DNA of 64,000 bases from Pseudomonadales bacterium (lineage in GTDB: Bacteria; Pseudomonadota; Gammaproteobacteria; Pseudomonadales; DC-out160). Of the stretch, positions 1 through 64,000 are shown piece after piece (positions within the stretch are counted from its first letter, which is position 1; each line of letters starts with the position of its first letter). Where the stretch lies: positions 1-64,000 of the forward strand of contig JAHRWA010000001.1 of assembly GCA_019090455.1 (NCBI GenBank), in the 5' to 3' direction. A program made the translations under genes and the position numbers. The notes under the pieces are model-generated. The model was not told the origin of the DNA. It ran no database searches and worked only from the letters and a program-made list of their open reading frames with translations.

Positions 1-1694
1 AGTTTGATGTCACGTAGTGTTTTGATCGCTGTATTTCGAAGCTTTGAATAGGGCTTTCCGACAATCAGCATGTCCTGGCAAAACTCATCGAGTTTATCTA
101 CGACAGGCAGTGTTTGCCCATAAGGCCCGAAACGAAGCGCAAGATCTAACAGCCCTTCCGAACCGATTCGCTGTAGTACTTGATGTCGAGCCGTGGAGGC
201 TAATCGGCTATGCCAGTTTTTAGCATCGATCCGCGTGCTAAGACCTAACAGTATTTCCCAGTCATGTCTTGTCGCTTTGTCCGCTTGAAACAGTTGCGAC
301 GAATATTTGGTGGTATTGCGAATGGCAAAGATATGGAAAGCCAGGTCGTAGTGGTCATGCTCTAGCGGGCCAGTTGGCGGCAATATGATGTTGGCGTACT
401 GAGTTGTTTCATTGATATAGAAGTCGATAGAGACCATGAAATCCAATGATTCCAATGCTTTTTCTAGCTGCTTGCCGTCAGGGGTGGATAACACGGGATT
501 TCCAGCGTGGGTAATCAGTGTTTTGATTTGATCTTTACCCGGTGTCAGAATTTCCTCTGCCATTGTGACCACGGGTAGTTGACCGCCAAACTCCGGCAGT
601 TTGCGAACACGGCTTTGTCGTGTATTGAAGCTACCGCCTTCTCCTGCAAGGTCTGTTAATCCCGCGACATCAATGGCAGGGCGAGTGAACATCACGCCCC
701 CTCGGGTATCGAGATTGCCCGTCACAATATTCAGCACATACAGTAGCCAGGCATTGAGGCCGCCGTATTCTTGAGTACAGACACCGAATCGGCCGTAAAT
801 TATTGCACTGTCACTTTCGCAGATTTCACGGGCGAGGTTGGTAATAATGTCAGAGGTGATACCAATAGCGCCACTGACCTTTTCAGGAGTGAAACGTAAT
901 GCCATTTCTTTTACGATATCGAGGCCATCGACAAAACCCTCTGTTGTGCCAAGGGTTTCCCTGCCCTCTTTGAAAATAACGTTCAAAATACCGAGTAGCA
1001 AAAACGGGTCGCTAGCGGGATTAATGGCAATATGCTGGTCTGCTAATTCTGCCGTTTCAGTACGCCTGGGATCTACAACAATAATTTTGCCGCCTTTTTT
1101 CTGGATGTCTTTCAGGCGAGCTGTAACGTCGGGCACAGTCATGATACTGCCGTTGGAGACGAGCGGGTTGCCACCAATGCAGACGAAAGTCTGTGTGTGA
1201 TCCAGATCAGGGATGGGCATCAAATATTGGTTACCGAACATTTCATAAGAGGCGAGCATGTGCGGGAGTTGATCTGCGGAGGTGGCGCTAAATTGATTCT
1301 TGGTTTGCAAGCTGGCCAACAGTAGCGGCAGCATCAGCATGGCACCGTGATTGTGAACCGTGGGGTTGCCGAGATATAGCCCCACTGCATCTTTGCCTTG
1401 TTTCTCCTGTGTTGCCTTGATTTTGTCAGCGACTAGCTCAAGGGCTTCATCCCAAGACATCTCCTTCCAGCCGTCTAAGGTTCGGCGTACGGGATATCGC
1501 AGGCGATCAGGGTCATTGTGAATATCTTGTAGCGCCGTTGCCTTAGGGCAAATGCTGCCACGACTAAAGGGGTCTGCTTTATCGCCCCTGATGGACATGA
1601 TTTGATCGCCCTGATGTCTTATTTCAATCCCACACATGGCTTCGCAGAGATTACAGGTGCGATAGTGGGTGCTGATACTGTCAGATGAATTCAT
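1..1694 (-). CDS. Molybdopterin oxidoreductase, 3' end cut by window edge
   Basis: The frame is open from an ATG at 1694 down to base 1, about 564 codons, and the gene continues beyond the window. The N-terminus has a 4Fe-4S cysteine pattern (C14, C17, C21, C49: C-x2-C-x3-C-x27-C), typical of formate dehydrogenase/nitrate reductase-like enzymes with bis-MGD cofactor. Downstream come the stretches expected of the family, including a conserved ICPKA just after the fourth Cys, IVVDPRRTETA and a QEYGG-type segment. No Cys or Sec is obvious at the usual metal ligand position: the local sequence there reads SATSADQLPHM. The substrate cannot be assigned; it may be a cytoplasmic FdhA/BisC-like oxidoreductase. 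No Tat signal is visible. No partner subunit lies upstream, so partners would have to be downstream, outside the window. Confidence 0.85.
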   Translation of the reverse strand, partial: MNSSDSISTHYRTCNLCEAMCGIEIRHQGDQIMSIRGDKADPFSRGSICPKATALQDIHNDPDRLRYPVRRTLDGWKEMSWDEALELVADKIKATQEKQGKDAVGLYLGNPTVHNHGAMLMLPLLLASLQTKNQFSATSADQLPHMLASYEMFGNQYLMPIPDLDHTQTFVCIGGNPLVSNGSIMTVPDVTARLKDIQKKGGKIIVVDPRRTETAELADQHIAINPASDPFLLLGILNVIFKEGRETLGTTEGFVDGLDIVKEMALRFTPEKVSGAIGITSDIITNLAREICESDSAIIYGRFGVCTQEYGGLNAWLLYVLNIVTGNLDTRGGVMFTRPAIDVAGLTDLAGEGGSFNTRQSRVRKLPEFGGQLPVVTMAEEILTPGKDQIKTLITHAGNPVLSTPDGKQLEKALESLDFMVSIDFYINETTQYANIILPPTGPLEHDHYDLAFHIFAIRNTTKYSSQLFQADKATRHDWEILLGLSTRIDAKNWHSRLASTARHQVLQRIGSEGLLDLALRFGPYGQTLPVVDKLDEFCQDMLIVGKPYSKLRNTAIKTLRDIK

Positions 1695-1739
1695 CCCTTT
1701 TTCCCTCGGTTGGAGGCGTGCATATTGCACGGGTACTAT

Positions 1740-1778
1740 ATGGATATTAGATCATGGATATTAGATCGATATTAGATG
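1740..1778. repeat. Tandem 14-bp repeat in spacer
   Basis: Two exact copies of ATGGATATTAGATC (1740-1753, 1754-1767) are followed by a partial copy GATATTAGATG (1768-1778). It lies just upstream of the molybdopterin oxidoreductase start. It looks like a slipped-strand duplication. Confidence 0.9.
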
Positions 1779-1972
1779 GGTGCCAGACAACAGCTTCTAC
1801 TCGGGTACAACGAAAGATACTCTTTGTCGTAGTCGATTATTCTGTTGCTGATTTTAGACCGGAAGATAGTCTCCTGTTCTGGGTCAAACCTCAAGTAATT
1901 ATAGTGTTTCTCATTGGGTGCAAGGGAGTGAAATCCATTTTTAACGGCGTATGTCGTCTCGAACAAAGCCGA

Positions 1973-2575
1973 TTAATCATTGGTCGAAGTAATGCATTTG
2001 GCGGTGGCTCTGGCTTTACAAGAGTAAGCGGTAGTTTTGTCGTTTTGTTTAACTTTGAATACCGCGCAGGTGCCCTGATAGCGGTAAGGTTTTTCTGTGA
2101 TCTCCGGTCGATTGGAGTCCACCATCCAGATTTTTCGACCTAAGGCACGACAAGCATCTTCTGCGCTATATCGTGTGGAGCGAATGACTCGCAAGCAGCA
2201 TTTTTTAACGTTGTAACCCATGATGGTTAACTCTGAAATAATGGGCTCCCAGTCAGGCTCCTCTTCCTCGTGCTTGCGGGTGACATCTTGTAATGCTTCA
2301 TCTTCTAGAAAGGCGTCATCTCCAATTAATTGCCTTAGTTTTTTCAGATCTTCCGGTTCAACTAGTTCTTCCAGGTCTCTCAATTTTGACGATTCCACTG
2401 AAGAACCGGAATCGGTACTTTCATCTGTGAATTCAAAAAAATGTTGAGTTTCAGTAGCGTTGAGTTCCGTTATCTCAGTAGTGGCTTCTGTTTCCTGTTT
2501 GAGGTCGTCGCTAAATGCAATGGATGACAGCATCAGTGATGTTGAGATTAGCGCGAGCATTATGAAATGATTCAT
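1973..2575 (-). CDS. Hypothetical secreted acidic protein with Cys-rich C-terminus
   Basis: The frame is open from an ATG at 2626, but the Met at 2575 begins a clean signal peptide (MNHFIMLALISTSLMLSSIA), so I prefer this start (200 aa). Neither start has a strong ribosome binding site. The mature protein begins with a Glu/Thr/Ser-rich acidic segment of about 100 residues. A compact C-terminal domain of about 90 residues follows, with six cysteines (KKCC, DAC, GTC, YSC, AKC), which suggests disulfides in the periplasm or outside the cell. I do not recognise the family. It is read divergently from the TRAP-type locus and towards the oxidoreductase gene, with no partner in an obvious operon. 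Confidence 0.6.
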   Translation of the reverse strand: MNHFIMLALISTSLMLSSIAFSDDLKQETEATTEITELNATETQHFFEFTDESTDSGSSVESSKLRDLEELVEPEDLKKLRQLIGDDAFLEDEALQDVTRKHEEEEPDWEPIISELTIMGYNVKKCCLRVIRSTRYSAEDACRALGRKIWMVDSNRPEITEKPYRYQGTCAVFKVKQNDKTTAYSCKARATAKCITSTND

Positions 2576-3116
2576 CTCGCTTGGCTTAAAACAGAGGCGG
2601 TTGAGAGAGAGGCGGATACTGGGCAATGCGTGAGTCTCGAATAGATTGATTTTGAATTCTTAGATATGAGAGTAGTTAAGACAATAGGGGTATTGCAAAC
2701 ACTACGTTAATTTACAAAGATCGGCCTATCTACTTTGGAAAGAAAGGGTAGGTCAGAATTATTGATTCTGCTTGGTTGATGGATTGCCTTAGCTTGACCG
2801 AAGAGTTCCAGCTATTGGATGCTGGCGATCTGATGGGCATTCCCCTGTATTTTGAAATTAAGTGCTCCTCACTAGTGATGTTAATTTAAAATTAGAGCAT
2901 GGCAACGGACTCTGCAATTCACTGCATAATTATCAATAATAAATTCCATTTATCCGCGATATCTTTCCCGTTTCCATTCAATCTGCTTGCAGGCCATATT
3001 GGCCGATGGTACTTTCGAGGCGTATTTGTATAGGTAGACGGATTGATCTATGCCGATTGTTAAAATCGTTGGAATTGAAAATAAAAAATCAAAGAGTAAA
3101 AGTAAAAAAATAATAA
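2576..3116. other. Long divergent intergenic region
   Basis: About 540 bp lie between the secreted hypothetical gene (minus) and the TatT-like lipoprotein gene (plus). It becomes A-rich just before 3117. One short open frame, about 33 codons from an ATG at 2779 to a stop at 2880, reads plausibly but matches nothing I know. No clear promoter, terminator or repeat was found. Confidence 0.5.
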
Positions 3117-4160
3117 ATGAAAAGGATTTTAAGGATGAGCTTAGAATTAGTGAAAGCTTGCAACAAACGTTTAGTTCTTATAGTTATTGCCATCTTTAGT
3201 TTAAGTGGCTGTGCAGTGGTGTATAAGACTACCGGCAGAGTGCTATTGGATTACACTTACGATGAAGCCGTACCTTATGTTCTCTCCATGGAGGATACGG
3301 AAATGGTTTGTGCTGTCGCTGAATCCTTTGCTCCTTTTTTCTTTTCTTTTGCTAATGTCACAGCGCCGCCAGATCAGATTGCAATTTTGTTTTATATGGC
3401 TTCAGCAACTTGTTCTGAATCTCGAGCATGGGAGCATGAGCTTCGGTATTTGCGGGCGGTAAAAGAGAAAAATGTCAGTGAAGCACAAGATGCTCGCATT
3501 GCGCAGAAACGTGCATTAAAACAAGCCGCCACCCGGCAAGTTAAAGGCTACTACCGATTAGTGAGGGACTTTGGCGAACCGGGTAACGAATGCCCGAAGT
3601 TTCGTTCCAGTGACGAGGAATTGTATTACTTGATTGGGCTGCTTAATGGTGTGCAAGCTTTGTTTAATGATATCGCGGCAGAAGGCAGTGCCGATGTTCC
3701 TCTGAGTATTGGTATGAAGGTGGGGCGCGCTACTAACTGCCTTGACAGCGAGCAGTGGTGGGGATTGCCAGGAGCGCTCCGCGCCGCTATTTGGAGTGCT
3801 TTACCAAATTCTAAACCGGATCATAATATTGATCCTTATGAGCTACTGAATGAATCCATTGAGCTGGGGTTGAAACAGGGTGTTCGTATCGTCCAAGTGT
3901 TAGAAGCGCAATTGCTACTGGGGCAGGGAGAGACCGATCGAGTCAAAGAGGTGATACGACAGCATGTGGAGGTAACAAGCCAAGTTCCTAGTAATTCATC
4001 TGTTGCTTTACTCGATGCTATTGCGACAGTTCAGCTGCAAGCGATATCCGACAGGCTATGGACTGAGGCAACAGGAACAAGAACACCGATAGGTGGGCTG
4101 GGTACCTTTCCTGATGATGAAAAAGATGAGGAAGTCATCGATATTGATGACTTATTATAA
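3117..4160 (+). CDS. TatT-like lipoprotein of a TRAP-type transporter
   Basis: This is a 347-aa lipoprotein: basic N-terminus, hydrophobic segment, then lipobox LSGC with the acylated Cys at residue 32. The rest is predicted mostly helical and resembles the TatT (TRAP transporter T-component) family, which forms TPR-like helical bundles on the periplasmic face. It has the EELYYLIGLLNGVQALFND segment and a C-terminal IELGLKQGVRIVQVLEAQ helix. The very C-terminus is acidic. The next two genes encode a periplasmic binding protein and a TRAP permease, the same order as the described T-P-QM loci of Treponema. ATG 3117 has no good ribosome binding site; ATG 3135 follows an AGGA at a usable distance and may be the true start. 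The family call is by resemblance; the role as transporter partner is inferred from context. Confidence 0.7.
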   Translation: MKRILRMSLELVKACNKRLVLIVIAIFSLSGCAVVYKTTGRVLLDYTYDEAVPYVLSMEDTEMVCAVAESFAPFFFSFANVTAPPDQIAILFYMASATCSESRAWEHELRYLRAVKEKNVSEAQDARIAQKRALKQAATRQVKGYYRLVRDFGEPGNECPKFRSSDEELYYLIGLLNGVQALFNDIAAEGSADVPLSIGMKVGRATNCLDSEQWWGLPGALRAAIWSALPNSKPDHNIDPYELLNESIELGLKQGVRIVQVLEAQLLLGQGETDRVKEVIRQHVEVTSQVPSNSSVALLDAIATVQLQAISDRLWTEATGTRTPIGGLGTFPDDEKDEEVIDIDDLL

Positions 4161-4217
4161 TAAGAAAATCAAATTAAAATAATGATTAACATGAATTTTC
4201 TGTAGGAGTTCTATCGC

Positions 4218-5279
4218 GTGAATATGAAATGCAAATTAATAAAAAGCTATTCAAAAACCTGTCTATCAATAAGAATAACTAGAAAGATAATAACGTTAGT
4301 GTCGGTGGCAATGCTTGCGTTGATGAGTGGCACGGCTGTCGCTGAATCAAAGACGCTCTGTGTTTTCGACCCTATTGGTTCAAATGGTCCTCTTTACGTG
4401 CAGATGAAAGACTATGCCACTGCTGCGTTGGCGTGGGGTGTCGAGTTTTCAATGAAGCCCTATACCGATGAACGCATTGCGTCAGAGGATTTTAAGTCGG
4501 GATTATGCGATGCCGTCAGTGTTACTGGAATTCGTGGTCGCCAGTTTAATCCCTTTGTCGGATCGATTGATTCTGTTGGTGCTCTACCGAATTATGATTT
4601 GTTGAGGAGCACGGTTAAAACGCTAAGTTCTGTTAAAGCGGCTAGATTGATGAAGGCTGGCGACTATGAGGTCGCGGGCATTTTTCCTGGTGGTGCGGTT
4701 TACCTGTTTGTTAATGACCGCTCCATCAATAACGTGGCGTCCATGTCGGGAAAGAGAATTGCGATATTGGATTACGATGCGGCTCAAATCGAAATCGTAA
4801 AATCGGTGGGAGCCTCTTCGGTGGGATCGTCTATTGCTAATATGTATAGCAAGTTTAATAACGGTTCTGTGGATATCGCCTACGGTCCAGGAATTATGTA
4901 CGAAGCAATGGAGTTGTATAAGGGAATGGAACCCAACGGTGGAATCATTCGTTTTGCTTTGGCCCAATTGACCATCCAAGTGCTTATTCGGTCTGCGGAA
5001 TTTCCTGAAGGTTATGGACAGCAGTCTCGCGATTATGTGTTTTCTCGATTTGATCATGGCACTAAAATATTAATGAATGCGGAGAAGAAAATTCCGGCCA
5101 AATGGTGGTATGACATTAATGATACTGATATCGCGAACTACATTGAAATGTTCAGGATGACGCGTATACGTCTACGTGATGCGGGCATTTATGATGGGAA
5201 AATGATGACTGTGTTGCGAAAAATACGGTGTCGGAATAATCCTGAAAATTCCGAATGTACTGCTGTAAATAAGGAGTAG
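4218..5279 (+). CDS. Periplasmic solute-binding protein, AdeT1/2-like
   Basis: 353 aa with a GTG start at 4218 placed 9 nt after TAGGAG (4203-4208). A signal peptide ends in GTAVA, with cleavage expected after residue 42. The mature start (CVFDPIGSNGPLY), then YTDERIASEDFKSGLCDAV and GIRGRQFNPFVGSIDSVGAL, resembles the family of putative solute-binding proteins once called AdeT in Acinetobacter. It has the general fold logic of TRAP P-components. It would capture a ligand in the periplasm and hand it to the membrane protein encoded next. The ligand is unknown. It follows the lipoprotein gene by 57 nt and precedes the permease by 90 nt, so the three probably form one operon. The old efflux name in this family should not be taken as a function here. 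Confidence 0.75.
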   Translation: MNMKCKLIKSYSKTCLSIRITRKIITLVSVAMLALMSGTAVAESKTLCVFDPIGSNGPLYVQMKDYATAALAWGVEFSMKPYTDERIASEDFKSGLCDAVSVTGIRGRQFNPFVGSIDSVGALPNYDLLRSTVKTLSSVKAARLMKAGDYEVAGIFPGGAVYLFVNDRSINNVASMSGKRIAILDYDAAQIEIVKSVGASSVGSSIANMYSKFNNGSVDIAYGPGIMYEAMELYKGMEPNGGIIRFALAQLTIQVLIRSAEFPEGYGQQSRDYVFSRFDHGTKILMNAEKKIPAKWWYDINDTDIANYIEMFRMTRIRLRDAGIYDGKMMTVLRKIRCRNNPENSECTAVNKE

Positions 5280-5299
5280 ATTAACTCCCCCTACCTTCA

Positions 5300-5332
5300 C
5301 CTTTACAGCACCTCTACAGCACCTCTACACCA
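5300..5332. repeat. Tandem 11-bp repeat in spacer
   Basis: Three copies of an 11-bp unit, CCTTTACAGCA, CCTCTACAGCA and CCTCTACACCA, lie head to tail between the binding protein and permease genes. Confidence 0.85.
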
Positions 5333-5369
5333 CAATAAGACTTAACGTTGACAGATTGAATCCGGAATT

Positions 5370-7457
5370 ATGAATATTATTAGAAGTAGATCTGCGCGCG
5401 AATGGCTCTCGTCTCTTCCCGTGGTTATTTTATTACTCTGCGTGATAGTTGCAGGAAATAGCGAGAATATACATTCACAGTTGTTGAAGACGGGTGAGTT
5501 GTTGTGGAAAGATTATTTTATCTTACGCAGCGATATTCCGACTCCCGATTGTCATCAGAATCCTGATATGGAAGCGGAGCTTGATCGTCTTGCGGGTGAA
5601 GCGGCGGCGGAAGATGATGGGCTGGGTTTGTTTGGCGATGAGGTGTTTGATAGGCAAGCGGCTGCGATATCCTTGAAAAGTGCAACAACGTTATGTCGTG
5701 CAAAATACCAAATGGCGACTGACAACCGCGATAGGGTTACGACTTCAGTTAAAGCTTTTCGATCCATTGAGAAAAGTGTCGCGGCGGTGAGTTTGTTGTC
5801 TATTGAGCTGAAGCGAATTACTTTCTTAGTTCTTCTTTTTATCTGTGCCTTTACCAGTTCTGTCGCACGTCATCATATTGCATTTAGACCGATGATAACT
5901 CGGATGGATCATCGGGTTTCTTCTGTTGCGCAATTATTAGGGAATATAATTCTCACCGTTTCTGCTTGGAATTATCGAAACAGTATTTTTGCATCCGGCA
6001 CGATGGTGGATTACGCGGAAATATATTCGTTCACTATCGCGGGTTTTTTCCTGTTGACTTGTATTAGTGCATATCAATTGATTGTGATACCTAAGGACGC
6101 CAAACCCAAGGGCGATATTGTGAAGTCGTTGTCGACGATTCCGCTGTATATCATTATGGCGTTTATTACGGGTAATTATTTTTTCTTAACCGAAGGGCAT
6201 GCGGCGGGCGTAGCGATCTTTTTTTCTACCCTGTTTGAACAGTCCGATATGTTTCTGAATATCGGCTTGTATATCTGGGTGGGTATGTTGTTGAAGCAAA
6301 CCCGTTTAGGCGAGCTGGTTTTTAATGTTTTTAAACCCTGGCAATTGCCGCCGGAGCTTCTCGCTTTTGTGGCGATTGTGGTGATGGCGGTGCCCACTGC
6401 CTATACCGGGGCTTCCGGTATTATCATTATTGCCATGGGCGTTGTGGTTTATGATGAATTGCGTCGCGTAGGGACGAGACGGCAATTGGCTTTTGCGGCC
6501 ACGGCGATGACAGGCAGTTCAGGGGTAGTGTTAAGACCGTGTTTGTTGATTGTTATCATTGCCGCCTTCAATAAAGAGGTGGTTACCGATCAGCTTTATG
6601 GCTGGGGGTTTTGGATATTTTTGCTGACTGCCATTGTGTTCTTCTTTTACGCCTTTTTGACAAAAAAAGAAAAGTTAAAAGTCAGACCTGCGGGTGAGGC
6701 TTTGAGGCCTTGTCTATTGGCCTTCAAACCCTTGATTCCCTATGTTTTGATTTTTGTCTTTATCGGGTTGATCTATGCGTTTTTGATGGATGCCTATTTG
6801 GATGAGTTTTCTGCTCCTATTATTTTGCCTGTGATCATTATTGCGGTTTTGGCTTATGAAAAAATATTCTCCAAGTCTGTGTTAGCCCCACCAGAGGAAT
6901 CTGCCGTTGATGTAGGTCATCGTGTGGAATACAAACCGGACTCTTTTGAGGAGTCTGTGCGCCTGGCAACCACCGAAACCACCGTGCATATAGGGGCGCT
7001 GCTTTTACTCATGGGGGTATCATTTGCGGTGGCAGGAGTTATTGATCGCTCGGGTTTGTTTGCTAATTTGCCGGAGACCTTTGGTTCAATTTGGGTGACC
7101 ATGGGATTCTTGATAGTGGTGTTGGTGGGGGTTGGTATGATCATGGATCCTTTTGGTGCTGTGGTACTGGTTTCTGGTACTGTTGCACAAATCGCGTATC
7201 AGAACGGTGTTCATCCCGTTCATTTCTGGATGCTCACTTTGGTTGCTTTTGAATTGGGTTACTTAAGTCCGCCTGTTGCATTGAATCACCTGTTAACGAG
7301 GCAGGTGGTTGGAGAGGAGGAGGCTGCAAGAGCCGTTGAGGATGTGGTTGGAGAATCGTTTTGGTATCGTCACGAGCGCGTATTACTGCCACTTGTAGTG
7401 ATGGGTACCACCTTATTGATAGTGGCAATCATGCCGCTAGCTATTGGGTATCGATAG
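5370..7457 (+). CDS. TRAP transporter permease, fused small and large subunits
   Basis: 695 aa. After an N-terminal membrane anchor and a periplasmic stretch with acidic and Cys residues (to about 115), four hydrophobic segments (about 145-290) fit a DctQ-like small subunit. A DctM-like large subunit follows to the C-terminus, with family hallmarks: GASGIIIIAMGVVVYDELRR, the helix-breaking TGSSGVVLRPC, a long loop, then MDPFGAVVLVSGTVAQIAYQ and FELGYLSPPVALNHLL. It should import a small organic solute across the inner membrane with an ion gradient, fed by the binding protein encoded upstream. A fused Q-M protein beside a TatT-like lipoprotein matches the TPAT arrangement. The large N-terminal soluble insert (residues about 35-140) is unusual for a DctQ domain. 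The substrate is not known. Confidence 0.85.
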   Translation: MNIIRSRSAREWLSSLPVVILLLCVIVAGNSENIHSQLLKTGELLWKDYFILRSDIPTPDCHQNPDMEAELDRLAGEAAAEDDGLGLFGDEVFDRQAAAISLKSATTLCRAKYQMATDNRDRVTTSVKAFRSIEKSVAAVSLLSIELKRITFLVLLFICAFTSSVARHHIAFRPMITRMDHRVSSVAQLLGNIILTVSAWNYRNSIFASGTMVDYAEIYSFTIAGFFLLTCISAYQLIVIPKDAKPKGDIVKSLSTIPLYIIMAFITGNYFFLTEGHAAGVAIFFSTLFEQSDMFLNIGLYIWVGMLLKQTRLGELVFNVFKPWQLPPELLAFVAIVVMAVPTAYTGASGIIIIAMGVVVYDELRRVGTRRQLAFAATAMTGSSGVVLRPCLLIVIIAAFNKEVVTDQLYGWGFWIFLLTAIVFFFYAFLTKKEKLKVRPAGEALRPCLLAFKPLIPYVLIFVFIGLIYAFLMDAYLDEFSAPIILPVIIIAVLAYEKIFSKSVLAPPEESAVDVGHRVEYKPDSFEESVRLATTETTVHIGALLLLMGVSFAVAGVIDRSGLFANLPETFGSIWVTMGFLIVVLVGVGMIMDPFGAVVLVSGTVAQIAYQNGVHPVHFWMLTLVAFELGYLSPPVALNHLLTRQVVGEEEAARAVEDVVGESFWYRHERVLLPLVVMGTTLLIVAIMPLAIGYR

Positions 7458-7479
7458 TGGCTAGATGCCGTTCTCGTTT

Positions 7480-8160
7480 TCAGTTGTCAGTACTTGAATC
7501 AGTATTTTCGTCGCGATTAATGGTTTCCTGTTCCTCCTCTTCCCCCGCAGAACCTGCATCTTGAGGCTTATCTTCGATGAAGTTGAAGGCTAGCTCGAAC
7601 GCAGATCCGGTGAAATTCAACAGATCCTGAAACTGTGTGTCACTTAAATCACGAGCTTCATCTTTACTTCGCAGTATGTTGATAAATTGCCGTTCACGTT
7701 CCACCTTCAAGGGGATGCCACTGATGCCCCAGTTTTCCAACACTTGCCAAAGCTCTGGGTTGTAAGTGCGAGCGAATCGTAAGGCCATAGGTAAGGGGTC
7801 ATGCCTCGCTAGAACAGAGGCCAGTCGTAGGATGAGTTCAAAGGATAGAGTGGCTGTGCCAGCTTCTACCGCCTCCATAAGAGATTGATCTTCCAGATCC
7901 ATAGCTTCTGACAGTTCACTTCTCGTAATGCCGGCAACGTCTCGAAGTTCACTGATATAAGAGCCGGTCTCTTTCATTAGTTTGAGGGTGTTTTCTGGTA
8001 TTAGGCCCATCTGGTCAGAGGTGAGCACGAGTGCGCTCGCGATATGTAAGGGGAATTTGCTGGCCGAATTAGCCACTCCGGCGGCGGATTTCGTCAGGCT
8101 GGCAAATTGTCTCTTCCAGCCAGTATCGGCTTTTTTAGGGGTGTTTTTCGGGTCATCCAC
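7480..8160 (-). CDS. XRE-family helix-turn-helix regulator
   Basis: 226 aa. Residues about 65-120 form a helix-turn-helix domain of the Cro/CI type (TGSYISELRDVAGITRSELS, then MDLEDQSLMEAVEAGTATLS and FELILRLASVLARHDPLPMA). The middle is helical and the last 40 residues are very acidic and probably disordered. It is likely a DNA-binding transcription regulator; target and signal are unknown. It is convergent with the TRAP permease, with only 22 bp between stops, and divergent from the STAS gene, which it may control. I see no sign of a phage origin. Confidence 0.75.
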   Translation of the reverse strand: MDDPKNTPKKADTGWKRQFASLTKSAAGVANSASKFPLHIASALVLTSDQMGLIPENTLKLMKETGSYISELRDVAGITRSELSEAMDLEDQSLMEAVEAGTATLSFELILRLASVLARHDPLPMALRFARTYNPELWQVLENWGISGIPLKVERERQFINILRSKDEARDLSDTQFQDLLNFTGSAFELAFNFIEDKPQDAGSAGEEEEQETINRDENTDSSTDN

Positions 8161-8204
8161 GATTTTGAGTGCCTAAGTGGTTAATGTTTGAGGGAGTATG
8201 GAAG

Positions 8205-8231
8205 TTGGAACCATAATTGCATTTTCATAAT
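8205..8231 (+). promoter_or_regulatory. Possible promoter of the STAS gene
   Basis: TTGGAA (8205-8210) and CATAAT (8226-8231), with a 15-bp spacer, lie 50 bp upstream of the STAS start in the divergent spacer shared with the XRE regulator. The spacer is short, so the call is weak. Confidence 0.25.
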
Positions 8232-8281
8232 AGCAGTCATTTTTTGATGGCGAGAACTCAGCTTAAATATTGGAGAGTATT

Positions 8282-8593
8282 ATGTTGATCGATAATTTTC
8301 CCGAAGTGGTTAACGGGCGTGCGAAGGTGAAGATACATGAGCCTTTTGTTGATGGCAGAAATAGTGACTTTGAGGCGATCTATAAGAAAATAGAAGAGCC
8401 GGTAGAGCGAATTGATATCGACATGGATGGGGTGAGAACAATCGACGATGCAGGTTTGGGGCGATTGATACTGTTTCGTAAACACCATAGTGAAAGTCGT
8501 GTAGCGATGCATATTGTGAATTGTTCGTCGCGACTAAGGCGAGTACTTTTCAATTTCAATATGGATCGCTTTTTTTATATTAGTCCGGTATAG
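8282..8593 (+). CDS. STAS-domain protein (anti-anti-sigma type)
   Basis: 103 aa starting at ATG 8282. GGAGAG at 8272-8277 sets this start; the frame also opens at a TTG at 8270. The whole protein is one STAS domain: an N-terminal sheet, then VERIDIDMDGVRTIDDAGLG around residues 42-61, and a C-terminal helix-sheet part (HIVNCSSRLRRVLFNFNMDR). Such proteins bind anti-sigma factors or act in partner-switching. The loop that carries the phosphorylated Ser in SpoIIAA-type proteins (D-S-S-G-L-G) reads D-D-A-G-L-G here, so phosphorylation switching at that site is lost or mimicked. No kinase or phosphatase partner lies nearby. The XRE regulator gene is divergent. Confidence 0.65.
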   Translation: MLIDNFPEVVNGRAKVKIHEPFVDGRNSDFEAIYKKIEEPVERIDIDMDGVRTIDDAGLGRLILFRKHHSESRVAMHIVNCSSRLRRVLFNFNMDRFFYISPV

Positions 8594-8648
8594 ATGATCA
8601 TACCCCTTTGAGTTGAGAGGTTTTTTGACTCTGACGTTTTATTTTCGT

Positions 8649-8708
8649 TTTGGAAGAGCTACTGCCATTTTGAAAGAGTTGCTTTCATGTTAGGAAAGCT
8701 ACTTCGAT
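8649..8708. repeat. Three diverged 20-bp tandem units
   Basis: Units at 8649-8668, 8669-8688 and 8689-8708 share the core GGAAGAGCTACT or variants (GAAAGAGTTGCTT, GGAAAGCTACTT). The third unit overlaps the 3' end of the acyltransferase gene. It looks like an old tandem duplication. The middle unit can fold as TGAAAG/CTTTCA. Confidence 0.55.
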
Positions 8709-9298
8709 TTAGGCGTCTCAACTTGAAATCGATCCGGGTATTTTCCCGAGATAGGGGAATAGAACTTTTTGATTTCAATCATGTCCTTTTCAATATCGCC
8801 AGTTGGGTAGATCAATGGACCTAGACCCCCTTCCTTTTTGCTGTAGTCGAGGAAGCCTAGACAGATAGGGACTTTGGATTCATTGGCAATATGATAAAAC
8901 CCGGTTTTCCAGTAGACGGTATGTGATCGTGTTCCTTCAGGGGGGACGGTGATAGCGAGTTCACTGTTAGCTTCAAATATTTCAGTAATGGCTTTCACCA
9001 TATCTTGCGACTTGGAGCGATCAATGGGTATTCCCCCCATCCACATCATGAGTCCCTTGAATGGGAATTTAAAAATGCTCTCCTTACCCATCCAATAGAT
9101 ACTGATTTTTAGCTTTAAAGCGACTGTGATCATAAAAAACAAGTCCCAATTACTAGTATGGGGAGCGGCAATTAGGACATATTTTGGGACACTGGGTTTC
9201 TCACCTATGGTTTTCCATCCAGTGCAGAACAGAATAAGACTGGCGATCCAGCAGAATAACGTGTTGATAACGGGGGTGTAGAAGATGGTGTTATGCAT
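8699..9298 (-). CDS. PlsC-like 1-acyl-glycerol-phosphate acyltransferase family protein
   Basis: 199 aa. The catalytic HX4D motif is H47-T-S-N-W-D52 (APHTSNWDLFF), and the PPEGTRS motif (the family's FPEGTRS) follows near residue 120. A GGIPIDRS segment lies between them. One hydrophobic N-terminal segment (about residues 8-28) should anchor it to the inner membrane. It would transfer an acyl chain to a lysophospholipid or a related alcohol; the substrate cannot be read. Homologues of this short type are often labelled 1-acyl-sn-glycerol-3-phosphate acyltransferase without proof. It stands alone, divergent from the sat gene. Confidence 0.8.
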   Translation of the reverse strand: MHNTIFYTPVINTLFCWIASLILFCTGWKTIGEKPSVPKYVLIAAPHTSNWDLFFMITVALKLKISIYWMGKESIFKFPFKGLMMWMGGIPIDRSKSQDMVKAITEIFEANSELAITVPPEGTRSHTVYWKTGFYHIANESKVPICLGFLDYSKKEGGLGPLIYPTGDIEKDMIEIKKFYSPISGKYPDRFQVETPKSK

Positions 9299-9512
9299 TT
9301 AAATCTCTATTGCTCCTGTGTAAACGGAAATTCTCGGGGTAAAAGTAGGCACCATTTTTTGCCTCGACCTAAGGAGAGAGTGGAGTATAGCAATATTTTC
9401 CTCGTCGATGGGAGTCATGCCGCCCTGTGAACTTTTGGTGAAAAGGTAGCCTGTTCCTTATCCGTCACAGGTGACATCAATTCCAGCGTAAGCATTTACC
9501 CAACATTTAGGG

Positions 9513-9518
9513 TATAAT
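9513..9518 (+). promoter_or_regulatory. Likely -10 box of sat promoter
   Basis: A perfect TATAAT lies 68 bp upstream of the sat start. No good -35 hexamer sits at 16-18 bp, so this may be an activator-dependent promoter. The rest of the 288-bp spacer (9299-9586) shows nothing recognisable. Confidence 0.45.
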
Positions 9519-9586
9519 ACGTGTCCCGTTTTACCTCGATTCCACGGCTATTTCTTTAGTCCGATTTATTTTAATAAGGCTTATTT

Positions 9587-10756
9587 ATGTCACTACTTGT
9601 TAAACCTCATGGCGCTGAGGTGTTAAAGCCGCTATTGCTAGATGGCGATGCGCTCATTGCAGAAAAAAAGAAAGCGAGTGCGTTACCTCAAATTAAAATT
9701 AGCTCACGCGAAGTGGGTGATTTAATTATGCTAGGTATTGGTGGGTTCACGCCTTTAGAGGGGTTTATGACCCGGGCGGATTGGCAAAGTGTTTGTGATG
9801 ACATGAAAATGGCAAATGGCTTGTTTTGGCCTATTCCTATTACCTTGTCCACAGATGCGGGAACGGCAGCGTCTCTCAGTGAGGGCTCGGATATTGCGTT
9901 AGTCGACGGAGAAACGGGTGAAGTCATGGGAACCATGACTGTCAGTGAAAAATACAGTATTGATAAAGACCATGAGTGCCAATCTGTTTTCAAAACCACG
10001 GATGCTGCACATCCTGGTGTTAAAATGGTTCAGGAGCAAGCTGAGATAAATTTAGCGGGCCCTGTGAAGGTCTTTTCTCAAGGTGACTACCCTACTAAGT
10101 ATCAAGGAGTTTACAAAACGCCTGCGGAAACAAGAGAGCTCTTTTCTAAAATGGGTTGGAAAACAGTAGCCGCTTTTCAGACGCGAAATCCGATGCATCG
10201 ATCTCATGAATATTTAGCGAAAATTGCCATTGAAATTTGCGACGGCGTTATGGTTCATTCACTCTTGGGTAAGCTGAAAGCTGGCGATATTCCTGCCGAA
10301 GTACGCCAAGAAGCCATTGGGACTTTGATTGATAACTATTTTGTCGATGATACCGTGATACAGTCGGGATACCCCTTGGATATGCGTTATGCGGGACCCA
10401 GAGAGGCGTTGTTGCACGCGCTATTTCGTCAAAACTACGGTTGCTCTCATTTGATCGTTGGGCGAGATCATGCAGGTGTTGGCGATTACTATGGACCTTT
10501 TGATGCGCATGATATTTTTGATGAGATACCGACCGACGCGTTAATTACACAGCCGTTGAAAATTGATTGGACCTTTTGGTGTAATGAGTGTGGTTCAATG
10601 GCCTCGATGAAGACTTGTCCTCATGAAGCCAAGGATCGAGTGCTAGTGTCGGGTACGAAGTTAAGGGATGCGCTTTCGGCGGGAGATGAAGTGGAAGACA
10701 ATTTTAGTCGACCCGAAGTGCTAGCCATTTTACGAAAGTACTATGCTAGCTTGTAA
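9587..10756 (+). CDS. sat: ATP sulfurylase (sulfate adenylyltransferase), single-chain type
   Basis: 389 aa. It catalyses ATP + sulfate to adenosine 5'-phosphosulfate and pyrophosphate, or the reverse in sulfur oxidisers. The motifs [14 protein letters not shown] (QXRNP and the HXXH-like loop) and [16 protein letters not shown] are clear. A Cys-rich segment, [16 protein letters not shown], near residue 330 is the zinc site found in the homodimeric prokaryotic enzymes. This is the Sat type, not the CysD-CysN heterodimer most gammaproteobacteria use for sulfate assimilation. No APS kinase domain is fused and no cys or apr/dsr gene is adjacent, so pathway direction is unresolved; assimilation is the simpler guess. 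It ends before a shared terminator with hsp20. Confidence 0.95.
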
Positions 10757-10802
10757 GTGTTGAATTCGCTGATAAAAATTACGAAGCGTTAGTTTTAAAA
10801 AA

Positions 10803-10835
10803 AAGCCCGTGATCTTACATTAGATTCACGGGCTT
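10803..10835. terminator. Bidirectional intrinsic terminator between sat and hsp20
   Basis: AAGCCCGTGA (10803-10812) and TCACGGGCTT (10826-10835) form a perfect 10-bp stem with a 13-nt loop. An A-run lies on the left and a T-run on the right, so it can terminate both converging genes. Confidence 0.92.
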
Positions 10836-10838
10836 TTT

Positions 10839-11327
10839 TTATTCTGCGCTAATTGTGATTTTCTTGGGTTTAAGTTTTTCTTGTTTGCTTATGGTTATGT
10901 CCAAAATTCCTAATTTGAATTTAGCCTCCATTTTATTTTGATCAATATCTTTAGGCAATTGAACGCGTCGAGAAAACTCTCCGTGTGTTTTTTCATTGTG
11001 TCGTATTTTCAGTACATTATTGTTTTCGTTTTTATCCCTCTTGTCTTCCCTGTTGCCCTTTATCAATAAGATGTTATGTTCCACTTGGATGTCTACAGTG
11101 TTGGGGTCTACCCCTGGTAAGTCCATGCTCACGACAAAGGAAGAATCCGATTCAAAAATATCTATGTTCGGTTTCCAGCTAGTTGCAGAGCGCACCTGTT
11201 GGTAGGGAGTGTTTTCTTTTGTAGTGCTAAGCTTTGGGCTCGTGTTGACATCATGGATAAAGTAACGGGCTCTGTCATTGTGGAGTTCATCGAATAAATG
11301 CCAGGGGTTTATTTTTGCTACGTTCAT
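10839..11327 (-). CDS. Small heat shock protein, Hsp20/alpha-crystallin family
   Basis: 162 aa. The alpha-crystallin domain spans roughly residues 50-150, with the family motifs FVVSMDLPGVDPNTVDIQVE, LLIKGNRE, EFSRRVQLPKDID and the terminal AKFKLGILDITISK(Q). It ends in a short tail with KKITISAE; an I-x-I type motif, I-T-I, serves oligomer assembly. It acts as an ATP-independent holdase for unfolding proteins in the cytoplasm. ATG 11327 follows TGAGGA at a good distance. A sigma-32-like promoter lies upstream (11401-11428). It is convergent with sat and shares its terminator. Confidence 0.93.
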   Translation of the reverse strand: MNVAKINPWHLFDELHNDRARYFIHDVNTSPKLSTTKENTPYQQVRSATSWKPNIDIFESDSSFVVSMDLPGVDPNTVDIQVEHNILLIKGNREDKRDKNENNNVLKIRHNEKTHGEFSRRVQLPKDIDQNKMEAKFKLGILDITISKQEKLKPKKITISAE

Positions 11328-11400
11328 AATTATTCCTCAAATTGTGTTTGATCGTAAGGGTTTTTAAAAACGCGTTTTGTTTCTCTAAGCTTATTAATAG

Positions 11401-11428
11401 ATATAGGGACGAGGTGATGAAATTCAAG
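11401..11428 (-). promoter_or_regulatory. Sigma-32 (RpoH) type promoter of hsp20
   Basis: On the minus strand, CTTGAA (11428-11423) is followed after 14 bp by CCCTATAT (11408-11401). This fits the heat shock consensus CTTGAAA-N(11-16)-CCCCATNT well. The leader would be about 65 nt and contains the palindrome AAAACGCGTTTT. Placement before a heat shock gene adds weight. Confidence 0.7.
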
Positions 11429-11470
11429 CAAGGAAACAATAATAAGTTGGCAATCATCATCAAAGTGATA

Positions 11471-11514
11471 GGCAACTATATTTAGAGTAACTGGCAACTA
11501 TATTTAGAATGAAC
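11471..11514. repeat. Tandem 22-bp repeat in spacer
   Basis: GGCAACTATATTTAGA occurs at 11471-11486 and again at 11493-11508 (period 22). The six bases after each copy are similar (GTAACT and ATGAAC). It lies between hsp20 and the PilZ gene. Confidence 0.85.
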
Positions 11515-11556
11515 AGTTGGAGGGTAGTGAAGTGAAATTAATGACGATGATTTGAA

Positions 11557-11922
11557 TTACTGTTGTTGTTGGTTTTGATAGTCCTTAAAACTAAAGTATT
11601 CAGTGAGTGCATCAATCAGTGCCGTTAGTTCTTCGGGCGGTTCTGTAAAGCTAAATCCGGTATCGTAGTAACCGGAAGTGATGTCCGGTTTGCTCCAGTG
11701 GCTAAGGGCGTCAAAGTCAATTCTCTTTTTACCTTTGATGGGGGAGGGGAGTTTTACCTGCATGCCAAATACTGCATGGGACATTAGCTGTGTGCCGCTG
11801 ACAAGCATCATTCCTTGAGGTGAAATGTTGACGATATAACCCAGGGGCTTGTTAGTGACTCTGTTAAAAACTTGCAAGTAGCAAGGTAGCTGATGTCTCT
11901 TGATATACCGTTTTTCGTCCAA
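11557..11922 (-). CDS. PilZ-domain protein
   Basis: 121 aa, most of it a PilZ domain. The N-terminal R-x-x-x-R-like c-di-GMP contact appears as KRYIKRHQ, followed by the conserved G-Y-I-V-N-I-S-P-Q-G-M turn (D/NxSxxG) near residue 32, then the closing sheet with a W-S-K-P-D segment. Such proteins bind c-di-GMP and pass the signal to motility, adhesion or polysaccharide machinery. The start is a TTG at 11922, because no ATG lies near. The frame of a 100-aa upstream gene stops 3 nt before it, which suggests translational coupling. The tail is Gln-rich. The effector partner is unknown. Confidence 0.8.
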   Translation of the reverse strand: MDEKRYIKRHQLPCYLQVFNRVTNKPLGYIVNISPQGMMLVSGTQLMSHAVFGMQVKLPSPIKGKKRIDFDALSHWSKPDITSGYYDTGFSFTEPPEELTALIDALTEYFSFKDYQNQQQQ

Positions 11923-11925
11923 AGC

Positions 11926-12228
11926 CTACGCCCCCCGCATTACAAAAATATTCTGATTTAGTGCTATCGGGGTTAGCTTGGTTAGCTGAGCCTTGATTGA
12001 GGTGCGTGTATCAGTTCTAGCGATTATATCCGCCATCCGTATTAAGCGCCTACGTGCGTAGTCGGTTTGCTTTCGGCTCAATGGGTTTTTTCCGTAAACC
12101 AATGCTCTATCCCTAAAATAATGAAGTAACATTTTTAGTCTAGGACATGGAATATCTAGGAATCCAGTTGCTTCATGAAAAGAAATGTAACAGCGGGAAA
12201 AGACGCCGTAGCTGATATGGAAATTCAT
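11926..12228 (-). CDS. Hypothetical protein upstream of the PilZ gene
   Basis: A 100-aa frame from ATG 12228. It is rich in Arg and Lys in its second half (SRKQTDYARRRLIRMADIIA) and has no signal peptide or domain I recognise. It ends 3 nt before the PilZ start in the same direction, which supports a real two-gene unit. No good ribosome binding site precedes its start. It could be a small regulator or a chance frame. Confidence 0.4.
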   Translation of the reverse strand: MNFHISYGVFSRCYISFHEATGFLDIPCPRLKMLLHYFRDRALVYGKNPLSRKQTDYARRRLIRMADIIARTDTRTSIKAQLTKLTPIALNQNIFVMRGA

Positions 12229-12532
12229 CTGGGAATCAAACTGTTTTTCAAAAACTTATGAAAGTGCCGTGGCTTAAACGTTTTTATTTCGTACGTAAAA
12301 AATTGAGTGGCGAGCTGATTATTTGTCTTCTACTTGCATTGTTTGTAAGCAGCTTGTAGATTCCATCGCCATTATATTTTCACTGAAATGGTTCTTCTAT
12401 TTCAAGTTAAACGTATTTTAGGTCTAAGAAGGGTAGAGTGTCCCGTTTTCGCTGGGTGGGTGCAGGGCAATTGTTAGGCCTTCTGTGCGGCTATAATTTA
12501 AATGAATTAGGTTACATAATTGGATGGTGTTT
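12229..12532. other. Divergent intergenic region
   Basis: About 300 bp between the hypothetical gene (minus) and the hydrolase (plus). TATAAT at 12492-12497 is a likely -10 box for the hydrolase; TTGTTA at 12471-12476 is the nearest -35-like hexamer but leaves only 15 bp. Nothing else was recognised. Confidence 0.4.
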
Positions 12533-13222
12533 ATGAGTCCGCTATTTCCAGGCAGTGAGCAAGTATTGCTATTAGATGGTCCCACAGGGCAACTTGAAAG
12601 TATTGTGACGCCCGCAAAATCAGATGATATAGGTGTTACGGCTATTATTTGTCATCCTCACCCGCAGATGGGCGGGACTATGAGTAACAAAGTGGTTCAC
12701 ACCATTGCTCGTGCGTTGCGCGACATGGGTTGTCGTACGGTTCGATTTAATTTTCGCGGTGTTGGGGCTAGTGAAGGGGAGTTTGATCAATCGATAGGAG
12801 AAGTCGATGATCTGATGGCCGTGGTGGATTGGGTCAAAGAGCAGTGTCCTGATGATGCTCTGTTATTGGCCGGTTTTTCATTTGGATCTTATGTTGCGGC
12901 TTGTGGTTTAAGTCAGTGTTTGGATCTCGATATAAACGTCCGAAAATTGCTGCTTATCGCTCCTCCGGTGCATCATATGGGGTTTGATCAACTTCCTGCT
13001 TTTAGACGGCCAGTGCTTGTCGTGCAGGGTGATGATGATGAGGTCGTACCTGCAGCATCAGTGTGGGAATGGGTTGATCGCTTGGAATTAATAGAGTTTG
13101 AGGGGGATAGTGCTAAACCTGTACTAGTGAAGCTGCCAGATTGCGGTCATTTTTTTCATGGTAAATTACCGGATTTAAAGGCGGTGATTGTACAGAATGT
13201 TATTGGGGCGCCGACAAAATGA
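12533..13222 (+). CDS. Alpha/beta hydrolase, esterase-like
   Basis: 229 aa from ATG 12533, preceded by GGATGG (12522-12527); the frame also opens at ATG 12524. The fold is marked by CHPHPQMGGTMSNKVV near the start, FNFRGVGASEGEFD, and the nucleophile elbow GFSFGS with Ser near residue 125. An acidic residue follows in VQGDDDEVVPA and the catalytic His in LPDCGHFFHG. This is the small bacterial family of dienelactone hydrolase-like or YsgA-like esterases with no defined substrate. It overlaps zapE by 4 nt (ATGA), so the two are cotranscribed, an arrangement seen in related genomes. Confidence 0.85.
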   Translation: MSPLFPGSEQVLLLDGPTGQLESIVTPAKSDDIGVTAIICHPHPQMGGTMSNKVVHTIARALRDMGCRTVRFNFRGVGASEGEFDQSIGEVDDLMAVVDWVKEQCPDDALLLAGFSFGSYVAACGLSQCLDLDINVRKLLLIAPPVHHMGFDQLPAFRRPVLVVQGDDDEVVPAASVWEWVDRLELIEFEGDSAKPVLVKLPDCGHFFHGKLPDLKAVIVQNVIGAPTK

Positions 13223-14313
13223 CGCCGTGGCAGCGCTATCAACAAGACTTACTTCGGGATGATTTTTCAGTCGATGCAGCGCAGGAGCTAGCGGTAAAGC
13301 ATTTGCAGCGCTTATTCGATGATCTGATGACGCGAGAAAAAGAGAAAAGTGGCATTGTCTTTAGGATAAAGAGTCAGTTTTCTAAGCCTCCTGAGCCCAT
13401 TAAAGGCTTGTATTTTTGGGGGGGAGTGGGTCGCGGCAAAACTTACCTAGTTGATACGTTTTTTGAATGTTTGCCGTTCGAGCAAAAAATTAGAATTCAT
13501 TTCCATCGTTTTATGCAACGTGTTCATCTGCGGCTTACCGAGTTGCAAGGTATTGCGGACCCATTAGAGGCTATTGCAGATGATTTTGCTACGGAGGCGA
13601 GGGTCATTTGCTTTGATGAATTTTTTGTTTCAGACATTACTGATGCGATGATATTAGGTGGCTTGATGGAAGCGATGTTTGCCAGGGGTATTACTTTGGT
13701 TGCGACATCTAATATTGTGCCAAATGAACTATATAAAAATGGGCTTCAGCGTAGTCGATTTTTGCCTGCTATTGATTTAGTTAATAAGCATACGGTTATC
13801 GTCAATGTTGATAGTGGTGTCGATTATAGGTTGCGAACATTGGAAACCGCAGAGATATATCATAGCCCCCTTGATGCACAGGCGGATGTTAGTTTGAGAT
13901 TGAGTTTCGACCGGTTGGCGTCTACTGGGGGAGATGCAGGTGCGATGATCCAGATAGAAAGCCGTGATATTCAAGCTATCAACGTGTGCGAAGGGGTTTT
14001 ATGGTGTGATTTTTTGTGTCTATGTGACGGTCCTAGAAGCCAAAACGACTATATCGAGCTTGCTAGAATTTATCATGCTGTATTGATTAGCGGTGTTCCG
14101 GTACTTGGTGTCGCCAGGGATGATCAGGCTCGTAGGTTCGTGAATTTGGTGGATGAGTTTTATGATCGCAATGTTAAACTCATCCTTTCTGCTGAAGCTG
14201 ACATTGATGGTTTGTATACTGGTGGCCGATTGGATTTTGAGTTCGAGCGTACTAAAAGTCGTTTACTTGAAATGCAAAGCCATGAATATCTGGCGCGAGA
14301 GCATAAGCCGTAA
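13219..14313 (+). CDS. zapE: ZapE, AFG1-like division-associated ATPase
   Basis: 364 aa. The P-loop GGVGRGKT has its Lys at residue 74 and the Walker B segment is VICFDEFFVSDITDA; the sensor-like region VATSNIVPNELYKNGLQ follows. This is the full length of the bacterial AFG1/ZapE family. In E. coli the protein associates with the constricting division ring and with FtsZ polymers, and is needed under some stresses. It is cytoplasmic with a peripheral membrane link. Translation is coupled to the hydrolase upstream by a 4-nt overlap. The next clear gene downstream is rplM, 520 bp away. Confidence 0.95.
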   Translation: MTPWQRYQQDLLRDDFSVDAAQELAVKHLQRLFDDLMTREKEKSGIVFRIKSQFSKPPEPIKGLYFWGGVGRGKTYLVDTFFECLPFEQKIRIHFHRFMQRVHLRLTELQGIADPLEAIADDFATEARVICFDEFFVSDITDAMILGGLMEAMFARGITLVATSNIVPNELYKNGLQRSRFLPAIDLVNKHTVIVNVDSGVDYRLRTLETAEIYHSPLDAQADVSLRLSFDRLASTGGDAGAMIQIESRDIQAINVCEGVLWCDFLCLCDGPRSQNDYIELARIYHAVLISGVPVLGVARDDQARRFVNLVDEFYDRNVKLILSAEADIDGLYTGGRLDFEFERTKSRLLEMQSHEYLAREHKP

Positions 14314-14835
14314 GAATATAATGGGTAAGTGTATCGTTGTCTAATAAAAAATCTAATTTGGCGGATTGCCTTTTTGTGGTAGTTAGCCTTCTAAAGGTTG
14401 GAGTTTAGGTGAGGTTTGTGAATTGTGGGGGCTAGTCTATTCTCAAGTTGGCCAATCTCTATGTGTTGTGGGAATTCAGAATTTAGCTTCGCTCAAATTA
14501 TTGAAAATAGCTTTGAATAACCTCTTGATAAATTTGGTAGAGTTGGGTAGTATTCGCGCTCTTTCGGATCAACACCGTAGGGGCGTTCTCGCAGTATTGG
14601 CTGATTTTAAATTGGTTGATAATGCGCATTGCATAATTGGCCTTATCAAAGATTGGATAGCTGATTTTAGGCGGTATTCTCCTCAAATAAGATTTGAGAA
14701 AATTAGAAAAGACGAGCTGTTATATTCGTTTAATGTTATCTAGCTAACTGAAAAATATAAAGTATTTTTTTGTTCGGTTGGTGGTTAATATTTTGGGCTC
14801 GTGTTGTGTAAGCATCGTGTTTATAGAGGCACAGT
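14314..14835. other. Spacer between zapE and rplM
   Basis: 520 bp with no recognised gene. It holds one open frame on the plus strand (14423-14743, listed separately). The rplM promoter must lie at its right end, but I cannot pick convincing hexamers there. Confidence 0.45.
14423..14743 (+). CDS. Doubtful small hypothetical protein
   Basis: A 106-aa frame from a TTG at 14423, 8 nt after GGTGAGG (14408-14414), which is the main argument for it. The sequence is hydrophobic at first (VVGIQNLASLKLLKIALNNL) and then mixed. No domain is recognised, and a shadow frame on the other strand is nearly as long. Confidence 0.25.
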   Translation: MWGLVYSQVGQSLCVVGIQNLASLKLLKIALNNLLINLVELGSIRALSDQHRRGVLAVLADFKLVDNAHCIIGLIKDWIADFRRYSPQIRFEKIRKDELLYSFNVI

Positions 14836-15264
14836 ATGAAAACGTATAGCGCAAAAGCAGAAACTGTAAAACGTGACTGGTATATTGTGGACGCAGAGGG
14901 CAAGACGCTAGGTAGGTTGGCGAGTGAGTTAGCTAGCCGATTGCGTGGTAAGCATAAGCCAGAGTTTACGCCTCATGTTGATACCGGTGATTATATTGTT
15001 GTGGTTAACGCAGAGAAAGTTCGCGTTACCGGAAAGAAAGCCCAGGATAAAATATACAATCGCCACACAGGTTATCCTGGTGGATTGAAGTCTATTAATT
15101 TCCAAGGTTTAATCGACGCGAAGCCAGAGATGGTAATTCAGTTAGCAGTTAAAGGTATGTTGCCTCGCAATATTCTTGGCCGCGAAATGGCTCGCAAACT
15201 AAAAGTTTATGCGGGTAGCGAGCATCCTCATGCTGCACAACAGCCGCAAGAGCTAAAAATTTAA
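14836..15264 (+). CDS. rplM: 50S ribosomal protein L13
   Basis: 142 aa, the standard length. It begins [16 protein letters not shown] and contains [20 protein letters not shown], then [19 protein letters not shown] and the closing [13 protein letters not shown], all diagnostic. L13 binds 23S rRNA and is an early assembly protein of the large subunit. It is followed by rpsI after a short gap, the universal rplM-rpsI operon. Confidence 0.99.
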
Positions 15265-15300
15265 AACTGAATCTTTTTGATTAGAGAAGGTATCACTAAC

Positions 15301-15687
15301 GTGGATACAAATTACGGCACAGGTAGACGAAAGACTTCTAAAGCTCGAGTATTCCTTTCAAGAGGGACTGGAGCTATTAAAGTAAACGGTATTGAACTTG
15401 ATAAGTATTTTGGTCGTGAAACGGCTCGAATGGTAGTTAGGCAGCCATTGGAGTTGATCGAGATGGCTGAGAATTTTGATGTCAATGTCACCGTTAAAGG
15501 TGGTGGTACTACGGGGCAAGCTGGCGCTATTAGGCATGGCATCACTCGAGCGTTGATTGAGTATGACGAAACTAATCGTTCACCGTTACGTAAGGCGGGT
15601 TATGTTACTCGTGATGCTAGAGAGGTTGAACGTAAGAAAGTAGGTCTTAGAAAGGCGCGTAAGAAGCCTCAGTTCTCAAAACGTTAA
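15301..15687 (+). CDS. rpsI: 30S ribosomal protein S9
   Basis: 128 aa with a GTG start at 15301. The frame is open from 15277, but the family starts a few residues before YGTGRRK, and an AAGG stands upstream of the [39 protein letters not shown] and the basic C-terminal tail ending KKPQFSKR are diagnostic; the tail reaches the P-site tRNA on the ribosome. It is cotranscribed with rplM, and an intrinsic terminator follows about 110 bp downstream. Confidence 0.98.
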
Positions 15688-16146
15688 GCATTTTTTACTG
15701 TGAAATTGGCGCGCTTATTTATCTACGCTATTGCTGTTTGAAAGTGATGAGTGTGTGTAGTTTCTGGAGCAGTACAGCGACGCTAGTTAGAATAAAAAAC
15801 GCCCGTACTAAAGAGTATGGGCGTTTTTTATTATGAGATGTAACGAAGTATAAAACTGCAGTATTGTCTTTCAGCTCTGGCACCTTCTTTAGCTATAGTG
15901 CTGAGAGATTGGTAATCGATTAGGTATACTCCTTGTTTGTGATGGAAATTGCTGTAAACAGAGTGATTTACGGCACTATGAGCTGTTCTTTGTGTTAGAT
16001 TGTCTGGTGTCTTTGCAAATGGTTATGTGTGCTGAGTTACACGATGTCGGTTGAGTGCTCATAAATTATTTTAGTAGTGATGAGTGTGATGAATTCGATT
16101 CGAATAGAGTTGAATTAGTGAAATTGAAATATGAGGAGAATGTTAT
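15688..16146. other. Spacer between rpsI and sspA
   Basis: 459 bp. It holds the rpsI terminator near 15794-15830 and then about 300 bp with no gene. In Pseudomonas-type gene order petABC (cytochrome bc1) sits here; none of it remains. The end just before sspA carries GAGGAGA as a ribosome binding site. Confidence 0.7.
15799..15829 (+). terminator. Intrinsic terminator after rplM-rpsI
   Basis: ACGCCCGTACT and AGTATGGGCGT pair over 11 bp with one G-T pair around the short loop AAAG. An A-run comes before and a T-run after. Confidence 0.88.
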
Positions 16147-16788
16147 ATGGGCGTAGTGGCTAAGCGATCATCCATGACTTTTTATTCGAATGGGCGAAGT
16201 CAATACAGTCACCGTGTTCGCATTGTTTTGGCGGAAAAAGGTGTCGCTGTAGAGGTTGTTGATGTAGATCCGGATAATAAACCGGAAGATGTCATAACAT
16301 TAAATCCTTATAACGAGCTCCCTACTCTGGTGGACAGAGACCTGGTGTTGTATGAGCATGCAGTGATGATGGAATATTTGGATGAGCGGTTTCCTCATCC
16401 ACCACTATTACCCGTATATCCAGTTGCGCGGGCTCGCAGTCGCCTTTTGATTTATAGGATTCAGCGTGATTGGTGTGGTCATATGGATAAGATTATCGAG
16501 GGGCAAGAGCGAGGCGAAAATGTGGATGCATCTCGTAAAGCTTTAACTGATAGTTTGATTTCTGTGGCACCGATTTTTAATGAAAAGCCTTATTTCATGA
16601 GTGACGAATTTACTCTTGTGGATTGTTGTGCCGCACCGATACTATGGCGCTTGCCGGCTATGGGAATTGAATTGCCAAACGAGAAGCAATATTCGGGATT
16701 TGTTAATTACAAAAATCGTATTTTTGAACGCGATGCATTCCGCGCAAGTTTGTCAGATTATGAACGTGAAAACCGGTTAATGGCCTAA
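16147..16788 (+). CDS. sspA: Stringent starvation protein A
   Basis: 213 aa with a glutathione S-transferase fold: a thioredoxin-like N-terminal half (SHRVRIVLAEKGVAVEVVDV, then LPTLVDRDLVLYEHAVMMEYLDE) and a helical C-terminal half. The conserved surface segment HPPLLPVYPVARARSRL near residues 76-92 is the RNA polymerase/sigma-70 contact of SspA. It modulates transcription during starvation and is not an active GST. ATG 16147 follows GAGGAGA. sspB lies 20 bp downstream, the usual operon. Confidence 0.97.
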   Translation: MGVVAKRSSMTFYSNGRSQYSHRVRIVLAEKGVAVEVVDVDPDNKPEDVITLNPYNELPTLVDRDLVLYEHAVMMEYLDERFPHPPLLPVYPVARARSRLLIYRIQRDWCGHMDKIIEGQERGENVDASRKALTDSLISVAPIFNEKPYFMSDEFTLVDCCAAPILWRLPAMGIELPNEKQYSGFVNYKNRIFERDAFRASLSDYERENRLMA

Positions 16789-16808
16789 GCGAGAGAGGTT
16801 AGATTGAT

Positions 16809-17231
16809 GTGGATACGCTAAGCTCGACAAGACCCTATTTGACGAGAGCATTATACGAATGGATGGAAGATAATGCCTTGACGCCATATGTTTTGGTGGA
16901 TGCGACTAATAGTTATGTGCATGTACCTCAGCAGTATGTAAAAGATAGTCGTATTGTATTAAATATATGTTCATCTGCTGTGCGCGATTTAATGATCTCA
17001 AATGAAGGAGTTACTTTTTCTGCTCGGTTTGGTGGTGCTCCGATGGATATTAATATTCCTATTGATAGTTTGTTGGCAATTTATGCTCGCGAAAATGGAA
17101 AAGGTATGTTTTTTGAGCAGGCCGATGAAATAGGATCTGCAACAGAAGTTGAGAGTCCGGCAATAAAAAAAGAAGCAGCTAAAAAAAGCGATACTGCGAA
17201 AGGTCGGCCTAGCCTGAAGGTAGTTAAATAG
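16809..17231 (+). CDS. sspB: ClpXP protease specificity-enhancing factor
   Basis: 140 aa with a GTG start at 16809, set by GAGAGAGG upstream; the overlapping ATG at 16807 is in another frame. The folded part (residues 1-105) has the family's TRPYLTRALYEWMEDNALTP start and VPQQYVKDSRIVLNICSSAV. A Lys/Ala-rich linker follows, ending in GRPSLKVVK, the XB motif that binds the ClpX zinc domain. It delivers ssrA-tagged and other substrates to ClpXP. It is convergent with the BON lipoprotein gene. Confidence 0.97.
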   Translation: MDTLSSTRPYLTRALYEWMEDNALTPYVLVDATNSYVHVPQQYVKDSRIVLNICSSAVRDLMISNEGVTFSARFGGAPMDINIPIDSLLAIYARENGKGMFFEQADEIGSATEVESPAIKKEAAKKSDTAKGRPSLKVVK

Positions 17232-17254
17232 TTATATAAATTATCAGTTCTAGT

Positions 17255-17860
17255 TTAGGGTGTTGTGAGTTGCCCAAGTTTGGCCAAACTAATGAATTCA
17301 AATACTTTGACTACTTTTTTCACGCCCTTAACTCTTCTGGATATTGCTGTAGCTCGTTCAGCTTCTTTTTCTGTTAGCAGCCCCATTAGGTAGACTACAC
17401 CATTTTCAGTTATCACTTTGACCTGACTTGATGGAAACCCTTCAGAAAAGAGCAGTTTGGATTTTATTTTATAGGTTTGCCAAGTATCAGCTAGTCGTTG
17501 ATGGTAGGTAGTTTGTTCGCCAACGGTTAGTCGGTCATGAACTGTTCGAACATGGCGGATTGCTTTTACCGTATTTACTGCCAGCTTTCTTTGGTTTTCT
17601 TCTGCTACTTGTCCGAGAAGTAGTGTCACGCCATTAAAACTTACCACTACAATGTGATTCCTGTGAAAATTTGTGATCGCTTTTCTTAAATTTGCTCCCG
17701 CTTTTATTTCTATCGCATAGTCTTCAATTTTACTGCCAAGGGTCCTTTTACCATGGTTTTGATCGCTACCTTGTGGACCGGATACCGCGCTCATTAATGA
17801 TGCGCAGCCCAGAGTAAATGAAATCAATAGAAGTAATACGGTACTTCGAAATAGGAGCAA
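17255..17860 (-). CDS. BON-domain outer membrane lipoprotein (DolP/YraP-like)
   Basis: 201 aa with a TTG start at 17860, 7 nt after AGGA; no ATG is available. The signal peptide ends in a lipobox with Cys19 (TLGC). Two BON domains follow, about residues 50-115 and 125-195, each with the V-x-L-x-G pattern (VTLLLGQVAEE, VVYLMGLLTEKEA). DolP of E. coli binds anionic phospholipid and localises to the division site, where it helps outer membrane integrity. The order sspB, BON lipoprotein, diaA, yraN, lpoA agrees with that family. The symbol is left open because sequence alone cannot separate DolP from other dual-BON proteins. Confidence 0.88.
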   Translation of the reverse strand: MLLFRSTVLLLLISFTLGCASLMSAVSGPQGSDQNHGKRTLGSKIEDYAIEIKAGANLRKAITNFHRNHIVVVSFNGVTLLLGQVAEENQRKLAVNTVKAIRHVRTVHDRLTVGEQTTYHQRLADTWQTYKIKSKLLFSEGFPSSQVKVITENGVVYLMGLLTEKEAERATAISRRVKGVKKVVKVFEFISLAKLGQLTTP

Positions 17861-17881
17861 AAGATTTTCCTTAACTGTTAT

Positions 17882-18864
<983 letters not shown>

Positions 18865-18916
18865 CCAGGTTCAAGATAAGTTTTAGGTTATAGCTCATAG
18901 ATCATGGCCTCTATAT

Positions 18917-20977
18917 CTATGGGGTGGAAACTGAAGCAGGTATACCTTTATTATTTTCTGAATTGATGCGGGGCAGAGAGATAGGTTGAGTGGTGGTGTC
19001 TAGTTTAATTGCCATAAGCTCTGGTACGCCTCGCTGTATTTTTGCCCAAAGGAGCTTTCGTTCAATGCGCTGGCTTTTTACCAGAGACAGCGTGCCGGTA
19101 GCACCAAATAAGGATCCATTGGGTACAGCACGCATTAGCTGTAGGCGTGGGACAAGGCGATATGCGTCAACTCCTAATGCGTAAAGTCTTTGTAAAGTGT
19201 CGTTTGAATTATTCCAAATGGGTTGGGATTCGGTTTTAATTTCATCATCGTCAGTCAATATCCAGGGAATATCGACGAATTGAATGCCATTGATATCTTT
19301 ATCTCGATCCGCATTTGAGTGGCCTTCATAGATGTTGGATGTGGCAAAAACAGGTAAATCAGCGGCGTAGTGGAAATCGAGAGTGGGTTTTATTTGTCTC
19401 GCTTGAGCAGGGCTACTAAGTAAGAAAATAAAATCGATATCTTGTCTGCGTCTTGGGTTGAATTCTATTTTTTCCCTTAATAATGCCCTAATGCCGGTCG
19501 CGCGCTGTTCACTTTGTTCTATGTTCAGCATTATTTTGATGGCATCGGAGTAGTCATTTTTTCCAGTAAACCCAGATTGGGCAACGACGTGACCCCCAAG
19601 TTCGAGCCAGTAATCTACAAATGCTTTTTCTACTCGAAAGCCCCACTCTGTTTCCGGAAAGAGGATAGCGGCCTGTTTTCGGCCATCCATCCAGGCCCGG
19701 TCAGCAACTTGTTTGACTTCATCTTCCGTTCTTAGGCCAAATTGGAAAAAGTGTTGGCTAGCCGGGTTGTCATCTCCGGCATAGTTGAGGGCAAGTATCG
19801 GTACCGCGAGGTCACTTTCCATTTTGAGTAAAGCGACATTGCCTTTTTTCAATGGGCCAATAATCATCTCGGCACCGTTCTCCACGGCAAAGTCATATAC
19901 CTGTTTTATAGTTTCGAAGTTGGAAGTGTCATAGAGCGATAACTGCAAATCCTGGGTTTGTGTTCGACTCTTATTTGGTCTATTGATGGAGGTGTAGTGC
20001 GCACTAAGAAAACCTTCTTGTATTGCCTTGGCCGCTTTTTTAAATTTACCAGAAGAGGGGAGTAACAGTGCAACGTGTCGAGGGCGAGATTCAGCGGCTA
20101 ATTGGAGAGCCCTGAGAAAGCCAGGCAGATGTTTTGTTGCTATATGGTGAGGCCAGTGCTGTATCCAGTCGCTCAGTTTTGAAGTTTGTATATCGAGGTC
20201 ATCTTGGTAGGCCTTATTTAAGTAAGCTAGTTCTAGCCATCCTCTATAGTCTTCACCAAGTGCAGTGACAGCGAGTTTGCTGAGTTGAACTTTTGGCACG
20301 GCCATCAAGTTACGCCATATCGCCTCATTATTTCTTTGTATTGGACCGTCAAAATTAGCGTCGGCCAATCGGGGTGACGTAATTTCCCCTGTGGTGTCAT
20401 TACTCGATACTGGTAAGTCCGTTATGCGGTTGTCTGCTTGGCTGCTGTCAGTTTCATCGATGAGAAGGGGGCCAAAAAATATGCGCTCCCTAGCTGCGGC
20501 TAGGAAGTTTCCTGAGGCCTCATAAGCGTCGGCTCTCAGTTCGCTGATGATAATTTGGGTTGTTTTGTCGAGCTGATCGATTATATCAAAAAGCCCTAAT
20601 TGATTTGTGGTGAGAGCCTGAAGTGCGACTTCGCTTTGTTGATTGCGAATTGATTTTTTTGACAATATTATTATGTACTGAGATTTAAGTGTCGGGGGTA
20701 ATTCGCGAGGATAAAGCGTGTCTAATAGTTGTTGGCATTTTTCAAACTCATTTTGTTTAAGGTAAAACTCGGCACTTTGAATTGTTAAGTTTTCTCGCGC
20801 GGGCGATGATTCCAGTGAAATCTGTTGTATCACATCGTTGATGTGGCTGGATAAATCTATATTCCCACTGAGCCCAGAAATAAACTGGGTGTTCTTTTTG
20901 GAACAACCGGCAAATCCCAAAAAGCAAAGGAAGAGAATGATTAGGGTGTGTCGGAAATTAAGGCTATATTTTTTCAA
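18917..20977 (-). CDS. lpoA: LpoA, lipoprotein activator of penicillin-binding protein 1A
   Basis: I place the start at the TTG at 20977, giving 686 aa with an ideal lipoprotein signal peptide (KKYSLNFRHTLIILFLCF) and Cys25 in FAGC. The frame is open to an ATG at 21046, but that adds 23 charged residues ahead of the signal and lacks a ribosome binding site. Residues about 30-270 are the TPR-like N-domain; the rest is a periplasmic-binding-protein fold (RHVALLLPSSGKFKKAAKAI, then MIIGPLKKGNVALL). LpoA crosses the periplasm from the outer membrane and stimulates the PBP1a transpeptidase. It is divergent from rsmI, the conserved arrangement. Confidence 0.92.
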   Translation of the reverse strand: MKKYSLNFRHTLIILFLCFLGFAGCSKKNTQFISGLSGNIDLSSHINDVIQQISLESSPARENLTIQSAEFYLKQNEFEKCQQLLDTLYPRELPPTLKSQYIIILSKKSIRNQQSEVALQALTTNQLGLFDIIDQLDKTTQIIISELRADAYEASGNFLAAARERIFFGPLLIDETDSSQADNRITDLPVSSNDTTGEITSPRLADANFDGPIQRNNEAIWRNLMAVPKVQLSKLAVTALGEDYRGWLELAYLNKAYQDDLDIQTSKLSDWIQHWPHHIATKHLPGFLRALQLAAESRPRHVALLLPSSGKFKKAAKAIQEGFLSAHYTSINRPNKSRTQTQDLQLSLYDTSNFETIKQVYDFAVENGAEMIIGPLKKGNVALLKMESDLAVPILALNYAGDDNPASQHFFQFGLRTEDEVKQVADRAWMDGRKQAAILFPETEWGFRVEKAFVDYWLELGGHVVAQSGFTGKNDYSDAIKIMLNIEQSEQRATGIRALLREKIEFNPRRRQDIDFIFLLSSPAQARQIKPTLDFHYAADLPVFATSNIYEGHSNADRDKDINGIQFVDIPWILTDDDEIKTESQPIWNNSNDTLQRLYALGVDAYRLVPRLQLMRAVPNGSLFGATGTLSLVKSQRIERKLLWAKIQRGVPELMAIKLDTTTQPISLPRINSENNKGIPASVSTP

Positions 20978-21059
20978 TGCTTGATTCTTCTCACGTTCTT
21001 CTTGGCGTCGTTCAGTCAAAACGCTAGGATAGCAAGTTTTAAACATTTGGACAGTAAAT

Positions 21060-21905
21060 ATGAGTTGCGGCCATCTTTATATTGTTGCCACCCCTATTGG
21101 CAATCTTGCTGATATCAGCTACCGAGCGGTTGAGTTATTGAAGTCGGTAGATTTGATTGCCGCTGAAGATACGCGGCATAGTCGATATTTGTTGACGCAT
21201 TATCAGATCTCAACTCCGTGTATGTCATTGCATGATCATAATGAAACTCAACGAAGTGAGCAGCTGGTCTATCGGTTGCTTTCGGGTGAGAACATTGCTC
21301 TTATTTCAGATGCGGGAACTCCGTTAATTAGTGATCCTGGTTTTAGGTTGGTAAGTCGGGCGAGAGATGAAGGTGTTGTGGTGAGCCCTATACCTGGCGC
21401 TTGTGCCGCAATTGCTGCTTTAAGTGTAGCCGGATTACCAACAGATCAGTTTTTTTTTGACGGGTTTCTTCCTGCCAAATCCGCTGGACGTCGCCAACGT
21501 TTAACTGAGTTGTCAGATAAACCCTGTACTTTGGTTTTTTACGAGTCGACACATCGTATTCTTGCAATGTTACGTGATATGCAAGATGTGTTGGGAGAGC
21601 GAAGAATTACCCTGGCTAGAGAGCTGACGAAAAAGTTTGAAACGGTGTTGAGTGGTAGTGTCGAAGAGGTCCTGGCGATATTAATGTCGGATTCAAACCA
21701 ACAAAAAGGCGAATTCGTGGTGATGGTTACCGGGTTAGCCAAGTCCACCGAAGATGCTGAAGGACTCAATATTAGCGGGGAGCATCGAAGGTTGTTGTCT
21801 CTGCTTGCCCCAGAATTACCTCCTAAAAAAGCTGCTGCTATTGTGTCCGAGATAAGCGGTATATCAAAACGCATTATCTATAACATGATATTGGAAAATA
21901 AGTAG
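21060..21905 (+). CDS. rsmI: 16S rRNA 2'-O-ribose C1402 methyltransferase
   Basis: 281 aa, a tetrapyrrole-methylase fold. GHLYIVATPIGNLADISYRA opens it, then DLIAAEDTRHSRYLLTHYQI, ALISDAGTPLISDPGFRLV and the SAM-site PIPGACAAIAALSVAGLPTD. It methylates the ribose of C1402 in the decoding centre, with RsmH (mraW, about 6 kb downstream) adding the base methyl to the same nucleotide. It starts only 13 bp from the far end of the lpoA frame, so promoters for the two genes must overlap coding sequence unless LpoA starts later, as proposed here. Confidence 0.97.
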   Translation: MSCGHLYIVATPIGNLADISYRAVELLKSVDLIAAEDTRHSRYLLTHYQISTPCMSLHDHNETQRSEQLVYRLLSGENIALISDAGTPLISDPGFRLVSRARDEGVVVSPIPGACAAIAALSVAGLPTDQFFFDGFLPAKSAGRRQRLTELSDKPCTLVFYESTHRILAMLRDMQDVLGERRITLARELTKKFETVLSGSVEEVLAILMSDSNQQKGEFVVMVTGLAKSTEDAEGLNISGEHRRLLSLLAPELPPKKAAAIVSEISGISKRIIYNMILENK

Positions 21906-21911
21906 TCATTT

Positions 21912-21937
21912 TTCATCAGTAATTGAAAACTGATGAA
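21912..21937. other. Hairpin after rsmI
   Basis: TTCATCAGT (21912-21920) and ACTGATGAA (21929-21937) form a perfect 9-bp stem with an 8-nt loop. No T-run follows, so it is a weak or Rho-linked terminator, or only an mRNA 3' end. Confidence 0.5.
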
Positions 21938-22027
21938 TGGCGACTATGATTAATTTCAGATGGATCAAGTTAGAAAGTTAACCCGGTAATGAAGCGTGCA
22001 ATGTAACGTAAATTCTGGAGGTGAGTG

Positions 22028-22261
22028 ATGAGTACTCAAACTGGAAGTGATTCGGAAATTAATGAGCCTATCCTAACTGATTTAGAGTATCGGTATGATG
22101 AAAGCGAAGATTACCCTCTCTTAAATAAGTCGGATAGAAAATATGAGCAATCTGTGGAAGTAAGGCGACGAATTGAGTATCGCTTAGAGCAGATGAAATT
22201 GCGGCAGCAGATTGACTCTTGGGGAGAAGATGATTTGGCGGACGGTGATTTAGAGCACTAA
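22028..22261 (+). CDS. Small protein of the PA3496 type
   Basis: 77 aa from ATG 22028, 6 nt after GGAGG (22017-22021); a GTG lies just before it. The protein is acidic at the start, and its second half (VEVRRRIEYRLEQMKLRQQI) is a helical basic segment ending D-S-W-G-E-D-D-L, which resembles the PA3496 family of putative envelope integrity proteins. No signal peptide. The function is unknown. A long hairpin overlaps its 3' end. Confidence 0.7.
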   Translation: MSTQTGSDSEINEPILTDLEYRYDESEDYPLLNKSDRKYEQSVEVRRRIEYRLEQMKLRQQIDSWGEDDLADGDLEH

Positions 22262-22280
22262 TATTTGAGTGCTCTAAATC
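22247..22280. terminator. Strong hairpin overlapping a stop codon
   Basis: GATTTAGAGCACT (22247-22259) and AGTGCTCTAAATC (22268-22280) form a perfect 13-bp stem with an 8-nt loop that includes the stop codon of the PA3496-like gene. The following T content is modest. It probably ends transcription or protects the mRNA between convergent genes. Confidence 0.6.
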
Positions 22281-22318
22281 GAGTTAAATCATTTTAAATA
22301 AGGTCTAGTGGCGGAAAG

Positions 22319-23263
22319 TTATTTCTCGTTTAAAATATCCAGATATTTAGCGACGCCCTGCTCGACGGAGTTAAATGGTTCTTGATATCCGCTGGCGCGT
22401 AATGCGGTAATATCGGCCTCGGTATTGCTTTGGTAAGCTCCTTTTAAATGCTCAGGAAAGGGGATGTAGTTTATCTTTCCTTTTTGATGCCAACCGATCA
22501 CGGTATTGGCGACGTCGTTGAACGTTTGGCTTTTACCCGTTCCTAAATTAAACACACCTGATTTATCAGGGTTGTCTAGAAACCATAAATTGACCTTTGC
22601 CACATCTTCCACGTAGACAAAATCTCTTCTTTGACCGCCATTGTCAAATCCGTCGTTGCCTTCAAATAATCGGCATAGACCATTTTCTTTGATTTGATTA
22701 TTAAAATGGAAGGCAACGCTAGCCATGGAATCTTTATGGTTTTCTCCCGGGCCGTAAACATTAAAATACCGAAAGCCGACAATTTGAGATTGGGTGGTTG
22801 GTAGGATTTTTCTGACCCATTGATCGAAGAGATATTTTGAATAGCCGTAGACATTAAGTGGTGCTTCACAATCGGGTCTTTCGATGAAACGATCTGATCC
22901 CCCGTATATCGCGGCACTGGAGGCGTAAAGAAAAGGGATGCCTTTTCTTTGGCAAAAACTCAAAAGCGTTTTAGAATACTCATAGTTGATTTTCATCATA
23001 TAGCGTCCATCCCACTCAGTTGTGGTGGAGCACGCTCCTTGATGAAATATCGCTTCTACAGGCCCAAAATTATGGCCGTTTTCAATGCGTTCAAGAAAAT
23101 CATCTTTGTCCATATAGTCATAGATGTTGCAGTCTAATAAGTTGCGATATTTGTATCCGTCTTCCAAATCGTCAACCACTAGTACTTGATCATTACCTCT
23201 GGCATTAAGCGCTTTAATGATATTGCAGCCAATAAATCCAGCGCCGCCTGTGACTATAATCAT
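22319..23263 (-). CDS. hldD: ADP-L-glycero-D-manno-heptose 6-epimerase
   Basis: 314 aa, an extended short-chain dehydrogenase. The NADP site is [20 protein letters not shown], and the active site Tyr-x3-Lys is in [12 protein letters not shown], with Ser in [30 protein letters not shown] is typical of HldD. It converts ADP-D-glycero- to ADP-L-glycero-beta-D-manno-heptose, the donor for the LPS inner core. hldE and a heptosyltransferase gene follow on the same strand upstream, so the three form an LPS core operon. Confidence 0.96.
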
Positions 23264-23295
23264 AAGGTATTTTCTCTCTCGCTGAGTGTTGATTG

Positions 23296-24741
23296 TTATT
23301 GGTCTGGTTGTTTGTCTTGTTCTTTAATGCGGTTAATCACATCGGTTGTTGAGCAGCCGTCTTCATAGTCGAGCACGTTCACAATGCCTCCATTATCGAT
23401 AACTGCCTGCGCTCCGGCGATATCTTTGACTTGATAATCGCCACCTTTGACTAGAATGTTGGGAAGTATTTTTTCAATTAAACGTGCAGGAGTGTCTTCG
23501 CCGAATGGCACGACCCAATCTACAGCGCCTAGCCCGGCAAGGACGTTCATTCTATTTTCTACGTTATTAATAGGACGCTCCTCACCTTTCAGTCTTTTAA
23601 CAGAGGCATCATCATTTACCGCCACAATGAGCCTGTCGCCTAAACGTTTTGCTCCCTGCAAATAAGCGACGTGGCCGGGATGAAGAATATCGAAACATCC
23701 GTTAGTCATGACAATCACTTCGTTATGTGCGCGGCTATCTGCGACCATGACTTCTAACTGTGATTCCGTGACTGTGCCATTTTCTGTGTCATCTATTCCA
23801 TAAATCGCTCGCCGCAATTCAGCGGCATTGACGGTGGCGGTGCCGAGTTTGCCTACGACGATACCCGCAGCAACGTTAGCGAGTGCTGTGGCAGAGGCAA
23901 TGTCGTCTCCAGCCGCAATGGCGGCAGCTAAAGTGCCGATTACGGTGTCGCCGGCACCGGTGACGTCATATACCTCGCGCGCACGAGCTGATAGATGCAG
24001 TGGATTTAAGTCAGGGCGAATCAGAGTCATGCCTTGTTCGCCACGGGTAACTAGAAGTGCTTGCCATTGATGTTTCTTGAGTAGCGCGAGTCCTTTTTCC
24101 ACCAGCTCGGTTTCGGAAGAGCAAGTCCCTACTACCGCTTCAAATTCACCTAGGTTCGGCGTGATAAGTGTGGCACCGGCATATCGGCTAAAGTCGCTGC
24201 CTTTTGGGTCGACGAGTACTGGGATTTTGTTTTCTCTTGCAATTTTTATGAGATCAATTGAATCGAAGAGTGCCCCTTTTGCATAGTCCGAGAGGACAAT
24301 GGCACCGACATTCTTTATTGAGTCGGTAAATTTTTGTTTCAGCTTTGCCAGAGCAGTTTGGTCGTTAAACGATTCTTCAAAGTCGAGACGAATAAGTTGT
24401 TGATTACGGCTGATGATACGTAGTTTGGTGATGGTAGGTGCTGTTTCGACTTTTTGAAAATTACAGTGGACCTGGCATTCTTCTAATTTTGTTTGCAGGG
24501 CTTGGGCTGCTTCGTCATGGCCAGTGAGCCCTAGTAAATTGACCTTGCTGCCTAAGCTCGCGATATTTAATGCGACGTTTCCTGCTCCGCCAGGGCGTTC
24601 TTCAATTTCATTAACGCGTACAACGGGTACTGGTGCTTCAGGTGAAATGCGTGAGGTGCCTCCATGCCAATATCGGTCTAGCATGATATCGCCCAAGACG
24701 AGGACATTGGCTTGTATAAAAGGTGGAAATTGAATTTTCAT
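23296..24741 (-). CDS. hldE: Bifunctional heptose 7-phosphate kinase / heptose 1-phosphate adenylyltransferase
   Basis: 481 aa. The N-terminal ribokinase-like domain (residues 1-320) shows [36 protein letters not shown] and the anion-hole motif [20 protein letters not shown]. The C-terminal nucleotidyltransferase domain (about 345-481) has [19 protein letters not shown] with the HxGH signature. It makes ADP-D-glycero-beta-D-manno-heptose from heptose 7-phosphate, with GmhB acting in between. It is transcribed with hldD, 32 bp downstream. Confidence 0.97.
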
Positions 24742-24868
24742 AGCTTATGCTGACCGTGGCTAATCAAGGCAAATTGGCTGGCTATGTTAACACATCCTTT
24801 ATAGTTGGTGACCGTCGACAATTCGCTAGCATTTGTTATTTGCCAATACTCTCTTTCCCAACGCTCTC

Positions 24869-25951
24869 TTATTTGAAGTGCCCTTCTTGCTCAGAATCTT
24901 TTTCTGTCAGTACTCGCTTAATCAGGGTGAGTACATCAGTGCTGTTGAATAGGGTCATGGCTTTGCGATCATGTACGCGAAAGCCCCAAGGTATTTTATC
25001 CGGATCGACCCCTTTTATTTCTTTGACGGCCTGAGGGAATTTGTTGATGACCAAATCTTGACTTAGGTAGGGCGCGGAGAGCTTGGGTGGGGCGACTGCG
25101 TATAAACCAATAACTGGCGTTCCGAAAGCATTAGCGATATGCGCGGGTCCCGTATCAGGTGCAATTAATAGGTCCGATTTTGCTAGGAGTGCTGCAATTT
25201 GTCGAAAGCTGGTTTTACCCACGAGGTTTAAGGGTGGCGTGTGACACATTTCGACTATTTGATTTGAAAGTCCAACTTCCCAATCAGCGGGTCCACCGGT
25301 GAGTATCACCAAGGCCGTCGTCGTTTGATTAATCTTATTGATAATCTCGGCGTAAAACTCAGCGTAAGCTGTGCGCTCTAGTTTACTGGCAGCGGGATTG
25401 ATGGCTATGACTTTGTGGTTTTCAGTTGGAGTATGGAGTTGATCTGCTGCCCACTCGCAGTCTGTGTTTGGCAGTGTAATGCGCCATTCGGGTGGTGTAG
25501 CCGGTATCTGTAAAAAATCAGCAAATCGTTGAAAAGCTTCGAGTAGGTGATCTTCTCCAGCTTCGATACGGTGCGTTATAAAAAGACCGTGAAAATCTCG
25601 ACTGCGTTTTTTGTCAAAACCGATTTTGATCTTTGCTTGTATGAGCGGGTAAATAAGGTTGGCCCTAAGGCTAGCTTGCATTGCGAGTAATATATCAAAA
25701 GAGTGATGAGCGAGCTCACTTTTGAGTTTCTTATAGTCACTCCAGCTTTTCGGTTTTTCAATCGGGTAGAAGTTGACGCCGTCTACACCTTTTAACAGGC
25801 TATGTAATTGTTTTTCGATAATCCAAGTAATTTCTGCTTCTGGCCAATTAGCTTGGATTCTCCGAATGGTGGGGACTAGAAGTATACAATCGCCTAATGC
25901 TGAGAGTCGTAGGATGGCAATTTTTTTCGGCGGCGTAGTGAATGAAAGCAA
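24869..25951 (-). CDS. LPS heptosyltransferase family protein (GT9)
   Basis: 360 aa, GT-B fold of family GT9. It starts at a TTG at 25951 (KKIAILRLSALGDCILLVPT follows; LGD is the typical N-terminal loop), and the donor site is APDTGPAHIANAFGTPVIGLY near residue 270. It adds ADP-heptose to Kdo or to the first heptose of lipid A-core. The choice between WaaC and WaaF, or a related GT9 enzyme, is not certain. The TTG start and the tandem repeat just upstream leave the exact N-terminus open. It lies upstream of hldE in the same direction, with a 127-bp gap. Confidence 0.88.
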   Translation of the reverse strand: MLSFTTPPKKIAILRLSALGDCILLVPTIRRIQANWPEAEITWIIEKQLHSLLKGVDGVNFYPIEKPKSWSDYKKLKSELAHHSFDILLAMQASLRANLIYPLIQAKIKIGFDKKRSRDFHGLFITHRIEAGEDHLLEAFQRFADFLQIPATPPEWRITLPNTDCEWAADQLHTPTENHKVIAINPAASKLERTAYAEFYAEIINKINQTTTALVILTGGPADWEVGLSNQIVEMCHTPPLNLVGKTSFRQIAALLAKSDLLIAPDTGPAHIANAFGTPVIGLYAVAPPKLSAPYLSQDLVINKFPQAVKEIKGVDPDKIPWGFRVHDRKAMTLFNSTDVLTLIKRVLTEKDSEQEGHFK

Positions 25952-25961
25952 TTGAAATCCA

Positions 25962-25993
25962 GGGTTATTGGCAGCTCGGGTTATTGGCAGCCT
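25962..25993. repeat. Tandem 16-bp repeat in spacer
   Basis: GGGTTATTGGCAGC occurs at 25962-25975 and 25978-25991 (period 16), immediately upstream of the GT9 gene. Confidence 0.88.
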
Positions 25994-26173
25994 AAGTCAT
26001 TGAGAATGCAGCGTTACACATTAGCTTAAGCCTATATTGTACCTGAACTTACTAAGGCTGCGTTATGTGCTTGAGTAGGGGCAATTATCGTATCTCCATA
26101 TGTTCGATTGTGTACTGACTGGTTCCAATGGTATATACGCTTGCACTGTAAAGCGGCTATCTGTACCCTTGCG

Positions 26174-26545
26174 CAGCGAGTCGGCTGGGCAATCGCCGCT
26201 TTATTAAATTTCGGTTTGATGAGGGAGAGGAAAGTCCGGGCTCCATAGGGCAGAGTGCCAGGTAACTCCTGGGGGGCGTGAGCCTACGGAAAGTGCAGCA
26301 GAAAATAAACCGCCTTACGATTCTATGAGTTGTTCGGTAAGGGTGAAATGGTGCGGTAAGAGCGCACCGCGCGGGTGGTAACACTACGTGGCATGGTAAA
26401 CCCCACTCGGAGCAAGACCAAATAGGAATCCATCGGCGTGGCCCGCGCTGGATTCGGGTAGGTTGCTTGAAGCATGTGGTGACGCATGCTCTAGATGAAT
26501 GATTGTCCTCGACAGAACCCGGCTTACAGGCCGGCTCGCACTTAC
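26174..26545 (+). ncRNA. rnpB: RNase P RNA, bacterial type A
   Basis: The catalytic RNA of RNase P, which cleaves the 5' leader from pre-tRNA. The core GAGGAAAGTCCGGGCTCC, then GGTAAGGGTGAAA-like J-regions, GTGCGGTAAGAGCGCACCGC, CCGGAGCAAG-like and TAGATGAATGATTGTCC segments all match the E. coli RNA in order. Helix P1 is made by GCGAGTCGGC at the left end and GCCGGCTCGC at the right end. The ends are estimated from P1. Its place upstream of mraZ is the gammaproteobacterial norm. Confidence 0.97.
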
Positions 26546-26623
26546 TTTTTGTTTTAGGTTGTTGATAAAGAGACGATTCCTGTCAACTAATGGCTTCCAC
26601 TCTATATATTCTGTGTTCAATAT

Positions 26624-26643
26624 AGAGGCTGTATCCAGCCTCT
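26624..26643 (+). terminator. Hairpin downstream of rnpB
   Basis: AGAGGCTG, loop TATC, CAGCCTCT: a perfect 8-bp stem about 80 bp after rnpB, followed by TCATATTCTT. The T-run is interrupted, so termination is likely but not certain. Confidence 0.5.
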
Positions 26644-26830
26644 TCATATTCTTCCGCGACTTGCTCGCATGCAAAAAAATACTTCTATCTTAAGTGCTTT
26701 ATTAGCACCCTTTCATAGTCCATTGTTTTCAATCAATTTGTTTGTTTTTGTTTTGACTGCTGATTTGTTGGAATAATTGTAAGTTATTGATTTTTGTCTT
26801 GAATTTACAATAAGGAATAGGGTGCTTTCC

Positions 26831-26858
26831 TTGACATTAATGCCCATGTCCCTAAAAT
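26831..26858 (+). promoter_or_regulatory. Probable main promoter of the dcw cluster
   Basis: TTGACA (26831-26836) and TAAAAT (26853-26858) with a 16-bp spacer. The start site would fall at about 26865, directly at the TGGNN repeats that look like MraZ binding sites, and about 300 bp before mraZ. Confidence 0.7.
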
Positions 26859-26867
26859 ATAAAAAAG

Positions 26868-26902
26868 TGGGGTAATGTGGTGTTTTGTGGGGTTTTTTGG
26901 AA
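26868..26902 (+). promoter_or_regulatory. Candidate MraZ operator, four TGGNN repeats
   Basis: TGGGG (26868-26872), TGGTG (26878-26882), TGGGG (26888-26892) and TGGAA (26898-26902) occur with exact 10-bp period. MraZ of E. coli binds three TGGGN repeats with 5-nt spacers and represses its own operon. The fourth repeat is weak. Confidence 0.75.
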
Positions 26903-27163
26903 AGTCTCCCCATTCTTCATTGGGTTCTGTTTTTTAGCTTAAATAACGATCCATTTTTTCGGGTTGTTTACTGGTGTTAACGCTACTTCATTAATGTCAG
27001 CAGACCTTAGTTGGAGTCTGAAGTGTTAGTGGGATTCTAGTTAAGAATAAGCCGTTAATAAATAGGGAAGGCAGCTAATAAATGGGAAAGTGACTAGTTT
27101 GACAAAAAAATCGCTTTATCTTGATTGAGATGTATTCATTTAACAGTTTAAAAAGGTAAGCCA

Positions 27164-27622
27164 GTGTTTCGTGGTTCGACTCCCATCAGCATGGATTCAA
27201 AAGGGCGAGTGGCATTACCCACTCGCTACCGTGAATTTGTGAAGTCGATTTGTGACAACAAGATGGTGGTGACAATTGATACCGGACAGAAATGCTTACT
27301 TCTCTACCCCGTTACAGAATGGGAACTGATACAAAAAGAAATCGATGCGCTTCCCAGTTTACGTAATTCGACGCGTCGAATTCAGCGGCTTTTGACAGGG
27401 TATGCGACAGATATAGATGTGGATAGTAATGGACGAATGTTGTTGCCAGCAAAACTCCGCGCTTATGCCCGGCTAGAAAAGAAACTGGTATTAGTGGGGC
27501 AGGGTAAGAAGTTTGAAATATGGGATGAAGAGCATTGGGAAGAGATGCTTGAGATCTGGTTGAAGGAGGAGGCGGAAAGCGACGAACCGCTGCCAGAGAG
27601 TTTGCAATTACTGTCGCTGTAA
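27164..27622 (+). CDS. mraZ: Transcription regulator MraZ
   Basis: 152 aa with a GTG start at 27164. Two copies of the AbrB-like half domain carry the DxxxR signatures: DSKGRVALPTRYR near residue 9 and DSNGRMLLPAKLR near residue 86. MraZ forms a ring of subunits and represses the dcw promoter by binding TGGGN direct repeats, which are present upstream (26868-26902). It is the first gene of the division and cell wall cluster. Confidence 0.97.
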   Translation: MFRGSTPISMDSKGRVALPTRYREFVKSICDNKMVVTIDTGQKCLLLYPVTEWELIQKEIDALPSLRNSTRRIQRLLTGYATDIDVDSNGRMLLPAKLRAYARLEKKLVLVGQGKKFEIWDEEHWEEMLEIWLKEEAESDEPLPESLQLLSL

Positions 27623-27662
27623 GATCAGTACCCGTTAAGACAACCATGATGAGGAAACCCCG

Positions 27663-28622
27663 GTGTCAGAAGGAGATAAGCAAAACATTGATAATGCGTA
27701 TGAACATACCAGTGTTTTGTTGCGAGAATCTGTCGAAGGTTTAGTGACAGATCCGTCGGGTATATATGTTGACGGCACGTTAGGGCGTGGCGGCCATACC
27801 GCCGCAATTCTAGAGAAGTTAGACAGTAGTGGAAAAGTGATAGCGATTGACAAGGATGAGGAGGCAATTGCATTTGCAGCAAAACGATTTGCCAACGAAC
27901 CTCGCTTAACGGTAGTGCATGGTTCCTTTTCTGAATTAAGTCAAATCATCGATGACAGTGATCTGAAAGGGAAAGTGGCAGGCGTGTTGTTGGATCTTGG
28001 GGTCTCCTCACCGCAGTTAGATGATGCAACGAGAGGGTTTAGCTTTATAAACGAAGGCCCCCTGGATATGCGGATGGACACTAGTCGAGGGGAAACGGCT
28101 GCACAATGGGTGAATCGCGTGACAGCTGAAGAGATGGCGGATGTATTTAAGCGTTATGGAGAGGAGCGGTTTGCAAAGCGAATTGCGAGGGCTGTAGTTG
28201 AGCAGCGAGATAAAACACCCTTTGAGACGACAACGCAATTGGCCAAGGTTATCGCAGAAGCAAACCCAAAGTGGGAGAAACATAAAAACCCAGCGACTCG
28301 GTGTTTTCAGGCAATCCGAATTCACATTAATCGCGAGCTGGAAGACATCAGTGAAACCTTGGAGCAAATCTTAGAAGTACTTGCTGTAGGCGGAAGAATG
28401 TCTGTCATTAGTTTCCACTCGCTGGAAGACAGAATAGTAAAGCAGTTTATTCGAAAGCATGTAAAAGGCGACGAAATGCCAAGAGGGTTGCCAGTCCGAG
28501 AATCCGAATTAAATAAGCGACTGAAATCACTCGGTAAGGCGATTAAGGCTTCGGCAGACGAAGTGGATGCGAATGTTAGGGCGCGTAGCGCCGTGTTACG
28601 TGTTGCGGAGAAAATAAAGTGA
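27663..28622 (+). CDS. rsmH: 16S rRNA N4-cytosine 1402 methyltransferase
   Basis: 319 aa with a GTG start after GAGGA. The SAM motif region is GIYVDGTLGRGGHTAAILEK, and VLLDLGVSSPQLDDATRGFS follows; NPATRCFQAIRIHINREL and VISFHSLEDRIVKQF are family hallmarks. It methylates N4 of C1402 in the decoding centre, together with RsmI encoded at 21.1 kb. It is also called MraW. It overlaps ftsL by 4 nt (GTGA). Confidence 0.97.
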   Translation: MSEGDKQNIDNAYEHTSVLLRESVEGLVTDPSGIYVDGTLGRGGHTAAILEKLDSSGKVIAIDKDEEAIAFAAKRFANEPRLTVVHGSFSELSQIIDDSDLKGKVAGVLLDLGVSSPQLDDATRGFSFINEGPLDMRMDTSRGETAAQWVNRVTAEEMADVFKRYGEERFAKRIARAVVEQRDKTPFETTTQLAKVIAEANPKWEKHKNPATRCFQAIRIHINRELEDISETLEQILEVLAVGGRMSVISFHSLEDRIVKQFIRKHVKGDEMPRGLPVRESELNKRLKSLGKAIKASADEVDANVRARSAVLRVAEKIK

Positions 28623-28972
28623 CGGATAACAGTGCGGTCGATAGTGAATATCACGAACAGCGACTTTTTCCAAAGGGAACAATTTGGGTCGCTAGTTTGC
28701 TCGTTTTGATTATTGTGGTTTCCAACTTGGTGGTATACAGCACTTATATTACGAGAGGAAAAATCGCGTCTCTGCAAGAATTGGAGGAGGCACGGGATGA
28801 GATGAATGTGCAATGGAGTCAGCTGGTTCTTGAACAAAACAGCTTGGGATCTTATGCGCGAGTGGAAGATCAAGCGTCCAAACAACTAGGTATGTTTGTA
28901 CCGACGTCAAAAGAAATCGTGATGTTAAAAAGTGTGAATTTTATGAGTATCGGTATTGCCAGTAACCCGTGA
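28619..28972 (+). CDS. ftsL: Cell division protein FtsL
   Basis: 117 aa with a GTG start in a 4-nt overlap with rsmH. A short cytoplasmic tail is followed by one membrane segment (about residues 22-42, IWVASLLVLIIVVSNLVVYS), then a periplasmic coiled coil (LQELEEARDEMNVQWSQLV) and a conserved end (VEDQASKQLGMFVPTSKEIV). It forms the FtsQLB complex with FtsB and FtsQ and activates FtsWI. Confidence 0.92.
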   Translation: MTDNSAVDSEYHEQRLFPKGTIWVASLLVLIIVVSNLVVYSTYITRGKIASLQELEEARDEMNVQWSQLVLEQNSLGSYARVEDQASKQLGMFVPTSKEIVMLKSVNFMSIGIASNP

Positions 28973-29023
28973 CTGCGGTGCTGGCTTTTTTAATTGAAAA
29001 CCAAGTCAGTTGAATAAAATAGG

Positions 29024-29049
29024 CAGATGAAATCGGACAGATGAAAATC
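29024..29049. repeat. Short duplication at the ftsI start
   Basis: CAGATGAAATC (29024-29034) is repeated as CAGATGAAAATC (29038-29049), 14 bp on. The second copy contains the ftsI start codon, so the first copy is a decoy ATG in the leader. Confidence 0.7.
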
Positions 29050-30825
29050 AAGGAAGAAATAGGATTATATCGCTGGCGCTATCACTTGTTGATCGGCGTC
29101 TTGTTGCTTGTGGCCAGTGGCGTTATTGCGCGTACAGTGTATTTGCATGTGTTCGAAGTCGATTTCCTTGTTCATGAAGGCGATAAACGTTATTTGCGTA
29201 GTGAAAAATTACCGGCTCACCGGGGTGTCATTTACGATAGAACGGGTAAGCCATTAGCGGTGAGCACACCTGTTGATACCATTTGGTTTGATCCCGAAGA
29301 GCTCTTCAAACACCCTGATAAATGGCCCGTATTGGCACGCGCCTCAAATCAGTCACTCGACAAGTTGCGTGAGAGTATTGCTACGAATAAAAATAAAAAC
29401 TTCTTCTACTGGAGTCGCCATTTACCACCGAAAGAGGCCAAAGCAATACTGGCGTTAAAAATTCCCGGTGTCTATTCGAAGAGGGAATATCGCCGATACT
29501 ATCCTGCGGGGGAAGTTGCGGCACATATTGTTGGGTTTACTAATATCGATAATGAAGGCCAAGAGGGGATGGAGCTGGCTTTTGAGAAAGAACTACAGGG
29601 GCGTATAGGGCGAAAGCGTGTCGTAAAGGATCGAAGAGGACGGGTAGTGAAAGATTTAGGTGTTGTGGACAGTCCACGCCCTGGAGCGGATTTACACCTG
29701 AGTCTTGATTTGCGTGTTCAGTATTTGGCGTATCAGGAGCTGCTGTCGGCCGTAAAAAAACACAGGGCTTCAGCTGGCAGTATTGTTGTTGTGGATGTCA
29801 AAACTGGGGAGATTATTGCTGCGGTCAATCAACCGGCCTACAACCCCAATGACAGGCAAAACTTGGATCGTAAAAATATTAGGTCAGGTAGTTTGCGCAA
29901 TAGAGTATTCACTGACGTATTTGAACCAGGATCAACGGTTAAGCCATTTACCGTGGCAGCGGCACTAGAAAGTAGGCGATATTTTCCAACAACCAAAATA
30001 GAAACTTTTCCAGGTTATATGGTCATCGGAAGAAAGATGATTTCAGATCACCGTAATTACGGAGAGATTGATGTTACCACCGTCATCACGAAGTCTAGCA
30101 ATATCGGTGCAACTAAGTTGGCGCTTTCACTTCCCGATGGCGCACTCGCGGAATTCTTTGGTCGCGTGGGTTTAGGTTTGTACCAGGATCTCGGTTTTCC
30201 TGGGGAAATTTCCGGGAATTTACCCATACGTCAGCGGTGGAGAAAAATCGAAACAGCGACATTGTCTTATGGTTATGGGTTGTCGGTGACGGCTATTCAG
30301 TTAGCAGAAGCTTATACCGTTTTGGCAAACAAAGGGATTAAAAAGCCGCTGTCATTATTCAAACGCAATAACATGAATGATGGACAAGAGTGGGAGGATA
30401 AAGAGGTACTTAGTCCTCAGTATGCGCAAGAAGTCATAAAAATGATGGAAACTGTGGTGACTAAAGAAGGCACGGCAAGAAGAGCGGCTATCCCTGGCTA
30501 TCGTGTGGCGGGTAAAACCGGGACAGTGCATAAGTTGAAAAATGGTAACTACTCCGCAAATCAGTATCTGGCTCTTTTTGCTGGGTTTGCGCCCGTTGAA
30601 GAACCGGCCTTTGCCATGGTGGTTCTTATCGATGATCCGAAAGGTGAAGAGTATTATGGTGGAGAAGTGGCGGCACCGGTTTTTTCAAAAGTGATGCAAG
30701 GTATTTTGAGAACTCAAAACATAGCTCCAGATCAACCTGATTCCGAATGGATGATGATGTCAAAATTGGATTTATCTCAAATACAGAAGCAACAAAATCA
30801 GAAACTACATAACAGTGCCAGGTAG
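29041..30825 (+). CDS. ftsI: Peptidoglycan transpeptidase FtsI (PBP3)
   Basis: 594 aa. One N-terminal membrane segment (about residues 15-37), a pedestal domain with AHRGVIYDRTGKPLAVSTPV, then the transpeptidase domain: the active Ser298 in EPGSTVKPF (SxxK), S352-S-N354 in KSSNIGA, and K492-T-G-T in AGKTGTVHK. It cross-links septal peptidoglycan with FtsW as glycosyltransferase partner. The ribosome binding site is weak. It comes 68 bp after ftsL and is followed by murE almost at once. Confidence 0.97.
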   Translation: MKIKEEIGLYRWRYHLLIGVLLLVASGVIARTVYLHVFEVDFLVHEGDKRYLRSEKLPAHRGVIYDRTGKPLAVSTPVDTIWFDPEELFKHPDKWPVLARASNQSLDKLRESIATNKNKNFFYWSRHLPPKEAKAILALKIPGVYSKREYRRYYPAGEVAAHIVGFTNIDNEGQEGMELAFEKELQGRIGRKRVVKDRRGRVVKDLGVVDSPRPGADLHLSLDLRVQYLAYQELLSAVKKHRASAGSIVVVDVKTGEIIAAVNQPAYNPNDRQNLDRKNIRSGSLRNRVFTDVFEPGSTVKPFTVAAALESRRYFPTTKIETFPGYMVIGRKMISDHRNYGEIDVTTVITKSSNIGATKLALSLPDGALAEFFGRVGLGLYQDLGFPGEISGNLPIRQRWRKIETATLSYGYGLSVTAIQLAEAYTVLANKGIKKPLSLFKRNNMNDGQEWEDKEVLSPQYAQEVIKMMETVVTKEGTARRAAIPGYRVAGKTGTVHKLKNGNYSANQYLALFAGFAPVEEPAFAMVVLIDDPKGEEYYGGEVAAPVFSKVMQGILRTQNIAPDQPDSEWMMMSKLDLSQIQKQQNQKLHNSAR

Positions 30826-30835
30826 CGAGAGCGAG

Positions 30836-32524
30836 ATGCAAGCGAAGGAAAACTCAATTCATTCACGGTTGCTTTCACAGATTTTGCCGAAGAGTTTATC
30901 TTCGTCGGAGTATGATGACAGGGCGGTCAATGGCGTGTGTTTGGATAGTCGGGATATTACACCGGGGAACCTATTTCTCGCTTGCGCTGGAATGAATGTC
31001 GACGGACGTCAGTTTATTCAGCAAGCCATCGAAAACGGAGCGGTGGCGGTAGTGGCGGAAAAGGGCTTTGATCTATCCACTAAGACTTTTAGTTCACCCG
31101 CTAAAGGCTTCAATAAACATTCAGACAACAGTAATGATTCCTTAGCCGATATAGATAGCGTTCCTGTAATTGAATTGGAAGGTTTAAGTCATCAGGCCGG
31201 TTTCATAGCGAGTCGCTATTTTGATAATCCGAGCAAGAAATTAAAAGTGATTGGGATTACAGGAACCAATGGCAAGACCACCACTGCGCACTTGTTGTCG
31301 GAGGTGTTAAAGCAGGTGACGGGATGCTGCGGCATCGCTGGTACTTTGGGAATGGGGACTGTCGTTAAGGGTGAAATTGTAGTTAAGGGCGAAATTGACG
31401 GAAATTCGTTACTTGATACGGGGTTTACTACCCCAGATGCGGTTGTATTACAGGCTCAATTTTATGAGTGGGTTCAGACTGGTGTTGAATGGGTCGTGTT
31501 GGAAGTCTCTTCTCACGGTCTAGATCAAGGGCGATTAAACGGAACTCATTTTTACGGTGCTGTGTTGACCAACGTGACACGTGATCATTTCGACTACCAT
31601 GGTGATTTTGAATCCTACAGCAAGGCCAAACAAACTTTGTTTGAGTGGCCGTCACTACAAGTGGGAATTCTCAATAGTGATGATGATTGCTGTGGCCCAT
31701 TTCAAAATTGTTTGAGTTCTAGTGTTAATGCTTATACCTATGGTTTTGGCCTTGATGCGGACTTTAAAATTAGTGCTTTGAATTTGTCAGCTCAAGGCTT
31801 GAACTTTGATTTGCAGATTCCCACCGATTTAAATACAGATCTAATTTCGGATTCAATCACACTATCTTCTCCCTTATTTGGAGAGTTCAACGCTTATAAT
31901 CTGGCGGCCACAAGCGCCGTGCTTTTAAGTTTAGGATTTGATACCGCGGCGATACAGCAACTTGATAAGGTGAATGGTCCTCAAGGAAGAATGCAATCTA
32001 TTGTGATGGATAGCACGATAGACGATGTGACTAAGAGTGAACTTAGCGAAGGAGTTCCAACCGTCATCGTTGATTATGCTCATACTCCAGACGCGCTAGA
32101 GAATATTTTAAAGGCTGTGTCTGCACATCAATATCATAAAGTCTGGTGTGTATTTGGCTGTGGTGGTGATCGTGATAAGGGAAAGCGTCCGTTGATGGGG
32201 CGCATTGCGGAACGTTTGGCTGACCAGGTGATTATTACGGACGATAATCCGAGGCTAGAAAATGCCGCAGATATCGTTGCAGATATCGTTGCAGGTATTG
32301 ACGAGAATATGACAGGGAGCAAATTTCAAATCATAGCGGATAGGGCGGAAGCGATTCATAACGCGATTTTAGGTGCGGGAGGGCAGGATATTGTTGTGTT
32401 GGCAGGAAAAGGTCATGAATCTTACCAAGACATTAACGGCATCAAAAAACCCTTTAGCGATATAGAGCAAGCAAAAACGGCCTTGGCCTTAATTCACGTT
32501 CAAAGTACCAGAGAGTCCAATTGA
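30836..32524 (+). CDS. murE: UDP-MurNAc-tripeptide synthetase, meso-DAP adding
   Basis: 562 aa from ATG 30836; a GTG at 30815 inside ftsI also opens the frame. The P-loop is GITGTNGKTTTAH near residue 143. D470-N-P-R473 is the motif that selects meso-diaminopimelate. It adds DAP to UDP-MurNAc-L-Ala-D-Glu in the cytoplasm. The protein is about 60-70 residues longer than usual: Ser/Asp/Asn-rich insert around residues 80-110, a duplicated VVKGEI near 176-187, and a duplicated ADIV near 478-485, both from in-frame tandem DNA repeats. The catalytic motifs are intact, so it should be active. Confidence 0.96.
   Translation: MQAKENSIHSRLLSQILPKSLSSSEYDDRAVNGVCLDSRDITPGNLFLACAGMNVDGRQFIQQAIENGAVAVVAEKGFDLSTKTFSSPAKGFNKHSDNSNDSLADIDSVPVIELEGLSHQAGFIASRYFDNPSKKLKVIGITGTNGKTTTAHLLSEVLKQVTGCCGIAGTLGMGTVVKGEIVVKGEIDGNSLLDTGFTTPDAVVLQAQFYEWVQTGVEWVVLEVSSHGLDQGRLNGTHFYGAVLTNVTRDHFDYHGDFESYSKAKQTLFEWPSLQVGILNSDDDCCGPFQNCLSSSVNAYTYGFGLDADFKISALNLSAQGLNFDLQIPTDLNTDLISDSITLSSPLFGEFNAYNLAATSAVLLSLGFDTAAIQQLDKVNGPQGRMQSIVMDSTIDDVTKSELSEGVPTVIVDYAHTPDALENILKAVSAHQYHKVWCVFGCGGDRDKGKRPLMGRIAERLADQVIITDDNPRLENAADIVADIVAGIDENMTGSKFQIIADRAEAIHNAILGAGGQDIVVLAGKGHESYQDINGIKKPFSDIEQAKTALALIHVQSTRESN
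31361..31396. repeat. In-frame 18-bp tandem duplication in murE
   Basis: GTCGTTAAGGGTGAAATT (31361-31378) is followed by GTAGTTAAGGGCGAAATT (31379-31396), 16 of 18 identical. It doubles the peptide VVKGEI. Confidence 0.85.
32267..32290. repeat. In-frame 12-bp tandem duplication in murE
   Basis: GCAGATATCGTT is repeated exactly (32267-32278, 32279-32290) and followed by GCAGG. It doubles ADIV just after the DNPR motif. Confidence 0.9.
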
Positions 32525-33918
32525 TGTTGATTTCCCTTTTGGCTGAAAAAATGGCGGCGAGATTTAAGGGTGTCGATGGACCGTTGGCTGATGTATCTGC
32601 TGATACACGATCATTAAAGCCCGGCGATTTTTTTGTGGTTTTGGAAGGCCCTAACTTCAATGCGCACGAGTTTTTGGCTGCTGCGGTGGAAGGTGGGATA
32701 CAAGGTGCGCTCATTAGCGACGCTTATTACGAGGAAAACCAATCTCAGGTCAGTGCTTGGAGCGAGCAACTTGCTTTTATCATCGTACCCGATACACGTT
32801 TAGGTCTGGGTGCGCTGGGTCGTGAATGGGCTCGACAATTTGATATTCCTAAAGTGGCGATTACCGGGAGTTGTGGAAAAACAACGGTAAAAGAAATGGT
32901 AGCGGCGATATTGCGAGAAAAAGGTGAGGTCCTCGCAACTGACGGAAATAAAAATAATGATATCGGTGTACCTCTGACATTGCTGCGATTGAGGAAGCAC
33001 CATCGCTATGCCGTTATCGAAATGGGAGCGAATCACTTAGGCGAAATTGCCTATACAGTGCAATTGGTTTCACCCAACGCCGTGGTGATAACGAATGCCG
33101 CAGGGGTGCATTTAGAAGGATTTGGTTCACTCAAAGGGGTGGCGAAGGCGAAAGCAGAAATATTATCTGGAGTGAAGGCGGAAGGTTGTGTCGTGCTAAA
33201 TGGCGACGATGAGTTTTTTCCGTACTGGCAGGATAAAGTGGCAGATACAAAGCAGTTGAATTTCAGGATGAAGCAGAGTGCTGATGCGTTGGCGACGGAT
33301 CTCCATTTGTCCAAGGGCGAGGTGTTGAATGACGGTAGTTCGGTTCTCACTTTGAACTATCGCGAGCAATCAGTTGAAATAAAAATGCATCTTCTCGGTA
33401 AGCATAATTGGGTAAATGCGATGGCCGCCTCAGCATTGGCATTATCCGTTGGAGTAGGATGGGAGGAGATTAAGTTGGGTCTAGAAAGTTTGTATCCTCT
33501 CCCCGGCCGAATGGAACCCATCAAAATCCCAGAAGGCTACTTATTGATTAATGATTCCTATAATGCAAATCCCTTTGCGATGAAGGCAGCGATAGATGTG
33601 TTGGTCTTATTTAAGGGGCAGAAGATATTAGTTGTGGGTGATATGGGAGAGTTGGGAAGTCAGAGTCAACGCTTACATGAAGACGTTGGTGCCTATGCCA
33701 AGGAGCACGATGTGGATCGTTTATTAGCGGTGGGTCAGTTTGCTTCCCATACTGCTGCCGGATTTGGTGTTTTCTCTAAGGTTTTTGCCAGTGTAGAGCA
33801 GATCGCAGAAGAAATTCGAAAGATTGAGGGCAGTGACTTTACGGTGTTAGTTAAGGGCTCTCGTAGTGCTCGGATGGAACGCGTGATAGATACCCTATTA
33901 GATAAGGATGCCGCGTAA
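32524..33918 (+). CDS. murF: UDP-MurNAc-tripeptide--D-Ala-D-Ala ligase
   Basis: 464 aa from ATG 32524, overlapping the murE stop by one base. The P-loop is [15 protein letters not shown], followed by [18 protein letters not shown]-like substrate contacts (here [20 protein letters not shown]) and [19 protein letters not shown] near the C-terminal domain. It adds D-Ala-D-Ala to make the UDP-MurNAc pentapeptide. mraY follows with a 1-nt overlap, so the order murE-murF-mraY is translationally coupled. Confidence 0.97.
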
Positions 33919-35000
33919 TGTTGCTTTTGTTGGCAGAATACTTGGAGCAATATCACAGTGTCTTTAATGTATTTCAATACTTGTCGTTTAGGGGGATTCT
34001 TGCGGTACTGACGTCGTTGATATTTTCGTTTGTATTTGGGCCGATCATGATTCGTAAATTGAGTGAGTACCAAATCGGACAAGCGATTAGAGATGATGGG
34101 CCAGAGTCCCATTTGAGTAAAGCCGGTACTCCCACAATGGGCGGAGCATTGATACTGGGAAGTATTGTCATTAGTACTTTGCTTTGGGCCGATTTACGTA
34201 ACCGCTATGTTTGGGTGGTGTTGCTAGTGACTCTTAGTTTTGGCGTGGTGGGTTGGGTAGATGACTACAGAAAAGTCGTGGAGAAAAATCCAAGAGGATT
34301 ACCTGCTAGATGGAAGTTGTTTTGGCAAAGTGTTGCTGGATCGATCGCGGCTTTTTATCTTTATTACAGTGGCGTTAGTCCGGTGGAGACAGAACTCATT
34401 GTGCCCTTTTTTAAGGATGTTTCTATCGGGCTAGGGTGGTTTTTCGTAGTGCTGACTTATTTCGTTATCGTGGGTACCAGTAATGCGGTTAACTTGACTG
34501 ACGGACTGGATGGCTTGGCAATACTGCCCACCGCTTTAGTCGGCGGAGCGTTAGGTGTTTTCGCTTATCTGTCGGGTAATATCCGATTTGCAGGTTATTT
34601 ACATATTCCTTACTTACCGGGGGCCGGTGAATTAGTGGTGATTAGTGCCGCATTAGTGGGAGCCGGCATTGGCTTTTTATGGTTCAACACCTATCCGGCT
34701 CAAGTCTTTATGGGGGATGTGGGCGCACTCTCATTAGGGGCTGCGTTGGGAGTGATGGCAGTGATCGTCAGGCAAGAAATTGTGTTGTTTATTATGGGCG
34801 GTGTGTTTGTCATGGAAACCGTATCCGTGGTGCTACAAGTCGGATCATTTAAGTTGAGAGGGAAACGTATTTTTAGGATGGCACCCATCCATCACCACTT
34901 TGAGTTAAAGGGGTGGGCGGAGCCTAAGATCATCGTCCGTTTTTGGATTATAACGGTGATATTGGTTTTAGTGGGGCTATCAACGCTTAAGTTACGTTAG
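33918..35000 (+). CDS. mraY: Phospho-MurNAc-pentapeptide translocase
   Basis: 360 aa with ten predicted membrane helices. The hallmarks are [31 protein letters not shown] (the DDYRK aspartates), [20 protein letters not shown] and the terminal [20 protein letters not shown]. It transfers phospho-MurNAc-pentapeptide to undecaprenyl phosphate and makes lipid I at the inner membrane. It lies between murF and murD, as is standard. Confidence 0.98.
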
Positions 35001-35019
35001 CCATCTTAAGATACGTTAG
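34986..35019. repeat. Tandem repeat covering the mraY stop
   Basis: CTTAAGTTACGTTAG (34986-35000) is repeated as CTTAAGATACGTTAG (35005-35019), period 19. The first copy includes the last codons and stop of mraY. Confidence 0.8.
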
Positions 35020-35065
35020 AAAGAAACGTTTGTCATAAGCACGAACAAAACGAAAAAACCAGGGT

Positions 35066-36490
35066 GTGTCGGTGGAAAAGTTGGCCATAGATAGAGTCGC
35101 GGAAAACAGGAGAATGGTTGTCGTTGGCTTGGGCCAAACGGGCTACTCCTGTGTGCGTTATTTGTGTTCTAAAGGCTTCGATGTGGCAGTAGTGGATAGT
35201 CGCGAGAATCCGCCGGGAGCCGCTGATCTTAGGCGTGATTTTCCACAAGTATCTTTGAATGCAGGATCACTTGATGTTGATATCTTGTTATCGGCAGGTG
35301 AAATTGTATTAAGTCCAGGTGTTGCATTAGCGGAGCCTGAACTGCAGCAAGCGCGAAAAGAAGGGATACCCATTGTTGGTGATATCGATTTATTTTGTCG
35401 TGTGGTGAGTCAACCTATCGTTGCCATTACAGGATCGAATGCAAAAAGTACCGTGACTGAACTAGTCGGTTTAATGGCGCGAGAATCAGGATTGAAAGTA
35501 AAGGTCGGCGGTAATATCGGCATCCCGGTATTAGATCTGCTGTCAGCCGAAGATTCGGATCAGACTGAACTGTATGTGTTAGAGCTTTCTAGTTTTCAGC
35601 TAGAGACGATACATGACATGACACCCTTGGTCGCGACAGTATTAAATATCTCAGAAGATCACATGGATCGGTATGAAGGGATGCAGCCCTATGTAGCAGC
35701 AAAGCACCGCATTTTTAATGGCTGTCATAAAATCGTTGTTAATCGTGACGACCCATTATCACAGGCGATAGTGGGTGAGCTTGTTGAAAGCTATAGCTTT
35801 GGTGTCGATGTTGAAACTGACGAAAAAGAAAGAGTCGAAGGGCAACAAAAATCATCACGGTATTTTGGGATATTAAAGGCTGAGGGTTTGTCCTATTTAG
35901 CCTGTGGTAATCGAGCATTAATGGAGGTGAATCAGTTAGGGATTATGGGTAAGCACAATGTGGCAAATGCGCTTGCTGCCCTGGCTTTAGGTTCTGCTGC
36001 GGGCCTAGATATGAAGGCGATGCTGGAGAGTCTGAAATCATACCGAGGGTTGCCCCATCGTTGCCAGTGGATAGGGACTTGGCGTGAGGTGGAATGGTTC
36101 AATGATTCTAAAGGCACGAATGTGGGTGCTACGTTAGCCGCTATCGAAGGGCTGGCTGATGTGGATAGTTCGATGAATGGTTCGCGTCAATTGATATTGA
36201 TTGCAGGAGGTTTAGGGAAGGGGCAAGACTTTTCTCCTTTACGAGCAGTGGTAAGCGAGAAAGTTAAGCATACGTTACTCATCGGTGAAGATGCCCTTCG
36301 ACTACAAGAGTTTATGAAAGAGAGTACGGTCTGCAACACGTTGCAGCAGGCAGTTAAGTTGGCGGCTGAGCTGGCTCATGGGGGAGACCGGGTATTGTTC
36401 TCACCGGCTTGTGCGAGTTTTGATATGTTTGCCGGTTTCGAGGATCGTGGAGATCAGTTTGTGACAACGGTTAAGGCTTTATTTGAATGA
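35066..36490 (+). CDS. murD: UDP-MurNAc-L-alanine--D-glutamate ligase
   Basis: 474 aa with a GTG start at 35066. An N-terminal dinucleotide-like domain (MVVVGLGQTGYSCVRYLCSK) is followed by the P-loop AITGSNAKSTVTELVG, in the same SNAKST form as Pseudomonas MurD, and by GGNIGIPVLDLLSAED and FNDSKGTNVGATLAAIEGL in the C-terminal domain. It adds D-Glu to UDP-MurNAc-L-Ala. ATG at residue 17 lies too close to an AGGAGA to be a better start. It follows mraY after 65 bp that hold a tandem repeat. Confidence 0.96.
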   Translation: MSVEKLAIDRVAENRRMVVVGLGQTGYSCVRYLCSKGFDVAVVDSRENPPGAADLRRDFPQVSLNAGSLDVDILLSAGEIVLSPGVALAEPELQQARKEGIPIVGDIDLFCRVVSQPIVAITGSNAKSTVTELVGLMARESGLKVKVGGNIGIPVLDLLSAEDSDQTELYVLELSSFQLETIHDMTPLVATVLNISEDHMDRYEGMQPYVAAKHRIFNGCHKIVVNRDDPLSQAIVGELVESYSFGVDVETDEKERVEGQQKSSRYFGILKAEGLSYLACGNRALMEVNQLGIMGKHNVANALAALALGSAAGLDMKAMLESLKSYRGLPHRCQWIGTWREVEWFNDSKGTNVGATLAAIEGLADVDSSMNGSRQLILIAGGLGKGQDFSPLRAVVSEKVKHTLLIGEDALRLQEFMKESTVCNTLQQAVKLAAELAHGGDRVLFSPACASFDMFAGFEDRGDQFVTTVKALFE

Positions 36491-36524
36491 GAGTCGGTGC
36501 TCAAGAAAGTAATTGGATCTGATA

Positions 36525-37823
36525 ATGGCTAAGCACAAATCAACAAGCAGTTTAAAGGATTCTGAATTGTCCTTTAGCAATTCGCTGGCCGAAAGCCTGG
36601 CGGAACGTTTGGGTGTGCAGGTGGGATATCTTCTTATTTTAATCGTGGCAATGCTGGTGAGCTTGGGTTTGATAATGGTTGGTTCGGCGTCAATGGAAAT
36701 AGCGGCGAACAGTTATGACAATCCGTTCCATTTTTTAACTCGCCATAGTATTTATGTCGCGCTGGGCTTGGTGATTAGTGTCGTGGTGTATCAGTGTCCG
36801 CTCGTTTACTGGCAACGTTATAGTGGGTTGTTATTATTGGCGAGTTTTATTTTGTTAACGGTTGTATTGATTCCTGGTATCGGGCGAACCGTCAATGGCA
36901 GTACGCGCTGGATTGGGATAGGTCCGTTGACGTTGCAGGCATCTGAGATCGCCAAGTTATTTGTGGTGGTTTATATGGCAGGGTACTTGGTGAGACGTCA
37001 AGACGAAGTGAGAGAGCAGTGGTCCGGTTTTCTTAAGCCCATGGGAGTACTGTCAGTGATGGTGGTTTTGCTGTTGCTTGAACCGGACTTTGGTGCGGTG
37101 GTTGTGATGGTGAGTGCGGCTATGGGTATGATATTTGTTAGCGGTGCCCGAGTGCAGAACTTCGTTATCATGACTGTCTGCTGCGTTCTCGCAGGATTGG
37201 CGGCGATAATGATGGCTCCTTACCGTGTTGCTAGAGCTTTATCATTTCTCAATCCCTGGGCTGATCAATATGGTTCGGGCTATCAATTGACTCAAAGTTT
37301 GATTGCTTTTGGCCGTGGTGAATGGTTTGGTGTGGGTTTAGGTGAAAGTATTCAAAAACTATTTTATCTTCCAGAAGCGCACACGGATTTCGTGTTTGCT
37401 GTTATGGCTGAAGAGTTAGGGCTGGTGGCGGACGTCTTTGTTATTGTCGCTTTTGTTGCACTGGTACTGTGTGCGTTTTCTATTGCTTCTAGAGCTAAGA
37501 GTGTGGGAGAGGATTTCAGTTCTTTCTTGGCATACGGTATTGGATTGTTAATTGGAATACAGGCATTCATTAATCTGGGTGTGAATATCGGCATATTACC
37601 AACAAAGGGGTTGACCTTGCCTTTAGTGAGTTACGGCGGCAGTAGTTTGTTGATTAGTTTTGTGATGGTAGCGGTATTGCTGAGAATCGATCGTGATAAT
37701 CAAGTGGCTTGCTCTTTGGATTCTGCGAGTAAAAAGAACAATAAAAAAAGAACGAAGAAACCCGCGTTAAGTCGTGTGAGTCGTGTTAGTCATAAAAAGG
37801 GTCGGGTGGTTACCGATGGCTGA
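36525..37823 (+). CDS. ftsW: Septal peptidoglycan polymerase FtsW
   Basis: 432 aa from ATG 36525; a TTG at 36513 is also in frame. SEDS family with ten predicted helices. Hallmarks: STRWIGIGPLTLQASEIAKL near residue 130, EPDFGAVVVMVSAAMGMIF, the AEELGLVADVFVIVAFVALV segment, and the end PTKGLTLPLVSYGGSSLLIS. It polymerises lipid II at the septum with FtsI. The C-terminal tail is very basic (KKNNKKRTKKPALSRVSRVS) and contains a small 9-bp duplication. It overlaps murG by 8 nt. Confidence 0.96.
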   Translation: MAKHKSTSSLKDSELSFSNSLAESLAERLGVQVGYLLILIVAMLVSLGLIMVGSASMEIAANSYDNPFHFLTRHSIYVALGLVISVVVYQCPLVYWQRYSGLLLLASFILLTVVLIPGIGRTVNGSTRWIGIGPLTLQASEIAKLFVVVYMAGYLVRRQDEVREQWSGFLKPMGVLSVMVVLLLLEPDFGAVVVMVSAAMGMIFVSGARVQNFVIMTVCCVLAGLAAIMMAPYRVARALSFLNPWADQYGSGYQLTQSLIAFGRGEWFGVGLGESIQKLFYLPEAHTDFVFAVMAEELGLVADVFVIVAFVALVLCAFSIASRAKSVGEDFSSFLAYGIGLLIGIQAFINLGVNIGILPTKGLTLPLVSYGGSSLLISFVMVAVLLRIDRDNQVACSLDSASKKNNKKRTKKPALSRVSRVSHKKGRVVTDG

Positions 37824-38916
37824 GCGTAAGCGAACGATGGTGATTATGGCAGGTGGTACCGGAGGACATGTTTTTCCTGCATTGGCAACGGCTCGCCTGT
37901 TGCAGCGTGAAGGTATCGATGTGCACTGGATAGGGACAAGAAAAGGGATAGAGGCCGAAGTGATTCCCGACGCCGATATTCCCATTAGTTTTATCGATGT
38001 GAGTGGCTTACGCGGAAATGGCATGGCGAATTTGATTCGAGCCCCATTTCAGTTAATGAAAGCGTTGCTCCAAGCGATTCACTGTTTAAGAGAAATACGA
38101 CCCCAAGGGGTATTGGGGATGGGAGGATTCGTTACTGGACCTGCAGGACTGGCGGCGTGGTTGTTGCGAATACCCTTATTGATACATGAGCAAAATGCCG
38201 TGGCGGGATTGACCAATAACTTATTGTCCCGTTTGAGTCAGAGAGTGTTAGCGGCTTTTCCCGGCGTGTTTGAGAAGATAAATAAAGGTGCAGGCGATTT
38301 GGTGGTGACGGGTAATCCAGTTCGAACCGATATTGCAAGCATTCCCGAACCCGGCGAAAGAATGGCGAATCGAGAAGGTACGTTGAGATTGTTAGTGTTA
38401 GGTGGAAGCCTGGGGGCACAGGTTCTAAATGAAATGGTGCCGGAAGCAATTTCCAAGTTTGAAAAGGTGGAACGTCCCGAAGTGATACATCAAGCGGGTA
38501 AGCGTAATTACGAAACGGCGAAACAGAATTATGAAAAAATCGCGGTGACAGCTGAGGTAAAGCCTTTTATTGATGATATGGCAGGTGCTTATGAATGGGC
38601 GGATCTTGTTATCTGTCGATCCGGTGCGCTGACGGTGAGCGAGATTTCTATCGCTGGTGTGGCGGCGGTGTTTATTCCTTATCCCCATGCAGTGGACGAC
38701 CACCAAACTAAGAATGCGGAATACTTAGAAGATGCAGGTGCAGCCGTTATTGTTCAGCAAAGAAATTTGGATAGTCAGCGCTTAGCTAATTTACTAAAAG
38801 GCTTAATGGCCGATCGGGAAGCGCTTAAAGAAATGGCAGTGAAGGCACGCTCAATGGCAAAACCAAAAGCAACTGAAACAGTGGTGAAACAAATTCTGGA
38901 GGTGTGTTATGCCTGA
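37816..38916 (+). CDS. murG: UDP-GlcNAc--lipid I N-acetylglucosaminyltransferase
   Basis: 366 aa from ATG 37816, which places [20 protein letters not shown] at the N-terminus as in other MurG proteins; the longer open frame from 37783 adds 11 residues inside ftsW. Lipid-binding loop [35 protein letters not shown] and the UDP-GlcNAc site [20 protein letters not shown] are clear. It makes lipid II at the inner membrane. It overlaps both neighbours by 8 nt. Confidence 0.97.
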
Positions 38917-40351
38917 TAAGAAATCACCGCATTGGGTTGCTGAGGTGCCAGAAATGCGTCGTATTCGTCATATCCATTTTGTTGGTATTGGTGGCGCGGG
39001 GATGTGCGGCATTGCAGAAGTGCTGTTGAACCAGGGCTACCACGTCAGCGGATCTGATATCCATCCGGGTTTGTCCACTGCTCGACTAGAGGCCATGGGC
39101 GCAAAAATATTAATTGGTCATAAAACGCAGAATGTGGAGGGAGCTAACGTTATTGTTATATCCACTGCTATTCAGGAATATAACCCTGAATTAGTAGCGG
39201 CCAAAGAGCGTCGAATTCCGGTGGTACCACGGGCAGAAATGCTGGCAGAACTAATGCGATACCGTCATGGAATCGCGGTTGCCGGCACTCATGGTAAGAC
39301 AACCACCACGAGCTTGCTGGCATCTGTGTTAGCAGAAGGTGGCTTTGATCCCACTTTTGTTATCGGTGGCTTATTAAATAGTGCGGGTTCCAACGCTAAG
39401 TTAGGGGATAGCCGTTATTTTGTAGCGGAGGCTGACGAAAGTGACGCGTCGTTTTTGCATCTTCAGCCGATGGTCGCAATCATTACCAATATCGATGCGG
39501 ATCACATGGTGACTTATGATGGTGATTTTGGTCGGCTGAAGAATACCTTTGTTGAATTCCTTCATAACTTGCCTTTTTATGGCTTGGCGGTGATGTGTGT
39601 TGATGACGAGCATGTGAGAGAAATTATGCCCTTGGTGAGTCGTCCTATTATTACCTACGGCCTATCGGTGGGTGCAGATGTACGAGCCATTAATATTAAG
39701 CAAGTTGAGTTGCGTACTGAATTCACTGTACGGCGGTTGGGTGAGCATAAAGATCTGCATATTCAGCTCAATATGCCGGGCGAGCATAATGTGTTGAACG
39801 CACTGGCGGCTGTTGCCGTGGCGACGGACGAAGGCGTTTCCGATGAGTCCATTCAGCAAGCGTTGAATGCCTTCGAGGGCGTGGGGCGACGATTTCAGGT
39901 TTATGGTGATTATCCGATAAATCAGGGACAAGTGATGTTGGTGGATGATTATGGTCATCATCCTCGTGAAGTGGCAGTCACGATAAAAGCGATTAGACAA
40001 GGTTGGCCTGATCGGCGTTTGGTTATGCTCTATCAGCCTCATCGATATTCTCGTACACGGGATTTGTATGAGGACTTCGTTGAGGTTCTATCTGAGGTGG
40101 ATGTGTTATTGCTAATGGATGTTTATCCCGCTGGGGAGGAACCGATTCCCGGAGCTGATGGCCGGAGTCTTTGTCGTAGTATTCGTCAGAGAGCGTCTAG
40201 TGAGCCTATTTTTGTGAAAGACATAGAGAGTATTTATGAAGTGTTGGCAAAGGTGCTGACGAACAACGATATATTGTTGACTCAAGGTGCTGGCAATATC
40301 GGAAGTATTGCCGCTGAGTTAGCGGAAAATAAATTGATTGCTGTAAATTGA
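38909..40351 (+). CDS. murC: UDP-N-acetylmuramate--L-alanine ligase
   Basis: 480 aa. [20 protein letters not shown] opens the UDP-binding domain, the P-loop is [20 protein letters not shown], then [20 protein letters not shown] and the C-terminal [20 protein letters not shown]. It starts the peptide chain by adding L-Ala to UDP-MurNAc. GGAGGTG precedes its ATG, inside the end of murG, an 8-nt overlap. Confidence 0.98.
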
Positions 40352-40385
40352 TCGCTTTGATTTGATAGTTTGAGATACCAGTGAG

Positions 40386-41327
40386 ATGAGTAAAGTGTTG
40401 GATATAAAAGAGCTGAACGTAAAAGCGCTAGGAGAAGTGGCTGTCCTGATGGGGGGGAGTTCAGCTGAACGCGCCATTTCTTTAAAAAGTGGTATGCAGG
40501 TTTTTGATGCACTGATGGCAGCGGGAGTCTCAGCGACGGCGATTGACGTAAAAACAATTGGGCCTGAATTGGTTCAGCAGTTAAAGCCATTCGACCGAGT
40601 TTTTATAGCCCTTCATGGCCGGGGTGGGGAAGACGGAACCCTGCAAGGTTTTCTGGAAATCATTGGCATGCCGTATACCGGCAGTGGTGTGATGGGCTCA
40701 GCGATAGCAATGGATAAGGTGCGCAGTAAACAAATCTGGATGGGGGCGAGTTTACCTACCGCAGATTTTAAAGTGATACGTTCGGAGCAAGATTTGGCGG
40801 ATGTGGAAAAAGCGTTGGCAATGCCCCTGATAATTAAGCCGTCAAGGGAAGGATCAAGCATTGGAATGAGCAAGGTGAATGACAGCCAGTCTTTGAAAAC
40901 TGCCTATGAAGTTGCAGGAGAATTAGATAAAGAAATATTAGCTGAAAAGTGGGTTCAAGGAGCAGAGTACACCGTTGGTATTTTGGGAGATGAAGCGCTA
41001 CCGATTATTCGATTAGAAACACCTCGAGACTTTTACGATTACGATGCGAAATATAATCTCGATAGCACTCTTTATCATTGCCCCTGTGGTTTGTCTGAAA
41101 AAATGGAGGAAGAAATTAAGCAACTTTCTCTTGAGGCTTTTCAAATCCTAGGGTGTTCTGGTTGGGGACGGGTTGATTTGATGATGGATGAGGGTGGAGA
41201 AATTTATTTCTTGGAAGCGAATACGGTGCCGGGTATGACTGATCACAGTCTAGTACCTATGGCAGCGAATGCAGCGGGTTACGATTTTCAGCAATTGGTA
41301 TTGAGAATATTGCAGCTAACGCTTTAG
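40386..41327 (+). CDS. ddl: D-alanine--D-alanine ligase
   Basis: 313 aa, ATP-grasp fold. The N-terminal VAVLMGGSSAERAISLKSG, PLIIKPSREGSSIGMSKVND and the metal-site GWGRVDLMMDEGGEIYFLEA then NTVPGMTDHSLVPMA are typical of the DdlB group found in dcw clusters. It has about ten extra N-terminal residues. It supplies the D-Ala-D-Ala that MurF uses. It lies 34 bp after murC. Confidence 0.96.
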   Translation: MSKVLDIKELNVKALGEVAVLMGGSSAERAISLKSGMQVFDALMAAGVSATAIDVKTIGPELVQQLKPFDRVFIALHGRGGEDGTLQGFLEIIGMPYTGSGVMGSAIAMDKVRSKQIWMGASLPTADFKVIRSEQDLADVEKALAMPLIIKPSREGSSIGMSKVNDSQSLKTAYEVAGELDKEILAEKWVQGAEYTVGILGDEALPIIRLETPRDFYDYDAKYNLDSTLYHCPCGLSEKMEEEIKQLSLEAFQILGCSGWGRVDLMMDEGGEIYFLEANTVPGMTDHSLVPMAANAAGYDFQQLVLRILQLTL

Positions 41328-41346
41328 TGATAGACGAATAATCATG

Positions 41347-41384
41347 CTAGGGATAGAACTGAAATTCTAGGGATAGAACTGAAA
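41347..41384. repeat. Tandem 20-bp repeat directly before ftsQ
   Basis: CTAGGGATAGAACTGAAA occurs at 41347-41364 and 41367-41384 (18 bp identical, period 20) and ends one base before the ftsQ ATG. It forms the whole ftsQ leader and so its ribosome binding region. Confidence 0.92.
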
Positions 41385-41385
41385 A

Positions 41386-42225
41386 ATGCGAAAGGTTGAA
41401 GGCAAAGGTAAAACGAAATCTAGAGGTAAAACGAAAGGCAAACAGCTTCGCGGAGCCACATCGAAGGGGAATACGAATGGGCGGACTCTTCATTCTTTGA
41501 TGGGACCTTTGGCTGGTCCATCGGTTCGATGGTTTGTCGTTACCGGTATTGTGAGTGTGATGGGGTTGGCCTTACTGCAAGTGCCTCGCCTGTTACAGCA
41601 ATTCCCTATTACAGAGGTAAAGATGGAGGAGGCGTTGCAATTTGTAGATCAAGCCTCTCTACAGTCGGTGATGTCGTTCCACACCGATTTGAGAAATAAA
41701 GGGAATTATTTTTCTATCAATTTGGGAGCGCTTCGAAATGATATTCAGGCACTGCCGTGGGTAGAGTCGGTTGATGTCCGAAAAATTTGGCCCGACCAAT
41801 TGCATTTGGCCGTGGAGGAGCGAGTAGCGATTGCTATTTGGCAAGACTACCAATTGATAAGTCATAAGGGCGATTTGTTTAAACCCGAGCAGATGCTAGC
41901 AACCACAACGTTACCTCGACTCTATGGCCCAAAAGATAGGGAGCGTTATGTCATGGATAACTTTCATCAGATGGCGAAGGTATTGCGGCGAACCCAACTT
42001 AGCATTACAGAACTTAGACTGGCAAAAAGATTGGTTTGGAAATTGAAGCTGAACAACCAGATAGAAGTGATGATAGACAAAGATCAGAGTGTTGAGAAGC
42101 TTCTAAAATTTGTCGATTTCTACGCCCAGCTAATGGAAAGGCGAGATACCAGCGTAGATAAAAAAATTGCAAAAGTAGATTTAAGGTACTCGAATGGAAT
42201 TGCCGTGACCTGGGATGATGTCTAG
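41386..42225 (+). CDS. ftsQ: Cell division protein FtsQ
   Basis: 279 aa. A very basic cytoplasmic tail (KGKTKSRGKTKGKQLRGATS) precedes one membrane segment (about residues 45-65, WFVVTGIVSVMGLALLQVPR). The POTRA domain follows, and the FtsQ beta domain is marked by ALPWVESVDVRKIWPDQLHL. Mature FtsQ scaffolds FtsB/FtsL at the septum. No canonical Shine-Dalgarno is visible; the leader is a tandem repeat, so low expression is likely, as is usual for FtsQ. Confidence 0.93.
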   Translation: MRKVEGKGKTKSRGKTKGKQLRGATSKGNTNGRTLHSLMGPLAGPSVRWFVVTGIVSVMGLALLQVPRLLQQFPITEVKMEEALQFVDQASLQSVMSFHTDLRNKGNYFSINLGALRNDIQALPWVESVDVRKIWPDQLHLAVEERVAIAIWQDYQLISHKGDLFKPEQMLATTTLPRLYGPKDRERYVMDNFHQMAKVLRRTQLSITELRLAKRLVWKLKLNNQIEVMIDKDQSVEKLLKFVDFYAQLMERRDTSVDKKIAKVDLRYSNGIAVTWDDV

Positions 42226-42283
42226 GGAGATTGTACTCCCGATCTACATAACCTGATTAAATAAGCGTGAGAGACTCTTGGCT

Positions 42284-43519
42284 ATGCCTAATGAGAACAA
42301 AGGTAACATGATAGTAGGTTTGGATATCGGTACATCCAAGGTGGTCGCTATTGTTGGGCAGGTGGGTGCGGACGGTAATATTGAAATTATCGGCATTGGA
42401 TCAAATGCTTCAAAAGGGCTGAAGAAAGGTGTCGTTGTCAACATTGAATCCACGGTACAGAGTATTCAGCGGGCCATTGAAGAAGCCGAATTAATGGCGG
42501 GATGCCAAATACATTCAGTCTATGCCGGCATTGCGGGAAGCCATATTCGTAGCATGAATTCTCATGGCATTGTTGCGATACGTGATCGCGAAGTTCATCA
42601 GATGGATTTAGAGAGGGTGATTGATGCGGCCCAAGCCGTGGCATTACCTGCGGATCAAAAGGTACTTCATATTTTACCGCAAGAATTTTTAATTGATGAT
42701 CAAGAAGGAATTCGTGAACCCTTGGGTATGTCAGGAGTGAGGCTCGAAGCGAAGGTGCATCTTGTTACCTGCGCGGTAAACGCTTATCAAAATATTGAGA
42801 AGTGTGTGCGCCGATGTGGTTTGGAAGTGGACGAAGTTATTTTGGAGCAATTGGCGTCAAGCAATGCTGTATTAACAGATGATGAAAAAGAGCTTGGAGT
42901 TTGCATGGTGGATATTGGTGGTGGGACCACTGATATATCTATCTTTACGGAAGGTTCTATTCGACATACAGCAGTGATCCCCATAGCGGGAGATCAGGTG
43001 ACTAACGATATAGCCATGGCGTTGCGGACACCCACAGCCAATGCGGAAGAGATAAAAATAAAGTATGCCTGTGCCTTGGCTCAGTTAGCGGGTGCGGATG
43101 AAACCATTAAAGTGCCTAGCGTGGGTGATAGACCCGCTCGAGACTTATCTCGACAAGCACTGTCTGAAGTCGTGGAGCCTAGATATGACGAGCTGTTTAC
43201 CTTAGTTCAAGCGGAGCTGCGTCGCAGTGGTTTTGAAGATTTAGTCGCTGCCGGAGTAGTGTTAACCGGTGGGTCAGCAAAAATTGAAGGGGCCATCGAA
43301 TTGGCTGAAGAAATTTTTCATATGCCGGTGCGATTGGGCTCACCCAATTGTACTACCGGATTAGCGGATGTGGTGCGTAACCCAATTTATTCAACCGGCG
43401 TTGGGTTACTGCTATATGGATTAAACCATCAACAGGGCGGGGGTGTTAAACCAGAAAAAACAGAGAGCATCATGGGGCTCATGGACAGAGTAAAGCAGTG
43501 GATAAGAGGCAATTTTTAG
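42284..43519 (+). CDS. ftsA: Cell division protein FtsA
   Basis: 411 aa from ATG 42284; a TTG at 42278 is in frame. Actin-like fold: MIVGLDIGTSKVVAIVGQVG, the 1C subdomain with AGSHIRSMNSHGIVAIRDRE, and the ATP sites VCMVDIGGGTTDISIFTEGS and GVVLTGGSAKIEGAIELAEE. The C-terminus is an amphipathic membrane-targeting helix (IMGLMDRVKQWIRGNF). It anchors FtsZ filaments to the membrane and links to late division proteins. It is followed by ftsZ after 78 bp. Confidence 0.97.
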   Translation: MPNENKGNMIVGLDIGTSKVVAIVGQVGADGNIEIIGIGSNASKGLKKGVVVNIESTVQSIQRAIEEAELMAGCQIHSVYAGIAGSHIRSMNSHGIVAIRDREVHQMDLERVIDAAQAVALPADQKVLHILPQEFLIDDQEGIREPLGMSGVRLEAKVHLVTCAVNAYQNIEKCVRRCGLEVDEVILEQLASSNAVLTDDEKELGVCMVDIGGGTTDISIFTEGSIRHTAVIPIAGDQVTNDIAMALRTPTANAEEIKIKYACALAQLAGADETIKVPSVGDRPARDLSRQALSEVVEPRYDELFTLVQAELRRSGFEDLVAAGVVLTGGSAKIEGAIELAEEIFHMPVRLGSPNCTTGLADVVRNPIYSTGVGLLLYGLNHQQGGGVKPEKTESIMGLMDRVKQWIRGNF

Positions 43520-43597
43520 TAAAATAACCTGTTGAATTCGATGCTCGGGCTAGATTCAACTTATGTTTAAAAATGAAGGGACTGGAGAGTAAATACT

Positions 43598-44758
43598 ATG
43601 TTTGAACTTATCGACAATGTACCGCAGAACGCGATAATTAAAGTGATTGGTGTTGGCGGAGGCGGCGGCAACGCTGTTGAACACATGGTGAGTAATAATG
43701 TTGAGGGTGTTGAATTCGTTTGTGCAAATACCGATGCACAGGCTTTAAAGAAGCTGCAATCGAAAACCATTCTCCAATTGGGTAGTCAGGTCACTAAGGG
43801 GTTGGGGGCGGGTGCCAATCCGGATGTTGGGCGTCAAGCTGCGATTGAAGATCGTGATCGCATTGAAGAGGTTTTGTCCGGTGCAGATATGGTTTTTATC
43901 ACTGCAGGCATGGGTGGAGGTACGGGTACCGGTGGCGCTCCTATCGTGGCAGAAGTGGCTCGTGAATTGGGGATTTTAACCGTCGCTGTTATTACGCGAC
44001 CTTTTCCTTTTGAAGGGCGACAGCGCCAATCTATAGCAGAGGCCGGTATTGAAGCGTTGACAGAACACGTTGATTCATTAATTACTATTCCTAACGAAAA
44101 GCTGCTTTCTGTTCTCGGGCCCCAAACAAGTTTATTGGATGCATTTAAAGCGGCAAATGATGTGTTGTTGGGAGCGGTGCAAGGTATTGCTGATCTTATT
44201 ATTAGACCCGGTATGATTAACGTCGATTTCGCTGATGTCAAAACGGTGATGTCTGAAATGGGGATGGCCATGATGGGTACGGGTTCTGGGTTTGGTGAAA
44301 CTCGTGCCAGAGATGCTGCTGAAGCTGCGATACGTAGTCCGTTGCTTGAAGACGTAAACTTAAGTGGCGCGCGGGGGATTCTAGTGAATATCACGGCGGG
44401 TGAAAATCTATCATTGGGAGAATTTTCCGAAGTGGGAGATACGGTCAATGAGTTTGCTTCAGGCGAAGCCACAGTGGTGGTGGGTACTGTAATCGATCCC
44501 GAGTTAACTGATGAGTTGAAAGTCACAGTTGTTGCAACAGGGCTAGGTCAAGCTGAAGAAGCGAAAATGAAATTGGTTGAGCCCAAAAAGGTTCCTGTGC
44601 GATCTGATGGAACTGTGGATTATCGTGATATGGATCGACCCACCATTATGCGAAAACAAGCTCCTAGAACTGGGAAGTCAGTTGCGCAGAGTACAGGTGT
44701 GGCGCAGAATATGGATATTCTTGATATTCCGGCTTTTTTGCGCCGCCAGGCTGATTAA
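43598..44758 (+). CDS. ftsZ: Cell division GTPase FtsZ
   Basis: 386 aa, tubulin-like. IKVIGVGGGGGNAVEHMVSN, the GTP signature ITAGMGGGTGTGGAPIVAEV near residue 100, the T7 loop region NVDFADVKTVMSEMGMAMMG, and the C-terminal peptide DILDIPAFLRRQAD that binds FtsA and ZipA. It forms the Z-ring at midcell. ATG 43598 follows GGAGAG. It is the last division gene before a terminator-like hairpin and lpxC. Confidence 0.99.
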   Translation: MFELIDNVPQNAIIKVIGVGGGGGNAVEHMVSNNVEGVEFVCANTDAQALKKLQSKTILQLGSQVTKGLGAGANPDVGRQAAIEDRDRIEEVLSGADMVFITAGMGGGTGTGGAPIVAEVARELGILTVAVITRPFPFEGRQRQSIAEAGIEALTEHVDSLITIPNEKLLSVLGPQTSLLDAFKAANDVLLGAVQGIADLIIRPGMINVDFADVKTVMSEMGMAMMGTGSGFGETRARDAAEAAIRSPLLEDVNLSGARGILVNITAGENLSLGEFSEVGDTVNEFASGEATVVVGTVIDPELTDELKVTVVATGLGQAEEAKMKLVEPKKVPVRSDGTVDYRDMDRPTIMRKQAPRTGKSVAQSTGVAQNMDILDIPAFLRRQAD

Positions 44759-44829
44759 CATTGATTTAGAGCGAGTTTTAAAGCCACTTTTTAGAAGTGC
44801 AATGTGCAAGGATGGTGAGGTTAAAGAGT

Positions 44830-44863
44830 CGACTTAACTCAATATTGAGATGGAGTTAAGTCG
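44830..44863 (+). terminator. Hairpin after ftsZ
   Basis: CGACTTAACTC (44830-44840) and GAGTTAAGTCG (44853-44863) form a perfect 11-bp stem with a 12-nt loop, followed by GTTTAAATAA. The T-run is weak, so it may be partial. Confidence 0.6.
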
Positions 44864-44949
44864 GTTTAAATAAGGGGTAAAAATCTTAAGTGATAGGGTT
44901 AGGGTAAGTAAGTATTGGAATGTTTTCTTGCCTAAAATACAGACTGTTT

Positions 44950-44978
44950 TTGCCAGTCAGCGAGTAATTTGTTAGTAT
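44950..44978 (+). promoter_or_regulatory. Candidate lpxC promoter
   Basis: TTGCCA (44950-44955) and TAGTAT (44973-44978) with a 17-bp spacer, leaving a leader of about 110 nt before the lpxC ATG. Confidence 0.45.
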
Positions 44979-45096
44979 GCGCGCTGTCAAAAATGGATGC
45001 TTGTATTTAATATAAACTAAATGCCATGGCACCTAACCATAATGCTGTTTTTTTACCGTTGGGTGGTTTCGGCCAAGCACGGACTGTGTTGCGAAT

Positions 45097-46011
45097 ATGA
45101 TTAGACAGAGAACGTTAAAAAATGTGATTAGAGCAACCGGTATAGGGTTGCATACTGGCGATAAAGTCTACATGGCTATTCGACCGGCTGCAGTTGATAC
45201 GGGTATCGTTTTTTGTCGTACCGATTTGGATCCCATGGTTCAGATTAAGGCAAGCGCTAAAAATGTGGGCGATACGACATTATCGACTACGTTGGAGCAA
45301 GACGGTGTTTCTGTATCGACGGTAGAACATTTGCTCTCGGCATTAGCAGGTTTGGGAATTGATAATGCGTATGTTGATCTGAGTGCATCAGAAGTTCCCA
45401 TAATGGATGGGAGCTCCGGACCATTTGTTTTCTTGCTTCAGTCAGCTGGTATAGAAGAGCAGGATGCAGCGAAAAAGTTTATTCGTATCAAACGTAGGGT
45501 TAAGGTGTCGGATGGCGACAAGTCAGCTAGTTTTGACCCTTTTGATGGCTTTAAAGTTACTTTCACTATTGATTTTAATCACCCCATTTTCGAAGGTCGT
45601 ACTCAGCAGGCCTGTGTTGATTTCTCTAGTACATCATTTGTAAAAGAAGTGAGCCGAGCGAGAACCTTTGGTTTTATGAGGGATATAGAGCAATTGCGAG
45701 CCAATAATTTAGCGCTGGGTGGTAGTGTTGATAATGCGATAGTGATCGGTGATTATCGCGTATTAAATGAAGATGGCCTACGTTATGAGGATGAATTCGT
45801 CAAACATAAGGTACTCGATGCCATCGGGGATCTGTATCTCTTGGGTAATAGTTTGATTGGTGAATTTACTGGAATCAAATCTGGGCATGGGTTAAATAAT
45901 CAGTTGTTGATAGAGTTGTTGAGACAAGAAGATGCCTGGGAAACGGTGACTTTTGAAGATGAAACAACAGCTCCCATTTCTTATATGAAACCCGCTTTAG
46001 TCGCAGACTAG
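45097..46011 (+). CDS. lpxC: UDP-3-O-acyl-N-acetylglucosamine deacetylase
   Basis: 304 aa, the first committed step of lipid A synthesis. Zinc ligands H78 ([15 protein letters not shown]), H237 and D241 ([15 protein letters not shown]), with [15 protein letters not shown] and a final [13 protein letters not shown]. These positions match the E. coli enzyme within one residue. It follows ftsZ with its own probable promoter and is convergent with dciA. Confidence 0.98.
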
Positions 46012-46141
46012 ACTGGTGTCGTGCCTAATTTATGTTGGTAGTACCTGCTAAAGTTATTTACGCTAGAAGGTAAAGCCGAGTCTCTAAATCTTGGCTGATT
46101 CATTTGGATATGTTATAAACCTCGGCAGATCTGTCGGGGTC

Positions 46142-46597
46142 CTAGTAAGGCTTCTTAGAATGACGAGATAGTCTAAGAAGTGCGCTCTTAAGGTCGCCAT
46201 CCTCCAAGCTGTCAGCTGTTGCTTTTAATGCTTCAGAATTTGCATTTGATATGGGATAAGCTTGTCTAGTTTCCTTTCTAAAAATGAGTGGCTGACTTTG
46301 AATTTTTATTTCAATGTACTTTAGCTTAGTCATTTCCGGATGCTGTCGGAGCTGTTTCAGTAGCGATGGTAATTGATATCGGAGTTGGGTGGCCCAAATG
46401 GATCCATCAACGAATATCAGTAGACGATGGCCATGAAAGATACTTACCTGGCACTTTGATTTTAGTGGTTCCTCTAAATAGAGTTTTAGAAGGAAATCAA
46501 ACTTCATAACATGACGTGCGTTTGCTAACAGAGGTTTTAGTCGGTTATGGCTTTTGAGAAATGTCTCCACAGCACGAGTCGTTTTATGTCTTTTCAT
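46142..46597 (-). CDS. dciA: DciA-like (DUF721) protein
   Basis: 151 aa. After a basic N-terminus, the DUF721 core includes HRLLIFVDGSIWATQLRYQL and LPSLLKQLRQHPEMTKLKYI, ending in a variable tail. In most bacteria without DnaC, DciA loads or recruits the replicative helicase DnaB. The location between lpxC and secA, opposite to lpxC, is that seen in Pseudomonas. The first 25 residues fit the family's weakly conserved start. Confidence 0.85.
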   Translation of the reverse strand: MKRHKTTRAVETFLKSHNRLKPLLANARHVMKFDFLLKLYLEEPLKSKCQVSIFHGHRLLIFVDGSIWATQLRYQLPSLLKQLRQHPEMTKLKYIEIKIQSQPLIFRKETRQAYPISNANSEALKATADSLEDGDLKSALLRLSRHSKKPY

Positions 46598-46755
46598 TTT
46601 TGTGCCGGTACATTGAAGTAAATTTATTCAATTCTCGTAGTGAGAGCGAACCTTTTGGAAATAGGTGGATTAATGAATTTGGAACGACTTAGTGGGATTA
46701 AACACGACAAGCTGAGTTAGCACATTTTAGCCCTATCTAGGCGATCTTTATATCA

Positions 46756-46778
46756 GAATTAAAAAAGAAATTTAATTC
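46756..46778. repeat. Inverted repeat 1 before M23 peptidase
   Basis: GAATTAAA (46756-46763) and TTTAATTC (46771-46778), perfect 8-bp arms with a 7-nt loop. Confidence 0.6.
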
Positions 46779-46810
46779 AAGGAGATACAGCTTACCAGCG
46801 AGATTTTCAG

Positions 46811-46838
46811 CATGAAAGAATATAAGTAGAATTTCATG
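46811..46838. repeat. Inverted repeat 2 before M23 peptidase
   Basis: CATGAAA (46811-46817) and TTTCATG (46832-46838), perfect 7-bp arms with a 14-nt loop. Confidence 0.5.
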
Positions 46839-46854
46839 ATCATTTTATAGTCGT

Positions 46855-46898
46855 CCTATACTTATAAATATAAAGTTGAATGAAAATATAAGTATAGG
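46855..46898. repeat. Inverted repeat 3 before M23 peptidase
   Basis: CCTATACTTATA (46855-46866) and TATAAGTATAGG (46887-46898), perfect 12-bp arms separated by 20 nt. It ends 50 bp before the preferred peptidase start. It could be an operator for a dimeric repressor or an mRNA stem. Confidence 0.75.
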
Positions 46899-46948
46899 TG
46901 GCGAACTTTATTGGATTCTGAATGAATCCGCAGTGGATAGTAGTCAGT

Positions 46949-47878
46949 ATGAATATAATTTTTTTAAGCGATAAGCATGATACGTCTAAACAAATTCAGT
47001 TACGTGCAGGAACTCTTGTTATTTGTCTTCTCGCCATTTTAGCTGTTCCGTTCGGCTCTATTACTGTTGGGTATTGGTTTGGCCAATCGCAATCTGAGAA
47101 ACAACTTAGCCAAGAAAAGCTGAGTGACTATGCAGATGAACTTTCTGATCAAAGAGAGGTGGTGCTGCAAGCAAAAGATGATGCGGAGTATAAGCTCAAA
47201 GCCATATCGATGAGTTTGGCTCAGATGCAGGCTCAGCTAATTCGATTAAATGCTTTAGGAGAACGTTTGACCGAAGTGGCGAAGTTGCGTACTGATGAAT
47301 TCATCTTTTCTCAAGTTCCTGCCGTTGGTGGCCCAATGAACTCCGATCTAGGGGATGCATTTCGACCTCCCGAATTTTTAGATGAGCTAGGAAAACTGGC
47401 TGGTGATATTGAAAGACGTGAAGAACAATTGTCCATATTGGAGAGTTTATTGGAAGGCCGTAAGTTGCACCGAGATGTTTTTATCGCTGGTCGGCCCATT
47501 GGTCGAGGCTGGATGTCATCTCCGTACGGGCATCGTACCGACCCCTTTAACGGTCGATTGGCGTGGCATAAGGGAGTTGATTTTGCCGGCAAAGAGGATT
47601 CAAAAATAATATCGGTGGCAGCGGGGGTTGTGACCTGGTCAAGCGATCGCCACGGGTATGGTTTAATGGTAGAAGTGAATCATGGTAGTGGATTTATCAC
47701 TCGTTACGCTCACAATAAAGAAAATAAGGTGAAGGTAGGCGATATTGTGAAGAAAGGACAAACGCTTGCCAAAATGGGAAGTACTGGGCGTTCTACTGGA
47801 CCCCATGTTCACTTTGAAGTGATCAAAAATGGTAGCCATGTGAATCCTGCTAGATACATTGATCGAGCCAGTTTGTAA
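46949..47878 (+). CDS. M23 (LytM) family peptidase, membrane anchored
   Basis: 309 aa from ATG 46949, whose MNIIFLSDKHDTSKQIQLRA start fits homologues; an ATG at 46922 adds 9 residues. One membrane segment (about residues 22-45), a coiled coil (about 55-110, rich in Glu/Gln/Leu), then the LytM domain. Zinc ligands are H207 and D211 (HKGVDFAG) and H288, with H286 in HVHFEV. All catalytic residues are present, so it should hydrolyse peptidoglycan cross-bridges in the periplasm, perhaps like NlpD/EnvC relatives at division. Upstream of secA, as in Pseudomonas. Confidence 0.9.
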   Translation: MNIIFLSDKHDTSKQIQLRAGTLVICLLAILAVPFGSITVGYWFGQSQSEKQLSQEKLSDYADELSDQREVVLQAKDDAEYKLKAISMSLAQMQAQLIRLNALGERLTEVAKLRTDEFIFSQVPAVGGPMNSDLGDAFRPPEFLDELGKLAGDIERREEQLSILESLLEGRKLHRDVFIAGRPIGRGWMSSPYGHRTDPFNGRLAWHKGVDFAGKEDSKIISVAAGVVTWSSDRHGYGLMVEVNHGSGFITRYAHNKENKVKVGDIVKKGQTLAKMGSTGRSTGPHVHFEVIKNGSHVNPARYIDRASL

Positions 47879-48070
47879 ATTTAAAATATTTTCTGCTAAT
47901 CCCTTATCCTAACTCGTTTTTCCCGTTAGTATTCCTGTCTGATTAAAAGTGTCTGAGGCCAGTCCTGTGGTCTATTCTGAATGTTCTATATTAAGTTTTA
48001 TTCCTGTAACTGCAGGCCTTATTTTAGCAAATTGGCCCTTTTTGGGTCACAACAAAATTAGTAGGTTGGC

Positions 48071-50809
48071 ATGATTGGTTCGCTATTTAGCAAAGTTTTC
48101 GGTACAAAAAATAATCGTGAATTGAAACGCATGAATAAAGTTGTCTCCAAGATAAATGGCTTCGAGGAGGAGATTCAACAATTATCAGATGAGCAGATAA
48201 AAGCAAAAACATCTGATCTTAGAAAAAAGGTGGCTGACGGAGTAGAGTTGGATGCGATACTGCCAGAAGCCTTCGCCTTAGTCAGGGAGGCAGGTGTCAG
48301 GTCTATCGGCTTACGCCATTTTGACAGCCAAATGATTGGTGGCATTACTTTGCATCAAGGCCGAATAGCAGAAATGAGAACAGGAGAGGGTAAAACGCTG
48401 GTGGCGACATTGCCCACTTACCTAAATTCGCTGACAGGAGAAGGTGTTCACGTGGTGACCGTGAATGATTACCTGGCAGAACGGGATGCAGAGTGGATGA
48501 GGCCTCTCTATGAATTTCTTGGATTAAGCGTAGGTATCGTCTTATCGCGGCAAGATCAAGAATCGAAGCTAGCAGCCTATGCCTCAGATATCACCTACGG
48601 CACTAACAATGAATTTGGCTTCGACTATTTGCGCGATAATATGGCGCTGTCTATAGAAGAGAAGGCACAACGGACTTTAGGTTTTGCTGTGGTGGATGAG
48701 GTTGACTCCATCCTTATTGATGAAGCAAGAACACCTCTTATTATTTCTGGACCGAGTGATGATAGTTCAGAGTTGTATAAAAAAGTGAACTTGTTTGTGC
48801 CTGGTTTAACCAGGGGTGATGAGCCCACAGAGGAACCCGCTGAGGATTTTGTTGAAGGCCATTACACTTTTGACGAAAAAAACCGCCAGGTTGAATTGAC
48901 AGAAAAAGGGCATGAACATATTGAAGGTCTGATGATCGAGCAGAAACTTCTTGAACCTGGCGATAGTTTATATTCTGCTTTAAATCTGAGTCTATTGCAT
49001 CACGTTCATTCCGCGTTGAAGGCTCACGTGATATTTCATAAAGATGTAGATTACATCGTTCAGAATGGCCAAATTGTTATCGTGGACGAACATACCGGTA
49101 GAACTATGCCCGGTCGCCGTTGGAGTGAAGGTATACATCAAGCGGTTGAAGCGAAAGAAAATGTAAAAATTCAAAGTGAAAACCAAACACTTGCATCGAC
49201 GACATTCCAAAACTACTTTCGGTTGTTTGGAAAACTGTCCGGCATGACAGGAACAGCTGATACCGAGGCATTTGAATTTAACCAAATTTATGGTTTGGAT
49301 GTTGTGGTTATCCCGACCAATAAACCGATGGTGCGTAAGGATTACGACGACATTGTGTTCTTGACCCAAGAAGAAAAGTTCGAAGCCATAATCGAGGATA
49401 TTACAGAGGTGACCGCGGCCAATCGGCCTGTGTTGGTTGGGACGGCCTCCATCGAAACATCCGAATACGTGTCGAATTTGCTCAAAAAGGCGAAAATATC
49501 TCATCGCGTACTCAACGCAAAATTTCATGAACAAGAAGCAGAAATTATCGCTCAGGCAGGCCAGCCGGGCAAAGTCACAATTGCGACCAATATGGCAGGC
49601 CGCGGTACAGATATTGTTTTAGGTGGAAGTTGGCAAGCTGAAATAGCGGCAATTAATGATCCTTCCGATGAAAAGGTAGCAAAAATAAAATCGGATTGGG
49701 AAGAGAGAAACAAAGCTGTTCTTGATGCGGGTGGCTTGCATATCCTGAGTACTGAGCGGCACGAGTCACGACGCATTGATAATCAATTGCGTGGTCGATC
49801 GGGGCGACAAGGCGATCCGGGTTCTTCTCGATTTTACTTATCTTTGGAAGATAATCTGATGCGAATTTTTGCATCAGACAAAGTGAAATCACTAATGCAA
49901 ACTTTAGGTATGCAGCATGGTGAAGCCATTGAACATCGGTGGGTAACCAAATCCATAGAAAATGCTCAGAAGAAAGTGGAAGGGCGTAACTTTGATATTC
50001 GAAAATCCTTATTAGAATATGATGACGTGGCTAACGATCAGCGGCAAGTTGTCTATCAGCAGCGCAACGATATTTTGTCTTCAGACGATATTGCTGACAC
50101 CATAGAGGCCATTCGCGAGGATGTGGTCAATGGGTTTATTGACGAGTTTGTTCCGCCGGAAAGCATCGATGAACAATGGGATATTCCCGGGTTGGAGCAA
50201 TTACTAGCGGGAGAATTTAAGGCGAAATTGCCGATTCAACAGTGGTTGGATGAAGACGATTCCTTACATGAGGAGTCTTTGAGAGTTAAAGTTCTTGATA
50301 GTTTCGTGGCTGCCTACAAAGAAAAAGAGGCAGCGATTGGCGACTCCAATACAATGCGACAGTTAGAGAAGGAGGTGATGCTCCGGGTGTTGGATCGTCT
50401 GTGGAAAGAGCATTTGTCCAGCATGGATTATTTACGGCAGGGTATCCATTTGAGAGGCTATGCACAGAAAAACCCGAAGCAAGAATACAAGCGTGAATCT
50501 TTCGAACTCTTTCAGGGGCTACTTGATAATATAAAGGAAGAAGTCATCCAGGTTCTTTCCACCGTTGAGCTTAGGCGTCAGGATGAAATCGAAGAAATGG
50601 AACGCCAGCGTCGAGCCGCCGCCGAAGTAGAAATGGAATTTACCCATGATGAGTCTCATGGCATGGAAGCGGACAAGATGGAGGAGAAAGAGGAGAAAGA
50701 TCAGCAACAAGCACCTTATGTGCGGACAGGGGAGAAGGTGGGTCGAAACCAGCACTGCCCTTGCGGATCAGGGAAGAAGTTCAAACATTGTCACGGTATG
50801 GTGGCTTAA
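48071..50809 (+). CDS. secA: Preprotein translocase ATPase SecA
   Basis: 912 aa. The P-loop [14 protein letters not shown] has K108, as in E. coli; the DEAD-type box is [20 protein letters not shown], with [17 protein letters not shown] and [13 protein letters not shown] in the motor. The C-terminal zinc motif [13 protein letters not shown] binds SecB and the membrane, after a charged linker. It drives Sec export. The 190-bp leader shows no SecM-like gene. No argJ follows, unlike in Pseudomonas. Confidence 0.99.
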
Positions 50810-50831
50810 GTTAACCTGCCGTAACTCTTTC

Positions 50832-50890
50832 AGGGAACGATTCTTCAAGGGAGCAGTTATTCGAGGGAGCAGTTATTCAAGGGAGTGATT
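50832..50890. repeat. Four 16-bp tandem units between secA and mutT
   Basis: Units at 50832-50847 (AGGGAACGATTCTTCA), 50848-50863 (AGGGAGCAGTTATTCG), 50864-50879 (AGGGAGCAGTTATTCA) and a partial 50880-50890. The middle two differ by one base. Confidence 0.88.
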
Positions 50891-50942
50891 AAGGCTCCCA
50901 TCGCTCCTCATTCCATAAACTAAATAAACTTCGAGTATCGGC

Positions 50943-51935
50943 ATGTTCGTACAAGTTGTGGCTGCCGTTATTCGTGGGCAACAAAACACAATCCTAGTTT
51001 CTAAACGCAAAGACGATAGCCATCAAGGGGGGTTATGGGAGTTTCCTGGCGGCAAAGTTGAGGTAGGTGAAAAACCGTTAGAGGCGTTAAAGCGTGAAAT
51101 CGATGAAGAATTGGGAATCACGATACGCGATGCCAGGCCACTGATCAAAGTACATCATCACTATTCTGATAAATCTGTTTGCTTAGATGTGTGGGAAGTG
51201 ACTGCCTACAATGCTCCTTCATTTCAAAAAGCGCCAGATTCATTTACATTGCTGGGTAGGGAAGGACAAATTATTGAGTGGGCTAGTATTTTTAATTTAA
51301 TGGATCGTCCATTTCCCGCAGCCAATTATCCTATTTTAAAAGCGGTGACACTGCCTTCGCATTATGTCATTACGCCTGATTTCAAATCTGCAGATGTTTC
51401 GAATCAAGCGTTAGACGATTTTGTCATGGGGCTGCGGAAAACCATAGAGCTAGGCTGTACACTGATCCAATTGCGAGCGCCAACATTGAATGCTCGTAGC
51501 TATCGCCGAGTGGCCGAGGAAGCTCTCATCCATTGCCGAGAGTTGGATGCAAAATTGATCTTGAATAGCTTTAGCAATACCAACGAATATCCAGAGGCGG
51601 ATGGTCTGCATCTTTCTTCACGGCAATTAATAACACTGTCTTCAGATCAGGCAACATCTCCATCGCCCCAGTTCATACTGGGTGCTTCTTGCCACTCCAT
51701 TGAAGAACTAAAAATAGCCGAGGGACTGGGCTGTGACTACGCTTCATTATCCCCAATACTAGCAACCTCCACGCACCCTGACGTGTGTCCGATTGGCTGG
51801 GCTACTTTCTCACAGTATGTTGAGTCCATTAATATGCCGGTCTATGCGTTAGGTGGATTATGTCTTCAAGACCTTGAAACTTCATGGTTGATGGGAGCGC
51901 AAGGTGTATCAGGGATCAGTCAATTTTGGAATTAA
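50943..51935 (+). CDS. MutT-type Nudix hydrolase fused to a ThiE-like domain
   Basis: 330 aa. Residues 1-135 are a Nudix domain with the box GGKVEVGEKPLEALKREIDE followed by ELGI, as in 8-oxo-dGTP diphosphatase MutT, which cleans the nucleotide pool. Residues about 140-325 form a TIM barrel of the thiamine-phosphate synthase type (CTLIQLRAPTLNARSYRRVA, then LGASCHSIEELKIAEGLGCD and the phosphate loop YALGGLCLQDLE). This fusion is common in gammaproteobacteria; the role of the second domain is not settled. In Pseudomonas argJ lies just upstream; here secA does. Confidence 0.92.
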   Translation: MFVQVVAAVIRGQQNTILVSKRKDDSHQGGLWEFPGGKVEVGEKPLEALKREIDEELGITIRDARPLIKVHHHYSDKSVCLDVWEVTAYNAPSFQKAPDSFTLLGREGQIIEWASIFNLMDRPFPAANYPILKAVTLPSHYVITPDFKSADVSNQALDDFVMGLRKTIELGCTLIQLRAPTLNARSYRRVAEEALIHCRELDAKLILNSFSNTNEYPEADGLHLSSRQLITLSSDQATSPSPQFILGASCHSIEELKIAEGLGCDYASLSPILATSTHPDVCPIGWATFSQYVESINMPVYALGGLCLQDLETSWLMGAQGVSGISQFWN

Positions 51936-52187
51936 CGTTTGAGCTTAGCATGAGAGTTCTATTTGGAATCAATCATCCTGCATACGTTGATTTTTTGAAA
52001 GGGCCGATTACGCTTTTACAAAAAACCGATTGCTGATAAATAAACACCGATTTCTAAAACCCCGTATCATTAGTGTCTATACTAGAATGCATCATCTGAT
52101 TGTAATGTTAATGATGGGTCTCGTTTTGGAGCAATCACTGTATTACTAATACGAAGAAAGTAATACACGAGAATAATTCGGCCAAAA
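51936..52187. other. Spacer at the left edge of the accessory locus
   Basis: 250 bp, A+T-rich. TTTACA and TAAATA spaced by 16 bp near 52015-52042 are a possible promoter for the glycan-type operon. No ops/JUMPstart element was found. TAATACGAAGAAAG and TAATACACGAGAAT near 52147-52174 may be another diverged tandem pair. Confidence 0.4.
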
Positions 52188-52952
52188 GTGATTTACATGC
52201 AGCTAAGTACATTATATAGAGCATTTGATTCACTAAAATATACTCCCATTCATCCTCAGTGGGTGGCGAATAGTTGGCACCTTAAAAAAATTGAACTTAT
52301 CAAGAAGCATATAAATCAGGGCCTATGTTTGGATATTGGCTCTGGCAATGACAGGATTGAAGACGATATTCAAAATGATGGCCTTTGTATTGTTAAGCTA
52401 GATTACCCAACTACCTCTCAGCGCTATGGTAACAAGCCTGATATCTACGGTGACGTACAGCAACTTCCCATCGAAACGAACAGTACCGATGCTGTCATAT
52501 TCTTTGAAGTGATAGAGCATGTGCCCAATGATGAGGCGGCACTAAGAGAAATTTCTCGTATACTCAAGGACTCTGGTTTGTTATTTATTTCTGCCCCGTT
52601 TCTGTATCCAACTCACGATCAACCTTTTGACTTTAGGCGCTACACTAGCCATGGGCTCAGGCTTGAACTGGATAAGCAGGGGTTGGAGGTTATTGAAGTT
52701 AAGCCCCACGGAAACTCGATCACTACCGTTTTGCAGTTAATTAATCTTGCTTTACTGGACAGTGTAAAAGCAACGAGTGAAAGGTCGCGACCACTAGCGC
52801 TATTACTCGCTATTCCTTTAGGGTTGTCCTGTCTAATTTCCAATTTAATCTCGTTTGTGTTCTTCGATTTTCAGTCACCCAGTGCCTTGTTGCTTGGCCA
52901 TACTATTGTTGCTAGAAAAGCGGCTTTGAAAAATAATGTTCCGGTGGGTTAG
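52188..52952 (+). CDS. SAM-dependent methyltransferase
   Basis: 254 aa with a GTG start at 52188 (ATG 52197 is an alternative). Class I fold: motif I is CLDIGSGNDRIEDDI near residue 46, the acidic loop D-L/Y after strand 2 and the family 11 core AVIFFEVIEHVPNDEAALRE are present, with ILKDSGLLFISAPF as motif III. A hydrophobic segment near residues 205-230 suggests membrane contact. The substrate is unknown; the position in a glycan-type operon suggests a sugar or lipid-linked intermediate. The GT4 gene starts directly at its stop. Confidence 0.8.
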   Translation: MIYMQLSTLYRAFDSLKYTPIHPQWVANSWHLKKIELIKKHINQGLCLDIGSGNDRIEDDIQNDGLCIVKLDYPTTSQRYGNKPDIYGDVQQLPIETNSTDAVIFFEVIEHVPNDEAALREISRILKDSGLLFISAPFLYPTHDQPFDFRRYTSHGLRLELDKQGLEVIEVKPHGNSITTVLQLINLALLDSVKATSERSRPLALLLAIPLGLSCLISNLISFVFFDFQSPSALLLGHTIVARKAALKNNVPVG

Positions 52953-54131
52953 GTGAAAATACTCTGTATAACCTCTTCTTATCCTGTGACTCCCAGAAGT
53001 AATAGCGGCATATTTGTCAAAAGATTAGTGGATGAAATGGCGGTAGATAATGAAGTCGCCGTTATTACCCCTGCCTACAAAAATATCGTCGGCAAAATTA
53101 ATGAAAATCCAGCTGTATTCGCCACACGCTATGCGCCCAATAAATTCCAAGTACTTTGCCATGACCCAGGTGGAATCCCTGCAATTCTAAAAGCCGATAA
53201 GCGTTTTCTTTTAGCGGTCCCTTTTTTGCTAATTTCTCTGCTCCTAAAAAGCCTCTTTCACGCGAGGCACTACGATATCATTCAAGCTAATTGGGCAATT
53301 TGCGGTGCGATTGCGGGATTCGCAGGTCTAGTGACAGGAACGCCTCTGGTGACAACTCTGAGGGGCGACGATGTCAATGGTGCAAAAAAATCAATCATCA
53401 ATCGACTCTTTCTGTTGGCTGCAATCCACTTGAGTAAAACCATCATTACGGTAAGCGACGAAATTAAGGATCAATTAATTACAGGTTTCAATATTTCGCC
53501 CAACAAAATACTGACGATCCCAAATGGTGTAAACGAAGCATTCCTAAGTCGAGGTCGACAGTTAGTTGAAAATGATGATGGACAGAGGTTCCGGCTTATT
53601 GCTATCGGTAGTTTGATTCCTAGGAAAAATATTTCATTTTTAGTTAATGCATTATCAAAACTGCCGGCACACATTCAAATTACTATTGCAGGTAATGGTG
53701 AGGAAAAAGAAAAGCTCCTTGCTCTGTCCAAAACGCTTCAGATAGAGAATAAGATTCACTTCCTTGGTGCTGTGGACCCTGACGAGATGCCAGCGTTGAT
53801 AGCGGAACATGATCTTTTTGTGTTATGCAGTGTGAGCGAGGGAAGATCAAACGCAGTCTATGAAGCAATGGCCTGTGGAAAATCAATCATCGCAACTGAT
53901 ATACCGGGTACTAAAGAGCAAATTAGTCACGGCCAGACAGGCTTCCTTTTTCCACTAGAAGATTCACCAGAACGTTTTATCGAGTTAGTCAAAATATTAG
54001 AGGAACAAAGAGGGCTCGCGTATCAGTTAGGTAAAAATGCCCACCAATGGATAATCGATAATGGATTCACCTGGGGGGCTACAAAAGAAAACTATCTCAC
54101 CCAATTTCGAAATGTTTTAGGAATGGAATAG
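52953..54131 (+). CDS. Glycosyltransferase, family 4
   Basis: 392 aa with a GTG start immediately after the previous stop. GT-B fold: the N-terminal acceptor domain opens KILCITSSYPVTPRSNSGIF, and the C-terminal donor domain has GSLIPRKNISFLVNALSKLP and the EX7E-type end in CSVSEGRSNAVYEAMACGKS (E-x7-E). It would add a sugar from a nucleotide donor to a lipid-linked or protein-linked acceptor on the cytoplasmic side. Donor and acceptor are not readable. It is 9 bp from the asnB-like gene. Confidence 0.88.
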   Translation: MKILCITSSYPVTPRSNSGIFVKRLVDEMAVDNEVAVITPAYKNIVGKINENPAVFATRYAPNKFQVLCHDPGGIPAILKADKRFLLAVPFLLISLLLKSLFHARHYDIIQANWAICGAIAGFAGLVTGTPLVTTLRGDDVNGAKKSIINRLFLLAAIHLSKTIITVSDEIKDQLITGFNISPNKILTIPNGVNEAFLSRGRQLVENDDGQRFRLIAIGSLIPRKNISFLVNALSKLPAHIQITIAGNGEEKEKLLALSKTLQIENKIHFLGAVDPDEMPALIAEHDLFVLCSVSEGRSNAVYEAMACGKSIIATDIPGTKEQISHGQTGFLFPLEDSPERFIELVKILEEQRGLAYQLGKNAHQWIIDNGFTWGATKENYLTQFRNVLGME

Positions 54132-54140
54132 TTAATTATT

Positions 54141-55985
54141 ATGTGTGGAATTGTGGGTTATGCATCAGAAAAACAAATCAGGGTTAATGCCGCTATCTTC
54201 AAGCAGCTGCAGGCCTGTTTGGATGATATTGCCCATCGTGGACCTGATGATGCGGGGATCAATTTCGAGGACCATGTTTTACTAGGCCATCGACGCCTCT
54301 CTATCCTGGACCTATCCACGAGCGCTAAGCAACCTTTTCTCTCTGCTTGTAAACGATACTCTCTCGCCTTCAATGGCGAGATATACAATTATTTGGAGCT
54401 AAAGTCTGAGCTCGAAGCCCAAGGCGTAATCCACCAAACCACTTCAGATACAGAGGTGTTACTTAATCTTCTAATCAAGAGAGGAGAGAGCTGTCTTACC
54501 CAATTAAATGGTATGTTTGCTTTTGCCTTCTATGATAACGTCACTAAAAAATTGCTTCTTGCTAGAGACAGGTTCGGAAAAAAGCCATTATTCTATAGCC
54601 ATGAAAAGGGTGAGTTAATATTCTGTTCAGAGCTTTACCCCTTAAGGCATTTTGATTCTCTGCAGAATCGAGAGATTAATACCGACGCGTTATCTTCTTA
54701 TTTTTCAACCCAGTTTATTGGCGGCGACGAGACCATCTACCAGGGTATCTATCAACTGCCGGCGGCCAGCTATCTTATATATGAAGATGGACAGATATCG
54801 ACGCAATGCTATTGGAATCTAGAGCACATTGACAATGCATCACTGTCATATGAAGAAGCGAAAGTAGAATTCCAAAAATTATTAAGCGACGCCGTTAATA
54901 TTAGACTTCGTGCAGATGTACCCCTCGGAAGTTTTCTCAGTGGCGGCTTGGATTCCTCTGTTATTACCAAATTAATGCAAGATGCCACGGGTAATGTTAA
55001 TAGCTTTTCTATGGGATTCGACGACCCGTCCTATGATGAATCTCCCGATGCCATTGCAATGGCTAAGGTGCTGGGAACGACTCATATTAATACCATGACA
55101 ACTATGTCGTGCGATAATCTTAAAACGATAGTGAAACATCTAGGCCAGCCCATGGCCGATCCATCAGTGATCCCTTTTTGGGAGCTTTGTAAAACAACTC
55201 GTCAACACGTCACAGTCGCGTTGTCAGGTGATGGTGCGGATGAAATACTCGGCGGCTATAAAAGGTATCTGGCGGCTGATAAGATATCCCCAATTTTGTC
55301 TTACGTACCTAAGTTTTTATTTTTTATGCTCGACCGCTTTATTCCAGAAGGTCACGGTTACTACGGCACATCGGTTTTTAAAAAAATACGTCTGTCGGCG
55401 CGACTCGCCACCGCTATTATGAACGACCGTCGCTTATCACCAACCCTCTTTCTCGACAGCGAAAAAGAGAAGTTACTGCCTGGTCTTTTTCATTCTACCA
55501 AGCCAACGACACAAGATACTTTACCGTATCCTCCGTTAGCCACCCGAATGATGGTGGATGACATCTCAAGTTACATGAAAAACGATATTCTGGTGAAAGT
55601 CGATAGCATGAGCATGGCGAACTCTTTGGAGGTCCGTTCACCTTTCTTGGACTATCGCTTGGTGGAGTTCGTCCTCAGTTTACCGCAAACGTTTAAAATA
55701 AGAGGAAGTGTTCAAAAACGTCTACTTAAAGATATTGCCAAAGATTTAATCCCCAAGTCAGCGGTGGATAAACCTAAACATGGATTTGCTGTGCCTGTTT
55801 CAGTATGGCTAACGACTGCGTTAAAGAGCGATTTTATCGCTTATTTAGACCAAGCACCGACGTTTATAGCTAAAGAGTACGTGCGAGAACTATTTTTAGA
55901 ACATTGTGAGAGAAGTAAAGATCATGGTTTAAAACTGTGGAGTATTTATCTATTCTTAATTTGGTACAAACACTTTAGATTCTGA
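54141..55985 (+). CDS. Asparagine synthase-type amidotransferase
   Basis: 614 aa, full length. Cys2 of MCGIVGYAS is the glutaminase nucleophile, with RLSILDLSTSAKQPF and FNGEIYNYLELKSELEAQG in the same domain. The synthase domain has the PPi-loop SGGLDSS at residues 267-273 and ALSGDGADEILGGYKRYLAA. It moves ammonia from Gln to an adenylated carboxylate. In surface-glycan loci this class amidates uronic acids, which fits the neighbours here, but plain asparagine synthesis cannot be excluded. Lasso-peptide cyclases are less likely, as the Cys2 glutaminase is intact. Confidence 0.88.
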   Translation: MCGIVGYASEKQIRVNAAIFKQLQACLDDIAHRGPDDAGINFEDHVLLGHRRLSILDLSTSAKQPFLSACKRYSLAFNGEIYNYLELKSELEAQGVIHQTTSDTEVLLNLLIKRGESCLTQLNGMFAFAFYDNVTKKLLLARDRFGKKPLFYSHEKGELIFCSELYPLRHFDSLQNREINTDALSSYFSTQFIGGDETIYQGIYQLPAASYLIYEDGQISTQCYWNLEHIDNASLSYEEAKVEFQKLLSDAVNIRLRADVPLGSFLSGGLDSSVITKLMQDATGNVNSFSMGFDDPSYDESPDAIAMAKVLGTTHINTMTTMSCDNLKTIVKHLGQPMADPSVIPFWELCKTTRQHVTVALSGDGADEILGGYKRYLAADKISPILSYVPKFLFFMLDRFIPEGHGYYGTSVFKKIRLSARLATAIMNDRRLSPTLFLDSEKEKLLPGLFHSTKPTTQDTLPYPPLATRMMVDDISSYMKNDILVKVDSMSMANSLEVRSPFLDYRLVEFVLSLPQTFKIRGSVQKRLLKDIAKDLIPKSAVDKPKHGFAVPVSVWLTTALKSDFIAYLDQAPTFIAKEYVRELFLEHCERSKDHGLKLWSIYLFLIWYKHFRF

Positions 55986-55988
55986 CCC

Positions 55989-56744
55989 ATGACAAAATAT
56001 CAAAAAAATCTATCTATCCAGTCACCCATACTACTGGATATTACCCATAAGCAACCTAAAGTCGATAAAGTCCTCTCTATACTTAAGGATAGTGGCGCTC
56101 TGCCTGATACCCAAGAGGGTATTGCTATTGATATCGGCTGTAGTATCGGTTTTTTTGCGCAAGCCCTAACCCCGTATTTTAAGACTGTCTTTGGGCTGGA
56201 TATTGATGTCAATGCGTTAAGTGAAGCACAAAAGCTCCCTGGGAATGATGTGGACAATCTGGCATTTCTCACGGGTGATTCTTTGAACCTGCCCTTTGCC
56301 GACAATTCAATTGATCTGATTCTCTGTAACCATACTTATGAGCATGTACCCGACGCAGAAATATTGTTTTCGGAAATTCAACGAGTGCTTAAACCCGGTG
56401 GCCGGTGTTATTTAGGGGCCGCTTCTCGCCTCATCCTGATGGAACCTCACTACCATCTACTTTTTCTTTCATGGCTACCAAAACTCCTAGCACACAAGTA
56501 TATGCAGATCATGGGTAAGGGAGATGAATACTATGAGATGCTGAGAACCTATTGGGGAATTAGAAAGTTAATTTGTGCGTTTGATGTTACTGATTACACA
56601 TTGAATGTGCTCAAAAACCCTGGCCGGTTTGGAGCAAGGGATATGATTCGCGAAGGCAGCTGGATCGAGAGAACCCCTACTTTTATCTGGAAACTTGTCT
56701 ATCCGTTATTGCCCACATATATATTTATTCTAAAGAAGGTGTAA
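55989..56744 (+). CDS. SAM-dependent methyltransferase, second in locus
   Basis: 251 aa. Motif I is AIDIGCSIGFFAQALTP near residue 48, followed by GLDIDVNALSEAQKLPGNDV and the CNHTYEHVPDAEILFSEIQR core; motif III is VLKPGGRCYLGAA. A C-terminal hydrophobic end (TFIWKLVYPLLPTYIFILKK) suggests membrane association. It starts 3 nt after the asnB-like stop and ends 4 nt before the radical SAM start, so it is in the same transcript. It is not similar in its C-terminal half to the first methyltransferase. Confidence 0.8.
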   Translation: MTKYQKNLSIQSPILLDITHKQPKVDKVLSILKDSGALPDTQEGIAIDIGCSIGFFAQALTPYFKTVFGLDIDVNALSEAQKLPGNDVDNLAFLTGDSLNLPFADNSIDLILCNHTYEHVPDAEILFSEIQRVLKPGGRCYLGAASRLILMEPHYHLLFLSWLPKLLAHKYMQIMGKGDEYYEMLRTYWGIRKLICAFDVTDYTLNVLKNPGRFGARDMIREGSWIERTPTFIWKLVYPLLPTYIFILKKV

Positions 56745-56748
56745 TGCT

Positions 56749-57906
56749 GTGATAAACCTCCAATCTTTGCTTAGAAAATTAATATTTAGATCAGTTAACT
56801 GGATATCAAGAAAATTCTTCGCTAGTCGATTGTCCTATTCTCATATTGAAGCGTTTATATTTTGCAACTCGTTTAAAAAGCTTTTAAATTTTTTATTAGT
56901 CCACTATGAAAAAGCAAGGGGCATCGAGATTCTAAAAAGCTATCCCTACCTGTTCGTTTTTGAAGTGACTAATGTGTGCAATCTCAAGTGTCCATTCTGC
57001 TTAACTGGCAAAGGGATTTCTGGTGATCGTGCTGTACGACACGTTACCTTTGAAGAAGCCAAAAAAATTATTGATGAAGTGGGTGACTATATTTATTTAT
57101 TACAACTTTATACTTGGGGTGAACCACTGCTGAATAAAGATATCTATAAAATTATTGAATATGCAAAATCAAAACGTATATTTGTGATGATTTCAACAAA
57201 TGCAACCGTCATGAACGAGAAGAATAATCAAAAGCTGATAGATAGTGGAATCGACTATGTCATGGTTGCAATTGACGGTGGTAGCCAAGAAACGTATCCA
57301 CAATACCGTGTGGGAGGTAACTACAACCAAGTTTTTGAAAATCTTTCTAATTTACTAGAGATGAAAAAGAAATCAGGAAACACCAGGCCATTCGTTGAAT
57401 GGCAGTTTATCGTCTTTCGGCATAACGAGCATGAAGTGGAAGAGACAGAGAAAATTGCCTACGAGATTGGCATCAACAAGTTCACTCCATTACCTGCTTA
57501 TGTTGAAGATAAAGACTGGTTACCTCAAGGTGACAAATACAAAGTTGAAGCCTTCAATCCAGAACGACTCATGGATTGCGATAGACCATGGACGCACCTC
57601 AACTATCGAGCCGATGGTGGTATTGCTTCTTGCTGTTATGAGTTTTATAAAAAAGATGATTTTGGCGAAGCTATTCACACACCATTTTCAGAAATTTGGA
57701 ATAACGAGTTCTTTAGAGAATCTAGAAAGCTTATTGTCCAGAAGCGAAGAGGAAAAACACTCGATAAATCGGATCTTATTTGTTACGACTGTTTAGAATC
57801 AGGCTTGCGACCCTCCTTTATCGAATCACCGACAGAAACACAGACTGCACAGAAAATCATTGCTACCGTTGAGATCGTCGAAGAAAAACCGCAACCAAAA
57901 ATATAG
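56749..57906 (+). CDS. Radical SAM/SPASM protein
   Basis: 385 aa with a GTG start at 56749. The 4Fe-4S cluster motif is C77-N-L-K-C81-P-F-C84, followed by the TWGEPLLNKDIYKIIEYAKS region. Auxiliary-cluster cysteines of a SPASM domain occur in ERLMDCDRPWTHLNYR, GIASCCYEF and ICYDCLESG. Radical SAM enzymes of this type in polysaccharide loci are poorly understood; many modify sugars or peptides. No small precursor peptide was found nearby. The gene overlaps the opposing membrane protein gene by 44 bp at its 3' end. Confidence 0.85.
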   Translation: MINLQSLLRKLIFRSVNWISRKFFASRLSYSHIEAFIFCNSFKKLLNFLLVHYEKARGIEILKSYPYLFVFEVTNVCNLKCPFCLTGKGISGDRAVRHVTFEEAKKIIDEVGDYIYLLQLYTWGEPLLNKDIYKIIEYAKSKRIFVMISTNATVMNEKNNQKLIDSGIDYVMVAIDGGSQETYPQYRVGGNYNQVFENLSNLLEMKKKSGNTRPFVEWQFIVFRHNEHEVEETEKIAYEIGINKFTPLPAYVEDKDWLPQGDKYKVEAFNPERLMDCDRPWTHLNYRADGGIASCCYEFYKKDDFGEAIHTPFSEIWNNEFFRESRKLIVQKRRGKTLDKSDLICYDCLESGLRPSFIESPTETQTAQKIIATVEIVEEKPQPKI

Positions 57907-58771
57907 CGAGGGATGCGAGCTCGCCTAAAATCAACCATAAGCGACTAGCGACAGAGACAGAAATTGCAACCATCGGACTTGTCAGCATTGACAAGAATCC
58001 ATAGAGCGTTACTTCTCTAATTCCTAGCCCGCCTGGAAAAACAATGAGTACAAATCCAATACAAAAGCTGATAGAGAAAGCACTGCCCGCCAAATAGAGT
58101 TCACTAAATGATTTGAACTGGATATTGATGCTCGCTAAAAAAAGAAGAAATACTGCTGAAAAACATAACCAAAAAAAGCAATAGAAAAAATATATTGCCC
58201 AGCGCCACTGGCATCGAGAGAATTCGGAATTATTGATATGCCGTCCAACCAGCGGTAATTTACTCAGCAAACTAAAACCCGGTCCAGACAAGCTAAACAG
58301 TATAGTCGCGATACAAAGAAGGCCCAGAAAGGTAGCAATCGTCGAATTTATTTCAAGCACTGTCAATAAAATGGGCAGTCCTATAGTGAAAGAGCCCAAT
58401 GCCAGCATCACACTTTCGGCCACGATACTGATAATACAACTGCGCTTGGTTACCCCATATTCTTCCGATAATACGACACGACTCGCATAGGCCCAAACTA
58501 CGCCGGGGATATAGCGTGTTAAAGATGAACGTAACCAGATTGCAATGGCATCGAAAGCCGATATTTTTTCACCTGATACTTTAAGAATTAGCCACCATCC
58601 ATAAGCATCCATTAAGAAGATCAAAACAAGTGCAAGCAAAGAAAACAGCAATAGTCGAATATTGATCTGCCAATCCGTTGCAACAGCCTCAGGCCAATAA
58701 TCAAAAATAAGAGCCCCGAGAAAAGCAAATGCAATAACAGGAAAGACGATTTTGAATAGTTTAAGCATCAT
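57863..58771 (-). CDS. Flippase-like membrane protein (LPG synthase TM domain)
   Basis: 302 aa, about eight predicted membrane helices, no soluble domain. It resembles the UPF0104/lysylphosphatidylglycerol-synthase transmembrane family: WLRSSLTRYIPGVVWAYASR, then VFPGGLGIREVTLYGFLSML near the end. In MprF this domain flips lipid, and stand-alone copies occur in glycolipid and polysaccharide loci. It may move a lipid-linked product across the inner membrane, but this is inference. The 3' end overlaps the radical SAM gene tail to tail. It starts 3 nt after the acyltransferase stop. Confidence 0.75.
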   Translation of the reverse strand: MMLKLFKIVFPVIAFAFLGALIFDYWPEAVATDWQINIRLLLFSLLALVLIFLMDAYGWWLILKVSGEKISAFDAIAIWLRSSLTRYIPGVVWAYASRVVLSEEYGVTKRSCIISIVAESVMLALGSFTIGLPILLTVLEINSTIATFLGLLCIATILFSLSGPGFSLLSKLPLVGRHINNSEFSRCQWRWAIYFFYCFFWLCFSAVFLLFLASINIQFKSFSELYLAGSAFSISFCIGFVLIVFPGGLGIREVTLYGFLSMLTSPMVAISVSVASRLWLILGELASLAIFLVAVFLRRSQR

Positions 58772-58774
58772 GGC

Positions 58775-59530
58775 CTAAACGCCACGATTAAGCTGGCCTA
58801 TTACTTTTCCGGGAATTCCCCCGATGATAGAGCCCGAATCCACATTTTTATTCACCACTGCATTTGCGGCTATCACCGAGCCCTCACCAATCGTGACGCC
58901 GTCTAGAATTTTACAGCCTGCACCTAGCCAAACATTGTTACCAATCGAAATGCCGATAGCAGAATGGCCTTGCTCGTTCATGGGAAGATCTGGTTGGTCA
59001 AAATTATGATTTGAAGCAACGATAAAGCACTGGCCAGCAATCATTACGTTGTCACCTATCTCTACACCGCCATGCCCATAAATAATCGAGGACTGGCCAA
59101 TAGACGAGGATTTTCCTATTTTGATGTAACCACAAGGTGGTCCTGCATTGAGCATCGCAAAACTTCTAATAAATGTATTTTCACCCATCACAATTGATGC
59201 ACGCTCATCACTATTGGCTATCAACTGACAATAATCATCAACAATGACACCCGCTCCCAATCGTATCTGCTTAGGGCAACGCAGCGTCACGTTAACACCC
59301 ACCACTGATGTGCGATCAAAGCCATGATAGATTAGGGGGTAGATTTTTTTACGTAGTAAGTAACCAATGCCACCTTTGAGCCCACTAATAAAGGTGGTAG
59401 CAACTTCCTGGATACACCACTCAAAGTGCGAACTGTATTGGCCTGCAACGACTCGTACATATTTTTGTGTCATTGATTCAGTTTTGTAGGTTTTAGTCAG
59501 GTTGAACTTTTTTCGTTCCGGCATAGTCAT
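58775..59530 (-). CDS. Hexapeptide-repeat acyltransferase (left-handed beta helix)
   Basis: About 251 aa if read from ATG 59530; the frame opens to a TTG at 59590, which would add a hydrophobic segment. The start is not settled, and ATG 59473 is also possible. Hexapeptide repeats run from about residue 90: RLGAGVIVDDYCQLI, IVMGENTFIRSFAML, IGKSSSIGQSSIIYG, IGDNVMIAGQCFIVASNHNF with the catalytic-type His, then IGNNVWLGAGCKILDG and IGEGSVIAANAVVNK. It should transfer acetyl or another acyl group to a sugar. It forms a two-gene unit with the flippase-like gene. Confidence 0.82.
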   Translation of the reverse strand: MTMPERKKFNLTKTYKTESMTQKYVRVVAGQYSSHFEWCIQEVATTFISGLKGGIGYLLRKKIYPLIYHGFDRTSVVGVNVTLRCPKQIRLGAGVIVDDYCQLIANSDERASIVMGENTFIRSFAMLNAGPPCGYIKIGKSSSIGQSSIIYGHGGVEIGDNVMIAGQCFIVASNHNFDQPDLPMNEQGHSAIGISIGNNVWLGAGCKILDGVTIGEGSVIAANAVVNKNVDSGSIIGGIPGKVIGQLNRGV

Positions 59531-59607
59531 TGTTGCCAAGGTTAGAGCTGTGAGTAACATGAGTGCTAATATTATAGGCAATAAAAACAAGTCTTGTTTT
59601 CAGTACT

Positions 59608-59640
59608 CGTGCTGACATCGTGCTGACATCGTGCTGCAAT
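59608..59640. repeat. Tandem 11-bp repeat in spacer
   Basis: CGTGCTGACAT at 59608-59618 and 59619-59629, then CGTGCTGCAAT at 59630-59640, at the right edge of the accessory locus. Confidence 0.85.
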
Positions 59641-59663
59641 ATGCGCGCTCTTGATTTCAGCTA

Positions 59664-59855
59664 TTAGCCCTCAGAGTCCATTCCCTCAGGGTCTAAGCCA
59701 GGCTGGCCGGCAATACTATGGTTTTCGCTTGCCCATTCGCCGAGATCAATCAGTTTGCATCGATAAGTGCAAAAGGGCTTGAATGGAAATTTGTCGTTCC
59801 ATTCAAGCGGTTTGCTGCAGGTGGGGCATTTGAGCGAGATTGAGTTTTGTTGCAT
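59664..59855 (-). CDS. yacG: YacG, zinc-finger inhibitor of DNA gyrase
   Basis: 63 aa. The zinc site is C10-P-T-C13 and C29-T-Y-R-C33, and the family segment is PFCTYRCKLIDLGEWASEN. YacG binds GyrB and lowers gyrase activity. An acidic C-terminus follows. It is encoded next to coaE and the pil genes, the usual place. Confidence 0.95.
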   Translation of the reverse strand: MQQNSISLKCPTCSKPLEWNDKFPFKPFCTYRCKLIDLGEWASENHSIAGQPGLDPEGMDSEG

Positions 59856-59961
59856 TATAGCTACTGCTGTCTCTTGGGTTTTCTGCCACTTAAGGCAGGT
59901 TTATAAAAGGTAGGATGCTAAATAAAAAATCGGAATATTTCTGAAACAAACCTAAACTGTT

Positions 59962-60561
59962 TTAAGATTTAGCAGTGGCCATTTGCAGATAAGTTTTATG
60001 TAATTTATCGACTTCACTTAGGAGATGTGTCAGATCTTTGTCATTGAGAATGACATCATCCGTTTTGGAGAGTCTATCTTCTCGGCTCATTTGAGCGGCG
60101 ATAATCGCCTTAACACCGGCTTCGTCGGTATCGTCTCTGGTGATCGTTCGGCTGATTTGAAGTTCTACCGGTACATCTACGACTAGGGTTCTGTCTACCA
60201 TTTCAAATTGGGTGGTTTCGAACAAAAGGGGAGAAGCTAAAACGGTATAAGTGGTAGTGCTGGCTTGTAACTGATTCCAAATTTCTTGCGAGATAGACGG
60301 ATGCAATACGCTCTCTAGCCATTTTCGTTCGTCGGTATTTTCAAACACTTTGTTGCGCAGCGCACGTCGGTCTAGCTCATTATTTTTGTCGATGACTTCA
60401 GCGCCAAAATGTTCCTTGATTTTTGCCAGTGCAGGTGTACCGGGCTCGACCACTTGTCGTGAAACGAGATCTGCATCGACGATGGTGATGCCTTTTTCTG
60501 CGAATGAGTCTGATACAGCAGTCTTGCCGCTACCAATACCACCAGTTAATCCTATTATCAT
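59962..60561 (-). CDS. coaE: Dephospho-CoA kinase
   Basis: 199 aa. The P-loop is MIIGLTGGIGSGKTAVSDSF (K13), with DADLVSRQVVEPGTPALAKI and an LLFETTQFEMVDRTLVVDV segment. It performs the last step of coenzyme A synthesis: phosphorylation of the ribose 3' hydroxyl. It lies between pilD and yacG, a conserved order in the Pseudomonas group. Confidence 0.97.
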   Translation of the reverse strand: MIIGLTGGIGSGKTAVSDSFAEKGITIVDADLVSRQVVEPGTPALAKIKEHFGAEVIDKNNELDRRALRNKVFENTDERKWLESVLHPSISQEIWNQLQASTTTYTVLASPLLFETTQFEMVDRTLVVDVPVELQISRTITRDDTDEAGVKAIIAAQMSREDRLSKTDDVILNDKDLTHLLSEVDKLHKTYLQMATAKS

Positions 60562-60629
60562 TATTTGTGCTCTCTCGGGGTGTTCTATCGAATGAAACTA
60601 AAATTCGGATCTAGTCAGTAGGTCCAGAT

Positions 60630-61535
60630 CTAAAGCGCGAACCTAAAATAGGTGCTCGATATTATGTCACCCCACAGCATCGCAATCCAGCCTGCCGCCG
60701 CAAGATAAGGGCCAAAAGGAATAGGGATGTTCTTATCACGCCCCAAAACGAGAATCAGTGTAATGCCCACTAAAGCCCCGACCATGGACGAACCCACGAT
60801 AATAATGGGCAGCGTTTTCCAGCCGAACCAAGCACCAAAAGCGGCCAGCAGTTTAAAGTCGCCGTAGCCCATACCATCCTTACCGGTGGCCAGTTTAAAT
60901 ATCCAAAAAACCGACCAAAGACTAAGGTAGCCGGCGGCGGCCCCTATTACAGCCTGATCCAAGGGCACAAAATGCCCCTGAATATTAACGAGTAGGCCCA
61001 GCCACATTAGCGGTAGGGTGATGGTATCAGGCAGTAATTTGTGATCGAAATCGATCATTGTGAGGGTGATGAGGCTCCAGGTCAGAAGCAGTGCCAGCGC
61101 TGTTTGCCAGCCAAACCCAAAATGCTGAGCCACCGTGACGGACAGTATGGCGGTGACGGCTTCGAGAATGGGGTATCGCGGTGATATGGGGCACTTGCAC
61201 TGGCTGCATTTTCCGAATAAAAAAAGATAGCTTATGACAGGGATGTTTTCCCATGGCTTGATTTTATGGTCGCATTTCGGGCAAGTCGAAGCGGGAACAA
61301 GAAGGTTAAAGGCTTCAGTTTCACCCTTATATTCCGGATTTTGTGTGTCGCTATTGGCTTCCTCTTTGCCAAATTCAGCTAACAGCTCTTGGGCTTGCTC
61401 TTGCCAATCTCGCTCCATCATTACGGGCAAGCGATATATGACAACGTTAAGAAAGCTGCCAATGAGTAGGCCTAAAATGCCAACACAGATATAGAAGGCA
61501 AGAGGGTTGTTTTGTAACGTAACAATAAAGTCCAT
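60630..61535 (-). CDS. pilD: Prepilin peptidase / N-methyltransferase
   Basis: 301 aa, polytopic. The Cys motif of the methylase loop starts C85-P-K-C88 and closes with KCSQCKCPISPRYP; the peptidase Asp residues lie in LTMIDFDHKLLPD and GYGDFKLLAAFGAWFGW. It cleaves the leader of type IV prepilins and methylates the new N-terminus. It is downstream of pilC in the same direction. All catalytic motifs are intact. Confidence 0.97.
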   Translation of the reverse strand: MDFIVTLQNNPLAFYICVGILGLLIGSFLNVVIYRLPVMMERDWQEQAQELLAEFGKEEANSDTQNPEYKGETEAFNLLVPASTCPKCDHKIKPWENIPVISYLFLFGKCSQCKCPISPRYPILEAVTAILSVTVAQHFGFGWQTALALLLTWSLITLTMIDFDHKLLPDTITLPLMWLGLLVNIQGHFVPLDQAVIGAAAGYLSLWSVFWIFKLATGKDGMGYGDFKLLAAFGAWFGWKTLPIIIVGSSMVGALVGITLILVLGRDKNIPIPFGPYLAAAGWIAMLWGDIISSTYFRFAL

Positions 61536-61660
61536 TAAATTATCTTAATTGCTTAGCAAAATAGGGAAACGACTCAGTATTTATGTCAGCACCTGTACCC
61601 AAATTAAGTATCAGTACCTGCATTAAATACCCGTGTCTGAGCCGCAATTGGATGGGGGTT

Positions 61661-62905
61661 TTACATTGCAGAACCAAGCTGGAATATGGGCATGTACATA
61701 GCGAAGATCAAACCGCCGACGAGCACCCCAAGGACTGACATGATGAGGGGTTCCATTAATGAGGTTAACCCGTCTACTGCATTATCGACTTCATCCTCAT
61801 AATAGCTTGCGACTTTAGCAAGCATTTCATCTAACGCACCTGACTCCTCTCCAATCGCTACCATCTGTATTGCCATTGAGGGGAAAACACCGGTTGCTCG
61901 CATGGAGAAATTGAGTTGCTGACCCGCTGAAACATCTTCCTTTATGCGGTTAACCGCATTTTTGTAAACCACGTTGCCTGTCGCGCCGGCAACGGACTCC
62001 AATGCTTCGACCAAAGGGACACCCGCTGCAAAAGTGGTGGCTAGCGTTCTCGCGTATCGAGCAATAGTGGCTTTAAACAGAATGTCTCCCACCACCGGCA
62101 TTTTTAAAGCGAGCCGATCTAGTGAATCGGAAAATGGCTGGGAGCGTTTTTTTGCTTCAGAGAAAGCGTATCCAAACAAAATAATACCAACGAGTATTAT
62201 CAACCAGTATTCTTGCATCCATTCAGATAGGTCAACCACCATTTGCGTAAAGGCGGGCAATTCAGCGCCAAACCCTTCAAATAGATCTTGGAATGTGGGT
62301 ACAACTTTAATGAGAAGTATCGCTGTGACCACAAGGGCAACAATAATAACCGTAATAGGGTATTTTAATGCTTTCTTAATCTTGGCTTTCAAGGCCTCCG
62401 TTTTTTCTTTATAGGTAGCGACTCGGTCTAGCATGGTTTCTAGCGCGCCCGATTGTTCTCCAGAGCCGACGAGGCTGCAAAACAGATCATCAAATTGAGC
62501 AGGATTCTTTCGTAACGCAGACTCTAAACTGTTTCCACCTTCAACCTCTGTTTTGATCTTAAGGATGAGCTCCTTCATCGTCTTATTGTCTAGGCCTTCT
62601 GCCACAATCCCGAACGCTTGAACTAGCGGTACGCCCGCTTTCATCATGGTTGCCAGTTGACGAGTGAAAATAGCGATGTCTACGGGTTTGATTTTTTGCT
62701 TCGATTCGAAAAGAGCTTTAGGCTTTTTCTTTACTTTCTTGGGGGTGATGCCTTGCTTTCTCAGCTCGGCTTTTACCAGGGCGATACTTGCTCCCGGTGT
62801 TTCCCCTTTTGTTTTATTGCCGCGACGATCCTGGCCTTCCCAAGTGAAGGTGCTGAGGCTAGGTGCTTGTTCTACTTTGCCACGTTTTTTTGCTTGTACA
62901 GCCAT
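61661..62905 (-). CDS. pilC: Type IV pilus inner membrane platform protein PilC
   Basis: 414 aa. Two T2SF domains: the first near residues 80-205 (FTRQLATMMKAGVPLVQAFG), the second near 280-405 (YARTLATTFAAGVPLVEALE), each followed by membrane helices. The N-terminus is basic with TFTWEGQDRRGNKTKGETPG, the GspF/PilC start. It transmits motor movement from PilB to pilin insertion. It is encoded 2 bp after pilB. Confidence 0.97.
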   Translation of the reverse strand: MAVQAKKRGKVEQAPSLSTFTWEGQDRRGNKTKGETPGASIALVKAELRKQGITPKKVKKKPKALFESKQKIKPVDIAIFTRQLATMMKAGVPLVQAFGIVAEGLDNKTMKELILKIKTEVEGGNSLESALRKNPAQFDDLFCSLVGSGEQSGALETMLDRVATYKEKTEALKAKIKKALKYPITVIIVALVVTAILLIKVVPTFQDLFEGFGAELPAFTQMVVDLSEWMQEYWLIILVGIILFGYAFSEAKKRSQPFSDSLDRLALKMPVVGDILFKATIARYARTLATTFAAGVPLVEALESVAGATGNVVYKNAVNRIKEDVSAGQQLNFSMRATGVFPSMAIQMVAIGEESGALDEMLAKVASYYEDEVDNAVDGLTSLMEPLIMSVLGVLVGGLIFAMYMPIFQLGSAM

Positions 62906-62907
62906 AT

Positions 62908-64000
62908 TTAATGTCCTGTCGTCACGCGATTGACTTCTTCTAAGCTAGTGACACCGTCTTTCACCTTTTTAAGACCGGAAGCCCTAAGGTCAGGAAAGCC
63001 CTCTTTTTTTGCTGCATCACCTATTTCGATGGAATTACCGTTTTCCATGATAATGCGAGCGATGGCGTCTGTTATCTTAACGACTTCATATATTCCAACG
63101 CGGCCCTTGTAACCTTCCACGCATTTGTCGCACCCCACCGGAGCATAAACGGTGAAAGTGCCAATCTCATCTTCGGTATAGCCCGTTTCTAAGAGTGATT
63201 CTTTGGGGACATCCAATACCTTTTTACAGCTTTTACATAACCGTCTTGCCAGACGCTGTGCAATGATCAGCGATACGGATGTCGCTATGTTAAAGGAGGG
63301 CACTCCCATATTACGTAATCGAGTGAGTGTCTCTGGTGCACTGTTGGTGTGTAGAGTCGACAGCACCAAATGCCCTGTTTGAGCGGCTTTGATAGCGATT
63401 TCAGCGGTTTCAAGATCTCGTATTTCCCCTACCATGACTATATCAGGATCTTGTCGTAAAAAAGAGCGTAAAGCTAAGCCAAAATCCAGACCTACTTTTT
63501 TGTTGACGTTGACCTGATTGATTCCTTCGAGGTTGATTTCCACGGGATCTTCAGCTGTTGAGATGTTTCTTTCTGCCGTATTGAGAATGTTTAGGCCCGT
63601 ATAAAGAGAAACCGTTTTACCGCTACCGGTGGGGCCTGTCACTAAAATCATACCTTGAGGGAGATCGAGGGCATGAAGAAATAGCTGCTTCTGGTCATCT
63701 TCATAACCCAAGGCATCAATGCCCAGCTTAGCACTATCAGGATCTAATATTCGCAGTACTACTTTTTCACCGAACAAAGTAGGTAGCGTATTGACTCGAA
63801 AATCGATGGCTCGGTTTTTAGAAATTTTGAGTTTAATACGACCATCCTGAGGGATACGACGTTCGGAAATATCCATCTGCGACATAACTTTGAGCCTGGC
63901 CGCGAGGCGAGGCGCCAGATTTTGAGGTGGTCGTGTGACTTCTCGCAAAATTCCATCCGCTCTGAAACGAATTCGATAAGTTTTTTCATAGGGCTCAAAA
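62908..64000 (-). CDS. pilB: Type IV pilus extension ATPase PilB, 5' end beyond the window
   Basis: The frame runs from the window edge to a stop at 62908, about 364 codons of the C-terminal half. It begins in the [10 protein letters not shown] region before the first ATP motif. P-loop [15 protein letters not shown], Asp box [20 protein letters not shown], His box [21 protein letters not shown] four-Cys zinc site follows ([13 protein letters not shown]). It drives pilus extension with PilC. The gene is cut by the right edge. Confidence 0.96.

Follow-up and report, generated by a model that had tools for sequence, protein, structure and literature searches.

What does a radical SAM enzyme do in the company of an AsnB-type amidotransferase, a glycosyltransferase and two methyltransferases, in a cassette lodged between a mutT-thiE fusion gene and yacG? 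The cassette lies in a 64,000-nt window from a Pseudomonadales bacterium (GCA_019090455.1, contig JAHRWA010000001.1, positions 1 to 64,000, forward strand), the window being the whole stretch of DNA that was analysed. Pfam searches underlie the domain names of all seven cassette genes (Table 1). An earlier, sequence-only reading had described five tightly packed plus-strand genes for two methyltransferases, a GT4, an intact AsnB and a radical SAM/SPASM protein, meeting two minus-strand genes for a flippase-like and a hexapeptide protein. The coordinates agree (plus-strand gaps of 0, 9, 3 and 4 bp), and Pfam backs each name, including LPG_synthase_TM and Hexapep for the minus-strand pair. All seven open reading frames are intact. 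That of the first methyltransferase (MT1) starts with GTG, an alternative ATG being present at 52197; those of the radical SAM protein (rSAM) and LPG_synthase_TM are convergent, their tails overlapping by 44 bp. 

Table 1. Genes of the cassette and its borders (coordinates in the window).
Feature	Coordinates	Strand	Evidence or remark
mutT-thiE fusion gene	50943..51935	+	NUDIX_4 + TMP-TENI; left insertion border
MT1, class I SAM methyltransferase	52188..52952	+	Methyltransf_11 E 2.5e-13
GT4 glycosyltransferase	52953..54131	+	Glycos_transf_1 E 2.7e-34
AsnB-type glutamine amidotransferase	54141..55985	+	Asn_synthase E 8.3e-84, GATase_6/7
MT2, class I SAM methyltransferase	55989..56744	+	Methyltransf_11 E 8.5e-24
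Radical SAM protein (rSAM)	56749..57906	+	Radical_SAM + SPASM (Pfam)
Flippase-like LPG_synthase_TM protein	57863..58771	-	PF03706 37.4 bits, cut-off 33.4
Left-handed beta-helix (hexapeptide) O-acyltransferase	58775..59590	-	Hexapep E 2e-17
yacG	59664..59855	-	63-aa ORF; right insertion border
coaE, pilD, pilC, pilB	59962..63948	-	window stops within pilB

The cassette is an insertion between mutT-thiE and yacG, because 18 of 20 relatives, including G001, the sole congener among them, lack it at this site. At these empty sites mutT-thiE abuts yacG/coaE, with 102-291 bp between mutT-thiE and coaE; in G001 the 3′ end of mutT-thiE overlaps yacG (the window yacG is 77% identical to that of G001). 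In another relative, G018, a TfpX/Z gene sits within the mutT/coaE gap. The insertion predicted from the sequence alone is supported by this comparison. The prediction that it splits two housekeeping blocks holds for the insertion itself; the right-hand block is in fact the pilus block yacG-coaE-pilD-pilC-pilB. A clearly foreign composition was considered and rejected, the signal being weak: GC content is only slightly lower (41.6% versus 44.5%; 37% in rSAM, the lowest of the cassette) and codon usage is host-like in five of the seven genes, the outliers being rSAM (z +2.1) and LPG_synthase_TM (z -2.4). The borders have no common or inverted 10-mers and no tRNA, and rSAM has no match at E <= 1e-30 among 72,556 plasmid records.

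The pilus genes continue beyond the window. The pilB gene runs past its end (C64:62908-64620) and is divergent from pilA, just outside (C64:65031-65588) and 5.4 kb from the cassette. Following pilA are a TfpX/Z-family gene (matching NF041437 below its cut-off), two genes for multi-TM/TPR proteins, a GT2 gene and nadC. The GT2 resembles a polyprenyl-phosphate-sugar synthase; its best family model is AglJ (TIGR04182; 115, cut-off 325). The cassette and pilA are not in one operon in this genome: instead of occupying the pilA-nadC interval, the cassette sits at mutT/yacG, across pilBCD-coaE-yacG. Relatives keep the order pilD/pilC/pilB.

Homologues of the cassette genes recurrently lie together with pilA, a multi-TM/TPR gene and a GT2 gene. 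In G097, from another family of the same order, homologues of all seven genes are found between nadC and pilA, and the mutT-thiE/yacG junction is empty; pilA, a 652-aa TPR gene, GT2, MT2 and rSAM form one tight run, with GT4/AsnB apart from it. G034 carries five cassette homologues at the pilA-nadC site, in the order pilA-TPR-GT2-MT2 and then LPG_TM-AsnB-GT4-MT1. G292 has a contiguous GT2-GT4-MT1-AsnB segment, and one contig of G754 reads pilA-TPR-GT2-MT1-GT4-(713 aa)-AsnB. A second G754 contig bears another cassette, L058, with GT4-AsnB-rSAM facing LPG_TM-hexapeptide. In G001 a distant AsnB (28%) and a PF03706 protein are encoded downstream of the TPR genes; these are functions that the window species holds at mutT/yacG.

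The association is also apparent gene by gene. Among 24 whole genomes, strong MT1 homologues (E < 1e-29) occur only in G754, G034, G292, G097 and G017, in all five cases at multi-TM/TPR plus GT2 loci; GT4 homologues with E < 1e-60 occur only in the L058 cassette and the loci of G034, G097 and G292; and LPG_TM homologues, present in G754 (L058), G097 and G034, are confined to such loci or the L058 cassette. Across 332 genomes, MT2 matches of at least 58% identity are restricted to G097 and G034, where in each case the gene adjoins GT2 at pilA. Relative to G097, rSAM, MT2 and the hexapeptide protein are 60-70% identical (69% for rSAM and 62% for the hexapeptide protein), and MT1, GT4, AsnB and LPG_TM 35-37%. 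Relative to L058, rSAM is 65% and the hexapeptide protein, which has the same neighbour there, 48% identical.

The AsnB protein retains Cys2 and the SGGLDS loop. It scores above the cut-off of TIGR01536 (asparagine synthase, glutamine-hydrolysing; 438.2 bits versus 267.1), a broad model that is silent on substrate. It forms a clade with the L058, G097, G034 and G292 copies (support 97/99), outside which the paralogues of its own genome fall. AsnB-type enzymes producing uronamides are known for protein- or LPS-linked glycans (PMC7468200, PMC6025236). The window AsnB may amidate a uronic acid residue. The WbpS-type enzymes (P. gingivalis PGN_1234, P. aeruginosa WbpS, E. coli WbqG, H. pullorum WbpS) are likewise AsnB-like proteins of glycan pathways, the glycan being protein-linked in two cases (PMC7468200, PMC6025236). 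The window AsnB differs from these in falling below the cut-off of TIGR03108 (eps_aminotran_1, XrtA/PEP-CTERM amidotransferase), with 438.2 bits against 816.9.

The rSAM protein has a CX3CX2C motif (Cys77/81/84) and an auxiliary-cluster set, C277-X12-G-X4-C295 and C345-X2-C348; all these cysteines are invariant across seven homologues. It has the features of a radical SAM enzyme with a SPASM/Twitch auxiliary domain, the single four-Cys set being as in Twitch-type enzymes. The best solved profile matches are BtrN (E 9e-24, the best stretch being the auxiliary domain) and cytosylglucuronate decarboxylase; fold neighbours are DesII, SkfB, BlsE, SuiB and BtrN. The fold and auxiliary-cluster domain are thus common to the sugar/cyclitol enzymes BtrN, BlsE and DesII, from which the window protein differs by low identity in fold alignments (14-22%) and by about 60 extra residues at the N terminus. 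The structure comparison proposed earlier did not separate sugar from peptide enzymes, since the RiPP maturases SkfB and SuiB score equally. Other rSAM matches in the order and class (25-35% identity) lie in other contexts and have no bearing on function. In Foldseek searches with LPG_synthase_TM, the high-probability rows were all MprF, with E values of only 0.045-0.22 and TM-scores of 0.55-0.59 on the query (a two-sequence model, pLDDT 70). The protein is a candidate flippase for a lipid-linked sugar.

We consider it fairly probable that the cassette is a displaced part, the tailoring half, of a system that glycosylates type IV pilin, set on the mutT side of pilBCD-coaE-yacG and not in the pilA-nadC interval. 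Pilin is the likely target because the homologues elsewhere lie at the pilA-nadC site and the window species has its own multi-TM/TPR and GT2 genes at pilA. In the proposed pathway, the GT2 next to nadC would load a sugar onto undecaprenyl phosphate and the cassette GT4 would extend the lipid-linked glycan. AsnB would convert a uronic acid carboxyl to the amide, MT1 and MT2 would add methyl groups and the hexapeptide enzyme an acyl group. The rSAM protein might oxidise or deoxygenate a sugar, in the manner of BtrN, DesII and BlsE acting on their own substrates. LPG_synthase_TM would aid flipping, and one of the two pilA-side multi-TM/TPR proteins would transfer the glycan to pilin outside the membrane. 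Several observations speak against this reading: the cassette shares no operon with pilA in this genome and has no sugar-nucleotide genes, the L058 cassette is away from pil genes, no known glycosyltransferase family matches the multi-TM/TPR proteins, enzymes of these kinds also act in O-antigen and exopolysaccharide pathways (the genome has further AsnB genes clustered with glycosyltransferase-like genes), and the rSAM fold is as near to RiPP maturases as to sugar enzymes. The sequence-only reading had proposed an accessory glycan-modification locus: glycan modification and a lipid-linked intermediate do fit the gene content, but with homologues at pilA-nadC the locus is probably not free-standing, a link that this reading could not see, in part because the window stops within pilB.

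The multi-TM/TPR proteins have about 9-10 TM segments, a C-terminal TPR and an invariant Asp-Asp after TM1. Neither Pfam nor NCBIfam knows the family, which 61 of the 390 genomes from the order carry; across 43 regions containing such a gene, 34 have pilA and 30 a GT2 gene no more than 3 kb away. No glycosyltransferase family of Pfam, NCBIfam or the PDB matches these proteins, so that their transferase role is putative. A GT-C identity was sought with a domain-only profile and dropped, the search returning chance PDB matches only and no Pfam family. This unclassified pilA-linked membrane protein is a probable candidate for the sugar-attaching enzyme. A fuller proposal is put forward tentatively: the family would be a novel pilin glycosyltransferase class, GT-C/TMTC-like, whose polyprenyl-monophosphate donor comes from the adjacent GT2, and the radical SAM enzyme would act on the glycan that the cassette supplies.

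The main alternative is that the locus is free-standing and modifies some polysaccharide or glycolipid of the cell surface (LPS core, O-antigen or exported lipid-linked oligosaccharide), its proximity to pil genes being accidental. Such loci commonly contain these enzyme kinds, the best models of the hexapeptide protein are WbbJ/WcaF-like, the L058 cassette adjoins suhB/trmJ, away from pil genes, and other AsnB genes of the window genome cluster with glycosyltransferase-like genes. Yet in several genomes MT1, GT4, AsnB, MT2 or rSAM adjoin GT2 and multi-TM/TPR genes at pilA, the confinement of strong MT1 homologues to such loci in the 24 genomes argues likewise, and the cassette has no polymerase, ligase or exporter. 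We regard this alternative as unlikely. The narrower idea that the cassette belongs to an adjoining O-antigen cluster was discarded: no such cluster lies next to it, and the remaining AsnB genes of the genome are carried by different contigs and do not join the clade. The earlier view that this is not an O-antigen, capsule or RiPP locus agrees with the gene content, Wzx, Wzy and ABC exporters being absent among the seven genes and their immediate neighbours.

Less likely still is a two-part locus, in which GT4, AsnB, MT1 and the flippase-like protein serve a pilin glycan and rSAM, MT2 and the hexapeptide protein are a separate small-molecule- or peptide-modifying unit travelling along. The unequal divergence from G097 and the low GC of rSAM would suit such a division, as would the presence of MT2 in G034 without rSAM or the hexapeptide gene. 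Against it, the tight run of G097 that holds pilA, the TPR gene and GT2 also includes rSAM and MT2, GT4/AsnB being separate from it; sugar-acting enzymes are among the closest solved relatives of rSAM, and no precursor-peptide gene is seen. A RiPP or other peptide natural-product locus, pairing rSAM/SPASM with a lasso-cyclase-like amidotransferase, can hardly be entertained, for although the rSAM fold resembles SkfB/SuiB and AsnB matches the lasso cyclase model NF033535 (238 bits), that match is far under the model's threshold (525), the locus shows neither a precursor peptide nor a peptidase or leader-binding domain (the plus-strand packing leaves no room for a precursor gene, and no conserved short ORF was noted in the homologues), and a glycosyltransferase shares the operon, with recurrent linkage to pilA.

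Pilin glycosylation islands are already known. The Haloferax Agl pathway builds a lipid-monophosphate-linked glycan for surface proteins, the same idea as proposed here. AglJ, which initiates that pathway on dolichyl phosphate, is the best model of the linked GT2, although this falls below the AglJ cut-off; no AglB-type OTase was found in the regions read. In P. aeruginosa, variable genes also lie at pilA (TfpO in group I, TfpW in group IV; TfpX/Y/Z), with a membrane glycosyltransferase beside the pilin, to which a multi-TM/TPR protein would correspond here, and a TfpX/Z-family protein, as here (PMC11841053). TfpW was named a GT-C family arabinosyltransferase in a title among the references of PMC9239064. 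In contrast to P. aeruginosa, pilBCD-coaE-yacG here separates the glycan-making genes from pilA, no library recognises the candidate transferase, a multi-TM protein bearing a C-terminal TPR, and the cassette combines rSAM and AsnB with a pair of methyltransferases, an acyltransferase and a flippase-like protein. The WaaL-like O-OTases (classes PglL, PglS, TfpO and TfpM) similarly use pilin or pilin-like acceptors, their genes often adjoining the pilin gene (PMC12645811), but the multi-TM/TPR proteins lack Wzy_C, PglL_A and O-antigen-ligase domains. In the literature searched we found no radical SAM step on pilin glycans, no paper on a radical SAM protein in an O-antigen or glycan context, and no description of this cassette composition or of the pilA-linked multi-TM/TPR family.

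With this analysis an orphan "accessory glycan" locus becomes part of a system for decorating pili that can be put to the test, and the unclassified but widespread membrane proteins encoded next to pilin genes become a candidate transferase class. The product of the radical SAM enzyme would be readable directly from the mass of one abundant protein, PilA. As Pseudomonas pilin glycans help to escape pilus-binding phages (PMC11841053), phages may be what drives variable cassettes of this type.

The seven open reading frames read from the sequence between mutT-thiE and yacG are all present where that reading placed them, with gaps of 0, 9, 3 and 4 bp between the five plus-strand genes; the radical SAM and flippase-like frames overlap tail to tail by 44 bp. 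Pfam and NCBIfam back the names assigned: two class I methyltransferases (MT1, MT2), a GT4, an AsnB-type amidotransferase with both Cys2 and SGGLDS, a radical SAM/SPASM protein (rSAM), an LPG_synthase_TM protein (LPG_TM) and a hexapeptide transferase. All NCBIfam matches fall below cut-off, the sole exception being TIGR01536, a broad asparagine-synthase model. The observation is confirmed.

Comparison with relatives likewise shows that the cassette is an insertion, as the sequence-only reading had suggested. At this junction mutT-thiE and yacG overlap in the only congener included (G001), and 18 of 20 distinct mutT-thiE/coaE junctions of the order have gaps of 102-291 bp. In G018 the gap contains just one gene, a pilin accessory gene of the TfpX/Z family; the remaining one of the 20 is 461 bp with a 102-aa ORF, and the window has 8.0 kb at this place. 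Composition is near the host's (41.6% GC in the cassette versus 44.5%), the only codon-use outliers being rSAM (37% GC, z +2.1) and LPG_TM (z -2.4). No insertion footprint was found at the cassette borders. A short tandem repeat, ATCGTGCTGAC, lies between the hexapeptide gene and yacG, the right insertion border, and may be a scar or chance.

The right flank of the cassette reads yacG-coaE-pilD-pilC-pilB. The contig is 109 kb long, and the window takes up its first 64 kb; beyond the window pilA diverges from pilB and is followed by a TfpX/Z-family gene (128.6 bits, under the model cut-off of 200), two tandem multi-TM/TPR proteins, an Lnb_N protein (PF13387), DUF3015, a GT2 (best family model the dolichyl-phosphate-dependent AglJ, under cut-off) and nadC. 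This pilA-nadC interval resembles the pilin-accessory site of Pseudomonas, of which nadC is part. In Pseudomonas the pilin gene is followed by accessory genes (PMC11841053). Elsewhere in the genome, two AsnB genes lie less than 10 kb apart amid hexapeptide- and glycosyltransferase-like genes, probably a main surface polysaccharide locus.

Coordinates of features discussed in the text
Feature	Location	Size	Remark
Tandem multi-TM/TPR proteins	contig C64 66719-70620 (L096:4719-8620), outside the window	641 + 659 aa	about nine hydrophobic segments
Tandem repeat	window 59605-59645	about 11 bp	two to three copies
TfpX/Z-family gene, G018	L037:2439-3197		
ORF in G097 cassette	L088:10688-10939	83 aa	
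ORF in G754 cassette	L058:3163-3354	63 aa	between AsnB and rSAM
Region with two AsnB genes, own genome	L073 + L074 (C9:142-152 kb)		

At E <= 1e-15, the multi-TM/TPR family is represented in 61 of the 390 genomes searched from the order. In 34 of 43 regions pilA lies within 3 kb of the gene, and GT2 does so in 30 of 43; several of the others end at a contig edge. No Pfam or NCBIfam model exists for this family, to which both tandem proteins belong. The first shows weak C-terminal TPR matches, the family profile matches PDB TPR proteins at the C-terminus, and the alignment shows an invariant Asp-Asp pair immediately following TM1, as well as a conserved FEHRNY block. Many TM helices, a C-terminal TPR and a polyprenyl-phosphate-sugar-synthase-like GT2 partner suggest that the family may be a GT-C-type enzyme resembling TMTC, though profiles lend GT-C identity no support. 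TMTC O-mannosyltransferases are GT-C enzymes (PMC7801869).

When 390 whole genomes of the order were searched, a single close relative of rSAM turned up beyond the species itself, in G097 (70%). There the mutT/yacG site is empty, and the interval from nadC to pilA contains homologues of all seven cassette genes. MT1-GT4-AsnB-LPG_TM share one strand; hexapeptide and rSAM-MT2-GT2-652aa-pilA follow on the opposite strand, where the genes from rSAM to pilA are spaced roughly -8 to 25 bp apart. An additional small ORF in G097 looks like a gene remnant, since it aligns with a portion of a 397-aa methyltransferase encoded at the pil locus of G034. G034 itself has pilA-TPR-GT2-MT2, then LPG_TM-AsnB-GT4-MT1; G292 has GT2-GT4-MT1-AsnB consecutively. 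G754 carries pilA-TPR-GT2-MT1-GT4-(713 aa)-AsnB on one contig and, on another (the L058 cassette), GT4-AsnB-rSAM facing LPG_TM-hexapeptide beside suhB, where a small ORF is a C-terminal MT2 remnant (50% identity, 52 residues). After its TPR genes, G001 (L149, C5) encodes a DUF354 protein, a distant AsnB, a 401-aa protein lacking a Pfam match and a PF03706 (LPG_synthase_TM) protein. Its AsnB and PF03706 protein repeat functions of the cassette, at the usual place; since the module is a different one, these two congeneric species have unlike pilin loci.

To keep the count independent of loci chosen for pilA, 24 whole genomes, picked for the TPR gene, were searched. Besides the window's genome, five carry strong MT1 homologues (E < 1e-29), in every case at a pilA or GT2/TPR locus; a rough chance estimate, assuming 40 kb in each 5-Mb genome and ignoring the TPR-based choice and kinship of genomes, is ~3e-11. 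In the same genomes LPG_TM matches the L058 cassette, G097, G034 and, weakly, G353 at a GT2/TPR locus; GT4 matches the L058 cassette, G034, G097 and G292, with a weaker second G754 copy (C136) also at pilA. Among 332 genomes MT2 has matches of at least 58% in G097 and G034 only; those of 37-41% lie mostly in other places, and the MT2-like family as a whole is therefore not specific to the pilus. In a maximum-likelihood tree the window's AsnB groups with those of L058, G097, G034 and G292 (support 97/99, end branches long) and apart from the paralogues in the same genome.

In the rSAM, the CX3CX2C core motif and a single auxiliary set of four Cys residues are invariant in seven homologues. By profile comparison the protein's closest matches are BtrN (E 9e-24, aligning best over the auxiliary domain) and cytosylglucuronate decarboxylase. 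The predicted structure (pLDDT 76) aligns with DesII (Z 22.3), SkfB (21.2), BlsE (20.7), SuiB (20.5) and BtrN (19.1); as modelled, the fold alone cannot separate sugar enzymes from peptide maturases, and gene context favours a sugar substrate.

In the pathway we propose, GT2 would load undecaprenyl phosphate and GT4 lengthen the lipid-linked glycan. AsnB would convert a uronic acid to its amide, like WbpS-type enzymes, which amidate uronic acids (PMC7468200, PMC6025236). The two methyltransferases and the hexapeptide enzyme would decorate the glycan, LPG_TM (best fold match MprF, weak, E 0.045) would flip it, and a TPR protein would pass it to PilA. These individual chemistries are much less certain than the link to pilin glycan tailoring. 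The earlier interpretation, an accessory glycan-modification locus, holds in part: the locus is probably not free-standing, its homologues at the pilA-nadC site now placing it most likely in a pilin glycosylation system. With reasonable though not high confidence, we link the cassette to pilin glycan tailoring.
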